From the NCBI RefSeq assembly GCF_003350475.1, contig NZ_QQAV01000010.1:124001-188000 (forward strand): a stretch of 64,000 nt of DNA. Direction: 5' to 3'. The notes beneath the pieces were generated by a model. The model was not told the origin of the DNA, ran no database searches, and saw only the letters and a list, made by a program, of their open reading frames with translations. A program made the translations under genes and the position numbers. This document shows, piece after piece, positions 1-64,000 of the stretch (positions within the stretch are counted from its first letter, which is position 1; each line of letters begins with the position of its first letter). Origin of the DNA: Pseudacidovorax intermedius (lineage in GTDB: Bacteria > Pseudomonadota > Gammaproteobacteria > Burkholderiales > Burkholderiaceae_C).

Positions 1-159
1 AACGCTTTCTTCATCCTCTTTTCTTTTCTCTTCTATAAGTAAACGACAACCATCTGCGATTGCAAGAAAGTCTGCACTCTTACGAACACCTGTGGGGATT
101 TTTTGAACTTGGAAACCTAGGCTTTCCAAGATCAACGGCGAAATCTCAGTGACAGACAT
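1..159 (-). CDS. Partial low-GC cargo gene, PD-(D/E)XK nuclease-like N-terminus
   Basis: Only the first 53 codons are in the window; the gene runs off the left edge. The ATG (159-157) lies 24 bp after the stop of phage gene D on the same strand. The visible part shows Asp30-Phe-Leu, then about 12 residues later Leu-Ile-Glu-Glu-Lys (Glu43, Lys45). This matches the D...(E)xK core spacing of PD-(D/E)XK nucleases and restriction endonucleases, where a hydrophobic strand leads into ExK. The DNA is strikingly AT-rich compared with the roughly 70% GC of gene D, which suggests separate acquisition. A nuclease or defence role is inferred from a short motif only. In P2 the next gene after D is the activator ogr, which this is not. 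Confidence 0.5.
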   Translation of the reverse strand, partial: MSVTEISPLILESLGFQVQKIPTGVRKSADFLAIADGCRLLIEEKRKEDEESV

Positions 160-183
160 ATTGCCACCACCATACCAGAAGAA

Positions 184-1386
184 TTATTCTGGATCAAAGT
201 TGTCCCCCGCCTCATCCCCACCTTCCACCCCCTCCGCCTGCAGCGTCTCCAGCGTCAGGGTGGACGTGTACCCGCCACCCGCCAGCGTATGCCGCACGCC
301 CGTGATGAGCCACGGCGTGGCGTCGATCTGCGGCTTGTACCCACGCACCACCACCGGCCGCTGCGGGCCCAGGTCGGCGCGGCCGTAGGCCAGGGTGATC
401 TCGAAGCTGAAGATGCCGCGTTGAACGCGTGCCCACTCCGCCCGCGCGGCGGCCAGGGCGTCGGACTCGCTGGCGTAGGTGGTGCGCAGGTCTTTGGCCC
501 GGCCGGTGATGCCGGCCACCACGGCGGTGCGCTTGCCCGTCTTGTGGTTGTTGTACCAGCAGCGCACGCCGCTGTAGCTGTCGCGGTCGGCGCGGGCGTA
601 GCGGTGGCTGTCGCCGGTGCTGCGCACCAGCAGCACGGGCGGCAGGGCCTTGCCGCTGGGTGTGCGGGGCAGGCGCTTTTGCGAAAGCAGCAGGGTGCCG
701 GCCTTCACAGTGGCGATGCAGTCGAAGGTGTTGGCCAGGCGGCGCAGAAAGCTCGCATCGCTCTCCTGCGCCTGATCGGCGTGCTTCACCTTGCGGGCGC
801 CCACGGCCTTGTCGATGCTGTGCTTGAGGCCGTTGCGCAGCGCAATGGCGGCCACGATCTGGCCCAGGGTGGTCTGGTGGTAGCTGATCTCGCGCAGCTG
901 CCGTAGCCCGTCCAGCAGGTTGGCGGCGTGCGCGCGCAGGGTGATGGTGTCGGGCGCGCCGCTGTATTCGACGGCCTGGATGGTGTAGCTGCCCTTGTCC
1001 ACCAGCCCCAGCGGAAAGCCGCCGGCCGCCGCGGCGCCGGCCTGGCCGGGGGCGCCGGTGGTGTCGGCCACCCAGCCCACGGCCACGGTCAGGGTGTCGC
1101 CGGTGCTGGGCAGGGCCACGCGGCCGTCGTGGTCGCTGATGACCAGCTCCACCTCGTCGGCGTCCTGGCTGCGGTTGTCGGTGATGGTCAGGCTGACCAG
1201 GCGCGGTGCCACGCGGGCGCTGATGTCCTGCCCGTTGACGGTGACGCGCCACACCGGCCGCAGGTGCGGGCCGCCGCGCGCGGGGCTCAGGCCCGTGGTG
1301 TTGGTGGCGGGCAGGGTGGCGGCGATGGCGTCCACGTCGCGGCCGGCGGCGGCGGTGCTGGTGCTGTTGGCGGCGGTGCTCATCAC
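184..1386 (-). CDS. D: Phage late control / tail hub protein gpD
   Basis: This 400-residue protein is of the P2 gpD type, the hub/baseplate protein at the tail tip that joins spike and tube. The order U then D at the end of the tail operon is as in P2. Residues 45-100 (V-T-V-N-G-Q-D-I-S followed by a Leu-x-Ile-x-Asp strand and 'ADEVELVISD') are typical of the gp27-like barrel at the start of this family. The start codon overlaps the stop of gpU by four bases. The C-terminus ends in an acidic tail. The name 'late control' is historical in P2. Confidence 0.9.
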   Translation of the reverse strand: MMSTAANSTSTAAAGRDVDAIAATLPATNTTGLSPARGGPHLRPVWRVTVNGQDISARVAPRLVSLTITDNRSQDADEVELVISDHDGRVALPSTGDTLTVAVGWVADTTGAPGQAGAAAAGGFPLGLVDKGSYTIQAVEYSGAPDTITLRAHAANLLDGLRQLREISYHQTTLGQIVAAIALRNGLKHSIDKAVGARKVKHADQAQESDASFLRRLANTFDCIATVKAGTLLLSQKRLPRTPSGKALPPVLLVRSTGDSHRYARADRDSYSGVRCWYNNHKTGKRTAVVAGITGRAKDLRTTYASESDALAAARAEWARVQRGIFSFEITLAYGRADLGPQRPVVVRGYKPQIDATPWLITGVRHTLAGGGYTSTLTLETLQAEGVEGGDEAGDNFDPE

Positions 1387-1823
1387 TGCAGGGCGGTCTG
1401 CTCGGGCGTCACCAGGTCGCCCATGGCGTCGGCGCGGCCATCGTCGTCCATGTCCACGCGGCGCAGGCCGATGGAAAACTCCACCTTGCGCGGCGATCCG
1501 TCCTCGAAGAACAGGGACTTGGTCTCTTCGATCTCGGTGATGACGAAGGCGCCGTAGATGGTGCCGGTGCCTTCCACCAACGCATAGGCCCGGCCGGTGT
1601 TGGCCATGTAGCGCAGGTCATCGAGGTGCAGGTGGCTCCCCGCAAACTCGGGCACCACGCTGCCGTCGAGGGTGATGGTGTCTTCCCCTGGGCCAAGGTA
1701 CTGGGACGCGTCTCGCGCGCCCACCAAGGCCTGCGTAGGGTGCTTCCACGCCGTGCGGCGCTTGAGCTGCTGATAGGCCAGGGTGTCGAGCTGAAACACG
1801 AACTGGCCGATGCACATCATCAT
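1383..1823 (-). CDS. U: Phage tail protein gpU
   Basis: At 146 residues it has the usual length for P2 gpU, a tail terminator/assembly protein. It carries the characteristic opening with two short hydrophobic strands ('GQFVFQLDT') followed by a basic patch (Lys-Arg-Arg), then 'TITLDGSVVPEF'. It sits between the tape measure gene T and gene D and overlaps D by four bases. The first three codons are all ATG, so the exact start could be any of them. Confidence 0.9.
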   Translation of the reverse strand: MMMCIGQFVFQLDTLAYQQLKRRTAWKHPTQALVGARDASQYLGPGEDTITLDGSVVPEFAGSHLHLDDLRYMANTGRAYALVEGTGTIYGAFVITEIEETKSLFFEDGSPRKVEFSIGLRRVDMDDDGRADAMGDLVTPEQTALQ

Positions 1824-1844
1824 GGCTGGGGGCTCCGGGGTGGG

Positions 1845-4397
1845 TCAGTTGCCGTAGTCGACATACGCGCCGCGCAGGCGGGCGGCCTTGGCCTGCTCGT
1901 GCCTGGCCAGCTCGGCCCGCACGAGCTGGGCGATGGCGGCCGGGTCCACGCCGGCGCCGGCCTGGATGGTGAGGTGCACCGTGTCGCCCTGCACCACCAG
2001 GCTGGGGCCGGTGTTGCGCGCGCTGGCCAGCGGGGCGTGGGCGGGGGCCGGGGCGCCCAGACCCGCGGGCTGGCCCACGGCCGGCAGCGCCATGGCGGGC
2101 AGGGCCACCAGGCTGGCCGCGGCCATCCCCAGCGCCGCGGCGCGCACCTGCGGCGCGGTGCGGTCGATGCCCAGCGCGGCGCCCTGGGCGATGTTGGCTC
2201 CGGCCTCGATGAATACCCGGCTGGGGGAGCGGATGCCGAGCTTGTCTTTGAACCAGCCCACGGCCCCGTCTGCCGCCTGGCCGATGGCGTCGCGCACCAG
2301 GCTGATGCGGTTGGTGATGCCGTTGGCCAGGCCCTGGATGATGTTGGCGCCGAACTCGAAGAAGCGTTGGGGCAGGGTGGCCAGGGTGGCCGTGACGTCG
2401 CTCCACAGCCCGCCGAGGGTGGTGGTGATGCCCTGCCAGGTCCGCTGCGCCCAGCCCATGAGGCGGTCAAAGGCGGCGCCCACCGCGGCCACGCCTGCGG
2501 CGAAGGCAGCCGACAAGTCTTGCCATAGCGCTATGGCGCCGGCGCGCACATCGTCCCAGCGGGTGTACAGGAGGTAAGCGGCCACGGCCAGGGCGGTCAG
2601 TGCCAGGCCCATGGGCGTGAATATGAGCCCGCGCATCACCAGGGCCAGCCCGCGCAGTGCGGTGCTGGCGGTGCCGATGTTGAGGCCCAGCAGGCCGAAC
2701 ACGGCGCGCGCCATGGCGAAGGGGCCGAGCACCGCGGCGGCCATGATCTTGAGCACGCCGAACACCATCAGCAGCCCCGCGATGGCGGCCACGGTGCGCA
2801 CGATGGCGGCGGTCAGGGCGGGGTGTTCCTTCACCCAGTTGCCGATGGCGGCCGAGGTGTCGCCCAGCCACTGGATGAGGCCCTTGGCGTCGCCGGCGAT
2901 GGTCTCGCCGATGCTCGCCAGCACGTTGGTGGCACTGCCCTGGGCGGCTTCGAGCACGTTCGACAGGGTGGCCAGCTGCACGTCCACACGCTTGCGCAGG
3001 TCGGCCTGGGCGGCCATCTTGGCGGCCACCTCTTCATAGCCGGCGCGACCCTTCTCCATGATGGTGTTGATGACCTGCAGGTTCTCGGCGTCGTCGCCGA
3101 ACACCTCTTTGATGATGGAAATGCGTTGGGTGTCGCTGCCGATGGTCTTGAGCTTTTCGAGCTGCGCGAAGAGGTTGTCCAGCCCCGCGAAGTTGCCCGC
3201 CTTGTCGGTGAAGCTGAGCGCGAAGCCGGCATGCGCCTGGGCGAGCATCTTGTTGGCCTTGCCCACCTTCTTCTCGTCCAGCCCGGCCTGGAACATCTTG
3301 CGGATGGCGTTGCCGGCGGATTCGCCGCGCATGCCGGTCTGGTCCATCATGACCAGCAGCGGGGCCAGGGTGTTGGCGGCCTGCACGCCCTTCTGCTTGA
3401 GGATGCCGAGCACGGGCGACATCTTCGAAAAGCCCTGCAGCATGTTGCCGGAGTCCACGCCCAGGTAGAAGGTGCGTTGGATCATGTCCATCAGCCCCAG
3501 CATCTCGGTCTCGGTGCTCTGGGTGGCGTCCTGCATCTTGGCGGCGAACTCGGCCGCCTCGGTCACCGGCATGCGCAGCTGCACGCCCAGCAGGGCCGCG
3601 GCCTCGCCGGTGCCGCCCAGGATGGTCTGCGCGCTCAAGCCCTGGCGCTTGAGCATAGTCATCATCTCCAGGAAGTCGGCGGTGGTGCCGGGCAGGCGGT
3701 CGCCCAGGCGCGTGGCCAGCTCGGTGATGCGCTGCAGCTCTTCGGGCGCACTGCCATCGGCCACCATCATGCTGGCCTTGAGCTGGGTGGCGGCGTTCTC
3801 CTGATCGCTGTAGGCGCCCAGGGTGCGCTGTACCGGCGCCGCGGCGGCACGGCCGGCCACGACGGCCGCCGCGCCCGTGGCGCCGAGCATGGCGGCGCGG
3901 CCCAGGGCCTGGCTGCGCTTGTCGCGCACCTCGGCCAGGGCCTGCAGCCGGGCGCGCTGCGCGGCCATGCTGGCATTCGTTGCTTCGATGTCGGCCTTGA
4001 GGCGCTGTTGCGCCGCACCCAGATTGCCCAGGCCGGCCTTGCGTGCGGTGGCCTGCAGCTCGTCCAGGCGCTCGCGCTGGCGGTTGTAGGCGATGGTCTG
4101 GGTGGTGAGCTGCTGCGACAGCTTGGCGGCCTGCTTGCTGTGCACGCCCTCGGCCGCGATGACGGCGCCGAGCTGCGCGTCCAGTTGCTTGAGGCTGCGG
4201 GTCTGGTTGTCGAGCGCGGCCTGCTGCTTCTGGATGCCCTCTACCTGCTGCTGCTGTCGCTCCAGCCCGCGCAGCGCCTCGCGCGACTGCTTGAGGCTGG
4301 CGGCCAGGGCCTTGCTTTGCCGGTCCACGCCGCGCAGCGGGGCCATGGCCTTGTCCACCATGGACAGGATGATTTCGAGTTTCAGAGGGCCTGCCAT
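1845..4397 (-). CDS. T: Phage tail tape measure protein gpT
   Basis: This 850-residue tape measure protein sets tail length and is probably ejected during DNA entry. Residues 1-160 are strongly coiled-coil (Gln/Lys/Ala/Leu heptads), followed by an Ala/Gly-rich hydrophobic stretch. The central region contains the phage tail-tape-measure family core (an 'LATRLGDRLPGT' region around residues 230-250). Several long hydrophobic segments lie around residues 500-620 ('TVAAIAGLLMVFGVL', 'FTPMGLALTALAVAAYLLY'). The gene follows E/E' and precedes U, as in P2. Confidence 0.93.
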   Translation of the reverse strand: MAGPLKLEIILSMVDKAMAPLRGVDRQSKALAASLKQSREALRGLERQQQQVEGIQKQQAALDNQTRSLKQLDAQLGAVIAAEGVHSKQAAKLSQQLTTQTIAYNRQRERLDELQATARKAGLGNLGAAQQRLKADIEATNASMAAQRARLQALAEVRDKRSQALGRAAMLGATGAAAVVAGRAAAAPVQRTLGAYSDQENAATQLKASMMVADGSAPEELQRITELATRLGDRLPGTTADFLEMMTMLKRQGLSAQTILGGTGEAAALLGVQLRMPVTEAAEFAAKMQDATQSTETEMLGLMDMIQRTFYLGVDSGNMLQGFSKMSPVLGILKQKGVQAANTLAPLLVMMDQTGMRGESAGNAIRKMFQAGLDEKKVGKANKMLAQAHAGFALSFTDKAGNFAGLDNLFAQLEKLKTIGSDTQRISIIKEVFGDDAENLQVINTIMEKGRAGYEEVAAKMAAQADLRKRVDVQLATLSNVLEAAQGSATNVLASIGETIAGDAKGLIQWLGDTSAAIGNWVKEHPALTAAIVRTVAAIAGLLMVFGVLKIMAAAVLGPFAMARAVFGLLGLNIGTASTALRGLALVMRGLIFTPMGLALTALAVAAYLLYTRWDDVRAGAIALWQDLSAAFAAGVAAVGAAFDRLMGWAQRTWQGITTTLGGLWSDVTATLATLPQRFFEFGANIIQGLANGITNRISLVRDAIGQAADGAVGWFKDKLGIRSPSRVFIEAGANIAQGAALGIDRTAPQVRAAALGMAAASLVALPAMALPAVGQPAGLGAPAPAHAPLASARNTGPSLVVQGDTVHLTIQAGAGVDPAAIAQLVRAELARHEQAKAARLRGAYVDYGN

Positions 4398-4430
4398 GGC
4401 GGGGGTGCGGGGTTGTCGTGGTTGGTGGGG

Positions 4431-4553
4431 CTACTCGGGCGGCTTGGCCTCGTGGCGGACGCGGGCGCGCTCACGCCAGCGCATCAGCTCGGGCAGCTCC
4501 ATGCCGTCCATGTGGCAGGGCGCCCAGCCGAACACCAGCGCGATGTCGGCCAT
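4431..4553 (-). CDS. Phage tail protein gpE' (downstream half of E+E')
   Basis: This short 40-codon reading frame begins MADIALVFGW and ends RHEAKPPE; it contains the GpE-family 'ALVFGW.P..M..M...EL..WRERA' pattern. It lies between E and T in the -1 frame relative to E and stays open upstream to the slippery site at 4601-4607. It is therefore most likely made as the C-terminal extension of an E+E' fusion, the tail-assembly chaperone of P2-like phages, rather than from its own ATG. No good ribosome binding site precedes the ATG. It was found by reading the gap between genes. Confidence 0.8.
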   Translation of the reverse strand: MADIALVFGWAPCHMDGMELPELMRWRERARVRHEAKPPE

Positions 4554-4561
4554 GAGGTCCT

Positions 4562-4942
4562 CTACGTCTGCGGGAAGTCCGCCCGGATGCTCCTGCGCAC
4601 GAAAAAAGTGGCCACCCGCGCGCCCAGCTCCACCAGGTCGGCGGGGTCGAGCTGCTCCACGTCGTGCGGGGTCAGCGTGGGCGTGGTGATGCGCGGGAGC
4701 AACTGCTGCAGGGCGTTGGCGTTGAGCTGCAGCACCTCGGCCAGGTTCAGGCCGCGCAGCTCGCCGGCGCGGGGCTTGCGCAGGGTGATGGTGGCAATGG
4801 TGGTGTCGCCGCGCTGCAGGGGCTCGTCGAGGGTGATGGTGTTGGCGTCGGCCGGGGTGGGGGTGGCTTGGGTGGTCATGGTGGTAGATGGGCGAGGGGG
4901 TGCGGAAGGGGCGGGCGGGGGCGTGGCGATGCGGCGCGTCAT
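4562..4942 (-). CDS. E: Phage tail assembly chaperone gpE
   Basis: The frame encodes 126 residues from ATG 4942, or 105 from the internal ATG at 4879. The 4942 start is chosen because it overlaps the stop of FII as ATGA, but the shorter form is nearer the usual gpE length. The core 'ITLDEPLQRGDTTIATITLR' followed by 'LRGLNL' is characteristic of phage tail assembly chaperones that act on the tape measure protein. Its 3' end carries a run of six T (coding strand) where ribosomes can slip into E'. It sits between FII and T. Confidence 0.85.
   Translation of the reverse strand: MTRRIATPPPAPSAPPRPSTTMTTQATPTPADANTITLDEPLQRGDTTIATITLRKPRAGELRGLNLAEVLQLNANALQQLLPRITTPTLTPHDVEQLDPADLVELGARVATFFVRRSIRADFPQT
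4601..4607 (-). promoter_or_regulatory. Slippery heptamer for -1 ribosomal frameshift, E to E'
   Basis: On the coding strand the sequence reads T TTT TTC in the zero frame of E (codons ACT-TTT-TTC). This fits the X-XXY-YYZ rule for -1 slippage. After a one-base backward slip the frame reads through into E' with no stop (Phe-Phe-Arg-Ala-Gln-Glu-His...). P2 E/E' and lambda G/GT use the same strategy. I worked out the frame relation directly: E codons start at coordinates equal to 1 modulo 3, E' codons at 2 modulo 3. Confidence 0.85.
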
Positions 4943-5448
4943 AGGCCGATGGCGCGGCGGATTTCGGTCAGCACGTCGGTGCCGTTGACGCGGAAGATCA
5001 GGCCTGGCACGTCGATCTCCATGACTTCGGCACCGTCGACGGTGAGCTTGTAGTAGCTGAGGGCGCAGCTGTATTTGTGCTCTGTCTTCTCGCCGGTCTT
5101 GGCGTCGCCCAGCTCGATCTCCTTGAGGCGGCCGCGGGTCAGGATCTCCAGCGCGTGCACGCTGCCGTCCGAGTCGTCTTGGTAGGCGCCGGCAAAGCGC
5201 CATTGGCTGGCGTTGTGGGCCACCACGCCAAAGCTGCGCAGCGCATCGACCATGAGGCCGCCGGCGGTGAACTGGAGTTCGAGCTTTTCGTGGCCGAGGT
5301 CGATTTCGATGGGGCCGTGCATGCCGCCGGCGCGGTATTCCTCGGTCTTGCGGGTGAGCTTGGGCAGGGTGACGCTGGGCACCAGGCCGACCCAGGATGC
5401 ACCGTCGCCGAAGAGGTTGAAGTTCTTGAGGCTGGAAGGGATGGACAT
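4939..5448 (-). CDS. FII: Phage major tail tube protein gpFII
   Basis: This 169-residue protein forms the inner tube of the contractile tail. It begins with 'SIPSSLKNFNLFGDG' and contains 'VTLPKLTRKTEEYRAGGMHG', both hallmarks of the P2 FII family, and has the usual length (P2 FII is about 170 residues). It follows the sheath gene FI by 29 bp. Its stop overlaps the likely ATG of E. Confidence 0.95.
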   Translation of the reverse strand: MSIPSSLKNFNLFGDGASWVGLVPSVTLPKLTRKTEEYRAGGMHGPIEIDLGHEKLELQFTAGGLMVDALRSFGVVAHNASQWRFAGAYQDDSDGSVHALEILTRGRLKEIELGDAKTGEKTEHKYSCALSYYKLTVDGAEVMEIDVPGLIFRVNGTDVLTEIRRAIGL

Positions 5449-5477
5449 GGAAAGGGGCTCCTACGTGGGCGGCGGGC

Positions 5478-6674
5478 TCAGTTGGCCTGAATGGCGGTGG
5501 CGAACTGGGCGAGGTAGCTGTCGGTGATCGACTGGTTGAAGATGAGGTTTTCCAGCGGCGGCACGGGCGTGTAGTCGTAGCTGATCTGCAGGCGGCCGTC
5601 TGCGAGGTCTTCCTTCTGGTTGAGGTCGGGGTCGAACCAGGCGCTCGCGCCGATGAGGTAGCCGCTGGTCACCAGGTCGCGGAATCGGCTGTTGATGTAG
5701 CCCAGCATGTCGCGCACGAGGCTGGGGTGCATGGGCTTGTCGATGAAGACGAAGTGCGCCTCGGCGATGGTGTCGGCCAGCACCTGGGCGGTGCGGGTGT
5801 AGTTCTCGAAAGGGAACTTGCCGCCCTTGGCCTCGCAGGTGCGGTTGCCCCAGAAGCGGTAGCCGCTGCGGCGGATGATGGTGGTGACCTCCAGCCCGTT
5901 GAGGTAGCCCGCATCGCTGGCCGGGTTCTGCAGGTCGAAGAACACCGGCACGCTGATGCCTTCCACGCCGTTGACGACGTAGTTCGACAGGGTCTTGTGC
6001 CAGCCGATGTCCTGATCGATCTTGGCGCGCACGCCCAGGGCGTTGGCCACGGCGCTGAGCGATGTCACGTCGTTGGTCTCGGTGTTCCAGCCCAGGAACT
6101 CGGGCCACAGCACCATGAGCTCGCGCGCGCCGAATTCCGCGCGGTAGGTGGTGGCCTGCTCCTTGGTCTTGGCGAGGTTGCCGTTGGGGTCGCGCGCGGC
6201 GGCGTAGACGAAGCCGCGCAGGGCCTGCGCGGCCGTCACCAGGGCGTTGGTGACGGCCTTGGTGTCCAGCCCCGGCGCGCCCAGGATGCGCGGCTTGACG
6301 CCCAGCGCACTCTCGGCCGAGAGCAGCGCCTGGATGCCGGTGGGGTGGCCATCGGCGCCCACGGTGCCGATGACGTTGGTGGTGGTGGCCGCCGCGTCGG
6401 CGCCCGGCGTGACGCGCACCACCACGACGACGGCGCGGCATTGGTTGCCGATGGCGCGCAGCGCAGCCGCCAGCGTGCCGCCGGCGCCGGCCTTGCCGAT
6501 GCTGCCCGCGGGGTTGGTGAGCAGCACCGGGGTGTTGATGGGGAAGGCGTCGTCGTCGGCGTTGGGCGCCGTGGCCACCAGGCCGATGACGGCGGTGGAG
6601 ACGACGCGGATGGCGGCGCCGGTGCCCGTGGTCTCGATGACGCGGACGCCGTGGTGGTACTCGGTGGATGCCAT
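5478..6674 (-). CDS. FI: Phage contractile tail sheath protein gpFI
   Basis: At 398 residues it matches P2 FI, the contractile sheath around the tube. The N-terminus 'YHHGVRVIETTGTGAAIRVV' is the classic sheath start. The C-terminal 'SRFRDLVTSGYLIGASAWFD' and 'ISYDYTPVPPLENLIFNQ' belong to the conserved core domain. It is the first gene of the F operon, paired with FII downstream. Confidence 0.96.
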   Translation of the reverse strand: MASTEYHHGVRVIETTGTGAAIRVVSTAVIGLVATAPNADDDAFPINTPVLLTNPAGSIGKAGAGGTLAAALRAIGNQCRAVVVVVRVTPGADAAATTTNVIGTVGADGHPTGIQALLSAESALGVKPRILGAPGLDTKAVTNALVTAAQALRGFVYAAARDPNGNLAKTKEQATTYRAEFGARELMVLWPEFLGWNTETNDVTSLSAVANALGVRAKIDQDIGWHKTLSNYVVNGVEGISVPVFFDLQNPASDAGYLNGLEVTTIIRRSGYRFWGNRTCEAKGGKFPFENYTRTAQVLADTIAEAHFVFIDKPMHPSLVRDMLGYINSRFRDLVTSGYLIGASAWFDPDLNQKEDLADGRLQISYDYTPVPPLENLIFNQSITDSYLAQFATAIQAN

Positions 6675-6713
6675 GGGGTTCCTTGCTTGGGGTGTGACAG
6701 CGGATGGATGGGG

Positions 6714-6929
6714 TCAGGCCTGGGCGGCGTCTGGTGCGTGCGCCAGGGCGGGGGCGGCGGGCACGATGGCCGGGGCGGCCTGGGCGTGGGCCGTGGCCTC
6801 TTGCGTGCGGAGCTGCGCGCTCAGCTCCTCGATGAGCGGGGCCACCTCGCGGTAGGGCCGAGCGGCCAGGCAGTCGAGGATGAAGGCGGCCGATTCGGCC
6901 GTGACGGTGAGGGTGCGCAGGGGCGGCAT
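6714..6929 (-). CDS. Small phage protein between tail fibre and sheath
   Basis: This 71-residue protein starts MPPLRTLTVTAESAAFI and ends in a low-complexity Ala/Pro-rich tail. It occupies the place of gene G, the fibre assembly chaperone of P2, but does not resemble gpG in length or sequence. It may be a replacement fibre chaperone or simply a small late protein. No Shine-Dalgarno is evident. The frame fits cleanly between FI and the fibre gene. No family is recognised. Confidence 0.55.
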   Translation of the reverse strand: MPPLRTLTVTAESAAFILDCLAARPYREVAPLIEELSAQLRTQEATAHAQAAPAIVPAAPALAHAPDAAQA

Positions 6930-6978
6930 GGCGAAAGGAGGGAGTCGACTGGTGGGGAGTGGGGGGCGGCGCTGTGCC

Positions 6979-8580
6979 TTAGTAGCCGAAGGCGACGTAA
7001 CTCACACTGATGCCCCACGCGTAGTTGGTGTCGGCACCGATCAGCACCGCGAACATGAAGCCTTCTGAGCCGAAGCTGTGCGACTCCACGGCGTAGCCCT
7101 GATTACTGCTGTTCTGGGTCGAACAGATGACTTGAAAGCACGCTGTGGGGAAGGTGCGAGGAAACCAGGCGCGGGTGTAGCCACCCTGCGAGACGGCGCT
7201 TCCCCAAATGACGATGAGCCCACCGGGCAGGCGCTGCCATCCACTGCCTGCTAACTGCCGCTCATCCATGGCGTTGCTGCGCATGGCGTCGGTGATGCCG
7301 TAGCCGTCGAGCGTGGTGGGCTTGGCCGTCACGCTGGCCCAGGCGGGCGTGATGGTGACGCTGCCGGCGGCCGTGAGGCGTCCCTGTGCGTCGACAGTGA
7401 AGGTGGGCGCGGCGGTTGCACTGCCGTAGTTGCCGGCGGCCACGGCGGTGTTGGCCAGGGCCAGGGTGCGGTCTGCCGTGAAGTCGCCGCCACCCGCCAG
7501 GCCGGTGCCGGCGGTGAGCTTGCGCGCGGCTGGGGCCGCATCGGTGATGCCGTAGCCGGCCAGGGTGGTGGGCTTGCCGGTGATGCTGCCCCACGCCGGC
7601 GTGATGGTCACGCTGTTGGCGGCGGTGAGGCGCCCCTGCGCATCGACGGTGAAGGTGGGCGCCGTGGTGGCGCTGCCGTAGTTGCCGGCGGCCACGGCGG
7701 TGTCGGCCAGGGTCAGCGTGCGGTCTGCGCTGAGGTCGCCGCCGCCGGCCAGGCCGGTGCCGGCGATGAGCTTGCGCGCAGCCAGGGCCGCGTCGGTGAT
7801 GCCGTAGCCGGCCACGGTGGTGGGCTTGCCGGTGATGCTCCCCCATGCGGGCGTGATGGTGACGGTGCCCGCGGCCGTGAGGCGGCCCTGCGCATCGACG
7901 GTGAAGGTGGGCGCCGCGGTCGCGCTGCCGTAGTTGCCGGCCGCCACGGTGGTGTCGGCCAGGGTCAGCGTGCGGTCGGCGGTCAGGTCACCGCCGCCCG
8001 TCAGGCCGGTGCCGGCGATGAGCTTGCGCGCGGCCTGCGCCTTGCGGGCCAGGCCCAGGGCCAGCGTGCGCGGGGTGATGGCCCGCACGTCGTCGGTGCC
8101 CTCGTCGGCCTCGGCGTCGGTGGCGATCTCGATGACGCCCAGGCGCTCGGTGGTGGCCGGCGGGTTGATGAAGCTGGTCTGCCCGAATTGGAGCGTGCTG
8201 ATGTCCGCGCTGCCGTCGAGCACGCGCAGATCGGTGGCCAGCATCATGATGCCGGCGGCGGACTTCTCCACGATGGGCTCGGCCTGGCCGTAGGTGCCCA
8301 GCAGGGTGCCGTTGTCCAGCCACAGGCCGAAGCCGCGCACGGTGTAGGTGTCGGGGCCGTCGTCGCGGATGGTGACGTGGATGGTGTCGCCCGCCACCAC
8401 GTCGCCGGCGATGGTGGCCAGGCGCTTGAACTCGCCGGGCAGCGCGGCCAGGTTGGCCGCCGGCGCAAAGGCCTGGGCAGTGAGGCCCACGCTGACCAGC
8501 GTGCGCGCATTGGTGCCGGTGTGGCCGGCGTTGACGAGCGCGGCGCGGCCGGCGTCGGTGAGCTTGAAGAGGATGGCCAT
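6979..8580 (-). CDS. H: Phage tail fibre protein (gpH-like)
   Basis: This 533-residue fibre has the P2 H N-terminal attachment domain ('LFKLTDAGRAALVNAG...', residues 1-150, with 'ADEGTDDVRAITPRTLA'). A shaft follows, made of three nearly identical 84-residue repeats, each opening ARKLxAGTGL and ending GYGITDA. The C-terminal tip (residues about 440-533, 'GSGWQRLPGGLIVIWG' to 'GISVSYVAFGY') is of the gp53-like receptor-binding type seen in many phage fibres. It determines host adsorption. It lies after gene I, as in P2, but no recognisable gpG follows. Confidence 0.9.
   Translation of the reverse strand: MAILFKLTDAGRAALVNAGHTGTNARTLVSVGLTAQAFAPAANLAALPGEFKRLATIAGDVVAGDTIHVTIRDDGPDTYTVRGFGLWLDNGTLLGTYGQAEPIVEKSAAGIMMLATDLRVLDGSADISTLQFGQTSFINPPATTERLGVIEIATDAEADEGTDDVRAITPRTLALGLARKAQAARKLIAGTGLTGGGDLTADRTLTLADTTVAAGNYGSATAAPTFTVDAQGRLTAAGTVTITPAWGSITGKPTTVAGYGITDAALAARKLIAGTGLAGGGDLSADRTLTLADTAVAAGNYGSATTAPTFTVDAQGRLTAANSVTITPAWGSITGKPTTLAGYGITDAAPAARKLTAGTGLAGGGDFTADRTLALANTAVAAGNYGSATAAPTFTVDAQGRLTAAGSVTITPAWASVTAKPTTLDGYGITDAMRSNAMDERQLAGSGWQRLPGGLIVIWGSAVSQGGYTRAWFPRTFPTACFQVICSTQNSSNQGYAVESHSFGSEGFMFAVLIGADTNYAWGISVSYVAFGY
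7276..8031. repeat. Three tandem 252-bp repeats in the tail fibre gene
   Basis: Units at 7276-7527, 7528-7779 and 7780-8031 are each exactly 252 bp (84 codons) and very similar at the DNA level. The phase was set with the shared string gagcttgcgcgc at 7516, 7768 and 8020. They encode the fibre shaft. Such in-frame repeats can gain or lose copies by recombination and so change fibre length. Confidence 0.9.
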
Positions 8581-8583
8581 GAC

Positions 8584-9132
8584 TTACTGGACCTGCAGCG
8601 CGAGCCGCGCGTAGATGACGGGCCGGCCCACGGCCACCGCCTTGACGGCAGGGGCGGCGGCCAGGCCCTGGATGGCGGTGAAGTGGCTGCGCAGCGGCTT
8701 GACGCGGGCCACCTCGGCGATGACGTCTTCCACGAAGGCGGCACTGACGCCGGCGCCGGTCTGGTCGGTGAGGGTGAAAACGAGTTCGAAGGTGTGGGGC
8801 ACGCCGCGCGGGGTGGTCTGCCACCACTCGCGAATGGCGATGTTTCCGCCGAAGGCGGCCACGGCATCGGCCACGCTGCGGTAGGTGCCGCGGCGGCGCT
8901 GGATGGCGATGGCGTTGCGCACCACGGCGCGCTTGACGGCCTCGGGCCAGTCGGTACGCCAGCCTTCCACGCCCATGCCCCAGGCCAGCCAGGGCAGCAG
9001 CGGCAGGGGGCAGGTGTCGGCGTTCCAGAGGCTGCGGTGCGGCTGCGGAATGGCCTGCAGGGCGCGCACGGCCACGGCCTCAACCGCGCGGTCCAGCGCG
9101 GTGGCGTTGGGGGGCAGGAGGCTGTCAGTCAA
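8584..9132 (-). CDS. I: Phage tail protein I (baseplate)
   Basis: This 182-residue baseplate wedge protein is of the P2 gpI family. The opening 'SLLPPNATALDRAVEA' and the internal 'LPWLAWGMGVEGW' are the family signature. It follows J, overlapping it by eight bases, and precedes the fibre gene. Confidence 0.95.
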   Translation of the reverse strand: MTDSLLPPNATALDRAVEAVAVRALQAIPQPHRSLWNADTCPLPLLPWLAWGMGVEGWRTDWPEAVKRAVVRNAIAIQRRRGTYRSVADAVAAFGGNIAIREWWQTTPRGVPHTFELVFTLTDQTGAGVSAAFVEDVIAEVARVKPLRSHFTAIQGLAAAPAVKAVAVGRPVIYARLALQVQ

Positions 9133-10027
9133 TCACGCCCCCGAAAGCCAGGTCGATGGCGGTGCAGTGGCTCGCCTGGGTGTTGCTCACGGCCACGTCG
9201 GCGGCGGGGCTGTGCAGCACCACGCGGGCCACGCCGTCGATGTGCAGGGCGGCATAGATGCCCGACAGCGTGGGCAGTCGGCCGATGCGGTGCATGGCGG
9301 CGGCGTACTGCTCGGCACGGGTCTGGATCTCGGCCATGACGCTGGACGCATCGGGGCCGGGCAGCATGTAGACGGTGGCGGCGATCTGGTAATGCACGAT
9401 GCCGGCGGGCTGCACCAGCACCTCGTCGGTGAGGGGGCGCACGTCTTGCGCGGTGAGGGCGGCATAGACCTTGTCGAGCAGGGCCTGGGTGGGCACGCCC
9501 TCGCCATCGCGGGCCAGCACGCTCACCACCACCTGCCCGGGTGTGGGGCTGACGGGGTAGGCGTCGAGCACTTGGCCGTCGGCGCTCTTGGCCTGGAAGA
9601 TGTACGCGCCCACGGGGCCGGCCACGCTGTAGCCGCGCGGCGCGAGCTGGATGCGCGCGCGGAAGTCGTCGTCGCTCTCCATTACCTCTTCGACGGGCGG
9701 CACGGCGGCGGGGTCGGCCGGGGTGATGACCAGGCGCTGCACGTCGTAGAAGGCGGCGAGCTGGTCGAGGTCGCTGCCCTGCGCGTAGGCCAGCATGACG
9801 GCGTGGGCCGAGTCGTTGCGGGCGCTGCGCTCCACCACGATCTGGTAGGCGGTGCGCTCCAGCCACTTGGTGAGCGGCTCGGACTCCAGCTCGATGACCG
9901 GCGCGGCCGGCGGGTAGGCGGCCACGAGGTCGGCCTTGAGGTCGGCGAGCACGGCCTCGAAGTCGGGCACCTGCACCACGGCGGGCGCCGGCAGCTTGCT
10001 CATGTCGATGAGCTGGGACGTACTCAT
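9125..10027 (-). CDS. J: Phage baseplate assembly protein gpJ
   Basis: This is the baseplate wedge protein, 300 residues from the ATG at 10027-10025, which overlaps the stop of W as ATGA. Any upstream extension of the same frame is antisense-like and arginine/histidine-rich and is not coding. 'LTKWLERTAYQIVVERSARN' and 'GSDLDQLAAFYDVQRL' are classic gpJ segments. Length and position (W-J-I) match P2. Confidence 0.95.
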   Translation of the reverse strand: MSTSQLIDMSKLPAPAVVQVPDFEAVLADLKADLVAAYPPAAPVIELESEPLTKWLERTAYQIVVERSARNDSAHAVMLAYAQGSDLDQLAAFYDVQRLVITPADPAAVPPVEEVMESDDDFRARIQLAPRGYSVAGPVGAYIFQAKSADGQVLDAYPVSPTPGQVVVSVLARDGEGVPTQALLDKVYAALTAQDVRPLTDEVLVQPAGIVHYQIAATVYMLPGPDASSVMAEIQTRAEQYAAAMHRIGRLPTLSGIYAALHIDGVARVVLHSPAADVAVSNTQASHCTAIDLAFGGVID

Positions 10028-10365
10028 GCCGCCAGGCCCCCGATGCTGACCGTCTGCAGCGTGGTGGCGGCCTGGCTGCGGTCCACGCGCTCGATGTTGA
10101 GTTGCGTGGTGCCGTCGCTGGCCGTGGCCAGGGTGATGCGGCGCACGGTGGTGCGCGGCTCCCACTTCATGATGGCCTGGGCGCTGGCGGCGATGAGGCG
10201 CAGGCGGTTGGCCGGCGTGGTGGGCGCGTCGATCAGCTCGGGGATGAAGCTGCCATAGCTGCGGCGCATGACGCGCGAGCCGATGGGCGTGGTGAGGATG
10301 TCGGCGATGGATTGGCCGATGTGGTCGGCATAGGCCAGCGCGCGGCCGGTGCTGGCGGACATCAT
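10024..10365 (-). CDS. W: Phage baseplate assembly protein gpW
   Basis: This 113-residue protein of the P2 gpW / T4 gp25 family joins the baseplate wedge to the sheath. 'SIADILTTPIGSRVMRRSYG' is the diagnostic gp25-like motif. It overlaps V upstream and J downstream by four bases each, indicating translational coupling in the V-W-J-I operon. Confidence 0.96.
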   Translation of the reverse strand: MMSASTGRALAYADHIGQSIADILTTPIGSRVMRRSYGSFIPELIDAPTTPANRLRLIAASAQAIMKWEPRTTVRRITLATASDGTTQLNIERVDRSQAATTLQTVSIGGLAA

Positions 10366-11117
10366 TGCGGCAGGCCCGAAAGGTCGGTGCCCTGCTGCAC
10401 CTTGTCGTGGGGGTGGGTGCGCAGGCTGATGGGGCCGCTGCGCACGTCGGTGTCGGCGCTCACGGTGCTGGTGGTCTCGATCTCGCGTGTGGAGAGCAGC
10501 GGGATGCTCATGCGGCCCACGCTTTGCGCGCCTGGCACCGCCGAGGCGCCGGAGGCGCTGAAGCCGCCCAGCATGGTGGTCAGGCCCATGACTGTGAGGT
10601 GGCCCGTGGTGGTGGTCTGCGGCGCGTCGAGGGTGATCTGCTGGGAGTGGACCGTGGCGCTGTCGCTGGCCGTGACGTCGGCCGTGGTGCAGTGGACGGT
10701 GATGCGGTCGGGGACGGTGATGTCGGCCGTGCCGCCGGCGGGCAGCGTGATGGCCAGGGCGTGGGCGGCGTGGTCGTAGCTGACCGTGGCGCCGTCGGGG
10801 TAGACGGTGACGGTCTTGTTGGGGTCGGTGCTGGGGGCGGGGTGGTCGTTCTGGTGGATGCCGCCGATCACCAGGGCGCCGGCCAGGTCACCGCCGGGCG
10901 ACAGCAGCGTGACCTGCTCGCCGACCGTGGGCGGGTTCCAGGTGCGGGTGTTGCCGGCGCGCAGCTCGTGGTACGGGCGCCAGTCGGTGACGTTCTTCCC
11001 AATCTGCACGCGCACCAGAGCGCCGGGCAGCTCGTGGCGCACTTCGGCGATGGTGCCGGTGCGCACGAGGTTCTCCAGTTTGCGCAGCACGTCCGGCAGC
11101 AACAGGTCGATGTCCAT
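10362..11117 (-). CDS. V: Phage baseplate spike protein gpV
   Basis: This is the central spike that pierces the outer membrane; 251 residues. The N-terminal OB-fold contains 'GTIAEVRHELPGALVRVQIG' and 'GEQVTLLSPGGDLAGALVIGG', as in P2 gpV. The C-terminal half is a beta-helical stretch rich in Thr/Val/Ile ('DITVPDRITVHC...'). It is the first gene of the baseplate operon, so its late promoter should lie in 11118-11361, next to the divergently oriented cargo block. Confidence 0.94.
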   Translation of the reverse strand: MDIDLLLPDVLRKLENLVRTGTIAEVRHELPGALVRVQIGKNVTDWRPYHELRAGNTRTWNPPTVGEQVTLLSPGGDLAGALVIGGIHQNDHPAPSTDPNKTVTVYPDGATVSYDHAAHALAITLPAGGTADITVPDRITVHCTTADVTASDSATVHSQQITLDAPQTTTTGHLTVMGLTTMLGGFSASGASAVPGAQSVGRMSIPLLSTREIETTSTVSADTDVRSGPISLRTHPHDKVQQGTDLSGLPQ

Positions 11118-11361
11118 GCGACCAATTTGCCGGGGGAGGTGGGCGCGCGCGAGTGGGGCTGTGTTGGGTGGGGGCGGGTAGGGATCGAGGCCAGGCGCTT
11201 CAACGCTGGCGGCGCCCTAAGTCGCCGCAGCTTGCGAAGGCTTGGGGCCAGACGTTTGGGCGCTTTTGCCTTTCGCTTGGCCGGCTTACAGTCGGCGGGC
11301 GACGGCCGCTTTCGGCCAAAAGCTGACCTTGTACGTTTGCCAGCTTGAAGGGAACGAATCC

Positions 11362-11592
11362 ATGCTCTGCCGCTTCAACGTGTTCGGTCGAATTATTGCC
11401 GTCGAGCGGGTGGGGGAGGCCTGGACTGCGTACTTGGTGGGAAACGAGGGCAAGCGGAGGCCCGCGGGCCTCGCGATTCCGTCCGATTTGGCCCCCGCCG
11501 AGCTGTCCCAGTACCTGTACGACATCTACCATGAGTCTGCGACACCCACCAACGGCGATGTCTTCGAGATTCCCTCCGCTCAGAATAGATAG
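11362..11592 (+). CDS. Small DUF7661-like cargo protein
   Basis: This 76-residue protein from ATG 11362 has a preceding GAAGGGAA ribosome-binding-like stretch. 'FNVFGRIIAVERVGEAW', then 'GNEGKRRPA', 'IPSDLAPAELSQYL' and 'IYHESATP' match my memory of the DUF7661 pattern (small FGR...KRR...IP..L......YL.DI.HE.A). No function is known for that family. It faces away from the phage late operon and is the first gene of a low-GC block inserted between V and S. Confidence 0.65.
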   Translation: MLCRFNVFGRIIAVERVGEAWTAYLVGNEGKRRPAGLAIPSDLAPAELSQYLYDIYHESATPTNGDVFEIPSAQNR

Positions 11593-11598
11593 CCCATC

Positions 11599-12096
11599 GT
11601 GGTTCGCTCTCTTTCGACGGGCCTAGACCAGAAGCAGAAGTTCGCGACCAGCACCCCTTTGTCTCCAGAAATTCGGCCTGCTTCCGTCACAGACGTGAGC
11701 GCGATGTTCAAAGTCAGGGCATCGGTCGGAGAAAACACCATGACAGCCGACGAACTTTCGGCGATAGGCGTCACGCCGGAAGCCATTGCCCTTGCTGTCA
11801 GTAGCGCGCCTTGCTCTTGGGTTGCAACCATCAATGAGGACGTCGTTGGTTTCGCCATGGTCGACTTGGATGACGCGTGCCTGTTTGCCCTGTTTGTGCT
11901 GCCCGAACATGAGGGTTGCGGGATAGGCACGCGCTTGACCCAGACCTGTGAACGCGCGTTGTTCGAGCGGCACACTGCCGCGTGGCTCGAAACTGCGAAA
12001 GGGAGCCGCGCTGCACGGCTCTATCGTCACCTCGGGTGGGGCAGCGAAGTGGAGATTGGTGACGGGGATATCCGGCTGGCGAAACAGCGGCCATGA
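11599..12096 (+). CDS. GNAT family N-acetyltransferase
   Basis: This 165-residue protein has the GCN5-related acetyltransferase fold. 'IRPASVTDVSAMFKVR' is the first strand and helix. 'FALFVLPEHEGCGIGTRL' (about residues 96-113) is motif A, with a Gly-x-Gly-x-Gly-like pyrophosphate loop for acetyl-CoA. 'AARLYRHLGW' is the motif B region. The start is taken as GTG 11599, six bases after the previous stop; a later ATG would cut into the fold. The substrate is unknown. It is lower in GC than the phage genes and reads as cargo. Confidence 0.8.
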   Translation: MVRSLSTGLDQKQKFATSTPLSPEIRPASVTDVSAMFKVRASVGENTMTADELSAIGVTPEAIALAVSSAPCSWVATINEDVVGFAMVDLDDACLFALFVLPEHEGCGIGTRLTQTCERALFERHTAAWLETAKGSRAARLYRHLGWGSEVEIGDGDIRLAKQRP

Positions 12097-12161
12097 CTGC
12101 TTCAAGCCGAGAAGGCTTTAGGCACGAGCGGCTACAGTCGGCCACTACCGGACCTTCAGCA

Positions 12162-12389
12162 ATGAAAATCGCGCCACGCTACCTCCACAAAAGCCTTTCA
12201 TTTCCGGAGCCGAGTGCTGAGAAGGCCGCACTTCTCTCCTCGCTAGAAGGTGCACCAGGCTTGGTCTTGGTTGACCACGTCGAACCTCACCACAAGGGGG
12301 GTTATCGGGTCTTGCTGGAAGTCGATCAAGTCTTGCTCGATGACTTCATTACCCACATGGATGCGCAGGGGTGGATGGACGGGCTCTGA
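12162..12389 (+). CDS. Conserved-looking small protein, unknown function
   Basis: This 75-residue protein starts MKIAPRYLHK and has no recognised family. An earlier in-frame ATG at 12093 (overlapping the acetyltransferase stop) would add 23 poorly folded residues. The later ATG is preferred because the shared TACAGTCGGC motif (possible -10) lies 20 bp upstream, implying its own transcript. The protein is acidic with alternating hydrophobic residues ('GYRVLLEVDQVLLDDFITHM'), suggesting a small alpha/beta fold. Confidence 0.55.
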   Translation: MKIAPRYLHKSLSFPEPSAEKAALLSSLEGAPGLVLVDHVEPHHKGGYRVLLEVDQVLLDDFITHMDAQGWMDGL

Positions 12390-12485
12390 CGTGTTCGCGA
12401 ATGGCAGCTCTCGGGGGACTTGGCTGGCTGCTAAGGGCCCAAAGCGGACGTCCAAAGTCCACGCCCCAAAACCACTCTCCAGCGC

Positions 12486-12872
12486 CTATTGCTGATCCGA
12501 CTCCCTATCCGGGTCCGCCTTGAAGTCGTCGATTGTGGCGTTCGGGTTGCCCCTGAGCTTCTTGCGCATGCTTTCGTGAGTACCTGAAGCATCCCTTAAG
12601 TCACCCCCGAGGTTGAGCAACAACTGTTCGGCTTCCTCATCGTGATCGGGGCCTTGGCGCACGAGCGCCTCAGCCTGCTGCAACGTATCGCGGCAGCGCA
12701 CGTACATGCCAATGGCTTCAAGTCTGGGGCGCACGGCTTCGAGTCCCTCGTAGATGCGCGGGAAGCCATGTGACAAATAGAACTCGTTGATGCCACGACG
12801 ATAGAGCGTGACGTTACCCGCCATGCCTTGAACATCGCGCTCGAACTGGGGCAGTGTTGTCATGGTCTTCAT
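12486..12872 (-). CDS. Cargo protein of unknown function, charged and mostly helical
   Basis: This 128-residue protein from ATG 12872 contains Met-Lys-Thr-Met-Thr-Thr-Leu, then a long helical segment with many Arg/Glu. The C-terminus is hydrophilic ('ATIDDFKADPDRESDQQ'). An upstream in-frame start at 12977 is possible but would add a Pro/Arg-rich region that looks non-coding. It follows the TPR gene on the same strand with about 100 bp between. No family is recognised; a toxin or immunity partner of the TPR protein is one possibility. Confidence 0.5.
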   Translation of the reverse strand: MKTMTTLPQFERDVQGMAGNVTLYRRGINEFYLSHGFPRIYEGLEAVRPRLEAIGMYVRCRDTLQQAEALVRQGPDHDEEAEQLLLNLGGDLRDASGTHESMRKKLRGNPNATIDDFKADPDRESDQQ

Positions 12873-12970
12873 TGGAAATGCGCGGACTTCTCTTTGGCTG
12901 TTGAGACCCAGGATGGCCGCTTCTGGCCGAATTCTGCCCGACGGCCGCAGGGTGCCCGCAGCGTAGTACG

Positions 12971-13414
12971 TCACCACACGCCGGAAGCGGGCGGAGCAAG
13001 CTTCGTTTTCAAAAACGCGAAGTACTTGGGGTCGTCTAGAGCAAATATCTCCTTTCCCTCCAGCATGTACGCTCTTGCCAGATGTTCTGCTGCCACTTCG
13101 TTTTGCCCTCGCTCAAGTGCGCATTGGCCGAGGCGCAGATGAAGGAAGGGGTTGCCGAAACCACTTGGACAGCGCATCGCGTACTCCATTGCCTCTGAAC
13201 CTGAGACGAAGAAGCCGCCGAGGAAGCATGCGTCGCCTATGGCGGCGAGAATCCAGGTACTGGACTCCCAATCGGCCTGCGGTGCTGGCAATAACACCCA
13301 AGCCTTGTTGTACGTCGCGATTGCCTCTTTATAGAGCCGCTGCTCAGCAAGCGCGTCCCCGTCAGCGCAGATCTGCTTGATATCTGCGTGGATGGCACTC
13401 GGCAAGTCGTTCAT
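12971..13414 (-). CDS. Tetratricopeptide-repeat protein
   Basis: This 147-residue protein is taken from ATG 13414 (MNDLPSAIHAD); the frame is open further upstream, but that part is Ser/Arg/His-rich and unlikely to be coding. It has two to three TPR-like helix pairs: 'GDALAEQRLYKEAIATYNKA', 'LAAIGDACFLGGFFVSGSEA' and 'LHLRLGQCALERGQNEVAAE'. Small TPR proteins of this kind often serve as immunity proteins or chaperones beside polymorphic toxins, but no toxin is recognised here, so that role is speculative. GC is lower than in the flanking phage genes. Confidence 0.7.
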   Translation of the reverse strand: MNDLPSAIHADIKQICADGDALAEQRLYKEAIATYNKAWVLLPAPQADWESSTWILAAIGDACFLGGFFVSGSEAMEYAMRCPSGFGNPFLHLRLGQCALERGQNEVAAEHLARAYMLEGKEIFALDDPKYFAFLKTKLAPPASGVW

Positions 13415-13559
13415 GGCGATTGGTGAACTGAAGGGAGGGCGGGAAGGTGAGCTTCTGGCCTGATTGTGTTGGTGATGCGAACGGCTGCTGCTGGCCGGTA
13501 GAAGCCAGCGAGAGCCTAGCACCAGCCGCGGGCGCTCCCACTGCCCCGAACGGGCGATT

Positions 13560-13775
13560 TCAGAACGGCGCCGGCGACCTCACCACCTCCACCGGCCCAA
13601 TCCCGTTGTAGACCACCGCCCCGCTGGAGCTGGTCACCACCCACCGCCCATTGATGCCCTCGCCGGGCTTGATGTCGTACTCCTCGGGCGGGAGCGGCAG
13701 CACGATCTCGTCTTGCACGCGGTCGCTGTACCAGGCCGGCACGCGCAGCAGGGTGGGGTGTCCGAAGAGGCTCAT
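13560..13775 (-). CDS. Small phage protein, unknown
   Basis: This 71-residue protein (MSLFGHPTLLRVPAW...) has GC content like the phage late genes and a compact beta-strand pattern ('GRWVVTSSSGAVVYNGIGPV'). It is divergent from the SOS-boxed gene at 13850; their starts are 75 bp apart. It may be the original phage gene of this interval, before the cargo arrived. No family is recognised. Confidence 0.5.
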   Translation of the reverse strand: MSLFGHPTLLRVPAWYSDRVQDEIVLPLPPEEYDIKPGEGINGRWVVTSSSGAVVYNGIGPVEVVRSPAPF

Positions 13776-13811
13776 GGGAGGGTCTAGGTGATGTCAACTA
13801 GGGTTGCCGAA

Positions 13812-13831
13812 TACTGTGCAAATGTACAGTG
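13812..13831 (+). promoter_or_regulatory. LexA (SOS) box overlapping the promoter of the 13850 gene
   Basis: The sequence contains CTGT-GCAAATGT-ACAG, a perfect match to CTGT-N8-ACAG, the LexA operator half-sites used by gamma- and betaproteobacteria, with T-A before and T-G after. It overlaps a plausible sigma-70 promoter: -35 TGTGCA (13815-13820), a 17-bp spacer, and -10 TAGACT (13838-13843). Transcription would begin at about the A of the ATG at 13850, so the mRNA may be leaderless. Confidence 0.7.
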
Positions 13832-13849
13832 TTTGGCTAGACTGGCCGC

Positions 13850-14044
13850 ATGAACACCCAAGACGACGAAACCTGGATCGCGGCCTGCGCGCACCGCCTC
13901 CAGCTGCACTGGCGCACGGTCGACCCCATCGAGCTGGAGGCGACGGCGCGCGAGATTGCGCATGACACCCAGCTGCGCGCGCTGGCCCCCAGCCTGGCGG
14001 CCTCGCGCTGGCTTGCGCCCATCGAGGCGCCGCATGGCGGTTGA
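13850..14044 (+). CDS. SOS-controlled small phage protein
   Basis: This 64-residue, probably helical protein (MNTQDDETWIAACAHRLQ...) has its ATG only 18 bp after a LexA box and about 6 bp after a -10 element. It is rich in Trp/His/Arg and has no membrane segment. The stop overlaps the next gene's start, giving an operon. It may be a DNA-damage-induced regulator, by analogy with the SOS-controlled tum antirepressor of P2-like phage 186, but there is no sequence similarity I can claim. Confidence 0.6.
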   Translation: MNTQDDETWIAACAHRLQLHWRTVDPIELEATAREIAHDTQLRALAPSLAASRWLAPIEAPHGG

Positions 14045-14273
14045 GCAGCTGCTGATTGCCGTGTGTGGGGCCCTGGCGGCTTGGCTGTCGCAGGACGCGC
14101 GGCGCGACCGGGCGCGGTGGGCTTGCCTGTTCGGGCTGGCCAGTCAGCCCTTCTTTCTGGCTGCGACGTGGCGGGCCGGGCAGTGGGGCATGTTCGCGCT
14201 GGCCCTGCTGTACACGGCGGCCTGGATGCGCGGCGCCTGGGCCTACTGGCTCGCGCCGGCGTGGCGGCGCTGA
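14034..14273 (+). CDS. Small phage membrane protein
   Basis: This 79-residue protein starts at ATG 14034, overlapping the previous gene by 11 bp. It has two to three hydrophobic helices ('QLLIAVCGALAAWL', 'WACLFGLASQPFFLAATW', 'GMFALALLYTAAWMRGAWAY'). Small proteins with this 'CLFGLASQPFF..ATW.AGQWG.F.L...Y' pattern are widespread in prophages, with unknown function. It is co-transcribed with the SOS-boxed gene. Its last 36 bp are duplicated 550 bp downstream. Confidence 0.65.
   Translation: MAVEQLLIAVCGALAAWLSQDARRDRARWACLFGLASQPFFLAATWRAGQWGMFALALLYTAAWMRGAWAYWLAPAWRR
14238..14273. repeat. 36-bp direct repeat, copy 1 (3' end of the membrane protein gene)
   Basis: This stretch is repeated at 14791-14826 with one mismatch (GGC versus GCC). 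Both copies include the last codons and stop of the 14034 gene. The repeats flank the 14329-14730 gene, as expected if that gene was inserted by recombination and duplicated the target end. Confidence 0.85.
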
Positions 14274-14328
14274 TCGTGCTGATGCCGGTATGTGGGCAGT
14301 ACACCGACTTAGGAGCCGTGGCGTCCGG

Positions 14329-14730
14329 ATGGACAAGGAATGGGTAGTCGCGGACGTCAACGTGGGCCGGCTTTGCCTGCGGGAGCGCGACTATGACCCT
14401 CGGCCGTCGCGCAAACGCATGGCGGCATTTCTGGGCTGGCCAGATTCGCGCGAGGGTTTTGTGATCCCGCCGCTCCAGTCGGCCAGGGTGGTCAAGATCA
14501 TCGACCGCGGGGTCCTGATCGCTGGCTTCGAGCTGCGCGAATCTGCGGTCGATCCGAAGTCGATCCGGCGGGAGCGCTTCGCACAGACGTGGTGGTGTTT
14601 GCCGGTTCTTTTCGATGAGACGCCGGCGGCCGGCCCGGCCGCTTTGCCGGGGGCGAAGGAGGACTGGCGCATGCGATCCTCACGCGAATACATGGAGCGG
14701 ATAGGCCTGCTGCCGCGCGGCTCTGTGTAG
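14329..14730 (+). CDS. Inserted cargo gene of unknown function
   Basis: This 133-residue protein (MDKEWVVADVNVGRLC...) has an AGGAG about 13 bp before the ATG. It begins with a beta-rich half ('FVIPPLQSARVVKIIDRGVL' then 'IAGFELRESAV') and ends with a basic helical tail ('REYMERIGLLPRG'). It lies between two 36-bp direct repeats and is not part of the P2 gene set. No family is recognised. Similar single-gene insertions (morons) are typical of phage cargo. Confidence 0.55.
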   Translation: MDKEWVVADVNVGRLCLRERDYDPRPSRKRMAAFLGWPDSREGFVIPPLQSARVVKIIDRGVLIAGFELRESAVDPKSIRRERFAQTWWCLPVLFDETPAAGPAALPGAKEDWRMRSSREYMERIGLLPRGSV

Positions 14731-14790
14731 CGCCCAAGGGCATGTTCGCCGCGGCGGTCATGTAGTCGGGTGCTGGAAGCCGCGGGGGTT

Positions 14791-14826
14791 TGGGCCTACT
14801 GCCTCGCGCCGGCGTGGCGGCGCTGA
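14791..14826. repeat. 36-bp direct repeat, copy 2
   Basis: This is the second copy of the 3' end of the 14034 membrane gene (35 of 36 bases identical), now without an attached reading frame. It stands 14 bp before the end of gene S, where the original membrane gene and S presumably met tail to tail before the insertion. Confidence 0.85.
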
Positions 14827-14839
14827 GGGGTAGCCGGCG

Positions 14840-15304
14840 TCAGGCGCCCAGGGCGCCGACCAGCAGGGCCTCGATGGCCTGCACGTCTGCATCGCTCAGG
14901 CCCAGCAGCTCGCGCCGCGCGTAGCGCACGGTCGGGCTGCCGGCCCGGCGCCAGTCCACGCTGTCGCGCAGGCCGTACTGGTGGACGCGGGCGATGCGCG
15001 CGGCCCGCGGGTCGATGGCGACCGTGGCGCGGTCTGCGGTGGCGGACTTCTTGAGGAAACGGGCGGTGCGCAGCCGCTCGAACATGCCGCGGCGGATGGC
15101 GCCCTTGCGCCGGCGGATGGTGCGGGGCTTGCGTGCCTCGTAGGCGCTGCCGTCCGGGTTGCGCTGGGCGGCGATGCGCGCGGCCTGGCTCTGGCGCAGC
15201 GTGGTGCTGATCTCGGCCATGAGCTGGCGGCGCCGCTGCGGCGTCAGGCGGGCCAGCAGGGGGCCGGCCCAGCCGGCCAGGTCGTCGAGCGGGTCGGCGG
15301 CCAT
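14840..15304 (-). CDS. S: Phage tail completion / virion morphogenesis protein gpS
   Basis: This 154-residue protein is of the P2 gpS family (tail completion). The ATG at 15304-15302 overlaps the stop of R as TGATG. 'AAQRNPDGSAYEARKP' is the characteristic family segment, followed by a basic helix. Position R-S matches P2. Confidence 0.92.
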   Translation of the reverse strand: MAADPLDDLAGWAGPLLARLTPQRRRQLMAEISTTLRQSQAARIAAQRNPDGSAYEARKPRTIRRRKGAIRRGMFERLRTARFLKKSATADRATVAIDPRAARIARVHQYGLRDSVDWRRAGSPTVRYARRELLGLSDADVQAIEALLVGALGA

Positions 15305-15804
15305 CAGCGGATTTCCTCGGCCACGTGCCACTCGGCGCCGATCTGCTCGCCCAGGTACAGGGCGTAATCGCCCGTCGCGTAGGGCGCGGGGTGGTAGGGC
15401 TCCGGCACGTGGCGCACGTCGAGCCGGCGCCGGCCGCCGGGCTCGGTGGATTCCTTGACGGCCACCGTCTCCGACAGGTCCACCTGGATCTCCACGTCGG
15501 CGGTGTCGTGGTTGAGCAGCTCGGCATGGAAGCGCAGGGCCTTCTCGCGCAGCGACGGATTCAGCGCAATGTCGGGCTGGCAGGTGCGCAGCCAGGCGAG
15601 CAGGGGCACGGCCAGGGTGTCGAGGTCTCCGGCGTAGTCGAGCACGGTGAGGACGAGCGTGTACTCGTAGCGGAACGAGAGCGAGGGGCCGCCGGCGGCG
15701 ACCAAGCGGCCGGACTCGATGAAGACGGTCAGCCGGTCGGGGTTGGCCTGGAGGTGGGGCACGGCCTCTTCGAGGTAGCGGCGCAGGCTGGCGGGCTTCT
15801 TCAT
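15304..15804 (-). CDS. R: Phage tail completion protein gpR
   Basis: This 166-residue P2 gpR-like protein completes the tail so that it can join the head. The start 'MKKPASLRRYLEEAVPHLQANPDRLTVF' region, with 'FIESGRLVAAGG', is the family signature. It overlaps Rz by four bases upstream and S downstream. Confidence 0.92.
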   Translation of the reverse strand: MKKPASLRRYLEEAVPHLQANPDRLTVFIESGRLVAAGGPSLSFRYEYTLVLTVLDYAGDLDTLAVPLLAWLRTCQPDIALNPSLREKALRFHAELLNHDTADVEIQVDLSETVAVKESTEPGGRRRLDVRHVPEPYHPAPYATGDYALYLGEQIGAEWHVAEEIR

Positions 15805-16346
15805 GGCTGGGCGGGCTGGCTGGGCGGGGCGTGGCCGGCGGCGTTCACTCGGGCGCGGGCGGCGTCGTAGGCGTCGAGGCAGGTGTTGAGGTCGTGGGTG
15901 GCGTCGTCGCCGTCTCCGGCGATGGCGACAAGGTCTGCAGCAGCCTCTGGCGCAAGTTCGGCGCGCGCCTGGCCAGGTTGAGCGGGGGCAGCACCGGGCA
16001 GAGCTGCGCCGGTGCCGGCGGCGGGCTCGCGGGTAGGGACTGACAGGCGGACAGTGCCAGCGCGCACGCCAGCAAGAAGAGACGCGAGGGCTTGGGTGTC
16101 ATGGGCCTTGGCTTTCTGGTGGTCGGTGATGAGCTGCGCCAGCGTGTCGCCGAGGGCGGCGCTGTGCTGCAGGGCCTGGGCGGCGGCGGTGGCGGTGCCT
16201 TGGGCGGTGCGGGCCTTGTCGGCGTTCCAGTCGGCCAGCACGGCGCTGCGGCCGGACTGGACGCCGGCGGCGTGGGTGGCCCAGAGCACGGCGCCGACGA
16301 GCGCGGCGAGGGCCAGGCGCAGCAGCAGGGGCAGGGCGGTGGCCAT
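15801..16346 (-). CDS. Phage i-spanin (Rz/LysB-like)
   Basis: This 181-residue protein has a single N-terminal membrane helix ('LLLRLALAALVGAVLWATHA') and a periplasmic coiled-coil domain rich in Ala/Gln/Asp, as in inner-membrane spanins that fuse the envelope at the last step of lysis. It lies directly after the endolysin gene. An o-spanin frame is nested inside it. Confidence 0.88.
   Translation of the reverse strand: MATALPLLLRLALAALVGAVLWATHAAGVQSGRSAVLADWNADKARTAQGTATAAAQALQHSAALGDTLAQLITDHQKAKAHDTQALASLLAGVRAGTVRLSVPTREPAAGTGAALPGAAPAQPGQARAELAPEAAADLVAIAGDGDDATHDLNTCLDAYDAARARVNAAGHAPPSQPAQP
15845..16102 (-). CDS. Phage o-spanin lipoprotein (Rz1), nested in Rz
   Basis: This 85-residue frame lies wholly inside the Rz gene in another frame. 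It starts with a lipoprotein signal peptide (MTPKPSRLFLLACALALSAC); the lipobox Leu-Ser-Ala-Cys ends at Cys20. The mature part is Pro-rich, as is usual for Rz1. Nesting of Rz1 in Rz is a known arrangement (lambda, P2 LysC). Confidence 0.88.
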   Translation of the reverse strand: MTPKPSRLFLLACALALSACQSLPASPPPAPAQLCPVLPPLNLARRAPNLRQRLLQTLSPSPETATTPPTTSTPASTPTTPPAPE

Positions 16347-16352
16347 GGCGGT

Positions 16353-17012
16353 TCAGGCGGGCATGGCGGCGGTGGCGGCGGTGCTGGCCAGCGCTTCGAG
16401 GGCGCGCTCGCAGCGCTCGCGCCGGTCCTGCGCGCCGGCCATGGCGCGGCCGTTGATGGCCCGGGTGATGGCGTCGATGGCCCAGGCGTCGGCCTGGGCG
16501 TTCAGGCCGTTGTCGACCCAGTAGGCCGCGGCGGCCTGGGTGGCGGCCAGGGGCTGGGTGAGCAGGTCGGGCGAGGCGACGACGGGCAGGCGGGTCTGCT
16601 GCTGGACGCGGGCGTAGTTGTCGTGGCCGGTGTTGCCGATGAGGCCGCGGGCACGGTAGCGCCAGCCGTCGCCGCTGGCCTCGTCGCCGTTGCCGTTGAC
16701 GCCGGCATAGACGCGGTTGGCCAGGGCCTTGGGGTTGCGCAGGTAGGTGCGCGCATCGTCCAGGCCGCGCAGGCGGGTGCGGAAGACCTGCAGGAGCCGC
16801 TCGGGCGTGGTGTAGAACAGGTTTTCTTCCAGCCGCGTGAAGCCGGCGGACTCGTGGCTGCACTGGCCGATGAAGGCGGCGAGGCGGCGCGGGGTGTCGA
16901 TGGCGTAGGCGGCGCACACGTCGGCCAGCGGGGCCATGAAGGTGCGCGCGGCGGTGGGGTTGATGCCGGCGGCGACGAGGGCCGGCAGCGTGAGCAGGGC
17001 GCGCGCGCTCAT
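16353..17012 (-). CDS. Phage endolysin, GH19 chitinase-like lysozyme
   Basis: This 219-residue peptidoglycan hydrolase replaces P2 gene K. 'FIGQCSHESAGFTRLEENL' carries the His-Glu of the glycoside hydrolase 19 active site. 'WRYRARGLIGNTGHDNY' matches the GH19 'RG.IQ.TG..NY' segment. The ATG 17012 overlaps the stop of the holin gene by four bases. No signal peptide is seen, so release depends on the holin. Confidence 0.92.
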   Translation of the reverse strand: MSARALLTLPALVAAGINPTAARTFMAPLADVCAAYAIDTPRRLAAFIGQCSHESAGFTRLEENLFYTTPERLLQVFRTRLRGLDDARTYLRNPKALANRVYAGVNGNGDEASGDGWRYRARGLIGNTGHDNYARVQQQTRLPVVASPDLLTQPLAATQAAAAYWVDNGLNAQADAWAIDAITRAINGRAMAGAQDRRERCERALEALASTAATAAMPA

Positions 17013-17488
17013 TGGCCGGTGCCCTTGGCCGCGTTGGTGGCGGTGCCGGCGAGGGCGCCGCGGGCGTCGCTCACGGCGTCGCTGGCCAGCTCGGCGATGT
17101 CGCGGCCTTTGCGCCGCTCCAGCCAGGTGAAGACGGCGGCCACGATCCACGGGCCGGGGATGGAGCACACCACGAACACGCAGCCGCTGACGAGGAAGAA
17201 GCCGGCCACGGGCGGCAGCAGCGCATGGCTGGCCAGGGCCTCGGCGGCGGTGAAGGCCTCGGGGTAGTGGTGCACCAGCGCGACGAGGGCGGCGGTGCCG
17301 ACCACGAAGCTGCTGACCAGGCAGGCAGTGACGCGGTTGACGAGGTCGTTGTGCGGCGCGTCGGCACGCAGGGGCACGTAGCGCAGGCCCAGCCAGAAGG
17401 CGATGAGCGAGGCGACGACGGGCAGGGTGAGCAGGGCGAGCTTGTAGCCGGCGACGCTGCCGGCGGCGGTGGTGGTGGGTTCGGACAT
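17009..17488 (-). CDS. Phage holin (membrane protein)
   Basis: This 159-residue protein has three clear hydrophobic segments: 'LALLTLPVVASLIAFWLGL', 'VTACLVSSFVVGTAALVALV' and 'LLPPVAGFFLVSGCVFVVC'. A charged amphipathic tail follows. It lies between gpX and the endolysin in the place of P2 Y, fitting a holin that lets the endolysin reach the periplasm. The ATG 17488 starts MSEPTTTAAG. Confidence 0.8.
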   Translation of the reverse strand: MSEPTTTAAGSVAGYKLALLTLPVVASLIAFWLGLRYVPLRADAPHNDLVNRVTACLVSSFVVGTAALVALVHHYPEAFTAAEALASHALLPPVAGFFLVSGCVFVVCSIPGPWIVAAVFTWLERRKGRDIAELASDAVSDARGALAGTATNAAKGTGQ

Positions 17489-17499
17489 GGGGGCGGCTT

Positions 17500-17715
17500 T
17501 CAATCCCAGAGCTGGATGGTGTTGGTGGTGGCGGCGGGGGTTGTGGGCGGATCGGGCAGGGTGACGGCCTGGCCCAGGGGCAGGACGGGGCCGAGGGCGG
17601 CAAGGCCGGGATTCAAGGCATAGGCGGCCTCGGTGACGCCGGCGGTGGTGCCCAGGTGCCGCAGGCAAAGCAGGTCGAGGGTGTCGCCCTGGCGTGCGGT
17701 GACGGTCTGAGGCAT
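17500..17715 (-). CDS. X: Phage tail protein gpX (LysM-like)
   Basis: This 71-residue protein has the gpX/LysM-like fold: 'VTARQGDTLDLLCLRHLGTT', then 'EAAYALNPGLAALGPVLPLG'. It acts in tail assembly in P2 and has the standard position between L and the lysis genes. Confidence 0.94.
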   Translation of the reverse strand: MPQTVTARQGDTLDLLCLRHLGTTAGVTEAAYALNPGLAALGPVLPLGQAVTLPDPPTTPAATTNTIQLWD

Positions 17716-17717
17716 GG

Positions 17718-18218
17718 CTAGATCAGCTCCACGGCGGTGCGGCTGAGGCCCAGGATGTCGCGGATGGCCCAGCGGGCGTCGCGGCGGTGCTGCTCGGCCT
17801 GCAGGTTGCGGGTGGCGTCTTCGTCGTCCTTGCGGGCGCGGCCGGTGCTGTCGTAGTCCGCATACCGCTCCAGCAGGTTGGCGTGCGCGAGGCTGTAGAC
17901 GGCACGGCGAAAGCGCAGCACCTGCACGCTGGTGCTGTTGATGCTGGGGGCGGGCACGTCGGCCAGGGTGGCGTGGCCTTCCAGCTGCTGGACGGCGGCC
18001 CAGGCGATGAGTTCGGCCATGGTGTGGGCCAGGGCCTCGGTGGCGGCGTGCTGCAGGCGGGCGGCGTTGACGGTGCCGTCCAGGCGCTGGGTGTCGCGCA
18101 GCTCGGCCAAGTCGATGACGGGCCAGAAGGCATCGCCGGCCTGCAGGGTGCCGAGCGGGGCCGGGTCTTGCGGGGGCGTGGTGCGCACGAGGGGCGGGGC
18201 GGCGGCGATCAGGGACAT
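17718..18218 (-). CDS. L: Phage head completion protein gpL
   Basis: This 166-residue P2 gpL family protein completes filled heads. 'DAFWPVIDLAELRDTQRLDG' and 'RYADYDSTGRARKDDED' are the conserved parts. It lies between M and X, as in P2. Confidence 0.94.
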   Translation of the reverse strand: MSLIAAAPPLVRTTPPQDPAPLGTLQAGDAFWPVIDLAELRDTQRLDGTVNAARLQHAATEALAHTMAELIAWAAVQQLEGHATLADVPAPSINSTSVQVLRFRRAVYSLAHANLLERYADYDSTGRARKDDEDATRNLQAEQHRRDARWAIRDILGLSRTAVELI

Positions 18219-18315
18219 GGCGGTGGGGGGAATAGGTGGGCGGTGGCCGCAGCGCGTTGCCGTGAAGGCTCAGCCTTTGGCGCAGCGCTGCGGGCCGCCC
18301 GGCACGTGGGGGTGC

Positions 18316-19266
18316 TCAGTGGCCGCGCGACTTGGCCGGGCCGCGCTTGGGGGTGCGGGGCCTGGGCGGGTCGGCGGGGTGTTCGGTGGAGGTGCTGCTG
18401 GCAGCGGGGGCCGCGGGCTTGGCGGCGCTGTCGGGCTGCAGTTGCGCGCTGGCCTGGCCCTTGGCCTCGGCTTCTGTCTGGGCCTGCAGGGCAGCGGCGC
18501 GGCGGGTGACGCGCTCGATGTCCTTCTTGACGCCGCTGTCGCTGGCGAGCTGCAGGGCGCGTTGCAGGTGCTCCTGCGCGACGGCCAGACGCTCGGGGCT
18601 GAGCGCGGCAAGGTCGGGGTCTTCGGCGGTCTGCACCTTGCCCAGGGCGGCATAGGCAATGGCCTTGTGCAGCTTGGCGCGGGCCTGGTCGGGCGCGTCG
18701 TGGCCGGTGGTCAGCTCCAGGGCGCGCATGAGCAGGCGGGCGGTGGTGGCCAGCTGCTCGGCGGGGCTCGCGCTGCTGTAGGGCGTGCCGACGAGGGCGG
18801 GCTTGCCGTCGTCGGTCTGGCCGACTTCGAGCGGGGCCCATTTGCCGGTGAGGTAGGCGGTGGAAAGCTCGTCGATGACGGCCACGGCGGGCGTGCGCTC
18901 GAACTGGTCGGGCAGGGTGAGGCCATGCGCGAGCACATAGGCGGCGATGTCGAGCGCGAGGGTGTAGGCGCCGGCGTCGATGGCCCACACCATGCAGGTG
19001 CTGAGCACGCGGTCCTGCGCGCCGGTGCCGCTGCGCAGGGCCTCGGCGATCCAGTCGAAGTAGGCGGGCAGCAGCTGGGCCTTGACCTCGCATTTGCGGG
19101 TGATGGACTGCAGGCCCTTGAGGTGGCGGCGGTCGGCGGCGAGCTTGGCCAGCATGAGCTGGTAGGCGTCGCCGGTGAGTTCGCCGTGCGGGTCTGCGGC
19201 GGCGGCCTGCTGCTGGGCTTTTTCCTGCAGCACGCGGGCGCGGTGGCGTTGGGCGGGGCTGAGCAT
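18316..19266 (-). CDS. M: Phage terminase small subunit gpM
   Basis: This 316-residue protein from ATG 19266 is longer than P2 gpM (about 247 residues) because of a Pro/Ala/Ser-rich C-terminal tail (from about residue 265). The core is canonical: 'SPAQRHRARVLQEKAQQ', 'LLPAYFDWIAEALRSGTGAQ', 'VLSTCMVWAIDAGAYTLALD'. It recognises cos DNA and cuts it together with gpP. It starts 11 bp after the capsid gene. Confidence 0.93.
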   Translation of the reverse strand: MLSPAQRHRARVLQEKAQQQAAAADPHGELTGDAYQLMLAKLAADRRHLKGLQSITRKCEVKAQLLPAYFDWIAEALRSGTGAQDRVLSTCMVWAIDAGAYTLALDIAAYVLAHGLTLPDQFERTPAVAVIDELSTAYLTGKWAPLEVGQTDDGKPALVGTPYSSASPAEQLATTARLLMRALELTTGHDAPDQARAKLHKAIAYAALGKVQTAEDPDLAALSPERLAVAQEHLQRALQLASDSGVKKDIERVTRRAAALQAQTEAEAKGQASAQLQPDSAAKPAAPAASSTSTEHPADPPRPRTPKRGPAKSRGH

Positions 19267-19277
19267 GGCGGGCCGCG

Positions 19278-20297
19278 TCAGGCGTTGGCGATCTCGATCT
19301 TCTCGATGAGGGCGGCGCGGCCGTTGTCCTCGATCACGTAGGCGTCGTTCGAGCTTTCGAAGTTCTCGATCCGGTCGCGCTTGGGGTTCTCGATGACCAT
19401 GCGGCGCCGGCCACCGGTCTGGTAGTAGCGCGACAGGTTGTCGAAGGTGGTGATGAGGATGGCGTTGTCGGGGAAGTAGGGCACGCTCGCGGCCTGCAGG
19501 CCGCCCACGCGCTTCTGGCTGATGACGACATCGGCGGCCAGCGTCTCGGTGGGCGCGTTGTTGGTGTTGACGAGCGGGAAGTACTTGTCGTGCAGCAGCT
19601 TGCGGCCCAGGATGGCCACGAGGCCGGGGTCTTGCTGGAACCACGGATCGAGCAGCGTGATGGCGTCGTAGACGGCGGCGTCGAGGTTCTTGTAGTCGGT
19701 GCCGGCGGCGCTGCCGATCTTGACCTTGCCGGGGGTCGAACCGCTGGCCATGACGTTCTCGGGCGCGTCTTCGCGCAGGTGCTGCAGCCAGCCCTTGTTG
19801 ACGTCCTGCAGCAGGGGGTTCTGTGCCAGGTTGGTGTTGGCGGCAATGCTGGTGCCGTTGAAGCCGATGCACATGATGTCGAGCGCCTGCCGCTGCAGGA
19901 TGGCGTTGGCCACGCGGGTCTGGAAGTCGGGGAACTTGGCCCAGGCGTCGAGCTTGGCGTAACCGATGTGCGTGTCGCTGTCGGTCTTGGTGCAGATGTA
20001 GCCGCGCTGGTCGAGCGTGGTGATGTCGCGGGTCTGGCGGTCGGCCTGGCTGGTGTCGGTGCGGCTGGCGGCGGGGCCGGACAGACCGAGGCCGAGCTTC
20101 GCGCCCTGCTGCTCGGTGACGCCCACCATGTTGATGCGGCCGAGGAAGTCGCTGGACTCCTGCATCTTGGTTTCGAGCTTCTGCTGGACCGAGGGGGCGA
20201 CGGTGAAGGTCTTGGTGACGTCGTCGGCGTGGACGCCGTTGAGCTGGGCCAGGCGGGCCAGATAGGCGGAGAACAGGGGACGGGTGAGCTGGTGCAT
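19278..20297 (-). CDS. N: Phage major capsid protein gpN
   Basis: This 339-residue P2 gpN major capsid precursor starts MHQLTRPLFSAYL. 'FLGRINMVGVTEQQGAKLGL' and 'DIMCIGFNGTSIA' are hallmarks. In P2 the N-terminal 31 residues are cut off by the gpO protease, which is present next door. Confidence 0.96.
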   Translation of the reverse strand: MHQLTRPLFSAYLARLAQLNGVHADDVTKTFTVAPSVQQKLETKMQESSDFLGRINMVGVTEQQGAKLGLGLSGPAASRTDTSQADRQTRDITTLDQRGYICTKTDSDTHIGYAKLDAWAKFPDFQTRVANAILQRQALDIMCIGFNGTSIAANTNLAQNPLLQDVNKGWLQHLREDAPENVMASGSTPGKVKIGSAAGTDYKNLDAAVYDAITLLDPWFQQDPGLVAILGRKLLHDKYFPLVNTNNAPTETLAADVVISQKRVGGLQAASVPYFPDNAILITTFDNLSRYYQTGGRRRMVIENPKRDRIENFESSNDAYVIEDNGRAALIEKIEIANA

Positions 20298-20340
20298 GTG
20301 CGTGCGTGCGGTGAGGGTTGCGGGTGTGCGCCGGGCAGGC

Positions 20341-21171
20341 TCAGAACTCGGTTTGCACCTGGCCGGCGCCGCCGGTGGCGGTGGGACGGCCGGGGTTGGC
20401 GGGGGTCTTGTCGAGCACGGCGAACTTCTCGCGCAGGGTCTTGACCTCGGCCTGCAGGGACTCGATGGCGCTGGTGTTGGCCTTGATGCCGGCGGCGGTG
20501 TGGTCGGCGTGCTCGGTGAAGGCGTCGCCGATCTTCTTGAAGCCTTCGGCCACCAGGCCGAAGCGCTCGTCGTCGGTCTTGGCCTTGCCGGTGAATCGCT
20601 CGATGGCGGCGGTGATGTTGGCCTTGAACTTGGCCAGGGCGCCGCTGTCGTCGTCGGCGCCTTCCAGCTCCAGGGTGAACTCCAGGGCCTCGCTGATGAG
20701 GTTCTCGGGGTGGGCCTTGCGCTGGGTGAAGGGGCTGGCGTTGGGGTGCTGGGCGGCGAAGGCGAGGGCTTCGGTGCCCAGGCTCGCGGGGTTGTCGGTG
20801 ACGGCCAGGCCGACGAGGTAGGCCTTGCCGGTGTCGGCGAACTTGGGTGCCACCTCGATGCTGGTGTAGATCTTCTGGCGCTTCTTGCTGAGGGCCACCA
20901 GCTCGGGCGTAGGGTCGATCTGCGCGAAGAGGGCCAGCTTCTTGGCGCCGCCGATGTCGACCTCTTCGGTCTTGACGGCCAGCACGTCGCCATAGGCGCG
21001 GAAGGGGCTGTCGGGGAGGATGCCCTTGTAGTGCTCCAGGTTGACGCGCGCGCCGTAGGTGGCGGGGCTGTAGCTGGCGGCGATCTGCTCCAGCCAGGAG
21101 CGTTCGATGGTGCGGCCATCGGAGGTGGCGCCTTCGACGGCGACGCGGAAGAACTTGGATTTGGCGGCCAT
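20341..21171 (-). CDS. O: Phage capsid scaffold and protease gpO
   Basis: This 276-residue capsid scaffold has an N-terminal serine protease and a C-terminal coiled-coil scaffold (residues about 200-250, 'GIKANTSAIESLQAEVKTL'). Asp18, His47 ('VNLEH') and Ser104 ('IYTSIE') line up with the Asp/His/Ser triad of P2 gpO. It cleaves itself and gpN during head maturation. It is the first gene of the capsid operon, divergent from P. Confidence 0.94.
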   Translation of the reverse strand: MAAKSKFFRVAVEGATSDGRTIERSWLEQIAASYSPATYGARVNLEHYKGILPDSPFRAYGDVLAVKTEEVDIGGAKKLALFAQIDPTPELVALSKKRQKIYTSIEVAPKFADTGKAYLVGLAVTDNPASLGTEALAFAAQHPNASPFTQRKAHPENLISEALEFTLELEGADDDSGALAKFKANITAAIERFTGKAKTDDERFGLVAEGFKKIGDAFTEHADHTAAGIKANTSAIESLQAEVKTLREKFAVLDKTPANPGRPTATGGAGQVQTEF

Positions 21172-21318
21172 GTGCGGTGCGGTGTGTGGTGGCGTTTTGG
21201 ATGGGTGGTCCCATGTTGGACGCCGTGCCGCGCACGTTCAACGCACGGCGTTGCGCCGTGTGCCGGGTAGAGATCGAAGGGCTGGAGATGCGGGGTTGCG
21301 GTAGGCACGCTAGGTGCC
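21172..21318. promoter_or_regulatory. Divergent promoter region between O and P
   Basis: This 147-bp region should hold back-to-back late promoters. A perfect inverted repeat CACGGCG-TTG-CGCCGTG lies at 21244-21260. I looked for the P2 Ogr site (TGT-N12-ACA) and did not find a clear one, so the activator of this phage may recognise something else. Confidence 0.5.
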
Positions 21319-23199
21319 ATGCACACACCACAGGGAGAGAGCACCGCGCGTCGCGCGAAGGGCTCCAGCATTGAGAAAGCCGCAGGGGCTGCGGTCGCGG
21401 CCGGGTCGGTGGCCGCCGCGCTGTCCGATCAGATTGCCACGGGCGGCAGCAATCCGCAAGGACGCCGCACGCATGCGCGCTTCCTCTACTTTCAGGGTTG
21501 GCGATGCAAGCAGATCGCGGAGTTTCTGCAGCTGCCGCCATCGACCGTTTATGGGTGGAAGGACGCCGAGCGCTGGGACGAGGCTGCGCCGCTGGAGCGC
21601 GTGAATGGCGCGCTGGAGATGCGGCTGGTGCAGCTGGTGTTGAAGGACCAGAAGACCGGCGGCGACTTCAAGGAGATCGACCTGCTGGGCCGCCAGTTGG
21701 AGCGCACGGCGCGCGTGGAGCGCTATCAGCACACGGGCAAGGAAGGCGACCTGAATCCGGCCATCGCCGAGCGCACCCGCGCGATGAACGCGGCGCCGCG
21801 CAAGCGGGGGCGCAACGAGTTCACGGCCGAGCAGTTGGAGCAGCTGGAGGCGCTGCTGCTGGAGCAGAACTATCCGTTCCATCAGACGTGGTACGAGAAC
21901 CAGCGGCAGCGGCTGCGCATGCTGCTCAAGTCGCGGCAGATTGGGGCGACCTTCTACTTTGCGCACGAGGCGCTGCTGAGTGCGGCGAAGGAGGGGCGCA
22001 ACAAGCTTTTCTTGAGCGCCTCGAAGGCGCAGGCGCATCAGTTCCGCAGCTACATCGTGGACTTCGCGAAGCAGGTGGGCGTGGAGCTGCGGGGGGAGAA
22101 CATCAAGCTTTGGAACGGCGCGGAGTTGATCTTCCTGGGCACCAACGCGATGACCGCGCAAAGCTACCACGGGGACTTTTACTTCGATGAGTTCTTCTGG
22201 GTGCCGCGCTTCAAGGTCATCAACAAGCTGGCCAGCGCGATGGCGGCGCACAAGCATTGGCGGAAGACCTACTTCTCCACGCCGTCGGCGATGTCGCACG
22301 AGGCCTACCCGTTCTGGACGGGCGAGGACCGCAACAAGGGCAAGGCGAAGAAGGACCACGTGCGCATCGACACCAGCCACAAGGCCCTGAGCGGTGGCGT
22401 GCTGTGCGCGGATCGGAAGTGGCGGCACATCGTGACGGTGGCCGATGCGGCGGCGGCAGGCTTCGACCTGTTCGACATCGAAGAGCTGCGGCAGGAGTAC
22501 ACGGCCGAGGAGTTCGCCAATCTGTTCATGTGCGAGTTCATCGACGACAGCGCATCGCTGTTCAGCCTGGCGGAGATGCAGGCGTGCATGGTGGATTCGT
22601 GGGAGGAGTGGGCGGCGGACTTCAAGCCGCTGGCCCTGCGGCCCTTCGGGCACGAGCCCGTGGTGGTGGGCTATGACCCATCGGACACCGGCGACGCCGC
22701 GGCGCTGGTGGTGCTTGCGTTGCCCCGCGCTCCGGGCGATCCCTTCCGCGTGCTGCATCGCGAGCAGTTCAAAGGCGCCGACTTCGAGGCCCAGGCCGAG
22801 GCCATCCGGCGCGTGACCCAGCAATACAACGTGGTGCACATCGGCATCGATGCCACGGGCATGGGGGAGGGCGTCCACCAGATCGTGGCGAAGTTCTTCC
22901 CCAACGCGCGGGCCTACAAGTACAGCCCCGAGGTCAAGGCGCGCCTGGTGCTCAAGGCCAAGCAGGTCATCAGCAAGGGGCGCCTGCAGTTCGACGTGGG
23001 CATGACGGACCTGGCGGCGGCCTTCATGGCCATCCGCAAGACGTTGACGGCCAGCGGTCGCAGCGTGACCTACGACGCCGGCCGCTCGCAGGAGGCCGGC
23101 CACGCCGACCTGGCCTGGGCAACGATGCACGCGCTGGACTACGAAACCTTGGCCGGCGATGTCGTCGGCGGCCGTTCCTTCATGGAGATCTTCGAATGA
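21319..23199 (+). CDS. P: Phage terminase large subunit gpP
   Basis: This 626-residue packaging motor has a helix-turn-helix region at residues 52-85 ('QIAEFLQLPPSTVYGWKDAE'). The ATPase domain has the P2-type Walker A variant 'KSRQIGAT' (residues 204-211) and Walker B 'FYFDEFF' (Asp290-Glu291). The C-terminal RNase H-like nuclease begins at 'VVGYDPSDTGDAAALV' (about residue 450). It is transcribed with Q, away from O. Confidence 0.96.
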   Translation: MHTPQGESTARRAKGSSIEKAAGAAVAAGSVAAALSDQIATGGSNPQGRRTHARFLYFQGWRCKQIAEFLQLPPSTVYGWKDAERWDEAAPLERVNGALEMRLVQLVLKDQKTGGDFKEIDLLGRQLERTARVERYQHTGKEGDLNPAIAERTRAMNAAPRKRGRNEFTAEQLEQLEALLLEQNYPFHQTWYENQRQRLRMLLKSRQIGATFYFAHEALLSAAKEGRNKLFLSASKAQAHQFRSYIVDFAKQVGVELRGENIKLWNGAELIFLGTNAMTAQSYHGDFYFDEFFWVPRFKVINKLASAMAAHKHWRKTYFSTPSAMSHEAYPFWTGEDRNKGKAKKDHVRIDTSHKALSGGVLCADRKWRHIVTVADAAAAGFDLFDIEELRQEYTAEEFANLFMCEFIDDSASLFSLAEMQACMVDSWEEWAADFKPLALRPFGHEPVVVGYDPSDTGDAAALVVLALPRAPGDPFRVLHREQFKGADFEAQAEAIRRVTQQYNVVHIGIDATGMGEGVHQIVAKFFPNARAYKYSPEVKARLVLKAKQVISKGRLQFDVGMTDLAAAFMAIRKTLTASGRSVTYDAGRSQEAGHADLAWATMHALDYETLAGDVVGGRSFMEIFE

Positions 23200-24275
23200 G
23201 CAAACGACGTGCACGCCATGGCAGTGCCAGCATCACCAGCAGCAGCGCCGCGCGCGTCCTCTCGGCAGCCGCTGAGAGCGGGGCGCCGGCCGAGCCCGCT
23301 TCGCCAGCCGCGCCGGTGGCGTTCACCTTCGGCGACCCTGAACCTGTCTCGCGGCTGCGGCTCATGGACTACGTGGAGGCCATGTTCAATGGCCGGTGGT
23401 ACGAGCCCCCGCTGCCGCTCGACGGCATGGCCCGGGCGTTTCGCGCGGCGCCGCATCACAGCAGCTCGATCTACCTCAAGCGCAACCTGCTGGTGTCGCT
23501 GTTCCAGCCGCATCCGCTGCTGTCGCGCAGCACCTTCGCGGCGTGGGTTCTGGATTTCCTGATCTTCGGCAACGCCTACCTCGAAGCGCCCCGCTCGATG
23601 ATGGGCAGCGTGCTGGAGCTGCGCCGCAGCCTGGCGCTGTACACGCGGCGCGGGAAGGAAGAAGGGCAGTTCTTCTTCGTGCCCAGCTATCAGCAGGAGC
23701 ACGAGTTTGCGCGCGGCTCGGTGTTCCAGCTGCAGGAGGATGACTTGGCCCAGGAGGTGTACGGTCTGCCCGAGTACCTGAGCGCGCTGCACGCCACTTG
23801 GCTAAACGAGGCGGCCACCGTCTTCCGCCGCCGCTACTACGAGAACGGCAGCCATGCGGGCTTCATCCTTTACCTCACGGACACCCAGCTGAGCAGCACC
23901 GACGCCGACGCCCTCAAGGAGGCATTGAAGAAGTCCAAGGGCCCAGGCAACTTTCGGAACCTCTGCCTGTATGCCCCAGGCGGCAAGCCCGAGGGCCTGA
24001 AGCTCATCCCGGTCAGCGAGGTTGCCGCCAAGGACGACTTCCTGTCCATCAAGAACGCCAGCCGAGACGACGTGCTGGCCGCCCACCGCGTGCCGCCTGG
24101 CCTGCTCGGCATCATCCCCAACAACACCGGCGGCTTCGGCAACGCCGGCGAGGCCGCGCAGATCTTCTTCCAGAACGAGATCGCCCCCCTCCAGCAGCGT
24201 CTCATGGCCGTCAACGACTGGCTCGGCCAGGAGGTGGTGCGCTTCGCGCCCTACGAGCTGCCCGCTGCCGCGTAG
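23196..24275 (+). CDS. Q: Phage portal protein gpQ
   Basis: This 359-residue portal/connector forms the vertex for DNA packaging. The ATG overlaps the P stop as ATGA. 'TFGDPEPVSRLRLMDYVEAM' and 'ILDFLIFGNAYLE'-like 'VLDFLIFGNAYLEAPRS' are the family signature. The C-terminal 'VPPGLLGIIPNNTGGFGNAG' is also conserved. A factor-independent terminator lies 36 bp after the stop. Confidence 0.96.
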   Translation: MSKRRARHGSASITSSSAARVLSAAAESGAPAEPASPAAPVAFTFGDPEPVSRLRLMDYVEAMFNGRWYEPPLPLDGMARAFRAAPHHSSSIYLKRNLLVSLFQPHPLLSRSTFAAWVLDFLIFGNAYLEAPRSMMGSVLELRRSLALYTRRGKEEGQFFFVPSYQQEHEFARGSVFQLQEDDLAQEVYGLPEYLSALHATWLNEAATVFRRRYYENGSHAGFILYLTDTQLSSTDADALKEALKKSKGPGNFRNLCLYAPGGKPEGLKLIPVSEVAAKDDFLSIKNASRDDVLAAHRVPPGLLGIIPNNTGGFGNAGEAAQIFFQNEIAPLQQRLMAVNDWLGQEVVRFAPYELPAAA

Positions 24276-24717
24276 CCCCGCACCGACCGCGCCACGGCCA
24301 GAGCACCACGCGCCCCCAGGGCGCTTTTTTTCGTCCCTACCTCGCTGCCCCCTGCCGTGATGCGGCGCACCCGCCCTGCAGGCCATACGCACGCCGCAGC
24401 GCCCTCCGGACGCCACCCCGCCGCCCGCCAATCCCCCGAAGCAGTCGCCCCTGCCCCTCGGCGCGCAGACGAGCCCCCACCGCGCCTGCGCTCTTGTCCT
24501 GTGAATTTTTACGACTGTGTGGTGGCACCTCCTGCCGAGCCACACGGCAGCGAACTCAGCGTTTCATACGGTTATGGGAAATCACGAAATCGCAAGGCGC
24601 AGCGACTCTGGTCTGGTTCAAGGTGGTCCGAGTTGCCCCTGCGTCGTCGGTAGGTTTGGCCGAGAGCCCCCGGGCTCAATCTAGTTAACATTGATTAACA
24701 CTCTTGAGGAGACGACT
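24276..24717. other. Non-coding interval after Q, with a terminator and possibly cos
   Basis: No credible gene is seen in 442 bp. The first part holds the terminator at 24311. From about 24340 to 24490 it is Pro-codon-like, C-rich DNA. On the minus strand around 24415-24440 it reads GGCGGGCGGCGGGG, which loosely resembles the start of P2 cos (GGCGAGGCGGGG). In P2 cos lies just beyond Q, so a cos site is plausible but unproven. GC falls after about 24,490, toward the cargo gene. A TTAACATTGATTAA element lies at 24685-24698. Confidence 0.4.
24311..24332 (+). terminator. Rho-independent terminator after portal gene Q
   Basis: A GCGCCC-CCA-GGGCGC stem-loop (24311-24325) is followed by seven T. 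It closes the P-Q transcript and separates it from the cargo gene at 24718. Confidence 0.85.
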
Positions 24718-26052
24718 TTGCAAGCGTTGGCGGCTTACTCGTTCGAGGCGAACGGCATTGATTCCAGCAGAAGAGTGGATCAGGTAGCGCTGTTGGTAGA
24801 CGATTGGTTGGCAGGAAAGGGCGCTGTCAACCCCCAGTTGGCAGAGGGCGAATTCGTATCAAAAACTGGAGATAAAACTGGGCAGTTCGCCAGAGCCGTG
24901 ATCAGAAGTGGATCGGACGTCCTCCACGAGGTGGAGTTGATCGAGACCGCTCACACCGGCGATATGTTCACGACGAGTCTTCAGTTTGCATCCTCGGGCG
25001 ATGCTGTATCGGTCTACGCTTCTTTGGGCGCTGCACCAGGCCAATCGCGGGTCGCGCCGATTGCCGTGTATCCGCGCTGTCCACTGATCATTCGGACCCT
25101 GATTGCCAACTTTTCCGATTGGAGATTTGCCGGTCAAGAGGTGCCGCTCTCAACAGTATTCGATGCCACGACTGACGATGCGGCGCGACAGCTCTGCGAC
25201 GCCCTGCGGTCTAAGACCCGCCGACTCCCCATCATCGTTGTCTCGAATGATGAGGATGAGCTAGTGTGGCGAGGGCTTCAGAACAAGCTGGCGGACGAAC
25301 TGATTGGCCTCGCTGACGTCGCAGTGGTGAGCGCTGAGTCATCTTGGGTACTCACAGATGAGCTAGGTCCTCGCGACTCGTGCTACCTGGGAGCAGTGAG
25401 GCTGTACTGGCCTGGAGGACGAGCCGATGGCTCCCTCCTGGGCATCAACTGGCGGGCCGGACGTTTGGGGGCATTTGGTAAGGATGGCAAAGGCCGACAT
25501 CGCTTCCTAGCGCTGATGCGACGCGAGGTGATGTCAGTAGCTGCGCTGACAATGCCCAGTCCGACAGTCTTTCGACGAATCCGAAGCGAGGCGGAGAAAG
25601 AGCGTCTGAGGTCGCTTACGGATGGTGCGCGTGACCGAGAGCTTGACTCGATTGTTGAGGAAAACTCACGGTTGACTGCCCGGCTTGAGGCCGCGGAAGG
25701 CACGATTCAAACGCTGCGCTGGAAGATGGCCGCAGGCGCCATGTACGCGGAGCGCAAGGGCGACGCGGCCGACGATGGTGCAGATGTCGAGCAAGCCGAA
25801 GACGGGCCGGAGGCTCGGCCGGCGCCAGCGGCCGGAGAGACGCGTTACTACAAAAAAATCGGAAGCGGCGGTGGCGTAGATGCATTGGTGATAACAAAGG
25901 CCTGCTCGCACAGAGAAGCTAATTGGCGTCCTGCCTTCAAGGGTGATCAAGCAGAGAAGGGCTTGCTGAAGCTGGAAGGGCGAAATGACTGGAAGAGCAT
26001 TGCACACTGCAGCTCTTGCACAGGCGGGGGGCGCTGGCGGGTTCATTGGTGA
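24718..26052 (+). CDS. Unknown cargo protein in the Q-att interval, candidate phage defence
   Basis: This 444-residue protein starts at TTG 24718, with GAGGAG six bases upstream; an earlier in-frame TTG at 24691 lacks such a site. Residues about 1-270 are alpha/beta, with 'LPIIVVSNDEDELVWRGLQ' and 'SSWVLTDELG' followed by 'GAVRLYWPGG'. Residues about 285-335 form a charged coiled coil. The C-terminal about 65 residues hold Cys396, His398, His430, Cys431 and Cys434 ('ACSH' and 'HCSSCTGGGRW'), a likely zinc site. I do not recognise the family. Lower GC and different codon use, its own promoter region, and location in the accessory slot between Q and the attachment site point to horizontally acquired cargo. 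In P2 the region beyond Q holds the defence genes old and tin, so a defence role is inferred from context only. Confidence 0.75.
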   Translation: MQALAAYSFEANGIDSSRRVDQVALLVDDWLAGKGAVNPQLAEGEFVSKTGDKTGQFARAVIRSGSDVLHEVELIETAHTGDMFTTSLQFASSGDAVSVYASLGAAPGQSRVAPIAVYPRCPLIIRTLIANFSDWRFAGQEVPLSTVFDATTDDAARQLCDALRSKTRRLPIIVVSNDEDELVWRGLQNKLADELIGLADVAVVSAESSWVLTDELGPRDSCYLGAVRLYWPGGRADGSLLGINWRAGRLGAFGKDGKGRHRFLALMRREVMSVAALTMPSPTVFRRIRSEAEKERLRSLTDGARDRELDSIVEENSRLTARLEAAEGTIQTLRWKMAAGAMYAERKGDAADDGADVEQAEDGPEARPAPAAGETRYYKKIGSGGGVDALVITKACSHREANWRPAFKGDQAEKGLLKLEGRNDWKSIAHCSSCTGGGRWRVHW

Positions 26053-26293
26053 AGGAAGCTGCTCAACAGTTTTCTCATTCTCGGAAGTCTGGGTCACAGT
26101 TGCTTACGGGCTATATGCACCTACCGAACTGCCGCACTGGGGTAGGGGGGCTATGACTGTCGAGGCCGGTCACTAGACCGCATCAGTGACCGAATATCCA
26201 TCCCTAAATCTGGTCCCAAATGCGCGATCTGCAGCGTTCCGGCGCGTAGGCTCTCACTCGGGAGCGCCCCGCTCGGACTCGCCAGATTCCCCC
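26053..26293. other. Phage-end non-coding region
   Basis: No gene is seen. An inverted repeat GGTCACT-N10-AGTGACC (26168-26174 and 26185-26191) has no T-run. It could be an integrase arm-type site or a weak hairpin. GC is lower than in the host DNA that follows. Confidence 0.4.
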
Positions 26294-26325
26294 TCGAAGG
26301 GGTTCGAATCCCTCCGTTTCCGCCA
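26294..26325 (+). other. Prophage attachment site (att) in the 3' end of a tRNA, probably tRNA-Ser
   Basis: The sequence gives a T-arm with GGTTCGAATCC and an acceptor half CGTTTCC-G-CCA ending at 26325, but no matching 5' half (expected to begin GGAAACG about 85 bp upstream). It is therefore a tRNA fragment, as left at one end of an element that integrates into a tRNA gene. The acceptor sequence fits tRNA-Ser. The intact tRNA should lie at the other prophage end, left of the window. Everything to the right is ordinary host DNA. Confidence 0.72.
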
Positions 26326-26340
26326 AGTCCTTCGCATAAA

Positions 26341-26366
26341 AAGCCGTTGATCTTCAACGGCTTTTT
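26341..26366 (+). terminator. Terminator downstream of the tRNA fragment
   Basis: A 10-bp stem AAGCCGTTGA / TCAACGGCTT with loop TCT (26341-26363) is followed by T-rich sequence. It is the natural terminator of the original tRNA gene and also ends transcripts leaving the prophage. Confidence 0.85.
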
Positions 26367-26383
26367 TCATTTCTGAGATGCGC

Positions 26384-26803
26384 TCACGTCCCGGGTAGCT
26401 CCGCATGCGCCTTCATGGCGGCGAGGCCTGCTTCGATCATCGTGGCAATGGCCGGCGCGAGGAAGTGCGGGAGCACGTCGGCGGTCCAGAGGACGCGGCA
26501 GCGACCTTCTCCGTCCGGCTGCACCTCTGCGGATGCGTTGTGGTGCTTGAGCCGACCGCCCACGGCGCTCCATGCGATGCGGCGGCGCGTGTCATCGATG
26601 TCCACGATGAGTTCGCGCGCTTCCAAGTCATTGCCGAAGCGCAGCTTTCGCACCTGCAGGCCATCCGCGCCGACGGGCTCCATGTCGCAGGCCACGACAA
26701 AGCCGGGTACCAGCCGCGTGTGCAGCGCGCCAGGATCGCGCATCGCGTCCCAGAGCTGCTCGGCGGGGGCTTCGATATTGATCTCTCGGTGGATGGTGGC
26801 CAT
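26384..26803 (-). CDS. SRPBCC (START/Bet v1-like) family protein
   Basis: This 139-residue protein starts at ATG 26803, with GGAGAG upstream. 'REINIEAPAEQLWDAMRDPG' is the typical SRPBCC opening (hydrophobic ligand-binding helix-grip fold). A C-terminal amphipathic helix ('FLAPAIATMIEAGLAAMKAH') closes the cavity. The ligand and role are not predictable. It is the first host gene after the prophage. Confidence 0.8.
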   Translation of the reverse strand: MATIHREINIEAPAEQLWDAMRDPGALHTRLVPGFVVACDMEPVGADGLQVRKLRFGNDLEARELIVDIDDTRRRIAWSAVGGRLKHHNASAEVQPDGEGRCRVLWTADVLPHFLAPAIATMIEAGLAAMKAHAELPGT

Positions 26804-27203
26804 CTGGGGCTCTCCAGGGAAGAACCCCATCTTAGGCGCCACCGAATGGCGCATTCGCCGGAACCGGACATTTCCACCCGCTGGGGCGACGCGCTTGCCC
26901 ATGCGGATTTTCAGGCCCGGGATGGAACAACTTCAGGCACGTCCTGGCTGACCTCGCTTCGCCACTTTTCTCGTCCTGCGCCCACTCGCGACCTGCGTCG
27001 TCGGCGGGGGCGGGGGCGGGGGCGGGGCGCGGCGTTGCGGGCGTATGGCGCACACGGCGCTGAGACGATGACGCCTGGCTCGTGCACGAGCCCATGCGCG
27101 GCTTGCACAGGCCGGGCGCTCTGGGACGCTCAGTACCGCGGACTTGACCAGGCGATCGGGTTTGCATCGCTGGAGTCTCCGACGCCGCGGACAGGCGGGA
27201 CCC
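26804..27203. other. Gene-free interval with a G-quadruplex motif
   Basis: This 400-bp stretch has no convincing gene; the frames through it are Pro/Arg-rich and lack start signals. The plus strand at 27006-27027 has four runs of four to five G separated by single C, a strong potential quadruplex. Confidence 0.55.
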
Positions 27204-27662
27204 TCAGCAGTCCAGGTCGGCGAACCTGCGTCTCAACTGCCATAGGCGTACATCGGCACGGCCACGTTCCTCAGCAGTGGCGGCGTCCGTCCGGCTTCTC
27301 TGCGCGGCCAGCATCGGGTCCAGTCGATCGCATTCCCGGCGAGCCGTGGGGCTGAGTGCTTGGCGGTGGGTGGCGGTCTTCCATTGGGCATCGTCCATGC
27401 CGGTCAACGGGCGCACGGCTCGGCCGATCTGCTCGTTGAATTCGAGTCGCTGGACGTCCCGGCCCTTGCGGCTTTGACCGCTCCAGCGGTCGGCGCCCTG
27501 GGTGGGGGTGGCATCGATCTCGATGGCGCCCACGCATGGCGCGTGGCTGTATTCGACTTTGCCCTGAGTGACGCATTTGTAGACCGCCTTTTGGGCGTGC
27601 ACGGGGGGCGCCGTGAGGACCAGCGCCGTGAGGGGTACGAGAAGCAGCAAGGCGCGATTCAT
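27204..27662 (-). CDS. Secreted DUF4124-like protein
   Basis: This 152-residue protein starts at ATG 27662 (MNRALLLLVPLTALVLTAPP) with a signal peptide cleaved after Val-His-Ala. The mature start 'KAVYKCVTQGKVEYSHAPC' matches the DUF4124 pattern (YKC...G...YS..PC) with its two cysteines. The rest is charged and helical. It is probably periplasmic; the function of the family is unknown. Confidence 0.75.
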   Translation of the reverse strand: MNRALLLLVPLTALVLTAPPVHAQKAVYKCVTQGKVEYSHAPCVGAIEIDATPTQGADRWSGQSRKGRDVQRLEFNEQIGRAVRPLTGMDDAQWKTATHRQALSPTARRECDRLDPMLAAQRSRTDAATAEERGRADVRLWQLRRRFADLDC

Positions 27663-27836
27663 CGTGCCAGTCTCACACGGCCGGAGACTGCCTGGCGCGA
27701 AGGCTTCATCCATTCGACGGAGCGTCGCAGCGACGACCGGTAGCAGCAACGCCATAGGTGTCCATGCCGCCGCTGAGGAGTCACCCACCGGCTACCCCAG
27801 AGCCTGCCGCCTGCCGCAGTGCGATTCCTGGCCTCT

Positions 27837-28658
27837 CTACAGCGCCAACACCCCCAGCCCGCGCAGCAGCACCAGCACCGCCACCACGCCGGCCGTCGCA
27901 CCGAAGGCCTGCTGCAGCCGCGCGCCCGCCAGCCTTGCACCCAGGCGGCGGCCGGCGAGCAAGGCCAGCACGGCGCCGGCGGCAAAGGGCAGGGCCACGT
28001 CCCAGGCGACGGCGCCCTGTGACGCGGCGCCGGCCACGCCGCCCACCGACACCAGCGCGATCACGGCCAGCGAGGTGGCGACGATGCCGCGGATGGGCAC
28101 ATTCGAGAAGGCGCCCAGCATCGGCACGATGACGAAGCCGCCACCCACACCCAGCAGCCCGCTGAGCAGGCCCGAGAGCGCGCCCGTGACGCCCAGGGCC
28201 AGCACGCAGGGCGACACCAGCCGCAACTGCCCACGCACCGGGTCAAGCCGGCACACCTGCAGCGTCGATGGCGCGGACGGCCCGGCCGGTACCGGAGCCA
28301 GCGATTGGCGGATGCTGCGCACCGCCACCCAGGCCAGCACCAGCGAGAAGCCCACCATCAGCGGCGCATTGGGCAGCCGGTGCGCCAGCATCACACCCAG
28401 TGGCGCGAAGGCCATGCCCGTCACGCCGATGATGACCGCGGCGCGGTAGCGCACCTTGCCCTCGCGCAGCGCCAGCACCGCGCCCAGGGCCGAGGCCAGC
28501 CCCACCGCGATCAGGCCGACCGGCGCCGCCTGCACCATGCTCAGGTGCAGTCCGAAGACCAGCAGCGGCACCGCCAGGATGCCGCCCCCCGCGCCGCTGA
28601 GGGCCAGCACCAGGCCCACGGCGGCGCCCATCGACAGGCTGATGAGCAGGGCGGTCAT
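27837..28658 (-). CDS. TauE/SafE family sulfite exporter (TSUP)
   Basis: This 273-residue inner-membrane protein has about seven to eight hydrophobic helices and the two-fold repeat of the TSUP family: 'GAGGGILAVPLLVFGLHLS' in the first half, 'GVGGGFVIVPMLGAFSNVP' in the second. It is the last gene of the sulfide-oxidation operon, 10 bp after the SQR fusion. Its context predicts export of sulfite, the product of persulfide dioxygenase. Confidence 0.88.
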   Translation of the reverse strand: MTALLISLSMGAAVGLVLALSGAGGGILAVPLLVFGLHLSMVQAAPVGLIAVGLASALGAVLALREGKVRYRAAVIIGVTGMAFAPLGVMLAHRLPNAPLMVGFSLVLAWVAVRSIRQSLAPVPAGPSAPSTLQVCRLDPVRGQLRLVSPCVLALGVTGALSGLLSGLLGVGGGFVIVPMLGAFSNVPIRGIVATSLAVIALVSVGGVAGAASQGAVAWDVALPFAAGAVLALLAGRRLGARLAGARLQQAFGATAGVVAVLVLLRGLGVLAL

Positions 28659-28668
28659 GGCGCCACCC

Positions 28669-30336
28669 TCACTCGGTCAAGGCCGGCTCGGCCAGCCATT
28701 CGCGGCCCTTGAGCATGCCGGACCAGTACATGGGCGGCAGCACCCGGTCCTTCAGGTACCAGGCCAGCGTCGATGGACGCCTACCGTCGATCAGCCACTT
28801 GGGAAAGGTCGGCGCCACCTTGCCGCCGTAGACGAATTCGGCCAGCACGATCTTGCCGCGCTCCACGGTAAGCGGACATGAGCCGTAGCCGTCGTAGCGC
28901 GCCTCGCCCTTGGCGTGGCCCAGCGCCGCCAGCAGGTTGTGCGCCACCACCGGCGCCTGCTTGCGCGCTGCGGCGGCCGTTTTGGCGTTGGTGGTGTTGG
29001 CACAGTCGCCCAGCGCGAAGACATTGGCATGTCGCTTGTGGCGCAGCGTGGCCGGGTCCACGTCCACCCAGCCGGCCGCGTCGGCCAGCGGGCTCACGCG
29101 CACGAAGTCGGGGGCAGCCTGCGGCGGCACCACGTGCAGCAGGTCGAAGTCCTTCAGGATGGCTTCCTTCCGACCGTCCGCGTGCGTGTGGATGAAGGTG
29201 GCCCGCCGGGCCGGCCCGTCCACCGCCACCAGCTGGTGGCCGAAGTTGAGGTGCACGCCATAGGCCGCGATGTATTCCATGAGCGCGGGCACGTAGTCGG
29301 CCACGCCGAAGAGCACGGCGCCCGCGTTGCAGAACTCGATGTCGATCTGGTCCAGCACGCCCTGCCGCCGCCAGTGGTCGGCCGACAGGTACATCGCCTT
29401 CTGCGGCGCGCCCGCGCACTTGATGGGCATGGGCGGCTGGGTGAAGACGGCCTTGCCGCCGCGCAGCCGCTGCACCAGCTCCCAGGTGTAGGGTGCCAAG
29501 TCGTAGCGGTAGTTGGAGGTCACGCCATGGCGGCCCAGCGTCTCGGGCAGGCCGGGAATGGCCTGCCAGTCCAGTTTGAGCCCCGGGCAGACCACCAACT
29601 GGCGGTAGCCTACGACTCGGCAGCCGTCGAGCACGACGGCGTCGCGCTCGGGCTCGAAGGCGGCCACGGCACCCTTGAGCCAGCGCACGCCGCGTGGCAG
29701 TACCGAGGCCATGGTGCGCGCAGTCACCTCGGGCTTGAATACGCCAGCGCCCACCATGGTCCAGCCGGGCTGGTAGTAGTGCACCTCGGCCGGGTCGATG
29801 ATGGCGATGTCCAGATCGCGGCGGCGCGCGAGCAGGCTGGCCGCCACGGCCACGCCGGCGGCGCCACCACCCACGATGACGACGTCGTGCGTGGCATCGA
29901 CTGCATCGCCGGGCATCTGGCCGCCGTTGGCCACGCGGCGGACCACGGCCTGCAGGTCATAGCCGGCCGACCGGGCGCGCTGCAGGATCTCGGGCAGCGG
30001 TAGCCTTGTGGCCTGCGACAGCGCCCACAGCGTGGCCGAGCGCGTGCCCGTTCGGCAGTAGGCGAACACCGGCTTGGGCAGGCTGGCCAGCAGCACGCCG
30101 AAGGCCTGGGCGTCCTCGTCGCGCACCTTGCCCGATTCGACAGGCAGGTGATGCACCGGCAGGCCGCAGGCCTGCGCGGCCTGGGCGATCTCGGCAAAGC
30201 CGGGCTGGTCGACGCCTTCGCCGTCCGGGCGGTTGCAGAGGATCGCGCGGTAGCCCGCGGCGGCCAGCGCGGCGACGTCGGCGGGCGTGATCTGCGGGCC
30301 GACGGCGATGTCGGCATTCAGGGTCCTGATGTCCAT
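28669..30336 (-). CDS. DUF442 phosphatase-like domain fused to sulfide:quinone oxidoreductase
   Basis: This 555-residue fusion starts at ATG 30336, with AAGGAGA upstream. Residues 1-110 are a DUF442 (Blh N-terminal, tyrosine-phosphatase/rhodanese-like) domain with Cys94-x4-Arg99 ('YCRTGTRSA'). Residues about 150-555 form an FAD-dependent type II sulfide:quinone oxidoreductase: dinucleotide-binding 'VVIVGGGAAGVAVA' (152-165), redox Cys307 in 'KCAGAPQK' and Cys487 in 'YGSCPL', matching the two active cysteines of mitochondrial SQR. It oxidises sulfide to persulfide and passes electrons to quinone at the membrane. In Blh proteins DUF442 is instead fused to the dioxygenase. It lies in an operon with both partners. 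Confidence 0.9.
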   Translation of the reverse strand: MDIRTLNADIAVGPQITPADVAALAAAGYRAILCNRPDGEGVDQPGFAEIAQAAQACGLPVHHLPVESGKVRDEDAQAFGVLLASLPKPVFAYCRTGTRSATLWALSQATRLPLPEILQRARSAGYDLQAVVRRVANGGQMPGDAVDATHDVVIVGGGAAGVAVAASLLARRRDLDIAIIDPAEVHYYQPGWTMVGAGVFKPEVTARTMASVLPRGVRWLKGAVAAFEPERDAVVLDGCRVVGYRQLVVCPGLKLDWQAIPGLPETLGRHGVTSNYRYDLAPYTWELVQRLRGGKAVFTQPPMPIKCAGAPQKAMYLSADHWRRQGVLDQIDIEFCNAGAVLFGVADYVPALMEYIAAYGVHLNFGHQLVAVDGPARRATFIHTHADGRKEAILKDFDLLHVVPPQAAPDFVRVSPLADAAGWVDVDPATLRHKRHANVFALGDCANTTNAKTAAAARKQAPVVAHNLLAALGHAKGEARYDGYGSCPLTVERGKIVLAEFVYGGKVAPTFPKWLIDGRRPSTLAWYLKDRVLPPMYWSGMLKGREWLAEPALTE

Positions 30337-30373
30337 GGCGTGTCTCCTTGATGTGGCTTCCGGGCGGCGGTGC

Positions 30374-31270
30374 TCAGAGGGCATCGACCGGGATCTTCAG
30401 GTAGCGCCGGCCATCGGCCTCCGGCTCGGGCAGGTGGCCGGCGCGCATGTTGACCTGCACCGAGGGCAGGATCAGCACCGGCATGGCCAGCGTCGCGTCC
30501 CGCGCCCGGCGCATGGCGACGAAGTGGTCCTCGTCGATGCCGTCGTGCACATGGACGTTGTGCGCGCGCTGCTCGGCCACCGTGCTCACCCACTGCAGCG
30601 GGCGGCCGCCGGGCTGGTAGTCGTGGCACATGTACAGCCGCGTGCGGGGCGGCAGGGCCAGCACGCGGCGGATGGAGCGAAACAGGGTGTGCGCGTCCCC
30701 GCCCGGAAAGTCGCAGCGGGCCGTGCCGTAGTCGGGAATGAACAGCGTGTCGCCCACGAAGACCGCGATGTCGGCGTCCTCGTCCGTGCCCGAGCGCACG
30801 ACGTAGGTCATGCAGGCGGGCGTGTGGCCCGGCGTGTGCATGGCCTCCACCTGCAGCTTGCCCACTTGGAAGGTCTCGCCGTCCTCGAACAGGTGGTCGA
30901 ACTGCCGCCCGTCGCTGGCGAAGCCTTCGCCCGCGTTGAACAGCGCGCCGAAGACCTGCTGCACGCGCGTGATGCGGTTGCCGATGCCGATGCGCCCACC
31001 CAACTGCTGCTGCAGGTAGGGCGCGGCGGTGAGGTGGTCGGCATGCACATGCGTTTCCAGGATCCAGGCCACCGTGGCGCCCAGCTCGCGGACCCGGGCG
31101 ATGAGGCGGTCGGCGGGCCCGTGGGAGGTGCGGCCCGACTTGGGGTCGTAGCCGAGCACGCTGTCCACCAGGGCACATTGGTGCGTGGCGGGATCGAGCA
31201 CCAGATAGCTCAGTGTCCAGGTGTCTGGATCGAAGAAATGCTCGATATGCAGGGTGGCAGCGGATGGCAT
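30374..31270 (-). CDS. Metallo-beta-lactamase fold persulfide dioxygenase (Blh/ETHE1-like)
   Basis: This 298-residue protein starts at ATG 31270 after AAGGAGA. 'YLVLDPATHQCALVDSVLGY' then 'DPKSGRTS' is typical of the Blh-type dioxygenase domain. Metal ligands are visible: His74-x-His76-x-Asp78-His79 ('THVHADH') and His149 ('HTPGHT'). It oxidises glutathione persulfide to sulfite using Fe(II) and O2. First gene of the operon, transcribed away from the FisR-type activator; SQR lies 37 bp downstream. Confidence 0.88.
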   Translation of the reverse strand: MPSAATLHIEHFFDPDTWTLSYLVLDPATHQCALVDSVLGYDPKSGRTSHGPADRLIARVRELGATVAWILETHVHADHLTAAPYLQQQLGGRIGIGNRITRVQQVFGALFNAGEGFASDGRQFDHLFEDGETFQVGKLQVEAMHTPGHTPACMTYVVRSGTDEDADIAVFVGDTLFIPDYGTARCDFPGGDAHTLFRSIRRVLALPPRTRLYMCHDYQPGGRPLQWVSTVAEQRAHNVHVHDGIDEDHFVAMRRARDATLAMPVLILPSVQVNMRAGHLPEPEADGRRYLKIPVDAL

Positions 31271-31416
31271 GGCGTCTCCTTGGCAGATGGTTTGCCCTGG
31301 ATCAATCCAATATCCATGCCGCGGCGGCCGCTTGCCGAGGAGTACGTGCAAGTGGTTGAAATAAAAGGAACTCTTTCACGGGGTGACACGGCGCGATGGT
31401 GCGGCTGCGCCTGTCA

Positions 31417-31457
31417 TGGCAGTTGAGCTGCCATCCTGGCACTGCCAGAATGGCAGT
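31417..31457. promoter_or_regulatory. TGGCAG palindrome cluster between the sulfide operon and its activator
   Basis: The sequence has TGGCAG-N5-CTGCCA (31417-31433) and CTGCCA-GAA-TGGCAG (31442-31456), plus TGGCACTGCCA between them. The first palindrome also satisfies the -24/-12 spacing of a sigma-54 promoter (TGGCA...TGC, GG to GC 12 bp) in either direction. This could be an upstream activator site for the FisR-type protein, a sigma-54 promoter, or both. It ends 20 bp before the activator's start codon. Confidence 0.5.
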
Positions 31458-31476
31458 CTTGCGCAAGGAGTGCCCC

Positions 31477-32826
31477 ATGCCCCCGTCGTCCCCGATTGCC
31501 GCTCCCGCCATCGACAGCCTGGTCAACTACCTGGAGCACGACGCCGTGCCCACCATCGTGATGGACCCGGACTACACCATCCTGGCGGGCAACGCGGCCT
31601 ATCGCCGGCAGTTCGGCGTCAAGGCGCGCCCCTTCCTCGGGCAGAAGTGCTACCGCGTCTCGCACGGCTACGACGCCCCCTGCGACCAGTCCGGCGAGCA
31701 CTGCCCGATGAAGCATGCCCGCGACACCCGCGCGCCCGACCGCGTGCTCCATGTGCATCACACGCCGCGCGGCCCGGAGCATGTGGACGTGGAACTGCGG
31801 CCCATCCCGGCCGCCGACGGCACCATCGCCGCCTATGTAGAGCGGCTGACCACGCTGCGCCATGCCTCGCCGCAGGCGAGCCGTGCGCGGCTCATCGGCC
31901 ATTCGGTCGCCTTCAACAAGGCCCTTTCGGCCGTGCAGCGGGTGGCGCCCTCGCGGCTGCCCGTGCTGCTGCAGGGCGAATCGGGCACGGGCAAGGAACT
32001 GTTCGCCCGTGCCGTGCACGAGACGAGCGCGCGCGCGCAGGGGCCGTTCGTCATCGTGGACTGCTCGGGCCTGACCGAGACGCTGTTCGAAAGCGAACTC
32101 TTCGGCTACGAGAAGGGCGCCTTCACGGGCGCCCATGCGCGCAAGGCCGGACTCGTCGAGACGGCCGAGGGCGGCACGCTCTTCCTCGACGAGATCGGCG
32201 ACGTGCCGCTGGCGCTGCAGGTCAAGCTGTTGCGCCTCCTGGAGAGCGGCACCTTCCGCCGCGTGGGCTCCGTGCAGATGCAGCGGGCGGACGTGCGCCT
32301 GGTGGCCGCGACCCATCTGCCGCTGGAGGCCATGATGCAGGCCGGCCGCTTCCGCAAGGACCTGTACTTCCGTCTGAGCGCCTTTCCCATCCACCTGCCG
32401 CCGCTGCGCGAGCGGGTGGAGGACCTGCCGGTGCTGGTGCAGACCCTGTTGCAGCAGGAGTCGGCCCCGAACGCCTGGCGCATCGACGCGGCCGCCATGG
32501 CGCGGCTGGCGCGCTACGCCTGGCCCGGCAACGTGCGCGAATTGCGCAACGTGATCGAGCGCGCCAAGCTGCTGGCCGATGGCGGCGAGGTGCGCGAGGG
32601 CCACCTGCCGGATGCGCTGCTCGCCGCCACCCAGGCGGGTGCAGCATCGGCGACAGGCGCGGTCCCCGCCGCGCCCCGGGCCTCCGGCCCGAGCGACGCC
32701 GAACTGCAGCGCCTGGCCGCCGACCGTGGCCTCAGCCGCAAGGCCCTGGCGCAGCAACTGGGCCTGAGCGAACGCACGCTCTATCGGCGGCTCAAGGCGC
32801 TGGGCGGGGCGCTGCCCGCCGACTGA
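31477..32826 (+). CDS. fisR: FisR-type sigma-54 activator sensing sulfane sulfur
   Basis: This 449-residue protein starts at ATG 31477, with AAGGAG upstream. Residues about 10-125 form a PAS-like sensor with Cys58, Cys69 and Cys76. The 11- and 7-residue spacing equals that of Cys53/Cys64/Cys71, reported for sulfane-sulfur sensing in Cupriavidus FisR. Residues about 140-365 are an AAA+ domain with Walker A 'GESGTGKE' (167-174), 'GAFTGA' (214-219) for sigma-54 contact, and '[10 protein letters not shown]'. The C-terminus is a Fis-type helix-turn-helix ('[20 protein letters not shown]'). It should activate the divergent dioxygenase-SQR-TauE operon. Confidence 0.88.
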
Positions 32827-32901
32827 GCGCCTCATCGAACCACGCGCCTGCGGGCGGGACAGGGCGACGCGACGTCGCGGCCGGCGCTCAGCCGCAGCCG
32901 T

Positions 32902-33519
32902 TCAGCCGCGGCCCGTGGGTGGCTGGAAGCGCGCCCGTGCCTGCACCGCCTTCTCGCGGAAGGCGCAGCCCGCCGCATGGTCGTTGACCAGGCCCATCGC
33001 CTGCATGAAGGCGTACACCGTGGTCGGGCCGACGAACTTCCAGCCGCGCTTCTTGAGGTCCTTGGACATGGCGATGGAGGCGGGGGAGGTGGCGCGCACC
33101 GTCATGCCGTCGCCGCGGTCGGCCGGCACCTCGTGCCGCCACACATAGGCGGCCAGCGAGCCTTCGCGGACGATGAGTTCCTGCGCGCAGCGGGCGTTGT
33201 GGATGGCCGCCTCGATCTTGCCGCGGTGGCGCACGATGCCCGCGTCCTGCAGCAGCCGCTCGACATCCGACTCGCCGAAGGCGGCCACGCGCGCGATGTC
33301 GAAGCCGAGGAATGCGGCGCGGAAGTTCTCGCGCTTGTTCAGGATCGTCAGCCAGTTCAGGCCGGACTGGAAGCCTTCCAGGCACAGCTTTTCGAAGAGG
33401 CGCCGGTCGTCGGCCACGGGATAGCCCCATTCGTCGTCGTGGTAGGCGCCGTACTGCGGCGTGGCGGCGCACCAGCGGCAGCGTTCGTGGCCGTCGGGGC
33501 CGGGCAGGGTGGTCATCAT
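32902..33519 (-). CDS. tag: DNA-3-methyladenine glycosylase I
   Basis: This 205-residue base-excision repair enzyme removes 3-methyladenine. The family signature is complete: '[20 protein letters not shown]' with Zn-binding cysteines, '[20 protein letters not shown]' with the catalytic Glu-Gly-Phe-Gln region, and C-terminal 'DHAAGCAFR' with the zinc His/Cys. It overlaps nhaA by four bases. Confidence 0.95.
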
Positions 33520-34925
33520 GGGCGGTCGTCGGCCAGGGAGGGGTGGGAAAGGTCGTGCGGCACGGCGTCCGTCCGCGCTGCGCGGCGACGATACACCGCG
33601 CCCCAGCCCAACCCCAGCACGGCCGCCACCACCGAAGCACCCAGCACGCCCAACTTGGCGGCCGCCAGCAGGTCTGGATCGGCGAAGGCCAGCATGGCGA
33701 TGAAGATGGACATGGTGAAGCCGATGCCGGCCAGCAGGCCCACCAGCCAGATGCCGCCCCAGTCCACGCCCGGTGGCAGCCGGCACAGCCCGCTGCGCAC
33801 CATCAGCCAGCTGGCGCCGACGATGCCCAGCGGCTTGCCTGCCACCAGCGCCACCATCACGCCCGCCATCACCCAGGCCGCCGCGCCGGCATCGCCGCCG
33901 CCACCGCCCAGGTGCACGCCGGCGTTGGCCAGCGCGAAGATCGGCATCACGCCGAAGGCGACCCAGGGATGCAGCGCCATCTGCACACGCGAGACCGGCG
34001 GCACCAGCTCGCGCTGGGCCAACAGCAGTTGGCGCCGCGGATGCAGCAGGGCTGCAGGTGCAGCGCCCACGCGTGCGTCCTGTGCCGCGCTGCGCAGGTG
34101 CGTGGCAGCCTCGTCGATCAGCTCCTGGGCCGGCAGGCCCAGGCGGCCGGGGCGCACCGGCGTCATCAGGCCCAGCACCACGCCGGCCAGGGTCGGGTGC
34201 GCGCCGGTCATCAGGATGCCGCCCCACAGCACGGCGCCCGGCAGCACATAGGCCCAGGCCGAGCCGGCACCGATGCGCTGCAGGCCCAGCACCATCAGCA
34301 CGCCGAGGGCCGCCACCGCAAAGCCGGCCGGCGCCAGTCCGCCGGAGTAGAAGAGGGCGATGATCAGCACCGCGATCACGTCGTCGATGATGGCCAGGGC
34401 CAGCAGGAAGACGCGCACGTTGCCCGGGATGCCGCGCCCCAGCAGCGCGAGCACGCCGACCGCAAAGGCGATGTCGGTGGCCGTGGGCACGGCCCAGCCG
34501 GATTGCTGCACGGGGTCGTGGTTGAGCGCCAGGTACAGCAGCGCCGGAACGGCCACGCCGCCCAGCGCGGCACCGATGGGCAGCAGCGCCTGTCGCAGGT
34601 TGGATAGCGCGCCTTCGTGGATCTCGCGGCGGATCTCCATGCCGACGACCAGGAAGAACAGCGTCATCAGGCCGTCGTTGATCCAGAAGTGCAGCGAGGG
34701 CGCCGCGGACCAGGCGCCGACGGTCAGGCCCACCGGCAGGTGCCACAGCGCGTCGTAGCTGTCCCGCCATGCCGAGTTGGCCCACAGCAGGGCGAAGGCA
34801 GCGGCGGCCAGCAGCACGATGCCACTGACGGCTTCGATGTGGAGGAAGCGTTCGAAGGCCGCGAAGGCGCGTTGGGCGATGCGCTGCGCGCGCGGAAGGG
34901 CGTGGGGCGTGGCTGTCCGATGCAT
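33516..34925 (-). CDS. nhaA: Na+/H+ antiporter NhaA
   Basis: This inner-membrane antiporter has 469 residues from ATG 34925, longer than E. coli NhaA (388) owing to a cytoplasmic loop around residues 300-340 and longer ends. The transport residues are present: Asp151 ('[15 protein letters not shown]'), Asp181-Asp182 ('[10 protein letters not shown]') and the Lys in 'VAGKPLGI'. It expels sodium in exchange for protons at alkaline pH. Overlap with tag suggests co-transcription. Confidence 0.94.
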
Positions 34926-35103
34926 GGACGGATCTCCAGGAGCAATCCGCGAGGCGGCCCGACCTTCGCGACTCCTGCGTGGCGCCCATCTGCGCCTCGC
35001 ACCCAAGCCCACGATCATAGCCCGCGGGCCGGCGCGACCCTGGGCGCACCGGCCGGTGTCGCGTGTGCGGCCTGTCCCACGACCGCGCTGGCTGCGGTGC
35101 CGT

Positions 35104-35841
<738 letters not shown>

Positions 35842-35851
35842 GGCGGAAGGT

Positions 35852-38620
35852 TCAGGCAGGCGCGGCCGGCGGCTCGCGCCGGGGAAGCGTGACGGTGAAT
35901 TCTGCGCCGCCGCCCGCCGCGTCCGGCACCGCATCGGCCGCATGGATCTGCCCGCCATGGGCCTGCACGATGGCCTTGCAGATGGCCAGGCCCAGGCCCA
36001 CCCCGGGCGTGGCCGACTCGGCATGGCCGCGGGTGAACTTCTCGAACAATTGGTCCGGCTGGCCCTGCAGCGATGCGGGCAGGCCGGGGCCATGGTCGCG
36101 CACCGTCAGCTGCAGCGTCTGCGGCAGCGCCCGGGCCGAGATCACCACCGGCGGCGCGCCGTAGCGGGCGGCGTTCTCCAGCAGGTTGACCAGCACGCGC
36201 TCCAGCAGCACGGCGTCGAATTCGACCAGCGGCAGCTCGGCGGGCAGGGCGGTGCGAACGGCGCCCGTGGGCAGCACGGAGCGCGTGGCGCGGATGGCGC
36301 TGCCCACCACTTCCTCCACCGATTGCCAGTCGCGCCGCAGGCTCACGGCGCCGCCGGCCGCCCCGCTTTCCAGCCGCGCCATGTCCAGCAGGTTGTTGAC
36401 CAGCGCGCTCAGTGCCCGCGCCTGCGCCACGATGGCCTGCGTGGCCTCGCCGATGGCGGGCGACGCATCCGCGCCGGGCAGGCGCTGCAGCGATTCGGTC
36501 AGCGCGATCAGCGCGGTCAGCGGCGTACGCACGTCGTGCGAAAGGGCGCCCAGCAGCGCGTTGCGCAGGCGTTCGGATTCGATGTCCACCACGGCCTGCT
36601 GCGCCACCTCTACGTAGTGCACCCGCTCGACGGCGATGGCGATCTGGCGGGCCAGCGTCTCCAGCTGCTGGGCCTGCTCGGGCACCAGCAGCCAACGCGG
36701 TTCGGCGGGGCGCAGGGCCAGCACGCCGCGAACCCGCATCGGGGCCTTCAGGGCCACGTAGTGCCAGGGCTGGGCCGACAGCGTGCCGGTGCCCAGGCCT
36801 GCGCTCTGGCCATGCTGCCAGGCCCAGTCGGCCACGCTGAAGTCGAAGCCCGCGGGCGCGGCGGCCGGCGGCTGCAGCCGGTCCTGCGCGTCGGCGGTGA
36901 GCACCAACGCCTCGCCGCCGAAATGGCGCTGCACGGCGGCGGCGCCGATGTCCGCCACCTGGGTGCGTTCCAGCGCGGCCGACAGGTCGCGCGTGAGCTC
37001 GAACAGCGACTGCGTGCGCAGCGCCCGGCTGGCCGACACGGCGGCCTGGAAGCGCAGCCCCGCCGTGAGCTGGCCCACCAGCAGGCCCACGCCCAGCATC
37101 ACGGCGAAGGTCAGCACGTACTGCACGTCGCTCACCGCGAAGGAGAAGGTGGGCTGCACGAAGAAGAAGTCGAAGGCCAGCACGTTCAGCAGCGCGCCGA
37201 AGGCCGCCGGCGTGCGGCCGAAGCGCCAGGCCACGCCCACCACGCCCAGCAGGTAGAGCATGACGATGTTCGACAGCTCCAGCACGCCCGACAGCGGCGT
37301 GGCCAGCAGCGTCACGCCCACGCAGACGGCGGCGGCGCAGGCCAGGCCTTTCCAGGGCGCCGCCGCGCGGGCGGGTTCGTCCTCGGTGTTGCCGGTGCGC
37401 AGGCCGGCGGGCGAGCGGGCCAGGCGGCGTGCGCTGTCGGTGCGGCCCACGCAGACCAGGTCCAGGTCGGGCGCGCGGCGGCCCAGGCGCTCGGCCAGCG
37501 GCCGGCGGATGCGGGCCAGCCAGCGGTCCCAGGTGGGCGCGTCGTCGCTGCCGGCTGCGGGGCCGAGGATCAGCGTGGCGCAATTGAGGCGCCGCGCCTG
37601 CGCCGCCAGCGCGCCGGCCACGTCCTCGTCGGTGAGCACGGCGGTCTCGGCGCCCAGTTCCTCGGCCAGGTGCAGGGCGGCCAGCACCTGGTCGCGCGGG
37701 GCGGCGGGCAGGCGGGCGAGCCGCGCCGTCTCCACATAGGCCGCATGCCAGCGCACGTTGAGCTGCCCGGCCATGCGCGCCGCCACGCGCACCGTGTGGG
37801 CCGCAGCCTCGCCGGGGCCGATGGCCGCAAGCAGCGCGCCCGAGGTGTTCCAGGCCGGCGGCGTCTGGCCGTCGGCGCGGGCGCCCGACTGCTCCACCCG
37901 CCAGCCGCGCACGTCGTCTTCGACATGCTCGGCGGTGCGGCGCAGGGCGATCTCGCGCAGCGCGATCAGGTTGCCCTTGCGGAAGAAGTTCTGCTGCGCC
38001 TGCCGCGCCTGCTGCGGCACGTAGACCTTGCCGGCGGCCAGACGGGCCAGCAGTTCGTCGGGCGTGGCATCGACCAGCACCACCTCGTCGGCCTCGTCCA
38101 GCACCCCGTCGGGCACGGTCTCGTGCACGCGGATGCCGGTGATGGCGCCCACGGTGCCGTTGAGGCTTTCCAGGTGCTGCACGTTGAGCGCGGTCCAGAC
38201 CTCGATGCCGGCCTCCAGCAGTTCCTGCACGTCCTGCCAGCGCTTGCCGTGCCGCGAGCCGGGCGCGTTGCTGTGGGCCAGCTCGTCCACCAGCAGCAGC
38301 TGCGGGCCGCGGGCCAGGGCGGCGTCGAGGTCGAACTCGCGCAGCACATGGCCACGGTGCGGGGTCTCGCGCAGTGGCAGCTGTTCCAGGCCGTGGACCA
38401 GGGCGGCGGTCTCGGCGCGGCCGTGGGTCTCGACCACGCCCACCACCACGTCGCGGCCCGCGGCGCGCTCGCGCTGGGCGGCGCTGAGCATCGACCAGGT
38501 CTTGCCCACGCCGGCGTTGGCGCCGAAGTAGATACGCAGCCGGCCCCGGCGGGCTCGCCCCTCCTGCGCCTGCATCTGGGCGAGCAGGGCGTCGGGGTCG
38601 GGGCGTTCGCGCTCGGTCAT
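35852..38620 (-). CDS. kdpD: Sensor histidine kinase KdpD
   Basis: This 922-residue K+ sensor has an N-terminal KdpD domain with Walker A 'GANAGVGKT' (33-41), a Usp-like domain (about 250-370), four membrane helices (about 410-510, 'IVMLYLLGVVGVAWRFG'), a GAF-like region, the HisKA His in 'ALSHDVRTPL' (near residue 690) and ATPase boxes 'NLLENAARYG', 'DHGPGLP' and 'GVGLGLAICKAIVQAHGG'. It is downstream of the porin rather than directly after kdpC. Confidence 0.95.
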   Translation of the reverse strand: MTERERPDPDALLAQMQAQEGRARRGRLRIYFGANAGVGKTWSMLSAAQRERAAGRDVVVGVVETHGRAETAALVHGLEQLPLRETPHRGHVLREFDLDAALARGPQLLLVDELAHSNAPGSRHGKRWQDVQELLEAGIEVWTALNVQHLESLNGTVGAITGIRVHETVPDGVLDEADEVVLVDATPDELLARLAAGKVYVPQQARQAQQNFFRKGNLIALREIALRRTAEHVEDDVRGWRVEQSGARADGQTPPAWNTSGALLAAIGPGEAAAHTVRVAARMAGQLNVRWHAAYVETARLARLPAAPRDQVLAALHLAEELGAETAVLTDEDVAGALAAQARRLNCATLILGPAAGSDDAPTWDRWLARIRRPLAERLGRRAPDLDLVCVGRTDSARRLARSPAGLRTGNTEDEPARAAAPWKGLACAAAVCVGVTLLATPLSGVLELSNIVMLYLLGVVGVAWRFGRTPAAFGALLNVLAFDFFFVQPTFSFAVSDVQYVLTFAVMLGVGLLVGQLTAGLRFQAAVSASRALRTQSLFELTRDLSAALERTQVADIGAAAVQRHFGGEALVLTADAQDRLQPPAAAPAGFDFSVADWAWQHGQSAGLGTGTLSAQPWHYVALKAPMRVRGVLALRPAEPRWLLVPEQAQQLETLARQIAIAVERVHYVEVAQQAVVDIESERLRNALLGALSHDVRTPLTALIALTESLQRLPGADASPAIGEATQAIVAQARALSALVNNLLDMARLESGAAGGAVSLRRDWQSVEEVVGSAIRATRSVLPTGAVRTALPAELPLVEFDAVLLERVLVNLLENAARYGAPPVVISARALPQTLQLTVRDHGPGLPASLQGQPDQLFEKFTRGHAESATPGVGLGLAICKAIVQAHGGQIHAADAVPDAAGGGAEFTVTLPRREPPAAPA

Positions 38621-38654
38621 CGGGGCGGCAGGTTAGCAGCGGGCCGCACCGTCG

Positions 38655-39518
38655 TCAGAAGGTCTTGGTCAGCGTGGCGATGAAGCGGGCCTTGTTGGGC
38701 GACTCGCTGTAGGTCAGCGTGCCCGTGGGCAGCACCACCTGGACGGTGGCGGCCTGGTAGGCGTCCTTCTTGTTGGCGCCGACGATGGCGCCGGTCAGGC
38801 TCAGGCCGCCGCCGAAGTCGTAGGTGGCGCCCACGTTGTAGTCCACGTAGCTCTTGTAGGGCGTGAAGCGACGGATGTCGCTGGACAGGGCGGTGTAGCC
38901 CACCGAGGCCTTCAGCGTCACCTTCGGGAAGATTTCCTTGCTGTACGCGATGTTCAGGTAGCCGGTGCCGCGGCCCTTCCAGCCGGTGGTGCGGTTGCTG
39001 GCGAAGCCGAAGTAATCCTTCGAGACGGTGCTGGAGTACTTGACGGTGAAGGCGCCGATGGTCTCGTCGGTCCAGGTGGCGGCGCCGTACAGCTCGGTGG
39101 TGTTGCCGTTGCGGTTGCCGGGGTAGATGTAGCTCAGGACACCGAAGTCGAGGTCGAAGACGCCGGCCTTGAACTTGTAGCCGCCGTAGATGTCGCTCTC
39201 GATGGAGTTGCCGGCCTGCCAGTTGACGCTGGAGTTCCAGTTGCCGACGTAGAAGCCGCTTTCGTGGGCGTAGTCGAAGCCGCCCTGGATGGCAGGCTTG
39301 GCGGCGTTGGTCTTGTAGAAGCCGTTGTTGCCGATGGTGTCCTGGTCCTGGCCGCGGAACTTGTAGTTGCTCGTCAGCGAAACGTTGGCGGTCAGCGGCG
39401 AGGGCTGCGGGGCTGCGTCGGCTGCCGTCGGTTCGGATTGGGCATGGGCGTTGAGGGCGATCAGGCCGAGGCCAAGGACGCAGAACAGGGAAGCGCGGAA
39501 GGTCATGAAAGAAGGCAT
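38655..39518 (-). CDS. TorF-family putative outer-membrane porin
   Basis: This 287-residue protein has a signal peptide (cleavage after Ala-His-Ala at about residue 26). It is rich in alternating beta strands ending in Phe ('FIATLTKTF', a BamA-recognised C-terminal signature). 'VSLTSNYKFRGQDQD' and 'YAHESGFYVGNWNSSVN' are typical of TorF/Gcw_chp porins. Its place between kdpC and kdpD suggests it helps solute cross the outer membrane when Kdp is induced; this is inference. Confidence 0.85.
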   Translation of the reverse strand: MPSFMTFRASLFCVLGLGLIALNAHAQSEPTAADAAPQPSPLTANVSLTSNYKFRGQDQDTIGNNGFYKTNAAKPAIQGGFDYAHESGFYVGNWNSSVNWQAGNSIESDIYGGYKFKAGVFDLDFGVLSYIYPGNRNGNTTELYGAATWTDETIGAFTVKYSSTVSKDYFGFASNRTTGWKGRGTGYLNIAYSKEIFPKVTLKASVGYTALSSDIRRFTPYKSYVDYNVGATYDFGGGLSLTGAIVGANKKDAYQAATVQVVLPTGTLTYSESPNKARFIATLTKTF

Positions 39519-39560
39519 CTTCGATGCGGAGGAAGGTTGAGGCGGAGGCGTGGTGCGGTC

Positions 39561-39680
39561 TCAGCGCGGCCGGCGGCGGCGTGCATGGCGTTCGCAGCCG
39601 CGCACGATCAGCCAGGCCACGCCGGTGGGCAGCAGCACGGCCACCAGGGCCGTGGCGGCGGCAAGAAGGTCGGCGAGCAT
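39561..39680 (-). CDS. 39-residue membrane microprotein between kdpC and the porin
   Basis: An ATG at 39680-39678 opens a 39-codon frame with one hydrophobic helix ('LLAAATALVAVLLPTGVAWL') followed by a strongly basic end ('RHARRRRPR'), a positive-inside single-pass topology. It is 9 bp after kdpC. Too short for standard gene calls; found by reading the gap. It could be a Kdp accessory peptide like KdpF, or a chance frame. Confidence 0.5.
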   Translation of the reverse strand: MLADLLAAATALVAVLLPTGVAWLIVRGCERHARRRRPR

Positions 39681-39689
39681 GGGGCGCTT

Positions 39690-40283
39690 TCAGCGGTGGG
39701 CCAGCCCATCCAGCGCCAGGTTGAGGGCCAGCACGTTGACAACCGGCTCACCCAGGAAGGGCAGGGCGGGCCGCTGCACCTGCGCGTCGATCAGCGATTC
39801 CACCTTTGCGGCATCGAGGCCTCGCACCCGCGCCACCCGTGCGGCCTGGTAGCGGGCCGCCTCGGGGCTGATGTGCGGATCAAGGCCGCTGGCCGAGGCC
39901 GTCACCAGGTCGGCCGGCACCGGCGCGGTGTTGCCAGGGTCGGCGGCGCGCAGGGCCTCGACGCGGGCCTTCACGGCATCGGTCAACGCCGGGTTCAGCG
40001 GCCCCAGGTTGGAGCCCGAGGAGCCGCTGCCGTTGTAGGGCTGCGGCGCGGTGGCCGAGGGCCGGCCCCAGAAGTGGCCGGGGTCGCTGAAGTTCTGGCC
40101 GATGAGGGTGGAACCCACGGCCTTGCCGTCGCGCTCCACCAGGCTGCCGGCCGCCTGCTTCGGGAACAGCGTGCCGGCCACGCCGGTCACGGCGACGGGA
40201 TAGACCACGCCGGTGATCAGGCTCAGGGCGGTGAACAGCACCAGGCAGGGACGCAGGAGGTTCTGCTTCGTCATGATGGACAT
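39690..40283 (-). CDS. kdpC: Potassium-transporting ATPase subunit KdpC
   Basis: This 197-residue protein has one N-terminal membrane helix ('[20 protein letters not shown]') and the conserved periplasmic part '[20 protein letters not shown]' then '[10 protein letters not shown]'. It stabilises the KdpFABC complex. A second ATG four codons in (40274) is also possible. It is 10 bp after kdpB. Confidence 0.96.
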
Positions 40284-40293
40284 CTCCAGAGGT

Positions 40294-42465
40294 TCAGACC
40301 AGGCCGACCGCGGCCAGCAGCAGGTCGATGAGCTTGATGCCGATGAAAGGCACCAGCAGGCCGCCCAGGCCGTAGAGGGCCAGGTTGCGGCGCAGCAGCG
40401 CCGCGGCGCCGATGGGCCGGTAGCGCACGCCCTTGAGCGCCAGCGGGATGAGGAAGACGATGATCAGCGCGTTGAAGATCACCGCACTCAGGATGGCCGA
40501 GGAGGGGCTGGCCAGCCGCATCACGTTCAGCGCCGCGAGCTGGGGATAGGTGCTCACGAAGATGGCGGGGATGATGGCGAAGTACTTCGCCACGTCGTTG
40601 GCGATGCTGAAGGTGGTGAGCGCGCCGCGCGTCATCAGCAGGGCCTTGCCGGTCTCCACCACCTCCAGCAGCTTGGTGGGGTTGGAGTCCAGGTCGACCA
40701 TGTTGCCGGCCTCCTTGGCGGCCTGCGTGCCGCTGCCCATGGCCACCGCCACGTCGGCCTGGGCCAGGGCGGGCGCGTCGTTGGTGCCGTCGCCGGTCAT
40801 GGCCACCAGCCGGCCATCGGACTGGTACTGGCGGATCAGCTTGAGCTTGTCCTCGGGCGTGGCTTCGGCCAGGAAGTCGTCCACGCCGGCCTCGGCGGCG
40901 ATGGCGGCGGCCGTGAGCTTGTTGTCGCCGGTGATCATCACCGTGCGGATGCCCATGCGCCGCAGCTGCGCGAAGCGCTCGCGGATGCCGGTCTTGACGA
41001 TGTCCTTGAGCTCGACGATGCCCAGCACGCGGGCGCCCTCCGCCACGGCCAGCGGCGTGCTGCCGCGGCGGGCCACCTCGTCGGCAGCGCGCAGCAGCTC
41101 GGCGGGCATCGTGCCGCGCAGCGACTCCACATGGCGGCGCACCGCCTCCACGGCGCCCTTGCGCAGCGGCACGGCGTCGCCGGTGAGGTCCAGCGCGGCG
41201 GCGGGCAGATCGGCGCCGCTCATGCGGGTCTGGGCGGTGAAGGGCACGAACACGGCGCCGTCGACCGGCGGAACGTCGACGCCCTCGCGGCGGGCCAGCT
41301 CGACGATGCTGCGGCCCTCGGGCGTCTCGTCGGCCAGCGAGGCCAACTGCGCCGCATGGGCCAGGCGCGCCTTGTTCACGCCCGGCGCCGGCAAAAAGGC
41401 CGAGGCTTGGCGGTTGCCGTGGGTGATGGTGCCGGTCTTGTCGAGCAGCAGCACGTCCACGTCGCCCGCGGCCTCCACCGCGCGGCCCGAGGTGGCGATC
41501 ACGTTGGCCTGCATCATGCGGCTCATGCCGGCCACGCCGACGGCAGACAGCAGGCCGCCGATGGTGGTCGGGATCAGGCACACCAGCAGCGCCACCAGCG
41601 CGGTGACGGACACCACCGTGCCGGTGCCCGCCGCCTGCGCGCTGAAGAGCGAATAGGGCAGCAGCGTCACCGTCACCATCAAAAAGACCAGCGTCAGCGC
41701 CACCAGCAGGATGGTCAGCGCGATCTCGTTGGGCGTGCGGGCCCGCTTGGCGCCTTCGACCATGCCGATCATGCGGTCCAGGAAGGATTCGCCCGGGTTC
41801 ACGCCGATGCGCACCACCAGCCAGTCCGACAGCACGCGGGTGCCGCCGGTGACGGAGGAGAAGTCGCCGCCGGATTCGCGCACCACGGGCGCCGATTCGC
41901 CGGTGATGGCCGACTCGTCCACCGAGGCCACGCCTTCGATGACCTCGCCGTCCAGCGGAATCATGTCGCCGACCTCGACCAGCACCACGTCACCCTTGCG
42001 GAGGTTGGTGGCGCGCTCGGGGCGCCAGATGGCGCTGGTGGATTCGGCCGTGGCCGGCTCGGGCGTCGCGCCCTCTGCACGCACGCGGGCCAGTTGCTCG
42101 GCCAGCCGCGCCATCTCGCGCGGCGCGCCTTCGAGCTTCTTGGCCCAGCTGTCCTTGCGCAGGCTGCGCAGCGAGGCGGCCTGCGCCTTGCTGCGGCCTT
42201 CGGCCAGCGCCTCGGCGAAGTTGGCGAAGAGCACGGTGAACCACAGCCACAGCGACACCGCGAGGATGAAGCCCGGCCGCATGCCGGTGTCGCCGGGGTA
42301 GTTGAGGCTGTGTACCCACAGCAGCGTGGTCAGGATGCTGCCGACGTAGACGACGAACATCACTGGGTTGCGCCACTGCACGCGCGGGCTCAGCTTGGTG
42401 AAGGACGCGAGGAGGGCGGGGCGCACCAGCGCACCGTCGAACAGGGAAAGCGTGTTGTTGTTCAT
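40294..42465 (-). CDS. kdpB: Potassium-transporting P-type ATPase KdpB
   Basis: This 723-residue catalytic subunit has actuator 'TGES' (188-191), phosphorylated Asp342 in 'DKTGTITHG', and hinge '[14 protein letters not shown]'. It hydrolyses ATP to drive K+ through KdpA. An Ala/Glu-rich insert around residues 125-145 makes it somewhat longer than E. coli KdpB (682). Confidence 0.97.
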
Positions 42466-42475
42466 GGGGCGCGCC

Positions 42476-44275
42476 TCACTTCCAGAGCATCAGCTGCTCG
42501 ACGATGGGGCCCAGGGCCAGCGCCGGCACATAGTTGAGCAGGCCGACCAGCAGCACCGTGCCGATCAGCAGCACCACGAACAGCGGTCCGTGGGTGGGCA
42601 GGGTGCCGGCCGTCACCGGCAGGCGCTGCTTGGCGGCCAGGGCGCCGGCGATGGCCAGCACCGGCACCATGACGGCGAAGCGGCCCAGCCAGGTGGCCAC
42701 GCCCAGCATCGTGTTGTAGAAGGGCGTGTTGGCCGACAGGCCGGCGAAGGCGCTGCCGTTGTTGTTGGCGGCCGAGGTGAAGGCGTAAAGGATCTCCGAG
42801 AAGCCATGGGCGCCCGGGTTGGCGATGCCGGCGCGGCCGGCCTCCACGCTCACCGCCACGGCCGTGCCCAGCAGCACCAGGATGGGCGTCACCAGGATGG
42901 CGATGGCGATCAGCTTCATCTCATACACCTCGATCTTCTTGCCGAGGTACTCCGGCGTGCGGCCGATCATCAGGCCGGCGATGAACACCGCCAGGATGGC
43001 GAACACCAGCATGCCGTACAGGCCCGAGCCGACGCCGCCGAACACCACCTCGCCCAGTTGCATCATGACCAGCGTGACCAGCCCGCCCATCGGGGTGAGC
43101 GAGTCGTGCATGGCGATCACTGCGCCGCAGGAGGCGGCCGTGGTCACCACCGCGAACAGGGCCGAGGCGGCGATGCCGAAGCGCAGGTCCTTGCCTTCCC
43201 AGTTGCCGGCCGATGGGTCCACCCCCAGCGCGGCCAGCAGCGGGTTGCCGGCCTGCTCGGCGCCCGTGGCGACGATCACGCCGACGACGAAGATCGCCGT
43301 CATCGCCGCCAGGATCGCCCAGCCCTGGCGCCGGTCGCCCCCCACCTGGCCGAAGGCCAGGCACAGCGCGGCGGGGATGCTGAAGATCGCCAGCATCTGC
43401 AGCAGGTTGGTGAGCGCCGTCGGGTTCTCGAAAGGATGGGCCGAGTTGGCGTTGAAGTAACCGCCGCCGTTGGTGCCCAGCATCTTGATGGCCTCCTGCG
43501 AGGCGACGGGGCCCATGGGCAAGGTCTGCGTCTGCGTCGTCGCTTCCTTGGTGACGGGGTTGCCGGCGGCATCCTTCAGCGGCTGGCCGTCGGGGCCGTT
43601 CTGCGGGTCCTGGTAGACCGTCGACTCGATCGTCGTGACGGTCTTGTAGCCGTCGAAGTTCTGGATCGTGCCCTGGCCGACGAAGACGATGGCCAGCACG
43701 AAGGACAGCGGCAGCAGCAGCCACAGCGTGAGGCGCGTGAGGTCGGCCCAGGCATTGCCGATGGCGCCGAAGCGGGCGCTGCGCCGGCCCGCCTCGCCGC
43801 GTGCCGCGAAGCCACGGATCAGCGCAAAGGCCACGGCGATGCCGGTGGCGGCCGAGAGGAAGTTCTGCACCGTCAGCGCCAGCATTTGCGTGAGGTAACT
43901 CATGGTGCTTTCGCCCGCATAGCCCTGCCAGTTGGTGTTGGTGGCGAAGCTGAGCGCGGTGTTGAAGGCCGAGTCGCCGGAGACGGCCGGCAGGCCTGCG
44001 GGGTTGAGCGGCAGAAATGCCTGCAGGCGCTGCAGGCCGTAGACGACCAGCGCGCCCAGGGCATTGAAGGCGAGCAGAGCGAGGGCGTAGCCCATCCAAC
44101 CCATGGAGGAGTTGGGCTCGACGCCGGCCAGGCGGTAGAGCGGTGCTTCGATGCGGACGATCCAGCGCGGCATACGGCCTTCGCAGAGGGCGGCGAGCCA
44201 GCGGCCCAGCGGCCAGGCGAGGATCAGCAGGAGGCCGAGGAAGACGGCCAGGAGGGTCCAGGCGGAGGCGGTCAT
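42476..44275 (-). CDS. kdpA: Potassium-binding and channel subunit KdpA
   Basis: This 599-residue membrane protein is related to K+ channels. The filter segments are present: '[14 protein letters not shown]', '[20 protein letters not shown]' and '[16 protein letters not shown]'. ATG 44275-44273 overlaps the stop of kdpF by one base (TGATG). Confidence 0.97.
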
Positions 44276-44373
44276 CAGAAGTCCTCCGCGCGGATCAGGG
44301 CGTAGACCAGGTAGGCCAGCAGCAGGGCGGCGAGCGTGCCGGCCAGTCCGTAGAGGGCGGCGAGCGACATCAT
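44275..44373 (-). CDS. kdpF: Potassium-transporting ATPase subunit KdpF
   Basis: This 32-residue single-helix protein ([20 protein letters not shown], then [12 protein letters not shown]) has the KdpF end '[12 protein letters not shown]'. It is a lipid-like stabiliser of the Kdp complex. It couples to kdpA by a TGATG overlap and to a microprotein frame upstream by ATGA. Confidence 0.9.
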
Positions 44374-44474
44374 GGCCGGCCCCCGTTCGGCCGCTCCATG
44401 GCGGCCAGCGCATACACCAGCGCCACCATGCCGGCCCACAGGGCGGCGATGGCGGCGAGCCAGACGATGTCCAT
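44370..44474 (-). CDS. 34-residue membrane microprotein at the head of the kdp operon
   Basis: ATG 44474 has GGAG six bases upstream. The frame encodes 34 residues with one helix ('[22 protein letters not shown]') and a polar end. Its TGA overlaps the double ATG of kdpF, so it is translationally coupled. It would be the first gene of the operon, and its good ribosome site argues that it is real. Function is unknown; perhaps a second KdpF-like stabiliser. Confidence 0.65.
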
Positions 44475-44737
44475 TTCTCACTCCAGTCATCGGAAAGACG
44501 ATGGCTGGCAGTGTCTGGAGGGGCGCGTCAAGACGGTGTAGAGACTGGCCGGTGCCGTATCAAAACGGCGTAAAGATCGAGACGCGGGGGTATGCGATCG
44601 GGGGCGTTTGCGGGGTCTGCCTCATGGGTCGGCGCTGACGATCGTGCTGACGAAGGTCGTGGCCATGGTGATGCCGAGCCGAGGTCAGAGCTGCTCGGTG
44701 CGGCGCGCTATGTCGGGGCGCACCAGCGGTGTACCGC

Positions 44738-44897
44738 TAACCCGGCGGAGGACGTCGGCATGCGCGCTCCCGGTGCACGCTCGCGCTGACCGGCTTGCCT
44801 CACCAGATGCGTGCTCGCTCCCCACCGACGTGCTTTGGGCACTGCACGGCGCCGCGAATGGCACCTCCGCACGCACACCGCCATCCCCCGCCTCGAC
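44738..44897 (+). repeat. Large inverted repeat, left arm
   Basis: This arm of about 160 bp runs from TAACCCGGCGGAGGACG to ATCCCCCGCCTCGAC and pairs with 45158-45317. The two ends are almost identical (the outer about 45 bp and inner about 70 bp) and the centre has diverged. Confidence 0.85.
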
Positions 44898-45157
44898 GAT
44901 GGTCCCGAACGGCCGGATTTGCCGCCGGCGGCCTCCGAGTCCGTTCGCCCTGAGCTCGTCGAAGGGCATGACGGCGCGCGGCGTCAACGTCCGACCCGCC
45001 CTGACCGCCGCAACGCGGCGCTCGCGCGGGGCTTCGACAGGCTCAGCCCGAACGGTCGGGGTTGGCTGACCCAAGTTGCCCAAGAGATCCCGTGAAACTT
45101 CGGGCTCCAAGGGAAGGGCTCGCGCGCAGCGTCGAACTGGAGGGATTCGTGCGCAGC

Positions 45158-45317
45158 GTCGAGGCGGGGGATGGCGGTGTGCGTGCGGAGGTGCCATTCG
45201 CGGCGCCGTGCAGTGCCCAAAGCACGTCGATGGACAGCGAGCACATCGCTTGTGCGCCAAGTCGGTCGGCGCGAGCGTGCACCGGGAGCACGCATGCCGA
45301 CGTCCTCCGCCGGGTTA
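45158..45317 (-). repeat. Large inverted repeat, right arm
   Basis: Reverse-complement partner of 44738-44897, about 260 bp away. It ends about 50 bp before the glnD stop. The pair could be two insertions of a dispersed non-coding element in opposite orientation. Confidence 0.85.
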
Positions 45318-45370
45318 CTGCTCCAGCCACTTGTGCGACCGGAAGACAGCAGCCGCTTGCCCCCCCGCGC

Positions 45371-47971
45371 TCAGGCCGCATCGAGCGCGTCGATCAGCTC
45401 CGTCTCAATCGCCAGCTGCCCCTTCTGGCCATACAGCTCGGGACCGCTGATCAGGAAGCTGTCCTCCACCCGCTCGCCCAGCGTCGTCACCTTCGCCAGT
45501 TGCAGGTGCAGGTGGTGGCGCGCCAGCACACGGGCCACGCTGTAGAGCAGGCCGGCCCGGTCGCTGGCCGAGATCGTCAGCAGCCAGCGCTGCGCCTTCT
45601 CGTCAGGCGTGAGGTACACCCGCGGCTGGATAGGGAAGCTGCGCACCCGCCGCGACACCCGGCCGCGGCTGGGCGCGGGCAACTCGCCCCAGGCGTCCAG
45701 CGTCTGCGCCAGGTTGGTCTCCACCATGCTGATCAGCTCGCGGTAATGCTCCGGCAGGAAGGTCGTCACGACCTGGAAGGTGTCCAGCGCATAGCCGTTG
45801 GTGGCCGTGTGCACCCGCGCGTCCAGGATGCTGAACGACGCCTGGTCGAAATAGCCGCAGATGCGCGCGAACAGGTCCGGCTGGTCGGGCGTGTAGACCA
45901 CCACCTGCAGCCCTTCGCCCACCGGCGACAGGCGCGCCCGCACGATGGCCTTGGCATGCGGATCGGCCGGAATGCCCTTGGGCGCCACGAAGCGCGACAG
46001 CTTCTTGGCATGCCAGGCGATCTCGCCCGCGTCATGGCGCATGAAGTAGCTCACGTCCAGCGTGTCCCACAGCGCCTTGTGCGCCTCGAAGGGCTGGGCA
46101 TGCAGTTGCAGCAGCGTCAGCGCCTCGCGCTTGCGGGCCTCCACCTCGGCGTCGGGGTCGGGCAGGTGGCCGCCCAGCGCGCGCGAGGTGCGGCGGTAGG
46201 TGTCTTCGAGCAGCTTGCCCTTCCAGGCATTCCACACGCGCGGCGATGTGCCGCGGATGTCGGCCACCGTCAGCAGGTAGAGCGCCGTCAGGTAGCGCTC
46301 GCTGCCGACGCGCTGGGCGAAGGAGCCGATCACCTCGGGGTCGGACAGGTCCTGCTTCTGCGCCACGTTGCTCATCACCAGATGGTTGGCGACAAGGAAC
46401 TCGATCAGCCGGGTGTCCTCGCGGCCGATACCGTGCTTCTGGCAGAAGCGGCGCACGTCGCGCGCCCCCAGCTCGGAATGGTCGCCGCCGCGGCCCTTGG
46501 CGATGTCGTGGAACAGGGCGGCCACGTACAGGATCCAGGGCTTGTCCCAGCCGGCCGCCAACTGCGAGCAGAAGGGGTATTCGTGCGCATGCTCGGCGAT
46601 GAAGAAGCGGCGCACGTTGCGCAGCACCATCAGGATGTGCTGGTCCACCGTGTAGACGTGGAACAGGTCATGCTGCATCTGCCCCACCGTGCCGCGGAAG
46701 ACGCGCAGGTAGCGGCCCAGCACCGAGGTCTGGTTCATCAGACGCATGGCATGCGTGATGCCGCGGGGCTCCAGCAGCATGCGCATGAAGGTCGCATGGT
46801 TGACCTTGTCGTTGCTGAACCGCGCGTCCATGCGACCCCGGGCGTTGTAGAGCGCACGCAGGGTGCGCGCCGACAGGCCGTTGACGCCGATGGTTTTTTG
46901 GTAGAGCAGGAAGGTCTCGAGGATGGCGTGCGGATCCTTCTCGTACAGATCGTCGCTGGCCACCTCGATGGTCCCGCCCTTCTCGAAGAAGCGGTCGTTG
47001 ATGCGGGTGAGCGTGGCCGACTGCGGGTTGATCCGCTCGGCGATGTTCAGCATCAGGATCTCGGTGAGCTGCGTCACCGCCTTGGCCGCCCAGTAGTAAC
47101 GGCGCATCAGCGCCTCGCTGGCGCGGCGGCCCGTCTCGTTCTCGTAGCCGAAGGTCTGGGCCACGGCGGTCTGCAGGTCGAAGACCAGCCGGTCCTCGCG
47201 GCGCTTGGCCACGGCATGCAGGCGGGCGCGGATCAGCGAGAGCAGTGCCTCGTTGCGCTTGATCTGCTTGACCTCGAAGGGCGTGGCCAGGCCGTTGCGC
47301 GCATAGTCTTCCCAGCGCTTGCCCAGGCCGGCAGCCTGGGCCACCCAGCGCACGGTGTGCAGGTCGCGAAGGCCGCCCGGCGATTCCTTGCAGTTGGGCT
47401 CCAGCGAATAGGGCGTGCCATCGTGCTTCTGGTGGCGGTGCCGCATCTCCTGCGACTTCGCCAGGAAGAAGGCATGCGGATCCATCGCCTCGTCGAAGGC
47501 CTTGCGAAAGGCGGTGAAGAGCCGCTTGCTGCCGCACACATGGCGGGACTCGAGAAGGGCCGTCTGAACGGTGACGTCCTTGGCCGATTCGCTCAGGCAC
47601 TCGTCGAGCGTGCGGACGCTGGAGCCGATCTCCAGTCCGGCGTCCCAGCAGCGGCCGATGAAGGCCTCCAGCCGCGCCGGCTCGAGCTCGCTGCCGGCCG
47701 GCAGCAGGAGCAGCACGTCGACGTCGGAGTACGGAAAAAGCTCACCGCGGCCGTAGCCGCCCACGGCCACCAGGGCGAGCTCGTCGCCAAAGCCGGCGTC
47801 CTGCCACAAGGCGCGCAAGGCCGCATCGGCTTGGCCCGCCAGCTCCTTGAGCACGGCGTGGATGTTGCGCACACCCTGCGGCGCGAGCAGGCGCTCGAAC
47901 ACGGCGCTCTTGCCGGCGCGCAGCTGCTCGCGCAGGCTGGCCGGCAGATCGACGGCGACGGAAAAGCCCAT
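45371..47971 (-). CDS. glnD: Bifunctional uridylyltransferase / uridylyl-removing enzyme GlnD
   Basis: This 866-residue nitrogen sensor modifies PII proteins. The nucleotidyltransferase motif 'GGYGRGELFPYSDVDVLLL' begins near residue 71. The HD hydrolase motif is 'ALFHDIAKGRGGDHSELG' (about residue 460). Two C-terminal ACT domains ('TPDQPDLFARICGYFDQAS' and 'ISASDRAGLLYSVARVLA') bind glutamine. It starts 14 bp after map. Confidence 0.96.
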   Translation of the reverse strand: MGFSVAVDLPASLREQLRAGKSAVFERLLAPQGVRNIHAVLKELAGQADAALRALWQDAGFGDELALVAVGGYGRGELFPYSDVDVLLLLPAGSELEPARLEAFIGRCWDAGLEIGSSVRTLDECLSESAKDVTVQTALLESRHVCGSKRLFTAFRKAFDEAMDPHAFFLAKSQEMRHRHQKHDGTPYSLEPNCKESPGGLRDLHTVRWVAQAAGLGKRWEDYARNGLATPFEVKQIKRNEALLSLIRARLHAVAKRREDRLVFDLQTAVAQTFGYENETGRRASEALMRRYYWAAKAVTQLTEILMLNIAERINPQSATLTRINDRFFEKGGTIEVASDDLYEKDPHAILETFLLYQKTIGVNGLSARTLRALYNARGRMDARFSNDKVNHATFMRMLLEPRGITHAMRLMNQTSVLGRYLRVFRGTVGQMQHDLFHVYTVDQHILMVLRNVRRFFIAEHAHEYPFCSQLAAGWDKPWILYVAALFHDIAKGRGGDHSELGARDVRRFCQKHGIGREDTRLIEFLVANHLVMSNVAQKQDLSDPEVIGSFAQRVGSERYLTALYLLTVADIRGTSPRVWNAWKGKLLEDTYRRTSRALGGHLPDPDAEVEARKREALTLLQLHAQPFEAHKALWDTLDVSYFMRHDAGEIAWHAKKLSRFVAPKGIPADPHAKAIVRARLSPVGEGLQVVVYTPDQPDLFARICGYFDQASFSILDARVHTATNGYALDTFQVVTTFLPEHYRELISMVETNLAQTLDAWGELPAPSRGRVSRRVRSFPIQPRVYLTPDEKAQRWLLTISASDRAGLLYSVARVLARHHLHLQLAKVTTLGERVEDSFLISGPELYGQKGQLAIETELIDALDAA

Positions 47972-47985
47972 GCCTGCGCGGTGCG

Positions 47986-48831
47986 TCAGGCGGCGACGGG
48001 CGCCGGCTGGCCGCTGGCGGCGGGCACGAAGGAGGGCAGCGGCGGGCTGCCGGCCGACAGGGTCAGCACCTCGTAGCCCGTCTCGGTGACCAGCACCGTG
48101 TGCTCCCACTGGGCGGAGAGCGAGCGGTCGCGCGTCACGATGGTCCAGCCGTCGTAGCGTCCGCCGCGGTGGTCTTCCTTGATGTCGCGCTTGCCGGCGT
48201 TGATCATCGGCTCGATGGTGAAGATCATGCCGGGCTTGAGCTCTTCCATGGTGCCTGGGCGGCCGTAGTGCAGCACCTGGGGCTCGGCATGGAAGGTGCG
48301 GCCCACGCCGTGGCCGCAGAACTCGCGCACCACCGAATAGCCGTTGCCCTCGGCGAAGCGCTGGATGGCGTGGCCCACGTCGCCCAGGTGGTTGCCGGGC
48401 TTGACCTGCAGGATGCCGTGCCACATCGCTTCGAAGGTGATCTGGCACAGCCGCTTGGCGGCGATGGAGGCGTCGCCGATCACGAACATCCGGCTGTTGT
48501 CGCCGTACCAGCCGTCCTTGATGACGGTGACATCGATGTTCATGATGTCGCCCTTCTTCAGGGGCTTGTCGTCCGGGATGCCATGGCACACCACATGGTT
48601 GACCGAGGTGCACAGCGATTTGGGGAAAGGCACGTCGCCCGCGCCCTTGTAGCCCACCGTGGCGGAGGTGGTGCCCTGCGTGACCATGTACTCGGCGGCC
48701 AGCCGGTCGATCTCGTTGGTGGTGATGCCGGGCTTGATGAAGGGCGTCAGGTAGTCCAGCACCTCGGACGCAAGGCGGCAGGCGACGCGCATCGCGGCAA
48801 TGCCTTCGGCGTCGTGGTAGGTAATGCTCAT
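47986..48831 (-). CDS. map: Methionine aminopeptidase, type I
   Basis: This 281-residue enzyme removes N-terminal Met from new proteins. Metal ligands are in 'NIDVTVIKDGWYGDNSRMF' (two Asp), 'FCGHGVGRTFH' (His), 'FTIEPMIN' (Glu) and 'WEHTVLV' (Glu). A C-terminal Pro/Ala tail is extra. The -10-like GATAAT ends only six bases before the ATG and no Shine-Dalgarno is present, so the mRNA may be leaderless. Confidence 0.95.
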   Translation of the reverse strand: MSITYHDAEGIAAMRVACRLASEVLDYLTPFIKPGITTNEIDRLAAEYMVTQGTTSATVGYKGAGDVPFPKSLCTSVNHVVCHGIPDDKPLKKGDIMNIDVTVIKDGWYGDNSRMFVIGDASIAAKRLCQITFEAMWHGILQVKPGNHLGDVGHAIQRFAEGNGYSVVREFCGHGVGRTFHAEPQVLHYGRPGTMEELKPGMIFTIEPMINAGKRDIKEDHRGGRYDGWTIVTRDRSLSAQWEHTVLVTETGYEVLTLSAGSPPLPSFVPAASGQPAPVAA

Positions 48832-48837
48832 CCGGGG

Positions 48838-48843
48838 ATTATC
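48838..48843 (-). promoter_or_regulatory. map: Likely -10 element of map
   Basis: On the minus strand GATAAT ends six bases before the map ATG, predicting transcription starting at or next to the start codon. The -35 match (CTGCAT, 16 bp upstream) is weak. On the plus strand a separate TAAAAT at 48856-48861 could serve purL. Confidence 0.4.
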
Positions 48844-48945
48844 CCACTCGCCCCCTAAAATGCAGGGTTTTCGCGAACGGCCCCAGTCAGCGGCCGGTTG
48901 CCGCCTCTCTCCCTTCTGTCCTTTCGGCCCCAGGCCCCGCCCACC

Positions 48946-51900
48946 GTGACGCAGCCCGCATCCACCGTTCCTCCCGTCGTGACCATCTTCGAAGGAGGGG
49001 CGGCGCTCAGCGACTTCCGCGCACGCCAGTTGCTGCCACGCCTGCAGGCGGTGGACGCGCGCATCAATGCCATCACGGCGCGCTTTGTCCACCTGGTTCT
49101 GTCGGATGCCGAGATGGATGCCGCCGCGCGCGAACGTTTTGCCGCGCTGCTGACCTACGGCGAGCCCTTCGACGCCGGTGCCGCGCCGCAGGGCGCCACC
49201 CTGGTCGTCAGCCCCCGGCTGGGCACCGTCTCGCCCTGGGCCTCCAAGGCCACCGACATCGCCCGCAACTGCGGCCTCGCCCTGCGCCGCGTGGAGCGCG
49301 TCACGCAGTACCACATCGGCCTGAAGGCGCCCCTGCTGGGCCGCGCCCCGGTGCTGGATGTCGGGGCCCTGGCCCAGGTGGCCGGCCTGCTGCACGACCG
49401 CATGACCGAATCGGTGCTGCCGGGCGTGGACGGCGCCGCCGCTCTGTTCGCCGAGCTTCCGCCGCAGCCCATGGCCCACGTGGACGTGCTGGGCGGCGGC
49501 CACGCCGCGCTGGTCGAGGCCAACATCACCTTCGGTCTCGCGCTGGCCGAGGACGAGATCGACTACCTGGTCGATGCCTTCGGCAAGCTCGGCCGCAACC
49601 CGACCGACGTCGAGCTGATGATGTTCGCGCAGGCCAACAGCGAGCACTGCCGCCACAAGATCTTCAATGCCGACTTCACCATCGACGGCGAGCGCCAGCC
49701 GATGAGCCTGTTCGGCATGATCCGCCACACCCACAAGACGAACCCGCAGCACACGGTCATCGCCTATTCGGACAACGCGTCGGTGATGGAAGGCCATGCC
49801 ATCGAGCGCTTCGTGGCCCGCAGCGAACTGGGCGCCGAGGCGCCCACCTATGCCAAGGAAGCGGCGCTGCACCACGTGCTGATGAAGGTGGAGACGCACA
49901 ACCACCCGACGGCCATCTCGCCCTTCCCGGGCGCCTCCACCGGCGCCGGCGGCGAGATCCGCGACGAGGGCGCCACTGGCCGCGGCTCCAAGCCGAAGGC
50001 GGGCCTGACGGGCTTCACCGTCAGCAAGCTGTGGCCCGAGGAGGGCAGCTACGGCAAGCCCGCCCATATCGCCAGCCCGCTGCAGATCATGACCGAGGGC
50101 CCCCTGGGTGGCGCGGCCTTCAACAACGAGTTCGGCCGGCCCAACCTGCTGGGCTATTTCCGCGAGTACGAGCAGACCGTGGCGAGCGACGTGGACACAG
50201 TCCAGCGCGGCTACCACAAGCCCATCATGATCGCAGGCGGCCTGGGCCAGATCGACGCCACGCAGACGAGCAAGATCCAGTTTCCCGCCGGCACGCTGCT
50301 GATCCAGCTGGGCGGGCCCGGCATGCGCATCGGCATGGGCGGCGGCGCCGCCAGTTCCATGGCCACCGGCGCCAATGCGGCCGAGCTGGACTTCGACTCG
50401 GTGCAGCGCGGCAACCCCGAGATCGAGCGCCGGGCGCAGGAGGTCATCAACCACTGCTGGCAGCAGGGCGCGAAGAACCCCATCCTGGCCATCCACGACG
50501 TCGGCGCGGGCGGGCTGTCGAATGCCTTCCCGGAGCTGACCAACGATGCCGGCCGCGGTGCCCGCTTCGACCTGCGCGCCGTGCCGCTGGAAGAGTCCGG
50601 CCTGGCACCCAAGGAAATCTGGTGCAACGAGAGCCAGGAGCGCTACGTGCTGGCCATCGCGCCCGAGTCGCTGGACCAGTTCCGCGCCTTCTGCCAGCGA
50701 GAGCGTTGCCCCTTCGCCGTGGTGGGCGTGGCGACCGAGCAGCGCGAGCTGGTGGTGGCCGACGCCCAGGCCGATGCTGCCAACCAGCCCGTGGGCATGC
50801 CCATGGACGTGCTGTTGGGCAAGCCGCCCAAGATGCACCGCGACGTGGCCCGCATCCACCGCAACTTCAAGCCGCTGGAGCTCACGGGCGTGGACCTGCA
50901 GCAGGCCGCCATCCAGGTGCTGGCGCATCCCACCGTGGCCTCCAAGCGCTTCCTGGTCACCATCGGCGACCGCACGGTGGGCGGCCTCACGCACCGCGAC
51001 CAGATGGTGGGCCCATGGCAGGTGCCGGTGGCCGACTGCGCCGTCACGCTGGCCGACTTCCGCGGCTTCGCCGGCGAGGCGATGAGCATGGGCGAGCGCA
51101 CGCCGCTCGCCGCCATGGACGCCGCCGCATCGGGCCGCATGGCCGTGGCCGAGGCCATCACCAACCTGCTGGCCGCGCCCATCGAACTGGCCCGCGTCAA
51201 GCTGTCCGCCAACTGGATGGCCGCCTGCGGCGAGCCGGGCGAGGACGCCGCGCTGTACGAGACGGTCAAGGCCGTGGGCCTGGAGCTGTGCCCGGCGCTG
51301 GGCGTCTCCATTCCCGTCGGCAAGGATTCGCTGTCCATGCGCACGCAGTGGGCCGAGGGCACCGACAAGAAGAAGGTCAGCTCGCCGGTAAGCCTGATCG
51401 TCAGCGCCTTCGCCAGCATCGACGACGTGCGCGGCACGCTCACGCCGCAGCTCGATGCGCAGGAAGCCGACACCACGCTGGTGCTCATCGACCTGGGCCG
51501 CGGCCAGCACCGCATGGGCGGCAGCATCCTGGCCCAGGTGCTGGGCCAGACCGGCGACCGCGTGCCCGATCTGGACGATCCGCAACTGCTGGTCAAGACG
51601 GTGGACGCCGTCAACCAGCTGCGCGCCGAAGGCAAGCTGCTCGCCCTGCATGACCGCAGCGACGGTGGCCTGTTCGCCGCAGCCTGCGAGATGGGCTTTG
51701 CTGGCCATGTGGGCGTGTCGCTCAACGTCGACCTGCTCATCACCGAAGGGGACGGCATCAGCGACAGCCGCATGGAGACGGGCGACGCCAAGAACTGGGC
51801 GCAGCAGGTCAGCGCGCGCCGCGAGGAGCTCACGCTCAAGGCCCTGTTCAACGAAGAGCTGGGCCTGCTGCTGCAGGTGCGCACGGCCGAGCGCAATGAG

Positions 51901-52977
51901 GTCATGCAGACGCTGCGCGCGCATGGCCTGTCGGTGTTCAGTCATTTCGTCGGCAAGACCCGCCCGCAAAGCTCGCCCATCGATGCCGGCAAGGGCAAGG
52001 TCGAGGTCTGGCGCGACACCAAGGCCGTGTTCAGCGCGACGCTGGCCGACCTGCACCAAGTGTGGGACAGCGTGAGCTGGAAGATCTGCCGCGAGCGCGA
52101 CAACCCCGATTGCGCCGATGCCGAGCACGCCGCCGCCGGCGACCCGGCCGACACCGGCCTGCATCTGCACCTGCCGGAGGGCTTCGGCACTGCGCCCGCC
52201 TTCGTGGGCAGTGCCCGGCCGCGCGTCGCCATCCTGCGCGAGCAGGGCGTCAACTCGCATGTGGAGATGGCCTATGCCTTCCACGAGGCCGGCTTCGAAT
52301 CGGTCGACGTGCACATGACCGACCTGCAGAGCGGCCGCGCCGACCTGGCCCGCTTCCAGGGCATCGTGGCCTGCGGCGGCTTCAGCTACGGCGACACGCT
52401 GGGCGCCGGCATCGGCTGGGCGCGCAGCATCACCTTCAACCCGCGGCTGGCGCAGCAGTTCGGCGACTTCTTCGGCCGAACCGACACCTTCGGCCTGGGC
52501 GTGTGCAACGGCTGCCAGATGTTCGCCGAGCTGGCCGACATCATTCCGGGCGCACAGGACTGGCCGCGCTTCACCACCAACCGCAGCGAGCGCTTCGAGG
52601 CGCGCCTGTCGCAGGTGGAGGTGCTGGATTCGCCCAGCCTGTTCTTCGCCGGCATGGCCGGCGCGCGCGTGCCGATCGCTGTGGCGCATGGCGAGGGCTA
52701 TGCGGACTTCCGTCACCGTGGCAATGCCGGCAGCGCCATCGCGGCCATGCGCTTCGTGGACCATGCGGGCCAGCCGACCGAGCGCTATCCGCTCAACCCC
52801 AACGGCAGCGCTGGCGGCCTGACGGCGGTGACCACGGCCGACGGCCGCTTCACGGCCATGATGCCGCACCCGGAGCGTGTGTTCCGCAACGTGCAGATGA
52901 GCTGGACCTCGGGCGACCGCGCAGCGCACAGCCCCTGGATGGAAATCTGGCGCAACGCTCGCCGCTGGGTGGGCTGA
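48946..52977 (+). CDS. purL: Phosphoribosylformylglycinamidine synthase
   Basis: This large-type FGAM synthase has 1,343 residues from GTG 48946; a GTG at 48979 is an alternative, and the frame extends back to 48898. It catalyses step four of purine synthesis using glutamine. Visible parts: '[18 protein letters not shown]' (N-terminal), '[18 protein letters not shown]', '[20 protein letters not shown]' (ATP/Mg site), and a C-terminal glutaminase with nucleophile Cys in '[12 protein letters not shown]' and His-Glu in 'MPHPERVF'. Confidence 0.96.
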
Positions 52978-53008
52978 CCGGCGGCGCGGGGCGCGCATAC
53001 TCGCGCCC

Positions 53009-53557
53009 ATGCAACTGCACCAGATCACCGTCGAGTACGTCGCGCCGGAAGACCGGCTGCTGCTGCACCTGGTCGCACAGACGGGCGAACGGACCTCGCT
53101 GTGGATCACTCGCCGGCTGCTGTTGGCCCTTCACGGACCGCTGCACCAGGCCGTGTCGCGTGCCCATGTCGCGGCGGAATGGGGGGCCGTGCCCTTGCCG
53201 GATGGCGCGGCGGATCTGCTGGCCGAATCGGCGCGTGCCCAGGCGCTGCGCGAGGCTGACTTCGCTACGCCGCCGCAGACGGCCACCGATGCGAAGCCCC
53301 TCCTTCCAGGCGCCGTGCCCGTGGTGGGCGAGGTGACCCTCGGCGTGCCGGTGGGTGCGGAGGCGGCTGGCCAACTGGCCATCCGCTGGCGGACGACCGA
53401 TGGGCGCGACGTGGAACTCAATGTGCCGGCCGCGGCGGCCACGGCCTTGCAGACCCTGCTGGTGCAGGGCGCCGAGCGTGGTGGATGGGGACTTGCCGCG
53501 CCAGACGACAAAACGGCCCGGACGCAGGAAGCATCCGGGCCGCGATTCATGAACTGA
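53009..53557 (+). CDS. Conserved-looking protein of unknown function after purL
   Basis: This 182-residue protein (MQLHQITVEYVAPEDRLLLH...) starts 31 bp after purL. The first half looks like an alpha/beta domain ('SLWITRRLLLALHGPLHQAV'), with a beta-rich second part ('GQLAIRWRTTDGRDVELNV'). No signal peptide or membrane segment. No family is recognised. The end of the gene overlaps the terminator of the convergent peptidyl-prolyl isomerase gene. Confidence 0.75.
   Translation: MQLHQITVEYVAPEDRLLLHLVAQTGERTSLWITRRLLLALHGPLHQAVSRAHVAAEWGAVPLPDGAADLLAESARAQALREADFATPPQTATDAKPLLPGAVPVVGEVTLGVPVGAEAAGQLAIRWRTTDGRDVELNVPAAAATALQTLLVQGAERGGWGLAAPDDKTARTQEASGPRFMN
53510..53542 (-). terminator. Terminator for the isomerase gene, inside the convergent gene's 3' end
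   Basis: Read on the minus strand, CGGCCCGGATGC-TTCCT-GCGTCCGGGCCG forms a near-perfect 12-bp stem followed by TTTT. It serves the gene at 53612-54391 and is embedded in the last codons of the plus-strand gene, so it is under double constraint. Confidence 0.8.
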
Positions 53558-53611
53558 CCAGTTGGGCGCCGGGCGCCCCGAACCGTCGCCACCCGGAGGT
53601 GGCCGGCGGAT

Positions 53612-54391
53612 TTACTCGACGCGCGCCTTGCTGCGCAGCTCTTCCTGGTACTTCTGCAGCTTCTGCTGCTGCATCTGCTGCGTCAGCTGGGCCTTCACCT
53701 CGTCCAGCTTGGGGAACTGCATCTCGCGCGTGTCGTCCAGGCGGATGATGTGCCAGCCGAATTCGGACTTGACCGGCGCCGCGGTGGTCTCGCCCTTCTT
53801 GAGCTTGACCATGGCCTGCGAGAACTCGGGCACCAGGCTGGCCGGGGTGGTCCAGTCCAGGTCGCCACCGTTGGCGCCGGAGCCCGGGTCCTTCGAGTAC
53901 TTCTTGGCCAGGTCTTCGAACTTGGCGCCCTTCTTGAGCTCGGCCAGGATCTTGTTGGCCTCGTCCTCGGTCGGCACCAGGATGTGGCGGGCGTGGTATT
54001 CCTTGCCGCTGTTGGCCGCCGCGATCTTGTCGTACTCGGCCTGGATCTCGGCGTCGGTGACCGGATTGGTCTTGCGGTAGTTGTCGAACAGCTGACGGAT
54101 CAGGATGGCCTGGCGAGCCAGTTCCATCTGCGCCTTGAACTCGTCGCTGCGGTCCAGGCCCTGCTTCTGCGCTTCCTGCATGAAGACTTCGCGCGTGATC
54201 ACTTCCTCGCGCAGCTGGTCCTGCATTTCGGGCGTCACCGGCCGGCCGGCGGCGGCCAGTTGCTGGGCCAGTACCTCCATGCGTGCCTTCGGTACGGGCT
54301 TGCCGTTGACGATGGCGGCGTTCTGCGCCAGGGCAGGCAGCGAAGCCGCCAGCGCGGCAGCGGCCAGAACGTGGAGCACTTGTTTTTTCAT
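53612..54391 (-). CDS. Periplasmic parvulin-type peptidyl-prolyl isomerase
   Basis: This 259-residue protein (MKKQVLHVLAAAALAASLPA with signal peptide) has an N-terminal SurA/PpiD-like helical chaperone region and a PpiC domain around residues 130-225 ('YHARHILVPTEDEANKILAE', 'GSGANGGDLDW', 'FGWHIIRLDDTREMQFP'). It helps fold outer-membrane and periplasmic proteins. Confidence 0.93.
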   Translation of the reverse strand: MKKQVLHVLAAAALAASLPALAQNAAIVNGKPVPKARMEVLAQQLAAAGRPVTPEMQDQLREEVITREVFMQEAQKQGLDRSDEFKAQMELARQAILIRQLFDNYRKTNPVTDAEIQAEYDKIAAANSGKEYHARHILVPTEDEANKILAELKKGAKFEDLAKKYSKDPGSGANGGDLDWTTPASLVPEFSQAMVKLKKGETTAAPVKSEFGWHIIRLDDTREMQFPKLDEVKAQLTQQMQQQKLQKYQEELRSKARVE

Positions 54392-54500
54392 GATCGGAAA
54401 ACGGCTAGGAGGGTCGGATTGGCGCCGGAATCGGGCCGATGGAGGGGAAGGGGGGAAGAGGCCTGGCGGCAGGTGCCGGTGGGACCGGCGCAGCGCTTGC

Positions 54501-54776
54501 TCAAAGTGTCTCGATGGCGATCGCGTGCAGGCCGCGTGAAACAAAAGGCTGGACGGCATCATACACAAGGCGATGCCGCGCCACCCGCGTGCGGCCCTCG
54601 AAAAGCGGGGAGGCGATGCGCACGCGGAAGTGGGTGCCCCAGCCCGCCGCGGCAGCGCCGGCATGGCCCGCATGGGCGGCACTTTCGTCCAGCACTTCCA
54701 GATGGGTGGGCTGCAGCTGCGCGCGCAGGGCGGCCTCGAGTTCGTCGACACGCGGCAGGTCTGCGTCGTTGCTCAT
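54501..54776 (-). CDS. BolA family protein
   Basis: This 91-residue BolA-like protein has '[20 protein letters not shown]' at the start and '[20 protein letters not shown]' with the conserved His. BolA proteins act with monothiol glutaredoxins in Fe-S handling. The ATG overlaps the stop of the upstream yciB by four bases. Confidence 0.92.
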
Positions 54777-55321
54777 GCCGATTCCTTGTCGCTGGGTTGC
54801 GCCTGCAGATGAGGTGCGACATACAGCCCCTGCGCCACCAGGAAGGCGATGGGAAAGACGTAGCCCCAGAGCTTGAAGTTGACCCAGGCGTCGGTGCTGA
54901 AGTACAGCGCCACATAGGCATTGATGGCCGACATGAAGGCGCAATAGAAGACCCAGGCCACGCCCAGGCGGCGCCAGATGCGGTCGGGCAGCACTAGCTG
55001 GCTCCCCAACAACATCTTGAGCACGTTGCGGCCCATGCCCCACAACGCCACCGCCAGTGCAAGGGCCATGGCGCCGTAGAGCACCGTCGGCTTCCACTTG
55101 ATGAAGCGGTCGTCGTGCAGGGCCAGCGTCAGGCCGCCGAACAGCAGGATCAGCACCAGCGTCGCCTTCTGCATGGGCTGCAGCCGGCGCTCCATGGCGT
55201 AGACGATGGCCATCTGCACCACCGTGACGGCCATCAGCACGCCGGTGGCGACGTAGATGCCGTAGAACTTGAAGGCGCCGAAGAACAGGACGATCGGCAG
55301 GAAGTCGAGCAGGGCTTTCAT
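54773..55321 (-). CDS. yciB: Inner-membrane septation protein YciB/IspA
   Basis: This 182-residue protein has five hydrophobic helices. The opening '[20 protein letters not shown]' and '[18 protein letters not shown]' are diagnostic of YciB. It takes part in septation and envelope maintenance. It is coupled to bolA by ATGA overlap. Confidence 0.95.
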
Positions 55322-55351
55322 GCGGGGAGAGGATGGCGCCTTCTTTATGGC

Positions 55352-55774
55352 TTACTCGGTGTCTTCGGGCTTGAAGTCCAGCGAGGCCGAGTTCATGCAG
55401 TACCGCAGGCCGGTGGGCGCCGGGCCGTCGGGGAAGACGTGGCCCAGGTGCGCGCCGCACTGGCTACAGACGGTTTCGGTGCGCACCATGCCGTGGGAGC
55501 GGTCCACATGCTCGGTGATGGCGCCCGGCACGGCCTCGGCCGAGAAGCTGGGCCAGCCGCAGCCGGCGTCGAACTTGGTGTCGGAGTCGAACAGCTTGGC
55601 GCCGCAGCAGATGCAGTGGTAGCTGCCGTCGGCCCAGTGCGCTTCGTACTTGCCGGTGAAGGGCCGCTCGGTGGCGGCATGGCGGGTGACGTTGAAGGCG
55701 GCGGGCTCGGCGCCCTTTTCGGCCAGCAGCGCCTTCCATTCGGCGTCGGTCTTGCGGATGGTGGGTTCGGTCAT
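55352..55774 (-). CDS. msrB: Peptide-methionine (R)-S-oxide reductase MsrB
   Basis: This 140-residue repair enzyme reduces oxidised methionine. Zinc cysteines are in 'CICCGAKLF' and '[15 protein letters not shown]'. The catalytic Cys is in '[11 protein letters not shown]'. It overlaps selO by four bases, linking two redox-stress functions. Confidence 0.96.
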
Positions 55775-57264
55775 GAGGAGCAGCTGATTTCGATGGCAGA
55801 TGCCCAGTCGGGCGGGAAGTCGGCATAGGCGTCCATGCCGGGATGCTCGTCAAATGGGGCCTCCAGCAGCGCAAGCAAGGTGTGGACGCCGGAGAAGTCG
55901 CCCTTCTGGGCGGCTTCGATGGCCTGCTGGCCCAGGTGGTTCCGCAACACGAAGCGCGGATTGGCGCGCAGTGTAGCGACGGCCGCCGCCGCGTCGGCGT
56001 CGGTCGGGCGGCGCTCGAAGGCCGACAACCAGTGTCGCCAGCTGGTGCGGTCCACGAACAGGTCGTCCAGCGGATCGGCCGGGCCGCCGGCACGGTAGTG
56101 GGCGAAGCGGCGCCAGAAGATGGTCCAGTCGATGCGCTCGGCGGCCATCACGCGCAGCAGCGCCTCCAGCAGCGCGGCGTCGCCGGCCACGGGCTGGGCG
56201 AGGCCCAGCTTGGCCAGCATGGCGGCTTCGAAGCGCAGCGGGAAGACCTCGCGGTAGGACTTGAGGGCCGCCAGCGCGAGTTCTTCCTCGCCGATCAGCG
56301 GCATCAGGGCCTGCGCCAGGCAGAAGAGGTTCCAGTAGGCGACGTTGGGCTGGGCGTTGTAGGCATAGCGGCCCTGGGAATCACTGTGGTTGCAGACGTG
56401 GGCCGGGTTGAAGCCGTCCAGGAACTGGAAGGGGCCGTAGTCGATGGTCAGGCCCAGGATGGACATGTTGTCCGTGTTCATCACGCCATGGCAGAAGCCC
56501 ACGGCCTGCCACTGCGCCATCAGCGCCGCCGTCCGCTCGCTCACGGCGTTGAGCAGGCTGGCGTAGGCATTGGCGCCAAAGCGCGTGTCGCTGCGGCAGT
56601 CCGGGTAGAAGCGGTCGATGACGAAGTCGGCCAGTTGGCGCAGTTCCTCGTGCTGGCCCCGACTGGCGAAATGCTCGAAGTGGCCGAAGCGGATGAAGCT
56701 GGGCGCGACGCGGGTCACGACGGCGGCGGTCTCGATGCTTTCGCGCGCGACCGGCGCGGGCGAACCGACAAGCGCCAGGGCGCGCGTGGTGGGAATGCCC
56801 AGGGCATGCATCGCCTCGCTGCACAGGAACTCGCGGATGCTGGAGCGCAGCACGGCCCGGCCGTCGCCCATGCGCGAGTAGGGTGTGCGGCCCGCGCCCT
56901 TGAGCTGGACCTCGAAGCCGCTGTCGGTCTCCCCGAGCAGGATCGCCCGGCCGTCGCCCAACTGGCCGGCCCAGACGCCGAACTGGTGGCCGCTGTAGAC
57001 CGTGGCGAGCGGATCGCTGCCTTCCAGCACGGCATTGCCGGCCAGGGCCTGCAGGGCTTCGGGCGATTCGAGCCGGTCGCGCGACCAGCCCAGCAACTGC
57101 CGCGTCCGCTCGCTGGTGGCGATCAGCGTCGGCGAGGGCAGGGGCGTGGGGCGCAGGCGGGTGAAGAAGGCCGGGCCGAGGCTCGCGAAGCCTTCGCGCC
57201 AGTGCGGCGCGGCATGGCCCTCCACGCTGGGCACGGAGGGGCTGGACGAGGGCAGGGAACTCAT
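55771..57264 (-). CDS. selO: Protein adenylyltransferase SelO (YdiU)
   Basis: This 497-residue pseudokinase transfers AMP to proteins during oxidative stress. '[20 protein letters not shown]', '[20 protein letters not shown]' and '[20 protein letters not shown]' (metal-binding Asn/Asp) are all present. The C-terminal Ser-Cys-Ser-Ser retains the cysteine that is selenocysteine in eukaryotic homologues. ATG 57264 starts MSSLPSS; coupled to msrB. Confidence 0.95.
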
Positions 57265-57466
57265 CGCCGGATTGTCCGTGAAGCCTTTTCGCCCGCCGGA
57301 TTTACGGGGATTCCCGATGGGGTGCGCATGCTGCACTGCGCAATACTCAGCCGGCTTTGTCCATGGCCGGCGCGCCCGGCGCCAGCATTCCACGCCCGGG
57401 CTGCCGCGCAGCCATGCGACACACGACCCCATCCGCCTTCGCCTTCGCTACCAAGGAGCCTCCCAC

Positions 57467-59098
57467 ATGCTGGGCCTGATGCAAGACCGCCCCCTGCTGA
57501 TTTCCAACCTGCTCGAGTTCGCCGAGCGCCATCACGGCGACGGCCAGATCGTCTCGCGCCGTGTCGAGGGCGACATCCACCGCTACACCTGGGCCGATTG
57601 CGCACGCCGCGCGCGCCAGGTGGCCAACGCCGTGGAAGCCGAAGGCCTGCTGTTCTCCGACCGGGTGGCCACGTTGGCCTGGAACGGCTACCGCCACCTG
57701 GAGCTGTACTACGGCGTCTCGGGCAGCGGCCGCGTGCTGCACACGATCAACCCGCGCCTGCATCCCGACCAGATCGCCTGGATCGCCAACCATGCCGAAG
57801 ACCAGGTGCTGTGTTTCGACCTCAGCTTCCTGCCGCTGGTGCAGGCCGTGCACGCGCGCTGCCCGACGGTGAAGAAGTGGGTGGCCCTGTGCGATACCGA
57901 CAAGCTGCCGGCCGACAGCGGCGTTCCGGGCCTCGTCAGCTACGAAAACTGGATCGGGGGCCAGACCGATACCTACGACTGGCCCAGCTTCGACGAGAAC
58001 TCGGCCTCCAGCATGTGCTACACGAGCGGCACCACGGGCAATCCGAAGGCCGCGCTCTACAGCCACCGCTCGACCATCCTCCACGCCTACGCCGCCTGCC
58101 TGCCCGACGTGATGTGCCTGTCGGCGCGCGACTCGGTGCTGCCGGTGGTGCCCATGTTCCACGTCAATGCCTGGGGCATTCCGTATTCCGCGGCGCTGGT
58201 GGGCGCCAAGATGGTGTTCCCCGGCCCGGCGCTGGACGGCAAGTCGGTCTACGAACTGATCGAGGCCGAGGGTGTGACCTTCGCGGCCGGCGTGCCCACG
58301 GTCTGGCAGATGCTGCTGGGCCACATGCAGGCGCAGGGCCTCAAGTTCAGCAAGCTCAACCGCACGGTGATCGGCGGCTCTGCCTGCCCGCCGGCCATGA
58401 TCAACGCCTTCCGCGAGCAGTACGGCGTGGATGTGCTGCATGCCTGGGGCATGACCGAGATGAGCCCGCTGGGCACCCTGTGCACGCTCAAGAACAAGCA
58501 CCTGTCGCTGCCGGCGGAGGAGCAGCTGGCGCTGCGCATGAAGCAGGGCCGCGCCATCTTCGGAGTGGACATGAAGATCGTCGGCGACGACGGTGAAGAA
58601 CTGCCCTGGGACGGCAAGACCTACGGCGACCTGCTGGTCAAGGGCCCGTGGATCGTCAAGGAGTACTTCAAGGGCGAGGGCGGCGACCCGCTGCGCGGGG
58701 GCGGCTGGTTCCCCACCGGCGACGTGGCCACCATCGACACCGATGGCTTCATGCAGATCACCGACCGCAGCAAGGACGTGATCAAGTCCGGCGGCGAATG
58801 GATCAGCTCCATCGACATCGAGAACATCGCCGTGGCCCATCCGTCCGTGGCCATGGCGGCCTGCATCGGCGTGTTCCACCCCAAGTGGGACGAGCGGCCG
58901 ATCGTGGTCGTGGCGAAGAAGGCCGGGGCCGAGGTCACGCGCGAGGAACTGCTGAAGTTCTACGAGGGCAAGACGGCCAAGTGGCAGATTCCGGACGACG
59001 TGGTCTTCGTCGACGCGATCCCGCTGGGCGCAACCGGCAAGATCCTCAAGACGCGCATCCGCGAGCTGCTCAAGGACTACAAGCTGCCGGGGCTCTGA
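57467..59098 (+). CDS. Acyl-CoA synthetase (AMP-forming)
   Basis: This 543-residue enzyme has AAGGAG before the ATG. The AMP-binding P-loop is '[17 protein letters not shown]' (about residue 185). Further motifs are '[13 protein letters not shown]', '[20 protein letters not shown]' and the catalytic Lys in '[15 protein letters not shown]'. It most resembles medium/long-chain fatty acyl-CoA ligases. A terminator follows. Confidence 0.93.
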
Positions 59099-59133
59099 GC
59101 CATTCACGGCGGGCTGTCGCCTGCGCGATAGGG

Positions 59134-59158
59134 AAGGCCGCATCCGCGGCCTTTTTTT
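59134..59158 (+). terminator. Terminator after the acyl-CoA synthetase gene
   Basis: A stem AAGGCCGC-ATCC-GCGGCCTT (59134-59153) runs into seven T. It separates the gene from the transporter operon. Confidence 0.88.
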
Positions 59159-59230
59159 CGGGTGTTCCCTGAGCGCTGGCGGCGGCCCCGTGGCTACGCT
59201 GCGCGGACCCAACACCCGGAGACAACACCG

Positions 59231-60466
59231 ATGAATGTCCGCTTGAAGCACCTTGCTGCCGCCGCGCTGGCCGTGATGGCCACCAGCGCCTTCGCCCAGA
59301 AGGGCGAGACCGTGAAGATCGCCTGGATGGACCCGCTCTCGGGTCTCATGGCCGCCGTCGGCACCAACCAGCTCAAGACCTACCAGCTGCTGGCCGAGCA
59401 CTTCAACAAGACCAATGCCTCGGGCGTCAAGTTCGAGATCATCGGCATCGACAACAAGCTGAGCCCGCAGGAGACCACGGCCGCACTGCGCTCGGCCATG
59501 GACCAGGGCGCGCGCTACGTGACCCAGGGCAACGGCTCCGGACCGGCCCTGGCCATCATCGACGCGCTGGAAAAGCACAACGCGCGCAATCCCGGCAAGG
59601 AGGTCGTGTACTTCAATTACGCCGCGGTGGATCCGGACCTCACCAACGGCAAGTGCAGCTACTGGCACTTCCGCCTGGACGCCGACACCTCCATGAAGAT
59701 GGAGGCGCTGACCACCTACATGAAGGACCAGCCGGAGATCAAGAAGGTCTACCTGATCGGCCAGAACTATTCGCACGGCCAGCAGGTCAGCAAGTTCGCC
59801 AAGGAGCACCTGGCGCGCAAGCGGCCCGACATCCAGATCGTGGGCGACGACCTGCATCCGCTGGCACAGGTGCGTGACTTCGCGCCGTACATCGCCAAGA
59901 TCAAGCAGTCCGGCGCCGACACGGTGATCACCGGCAACTGGGGCTCCGACCTGGCGCTGCTCATCAAGGCCGCCAACGACGCAGGCCTGCTGGACACGGT
60001 GAAGTTCTATACCTACTACGCCTTCGGCTCGGGCGCGCCCACGGCCATGGGCGCCTCGGCCGCCGGCAAGGTGTACGTGGTGGGCTACGGCCACTACAAC
60101 ATGGGCCCGCCGATCCAGCCGCTGATGGCCGACTTCAAGAAGCGCATGAACGACGACATGACGCAGAACTCGATCTATCACACCTTCGCCCTGCTCGACG
60201 CCGCCTTCGTGAAGACGAAGTCGACCGATCCGGTCAAGGTGGCTGCGGCGCTGGAGGGCATGAAGATCAAGAGCTTCAACGGCGAGGTCGAGATGCGCAA
60301 GGCGGACCACCAGCTCCAGCAGGGCCTGTACATCACCCGCTGGGAGAAGGCCGGCGGCAAGTATCCGTATGACGCGGAGAACACCGGCTACACCTTCGCG
60401 CCGGTCAAGTACTACGAACCCTACGTGGCCAGCACGCCCACCAGCTGCCAGATGAAGCGGCCCTGA
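59231..60466 (+). CDS. ABC transporter substrate-binding protein (branched-chain amino acid/amide type), copy 1
   Basis: This 411-residue periplasmic protein has a signal peptide (MNVRLKHLAAAALAVMATSA, cleaved after Ala-Phe-Ala). It is a Leu/Ile/Val-type (Peripla_BP_6) binding protein: 'VKIAWMDPLSGLMAAVGTNQ', 'YLIGQNYSHGQQVSKFAKE' and 'ADTVITGNWGSDLALLIKAA'. Its ligand may be an amide or aromatic compound rather than leucine. A nearly identical paralogue follows. Confidence 0.92.
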   Translation: MNVRLKHLAAAALAVMATSAFAQKGETVKIAWMDPLSGLMAAVGTNQLKTYQLLAEHFNKTNASGVKFEIIGIDNKLSPQETTAALRSAMDQGARYVTQGNGSGPALAIIDALEKHNARNPGKEVVYFNYAAVDPDLTNGKCSYWHFRLDADTSMKMEALTTYMKDQPEIKKVYLIGQNYSHGQQVSKFAKEHLARKRPDIQIVGDDLHPLAQVRDFAPYIAKIKQSGADTVITGNWGSDLALLIKAANDAGLLDTVKFYTYYAFGSGAPTAMGASAAGKVYVVGYGHYNMGPPIQPLMADFKKRMNDDMTQNSIYHTFALLDAAFVKTKSTDPVKVAAALEGMKIKSFNGEVEMRKADHQLQQGLYITRWEKAGGKYPYDAENTGYTFAPVKYYEPYVASTPTSCQMKRP

Positions 60467-60648
60467 CGCGCATGCACCAGTCGTGTGCTACCCGAGGGTA
60501 GAAATGGTGCGGCGGCGGCTGTCGCCCGGGTGATAGAAAAGGCTTTCTCCAGAGGGGAATCGCGGGGCTTTCCCCTAGCGAGCGCGCAGTGAAGCACTGT
60601 ACGCTCGTGCAAGTTCCGGCACCCGGGACACCACACAGGAGACATGCC

Positions 60649-61881
60649 TTGAAGACCTCTTTCAACCTGACCGCCGCCGCCTGCGTTCTGGCCTTCAGCA
60701 GCAGCGCTTTCGCCCAGCAGGGCGAGACCGTCAAGATCGCGTGGCTCGACCCGCTGTCGGGCCTGATGGCCGCGGTGGGCACCAACCAGCTCAAGACCTT
60801 CCAGTTCCTGGCCGAGGAGTTCAACAAGAAGAACGCGGCCGGCGTCAAGTTCGAGATCATCGGCATCGACAACAAGCTGAGCCCGCAGGAGACCACGGCG
60901 GCGCTGCGCTCGGCCATGGACCAGGGGGCGCGTTACGTCGTGCAGGGCAACGGGTCCGGACCGGCGCTGGCCATCATGGACGCGCTGGAAAAGCACAACG
61001 CGCGCAATCCGGGCAAGGAGGTGGTCTACATCAACTATGCCGCGGTGGACCCCGACCTCACCAACAGCAAGTGCAGCTACTGGCACTTCCGGCTGGACGC
61101 GGACACCTCCATGAAGATGGAGACGCTGACCACCTACATGAAGGATCAGCCCGAGATCAAGAAGGTCTACCTGATCAACCAGAACTACTCGCACGGCCAG
61201 CAGGTCAGCAAGTTCGCCAAGGAGAACTTGGCGCGCAAGCGGCCCGACGTGCAGATCGTGGGCGACGACCTGCATCCGTTGGCGCAGGTGCGCGACTTCG
61301 CGCCCTACATCGCCAAGATCAAGCAGTCGGGCGCCGACACGGTGATCACCGGCAACTGGGGCTCGGACCTGGCGCTGCTGATCAAGGCCGGCAACGACGC
61401 GGGCCTGAACGTCAAGTACTACACCTATTACGCCGTGACCAGCGGCACGCCCACGGCCATGGGCGCCGCCTCCGACGGCAAGGTTTATCAGGTCGGCTAC
61501 AGCCACTACAACGCCGACGGCCCCATCAAGCCGCTGACCGAGGCCTACAAGAAGAAGTTCAACGACGACATGTACACGACCGTGATCTACACGGCCTTCT
61601 CCATGTTGACCGACGCCTTCGTGAAGACCAAGTCCACCGATCCGGTGAAGGTTGCTGCCGCCATGGAAGGCATGAAGTTCAAGAGCTTCAATGGCGACGT
61701 CGAGATGCGCAAGGCCGACCACCAGCTGCAGCAGGGCCTGTGGATCACCCGCTGGGAGAAGGCCAGCGCCAAGTACCCCTACAGCCCTGAGAACACGGGC
61801 TACACGCTGGCGCCGGTCAAGTACTACGAGCCCTACGTGGCCAGCACGCCGACCAGCTGCCAGATGAAGCGGCCCTCCTGA
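60649..61881 (+). CDS. ABC transporter substrate-binding protein, copy 2
   Basis: This 410-residue paralogue of copy 1 starts at TTG 60649, nine bases after AGGAG. The signal peptide is 'KTSFNLTAAACVLAFSSSAF'. The two mature proteins are very similar over their full length, with differences concentrated around residues 265-330 ('NADGPIKPLTEAYKKK' against 'NMGPPIQPLMADFKKR'), so ligand preference may differ. The 182-bp gap contains small hairpins (60488-60501 and 60552-60575). Confidence 0.92.
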   Translation: MKTSFNLTAAACVLAFSSSAFAQQGETVKIAWLDPLSGLMAAVGTNQLKTFQFLAEEFNKKNAAGVKFEIIGIDNKLSPQETTAALRSAMDQGARYVVQGNGSGPALAIMDALEKHNARNPGKEVVYINYAAVDPDLTNSKCSYWHFRLDADTSMKMETLTTYMKDQPEIKKVYLINQNYSHGQQVSKFAKENLARKRPDVQIVGDDLHPLAQVRDFAPYIAKIKQSGADTVITGNWGSDLALLIKAGNDAGLNVKYYTYYAVTSGTPTAMGAASDGKVYQVGYSHYNADGPIKPLTEAYKKKFNDDMYTTVIYTAFSMLTDAFVKTKSTDPVKVAAAMEGMKFKSFNGDVEMRKADHQLQQGLWITRWEKASAKYPYSPENTGYTLAPVKYYEPYVASTPTSCQMKRPS

Positions 61882-61949
61882 TACCGTCGGGTAGCACGGG
61901 CCGCGCCGGCATGCCGCGCGCCGGCCCGGATGCCACCCCTCCGCTGCCC

Positions 61950-61968
61950 GCCGGCGCACCGCGCCGGC
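61950..61968 (+). promoter_or_regulatory. GC-rich stem-loop between binding protein and permease
   Basis: A perfect 8-bp stem GCCGGCGC-ACC-GCGCCGGC without a T-run lies in the 157-bp gap. Such hairpins often protect the abundant binding-protein mRNA from 3' decay and reduce read-through to permease genes. Confidence 0.55.
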
Positions 61969-62038
61969 CATGCTCACCGCGCCTGCCGGAGACCGCCTCC
62001 GGTCCCGGGGCCGGATGTTTTCCTGAGGCTCGACGACA

Positions 62039-62986
62039 GTGGAATTCTTTCTCATCTCTCTTCTGAACGGCGTGAGCTACGGGCTGCTGCTCTTCATGCT
62101 CAGCTCCGGCCTGACCCTCATCTTCAGCATGATGGGGGTGCTCAATTTCGCGCACACCAGCTTCTACATGCTGGGTGCCTACTTCGCGTACACGCTCTCT
62201 GGCGTGCTCGGCTTCTGGCCGGCGCTGTTCATCGCACCGCTGCTTGTGGGTGCGCTGGGCGCGGCCTTCGAGCGCTACAGCCTGCGCCGGGTGCACAAGT
62301 TCGGCCATGTGCCGGAGCTGCTGGTCACCTTCGGGCTGTCCTATCTGATCCTCGAGGTGGTGCAACTGGTGTGGGGCCGGTCCACGGTGCCCTACGGCCT
62401 GCCCGAGGCGCTGCAGGGGCCGCTCTTCACGCTGTACGGCACGCAGTTCCCCAAGTCGCGCTCCTTCATCATGCTTGTCGCATTGCTGATGCTCGTGGCT
62501 GTCTGGCTGCTGCTCACCCGCACCCGCATCGGGCTGGTGATCCAGGCCGCGCTCAAGCACCCGGAGATGGTCGAGGCGCTGGGCCACAACGTGCCGCGCG
62601 TCTTCATGCTGGTGTTCGGCGGTGGCGCCGCGCTGGCGGGCCTGGCCGGCGTGATCGGCGGCAACACCTACGTCACCGAGCCGGCCATGGCCGCGTCGGT
62701 GGGGTCGATCATCTTCGTGGTGGTCGTGGTGGGCGGCATGGGGTCGCTGGCGGGCGCCTTCCTGGCCTCGTTGCTGATCGGTATCGTGCAGACCTTTGCC
62801 GTGGCGCTGGACCAGTCCATGGCCTCCGGCCTGCGTGCCCTGGGCATGGCGGTGACCGACCAGACCTTCGGCTATCCGCTGCTCAAACTCACCATCTCGC
62901 AGGTGGCGCCCATCCTGCCGTACCTCTTCCTGGTACTGATCCTGATCTTCCGGCCCAAGGGCCTGCTGGGAACCCGCGAGGACTGA
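62039..62986 (+). CDS. Branched-chain amino acid ABC permease LivH-type
   Basis: This 315-residue inner-membrane protein starts at GTG 62039 ('MEFFLISLLNGVSYGLLLFM'). It has about eight membrane helices and the LivH signature 'SGLTLIFSMMGVLNFAHTSF' with 'VVVGGMGSLAGAFLASLLIG'. It forms the channel with LivM; ATPases should follow beyond the window. Confidence 0.95.
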   Translation: MEFFLISLLNGVSYGLLLFMLSSGLTLIFSMMGVLNFAHTSFYMLGAYFAYTLSGVLGFWPALFIAPLLVGALGAAFERYSLRRVHKFGHVPELLVTFGLSYLILEVVQLVWGRSTVPYGLPEALQGPLFTLYGTQFPKSRSFIMLVALLMLVAVWLLLTRTRIGLVIQAALKHPEMVEALGHNVPRVFMLVFGGGAALAGLAGVIGGNTYVTEPAMAASVGSIIFVVVVVGGMGSLAGAFLASLLIGIVQTFAVALDQSMASGLRALGMAVTDQTFGYPLLKLTISQVAPILPYLFLVLILIFRPKGLLGTRED

Positions 62987-62989
62987 TCG

Positions 62990-64000
62990 ATGAGTGCCCT
63001 CCCCATGACATCACCGACCACCTACTACCGCTTCAAGCCGCTGAACCTGGGCCGAATCCTCGTCTGGGGCCTGTTCGCGCTCGCGCTGATCGTGGCGCCG
63101 CTGGTGTTCACCAGCAGCCTGGCGCTGACGATGCTTTCGCAGATCGGCTACCTGATCATCATCTGCCTGTCGTACAACATCCTGCTGGGGCAGGGTGGCA
63201 TGCTGAGTTTCGGCCATGCCGTCTACACCGGCCTGGGCTCCTTCATCGCGGTGCATGCGATGAACATGGCCTCCAAGGGGCAGATCCCGATGCCGCTGGT
63301 GCTGATTCCGGTGGTCGCCGGTGTGGCGGGGGCCTTCTTCGCCGCCATCTTCGGCTTCGTGACGACCAAGAAGTCGGGCACCACCTTCGCCATGATCACG
63401 CTGGGCATCGGCGAGCTGGTGGCGGCCATGTCGCTGATGTTCCCGGGCTTCTTCGGCGGCGAGGGCGGCATCACCACCGACCGCGTTTACGGCAAATTCC
63501 TGATGTGGAACTTCGGCCCGCAGATCCAGGTGTACTACCTGATCGCCGTCTACTGTTTCATCTGCACGGCACTGATGTTCGCCTTCACCGGCACGCCGCT
63601 GGGCCGCATGCTCAACGCCGTGCGCGACAACCCGGAGCGCGTGGAGTTCGTGGGCTACAACACGCAGCGCGTGCGCTACCTCTCGTTCATCATCGCGGGC
63701 TTCTTCGCCGGCATCGGCGGCGGGCTGGCTGCGATCAACTTCGAGATCGTCAACGCGTCGGACAGCCTGTCCACCATCCGCTCGGGCGGCTACCTGCTGT
63801 TCACCTTCCTGGGCGGCGCGACCTTCTTCTTCGGGCCGATCATCGGCGCCGTGCTGCTGGTCTTCGCGTCGATCCTGCTGTCGGAGCTGAGCAAGGCCTG
63901 GCTGCTGTATCTGGGCCTGGTGTTCCTGTTCATGGTGATGTTCGCGCCCGGGGGCGTGGCCAGCCTGATCATGATGAACGTGCGGGTGGCACGCTTCGGC
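62990..64000 (+). CDS. Branched-chain amino acid ABC permease LivM-type (partial)
   Basis: From ATG 62990, three bases after the livH stop, 337 codons are open to the window end, so the C-terminus is missing. LivM features: 'YLIIICLSYNILLGQGGMLS' then 'FGHAVYTGLGSF', 'MFPGFFGGEGGITTDR', 'GRMLNAVRDNPERVEFVGYN' and 'FTFLGGATFFFGPIIGAVLL'. It lies in the same operon as the two binding proteins and livH. Confidence 0.95.
   Translation, partial: MSALPMTSPTTYYRFKPLNLGRILVWGLFALALIVAPLVFTSSLALTMLSQIGYLIIICLSYNILLGQGGMLSFGHAVYTGLGSFIAVHAMNMASKGQIPMPLVLIPVVAGVAGAFFAAIFGFVTTKKSGTTFAMITLGIGELVAAMSLMFPGFFGGEGGITTDRVYGKFLMWNFGPQIQVYYLIAVYCFICTALMFAFTGTPLGRMLNAVRDNPERVEFVGYNTQRVRYLSFIIAGFFAGIGGGLAAINFEIVNASDSLSTIRSGGYLLFTFLGGATFFFGPIIGAVLLVFASILLSELSKAWLLYLGLVFLFMVMFAPGGVASLIMMNVRVARFG

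What the first reader, a model, noticed from the sequence alone, without database searches (positions are those of the whole stretch)
24718..26052. Unrecognised 444-residue cargo protein between portal Q and the attachment site
Seen: low-GC gene with its own spacer and TTG start, an alpha/beta N-terminal region, a coiled coil and a C-terminal Cys396/His398/His430/Cys431/Cys434 cluster. Known: the accessory slot beyond Q in P2 carries anti-phage genes (old, tin). Inferred: this is a horizontally acquired defence or exclusion gene, possibly nucleic-acid binding through a zinc site. It is the strongest candidate for something undescribed in the window.
Basis: partly seen in the sequence, partly recalled or inferred. 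Interest (0 to 1): 0.75.

Follow-up and report, generated by a model that had tools for sequence, protein, structure and literature searches.

The report
Prophage-borne HEC-07-like defence gene variant
A dormant virus in this bacterium carries, in a slot where such viruses pick up extra genes, a protein whose core matches a candidate anti-virus defence family (HEC-07) but whose back end is a well conserved cysteine/histidine domain that my searches found in only two other proteins, so it probably protects the host against rival viruses with an undescribed working end.

Summary
The gene is real: 24718-26052 (+), TTG start behind GAGGAG, 444 aa, GC3 0.62 against 0.89-0.95 in four phage genes. 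It lies between portal Q and attR of a ~42.1-kb P2-like prophage in tRNA-Ser(GCT). It is not wholly unrecognised: residues 118-346 match PADLOC HEC-07, a candidate defence family (E 2.2e-22); no Pfam model reaches its cut-off and no PHROG or NCBIfam model matches. Profile comparison shows a core shared by four groups, while the window group's last 73 residues resemble no other group's C-terminus. That Cys/His end is the best conserved part (81-82% against 60-69% overall) and was found in only three proteins. Among 8 related portal loci, one has DzbA and one a weak PD-T7-4-like gene beyond Q; this prophage also carries PDC-M01 and a XamI-like restriction-modification pair. Best reading: a prophage defence gene with HEC-07 core, coiled coil and an exchanged Cys/His module, probably the effector. 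Zinc binding, activity and mechanism are untested. New variant of a known, candidate kind.

The parts
24718..26052 (+). HEC-07-like cargo gene, 444 aa, TTG start
24706..24711 (+). GAGGAG ribosome-binding site, 6 nt before the start
   Evidence: read from the sequence
24718..25062 (+). residues 1-115: beta-rich N-terminal subdomain with one long helix
   Evidence: AlphaFold model; only weak Foldseek resemblances, such as PsbP and DcrB
25063..25557 (+). residues 116-280: most of the HEC-07 core, thioredoxin-like in the model
   Evidence: PADLOC PDLC04161 at 118-346; Foldseek thioredoxin matches mostly prob 0.96-1.00 but E 4e-3 to 5e-2; that they fall on this subdomain is inferred from length and order of elements, the listing gave no ranges
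25564..25752 (+). residues 283-345: coiled coil
25753..25830 (+). residues 346-371: variable linker (5/24 and 10/26 identical)
25831..26049 (+). residues 372-444: Cys/His C-terminal domain (C396, H398, H430, C431, C434)
   Evidence: 59/73 and 60/73 identical in two distant relatives; no other credible relative found
24310..24324 (+). terminator-like hairpin after Q
   Evidence: not above chance by count
23196..24275 (+). portal gene Q of the P2-like prophage
   Evidence: PF04860; up to 59.7% identity to portals of P2-like phages in the 25 of 333 records listed
26300..26325 (+). attR: copy of the tRNA-Ser 3' end (other copy G000:C10:108175-108200)

Best explanation
The gene is a single-gene defence (superinfection-exclusion) cargo of a P2-like prophage. 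Shown: its core (about residues 118-346) is homologous to the HEC-07 candidate defence family, it sits between Q and attR, and it ends in a 73-residue Cys/His domain unrelated by sequence to the ends of the other HEC-07-core groups compared. Inferred: the HEC-07 part, whose best conserved residues look structural rather than catalytic, recognises a sign of infection or a partner; the coiled coil pairs two or more chains; the variable linker tethers the C-terminal module; and that module, held by a metal site of C396/H398 and H430/C431/C434, is the effector that acts on nucleic acid or another essential target and stops the invading phage or its host cell.
For: HEC-07 match E 2.2e-22, three further HEC-07 models at 3e-6 to 3e-4. 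Full-profile comparison of the window's group with the three other groups: 97.8, 98.5 and 97.4% probability; C-termini alone: 0.1-0.2%. Columns kept in at least 17 of 19 sequences are W30, T86, P122, P171, S176, A192, G197, A199, V201, G225, Y230 and P232 besides M1: no catalytic-looking set. C-terminal domain 81-82% identical where the whole protein is 60-69%. Slot: the passages read of PMC5694545 call the region between cosL and Q of P2-like phages a hotspot for foreign genes and place phiCTX ctx between cos and the Q equivalent; of 8 related portal loci, beyond Q one has DzbA (E 2.9e-49), one a DUF4145 gene weakly matching PD-T7-4 (E 3.5e-7), one a PIN_8 protein without PADLOC match. Same prophage: PDC-M01A/B, MTase_II, RE_XamI. 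HEC-07 relatives lie inside type I restriction-modification loci in L047 (HsdM, HsdS, HsdR) and L048 (MTase_I, REase_I), beside gpD of a P2-like contig (L034) and on plasmids.
Against: No activity data. HEC-07 is itself a candidate; I could not read the preprint that names it, so I do not know whether it was tested. The PADLOC match covers 233 of 553 profile positions. 7 of 12 genome-derived relatives with flanks show no defence or mobile neighbour, including Stagnimonas L024; seven neighbours of L041, L044 and L049 had no PADLOC match. 5 of 8 related portal loci gave no defence-type match beyond Q. Less conserved polar columns exist in the core (R in 14 of 19 at column 71, where the window has E; E215 in 11 of 19). 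The C-terminal fold is uncertain: five models ranged from 39 to 84 in pLDDT and none of the matches to the PDB is significant. Effector and sensor ends could be reversed.
Confidence: 0.45

Rival explanations
1. The protein is a defence gene, but the roles are reversed: the variable C-terminal module is the sensor or target-binding end and the shared HEC-07 core is the effector or signalling platform.
For: A constant core with exchanged C-termini would also arise if sensors are swapped; the C-termini of L044, L045 and L049 weakly match another defence protein, NsnC (E 1e-5 to 3e-4), so such ends may move between systems.
Against: The window's C-terminus is the most conserved part of the protein (81-82%), unlike a fast-evolving phage sensor; the best conserved core residues do not look catalytic.
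Confidence: 0.25
2. It is a lysogenic-conversion gene with a role other than phage defence, such as host fitness or stress, in the manner that ctx occupies the same region in phiCTX.
For: The cos-Q region also takes non-defence genes (PMC5694545 passages); some related portal loci hold genes without a defence match beyond Q (L069, L074).
Against: HEC-07 core match and type I restriction-modification neighbours of relatives.
Confidence: 0.15
3. It serves the prophage's own cycle (packaging next to cos, late regulation, or counter-defence).
For: It lies beside Q, in the region where cos is expected in P2-like phages (inference).
Against: GC3 far below the phage genes; no significant homologue in 50,697 phage records (best E 2), no PHROG family; relatives occur on plasmids and chromosomes.
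Confidence: 0.08

Closest known systems
HEC-07 (PADLOC PDLC04158-PDLC04161; HEC expanded as 'Hma-embedded candidates' in a passage of PMC12988326)
   Same: Core residues 118-346 align to profile positions 140-372 of PDLC04161, E 2.2e-22.
   Different: Shorter (444 aa against 526-557 profile positions); profile positions 373-553 are not matched, and the end is an unrelated 73-aa Cys/His domain; not in an Hma cluster.
HEC-07-core proteins of group C (in one search: L004, L005, L009, L031-L035; L036 by eye), among them L034 next to gpD of a P2-like contig
   Same: Same core (97.4% HHalign probability) and, for L034, the same kind of element.
   Different: C-terminus with a recurring 'GKHxK...RY...SDxRxGxN', unlike the window's (0.1%).
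Cargo between cos and Q: ctx of phiCTX, ORF1-ORF4 of phiRSY1
   Same: Position next to the portal gene on the cos/att side; phiRSY1 also uses a serine tRNA (passages of PMC5694545).
   Different: Different genes; phiRSY1 uses tRNA-Ser(GGA), here tRNA-Ser(GCT); no cos site was identified here.
Dazbog DzbA beyond Q at a related portal locus (L075)
   Same: Low-GC gene (GC3 0.41) within about 2.6 kb beyond Q.
   Different: Second gene beyond Q and on the opposite strand; no family in common with the window's protein; weak GmrSD_N match (E 3e-4, below cut-off).

Membership tests
HEC-07 | Significant match to a HEC-07 profile | tested here: met
   PDLC04161 E 2.2e-22; three others 3e-6 to 3e-4
HEC-07 | Match along the full profile, including the C-terminal third | tested here: not met
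   Match ends at profile position 372 of 553; C-termini of the groups unrelated to the window's, 0.1-0.2% probability. L044 and L047 match almost the full length.
HEC-07 | Location inside an Hma gene cluster (origin of the name) | tested here: not met
   Neighbours are terminase P and portal Q by Pfam and, beyond attR, chromosomal ORFs read by eye. No Hma genes were noticed next to other copies either, but most flanks were only read by eye.
HEC-07 | Antiviral activity | not testable with these tools
   -
P2-like prophage cargo (region beyond Q) | Between Q and att, composition unlike the phage | tested here: met
Zinc-binding nucleic-acid-binding protein | Conserved Cys/His set | tested here: met
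   C396, H398, H430, C431, C434 invariant in 3 of 3 sequences
Zinc-binding nucleic-acid-binding protein | Known zinc or nucleic-acid-binding fold | tested here: inconclusive
   No Pfam family at cut-off, no PDB sequence match, best Foldseek E 1.8
Phage structural or housekeeping protein | Match to PHROGs, phage records or viral structures | tested here: not met
   0 families; best E 2; no match at E of 0.001 or less
Thioredoxin fold (about residues 116-280) | Fold similarity | tested here: inconclusive
   many thioredoxins in the 50 of 1123 matches listed, prob mostly 0.96-1.00, target TM about 0.46-0.67, but E 4e-3 to 5e-2, none at 0.001 or less

The most novel reading that the evidence does not exclude
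HEC-07 is not one protein but a modular platform: one conserved recognition core plus coiled coil onto which unrelated C-terminal modules have been exchanged, and the window's group carries a new Cys/His effector domain, matched by no library searched here, which mobile elements use to exclude rival phages.
Probability: 0.4. Interest if true: 0.68.

Novelty: new variant of a known kind. Interest (0 to 1): 0.5.

Why it matters
If right, it splits a candidate single-gene defence family into a shared core and exchanged ends, which tells where to look for sensing and for killing, and it adds a small, strongly conserved Cys/His domain that could be a new effector. It also gives a concrete case, in the Burkholderiaceae line, of the region beyond Q of P2-like prophages taking up defence-type genes.

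Tried and rejected
Close relatives in viral contigs with the window's group and with groups A and B: none; group C gave 6 loci. Of 12 plasmid records with a match I fetched 4. Two hits (L006, L007, query residues 361-421, E 0.007) were rejected because they lie in an ORF that overlaps another long ORF on the same strand (the latter looks like proC, recalled). The weak C-terminal hits L026-L029 (E 0.002 to 0.007, partial, L028 with two stops) and a Streptomyces plasmid hit (E 0.8; on the strand opposite to the annotated gene) were taken as chance; only L026 and part of L029 were viewed residue by residue. L014 (profile positions 365-553 only) was not counted as a core homologue. A cos site was not found: the one P2-type pattern tried gave 3 hits in the window with 2 mismatches each (shuffles mean 0.79, largest 4), of which one lies inside the gene and none elsewhere between Q and attR; DNA similarity to phages around the end of Q did not go beyond Q in the 15 of 32 records listed, and beyond the gene only the tRNA end matched in the 15 records listed. 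Foldseek against viral structures gave nothing significant. The C-termini of groups A/B and C looked RelE-like and HicA-like to me by eye; no search supports that, so it is not used. Slot survey: of 11 non-own portal places I took 8; the three dropped were partial matches, two of them with a stop (G022, G121:C79, G121:C32). Att sites of those loci were not sought, so that they are intact prophages is assumed. L070 and L071 are near-identical. PADLOC and Pfam were run on chosen genes of five of the eight (L069, L072, L074, L075, L076). L063-L068 were not examined for context. Neighbours of relatives were scanned for L034, L040, L042, L047 and L050 and L041, L044, L047, L048 and L049, a few genes each; the rest was read by eye.

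Full report
Observation. The ORF at 24718-26052 is as described: TTG start, GAGGAG 6 nt upstream, 444 residues, the five named Cys/His residues at 396, 398, 430, 431 and 434. It is foreign in composition: GC3 0.62 against 0.89-0.95 in Q, P, O and the gene read by eye as gpD. Comparison with two distant full-length relatives, L023 (Burkholderiaceae MAG, 69%) and L024 (Stagnimonas aquatica, 60%), shows third-position excess and the same start. L023 and L002 appear to be the same contig (32,751 bases, same match).

Setting. An exact 26-mer, the 3' end of tRNA-Ser(GCT), occurs twice in the genome: at G000:C10:108175-108200 with the intact tRNA, followed by a tyrosine integrase (PF00589, PF12167), and at window 26300-26325. 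The interval is a P2-like prophage of about 42.1 kb. The gene lies between the portal gene Q (PF04860) and attR. Beside the gpD-like gene and outside the window (C10:118272-123375), the same prophage carries PDC-M01A and PDC-M01B (E 2e-127 and 9e-65), a type II methyltransferase (E 2e-265) and a XamI-type endonuclease (PADLOC E 2e-145, Pfam 6.5e-36).

Family. No Pfam model reaches its cut-off (best E 0.079), no PHROG and no NCBIfam model matches. PADLOC HEC-07 matches residues 118-346 at E 2.2e-22. HEC stands for Hma-embedded candidate; a passage of PMC12988326 says several HECs, HEC-06 among them, have shown antiviral activity, citing a preprint that I could not read. A passage of PMC11411939 calls HEC-05 and HEC-06 GmrSD-like. 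A whole-library search for HEC-07 found one paper, an unrelated COVID-19 study; none of the 20 of 223 papers listed held the term; searches did not turn up the preprint itself.

Distribution. HEC-07-like matches: 7 of 399 genomes of the order with PDLC04161 (one of them matching only the C-terminal part), 7 of 299 of the family with the window protein, 7 of 398 of the phylum with the three-sequence profile; each count includes the window's own genome. In one search, 7 of 149 relatives matched, own genome included, two of which I take as chance. Of the 14 named control genomes, none rang. The window's C-terminal domain was found only in the three full-length proteins: in 369 genomes of the class only the own genome gave a credible match, 4 others being weak and partial, and plasmids, phages and PDB gave none that is significant. 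The genome-contig scan used N-terminal peptide patterns, so copies of the C-terminal domain on other proteins could have been missed there.

Architecture. The 19 proteins that I compared fall into four groups: D (window, L023, L024), A (5), B (3), C (8). I set the groups by eye from the C-termini. Profile comparison of whole groups gives D-A 97.8, D-B 98.5, D-C 97.4, A-B 99.7, A-C 97.7, B-C 98.9% probability, the matches involving D or C ending near the coiled coil. C-termini alone: A-B 94.0%, B-C 22.3%, A-C 0.6%, and D with any other 0.1-0.2%. So the D end is unrelated to the others by sequence; whether C differs from A/B is less sure. Within D the end is the best conserved part (59/73 and 60/73), the linker before it the worst (5/24 and 10/26). 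The C-termini of L044, L045 and L049 weakly match NsnC of PADLOC (E 1e-5 to 3e-4).

Structure. AlphaFold with 9 sequences gave mean pLDDT 70.7, block means of 74-93 for residues 1-300 except one block of 54, and under 50 for most of 342-444. Foldseek against PDB gave nothing at E 0.001 or less; thioredoxins recur among the 50 of 1123 matches listed (E 4e-3 to 5e-2), and PsbP, DcrB and similar small beta-rich folds appear more weakly. The C-terminal 73 residues alone gave a best model of 83.6, but the five models ranged from 39.4 to 83.6, and the best fold match had E 1.8. Core columns kept in at least 17 of 19 sequences are aromatic, proline, glycine, alanine, valine, serine or threonine, which suggests recognition or scaffolding rather than catalysis; that is an inference.

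Context of relatives. Of 12 genome-derived loci with flanks (L024, L040-L050), 5 have defence or mobile neighbours: L047 between HsdM/HsdS and HsdR, L048 between MTase_I and REase_I, L042 by an M78 peptidase, DUF2924 and a serine recombinase, L050 (a partial HEC-07 match) by a C5 methyltransferase, L040 by a resolvase. Seven show none: L024, L043, L045 and L046 by eye, and L041, L044 and L049 by eye with seven chosen neighbours also negative in PADLOC. L008-L011 are on plasmids and L031-L036 on viral contigs, but these come from collections of mobile DNA and cannot be counted as a test. L034 sits right after gpD (PF05954) of a P2-like contig.

Slot survey. A Q-like portal occurs in 10 of 80 relatives, own genome included. 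In 8 of the 11 non-own places the region beyond Q holds: DzbA with a second low-GC gene (L075), a DUF4145 gene with a weak PD-T7-4 match (L076), a PIN_8 protein (L072), three low-GC3 genes without family match (L069), an AntA antirepressor and a serine recombinase (L074), and small ORFs only or unclear content, not scanned (L070, L071, L073). PADLOC thus supports defence in 2 of 8, plus the window.

Mechanism. Shown: HEC-07 core, unrelated end, prophage setting. Inferred: recognition by the core, pairing by the coiled coil, and an effector role for the C-terminal domain with a metal site. The reverse assignment (variable end as sensor) is the main rival. Confidence that it is a defence gene in some form is about 0.7 (the first two explanations together); in the specific mechanism 0.45.

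Verdict. A real, foreign, prophage-borne gene, a new variant of a candidate defence family with an apparently new C-terminal domain. The finding deserves an experiment; it is not a categorically new system on this evidence.

Noticed in passing
G000:C10:118272-123375 (L039:10272-15375), outside the window: The same prophage carries a PDC-M01A/B pair (PtuA-like ATPase plus HNH-like protein) and a XamI-like type II restriction-modification pair near the gpD-like gene.
   Followed up: yes
L039:15398-16159: A 253-aa protein on the minus strand between the restriction gene and the gpD-like gene matches no Pfam or PADLOC family.
   Followed up: partly
L075:3364-5476: DzbA (Dazbog) and a 297-aa low-GC companion lie shortly beyond the portal gene of another P2-like element.
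   Followed up: partly
L072:1221-2864: A 547-aa PIN_8 protein with GC3 0.39 sits beyond the portal gene; no PADLOC match.
   Followed up: partly
L047:4102-12551 and L048:2886-12342: A HEC-07 gene (full-length by profile in L047) lies inside a type I restriction-modification locus, before hsdR, next to a DUF3800 gene (Pfam in L047, by eye in L048).
   Followed up: partly
L011:4656-5504: On a Citrobacter plasmid with KPC-3 the HEC-07-type gene is short (282 aa against 473 in L009), with an ISKpn6 transposase gene just downstream.
   Followed up: no
L044, L045, L049 (C-termini): The C-terminal ends of these HEC-07-core proteins weakly match NsnC, a component of another defence system in PADLOC.
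   Followed up: no
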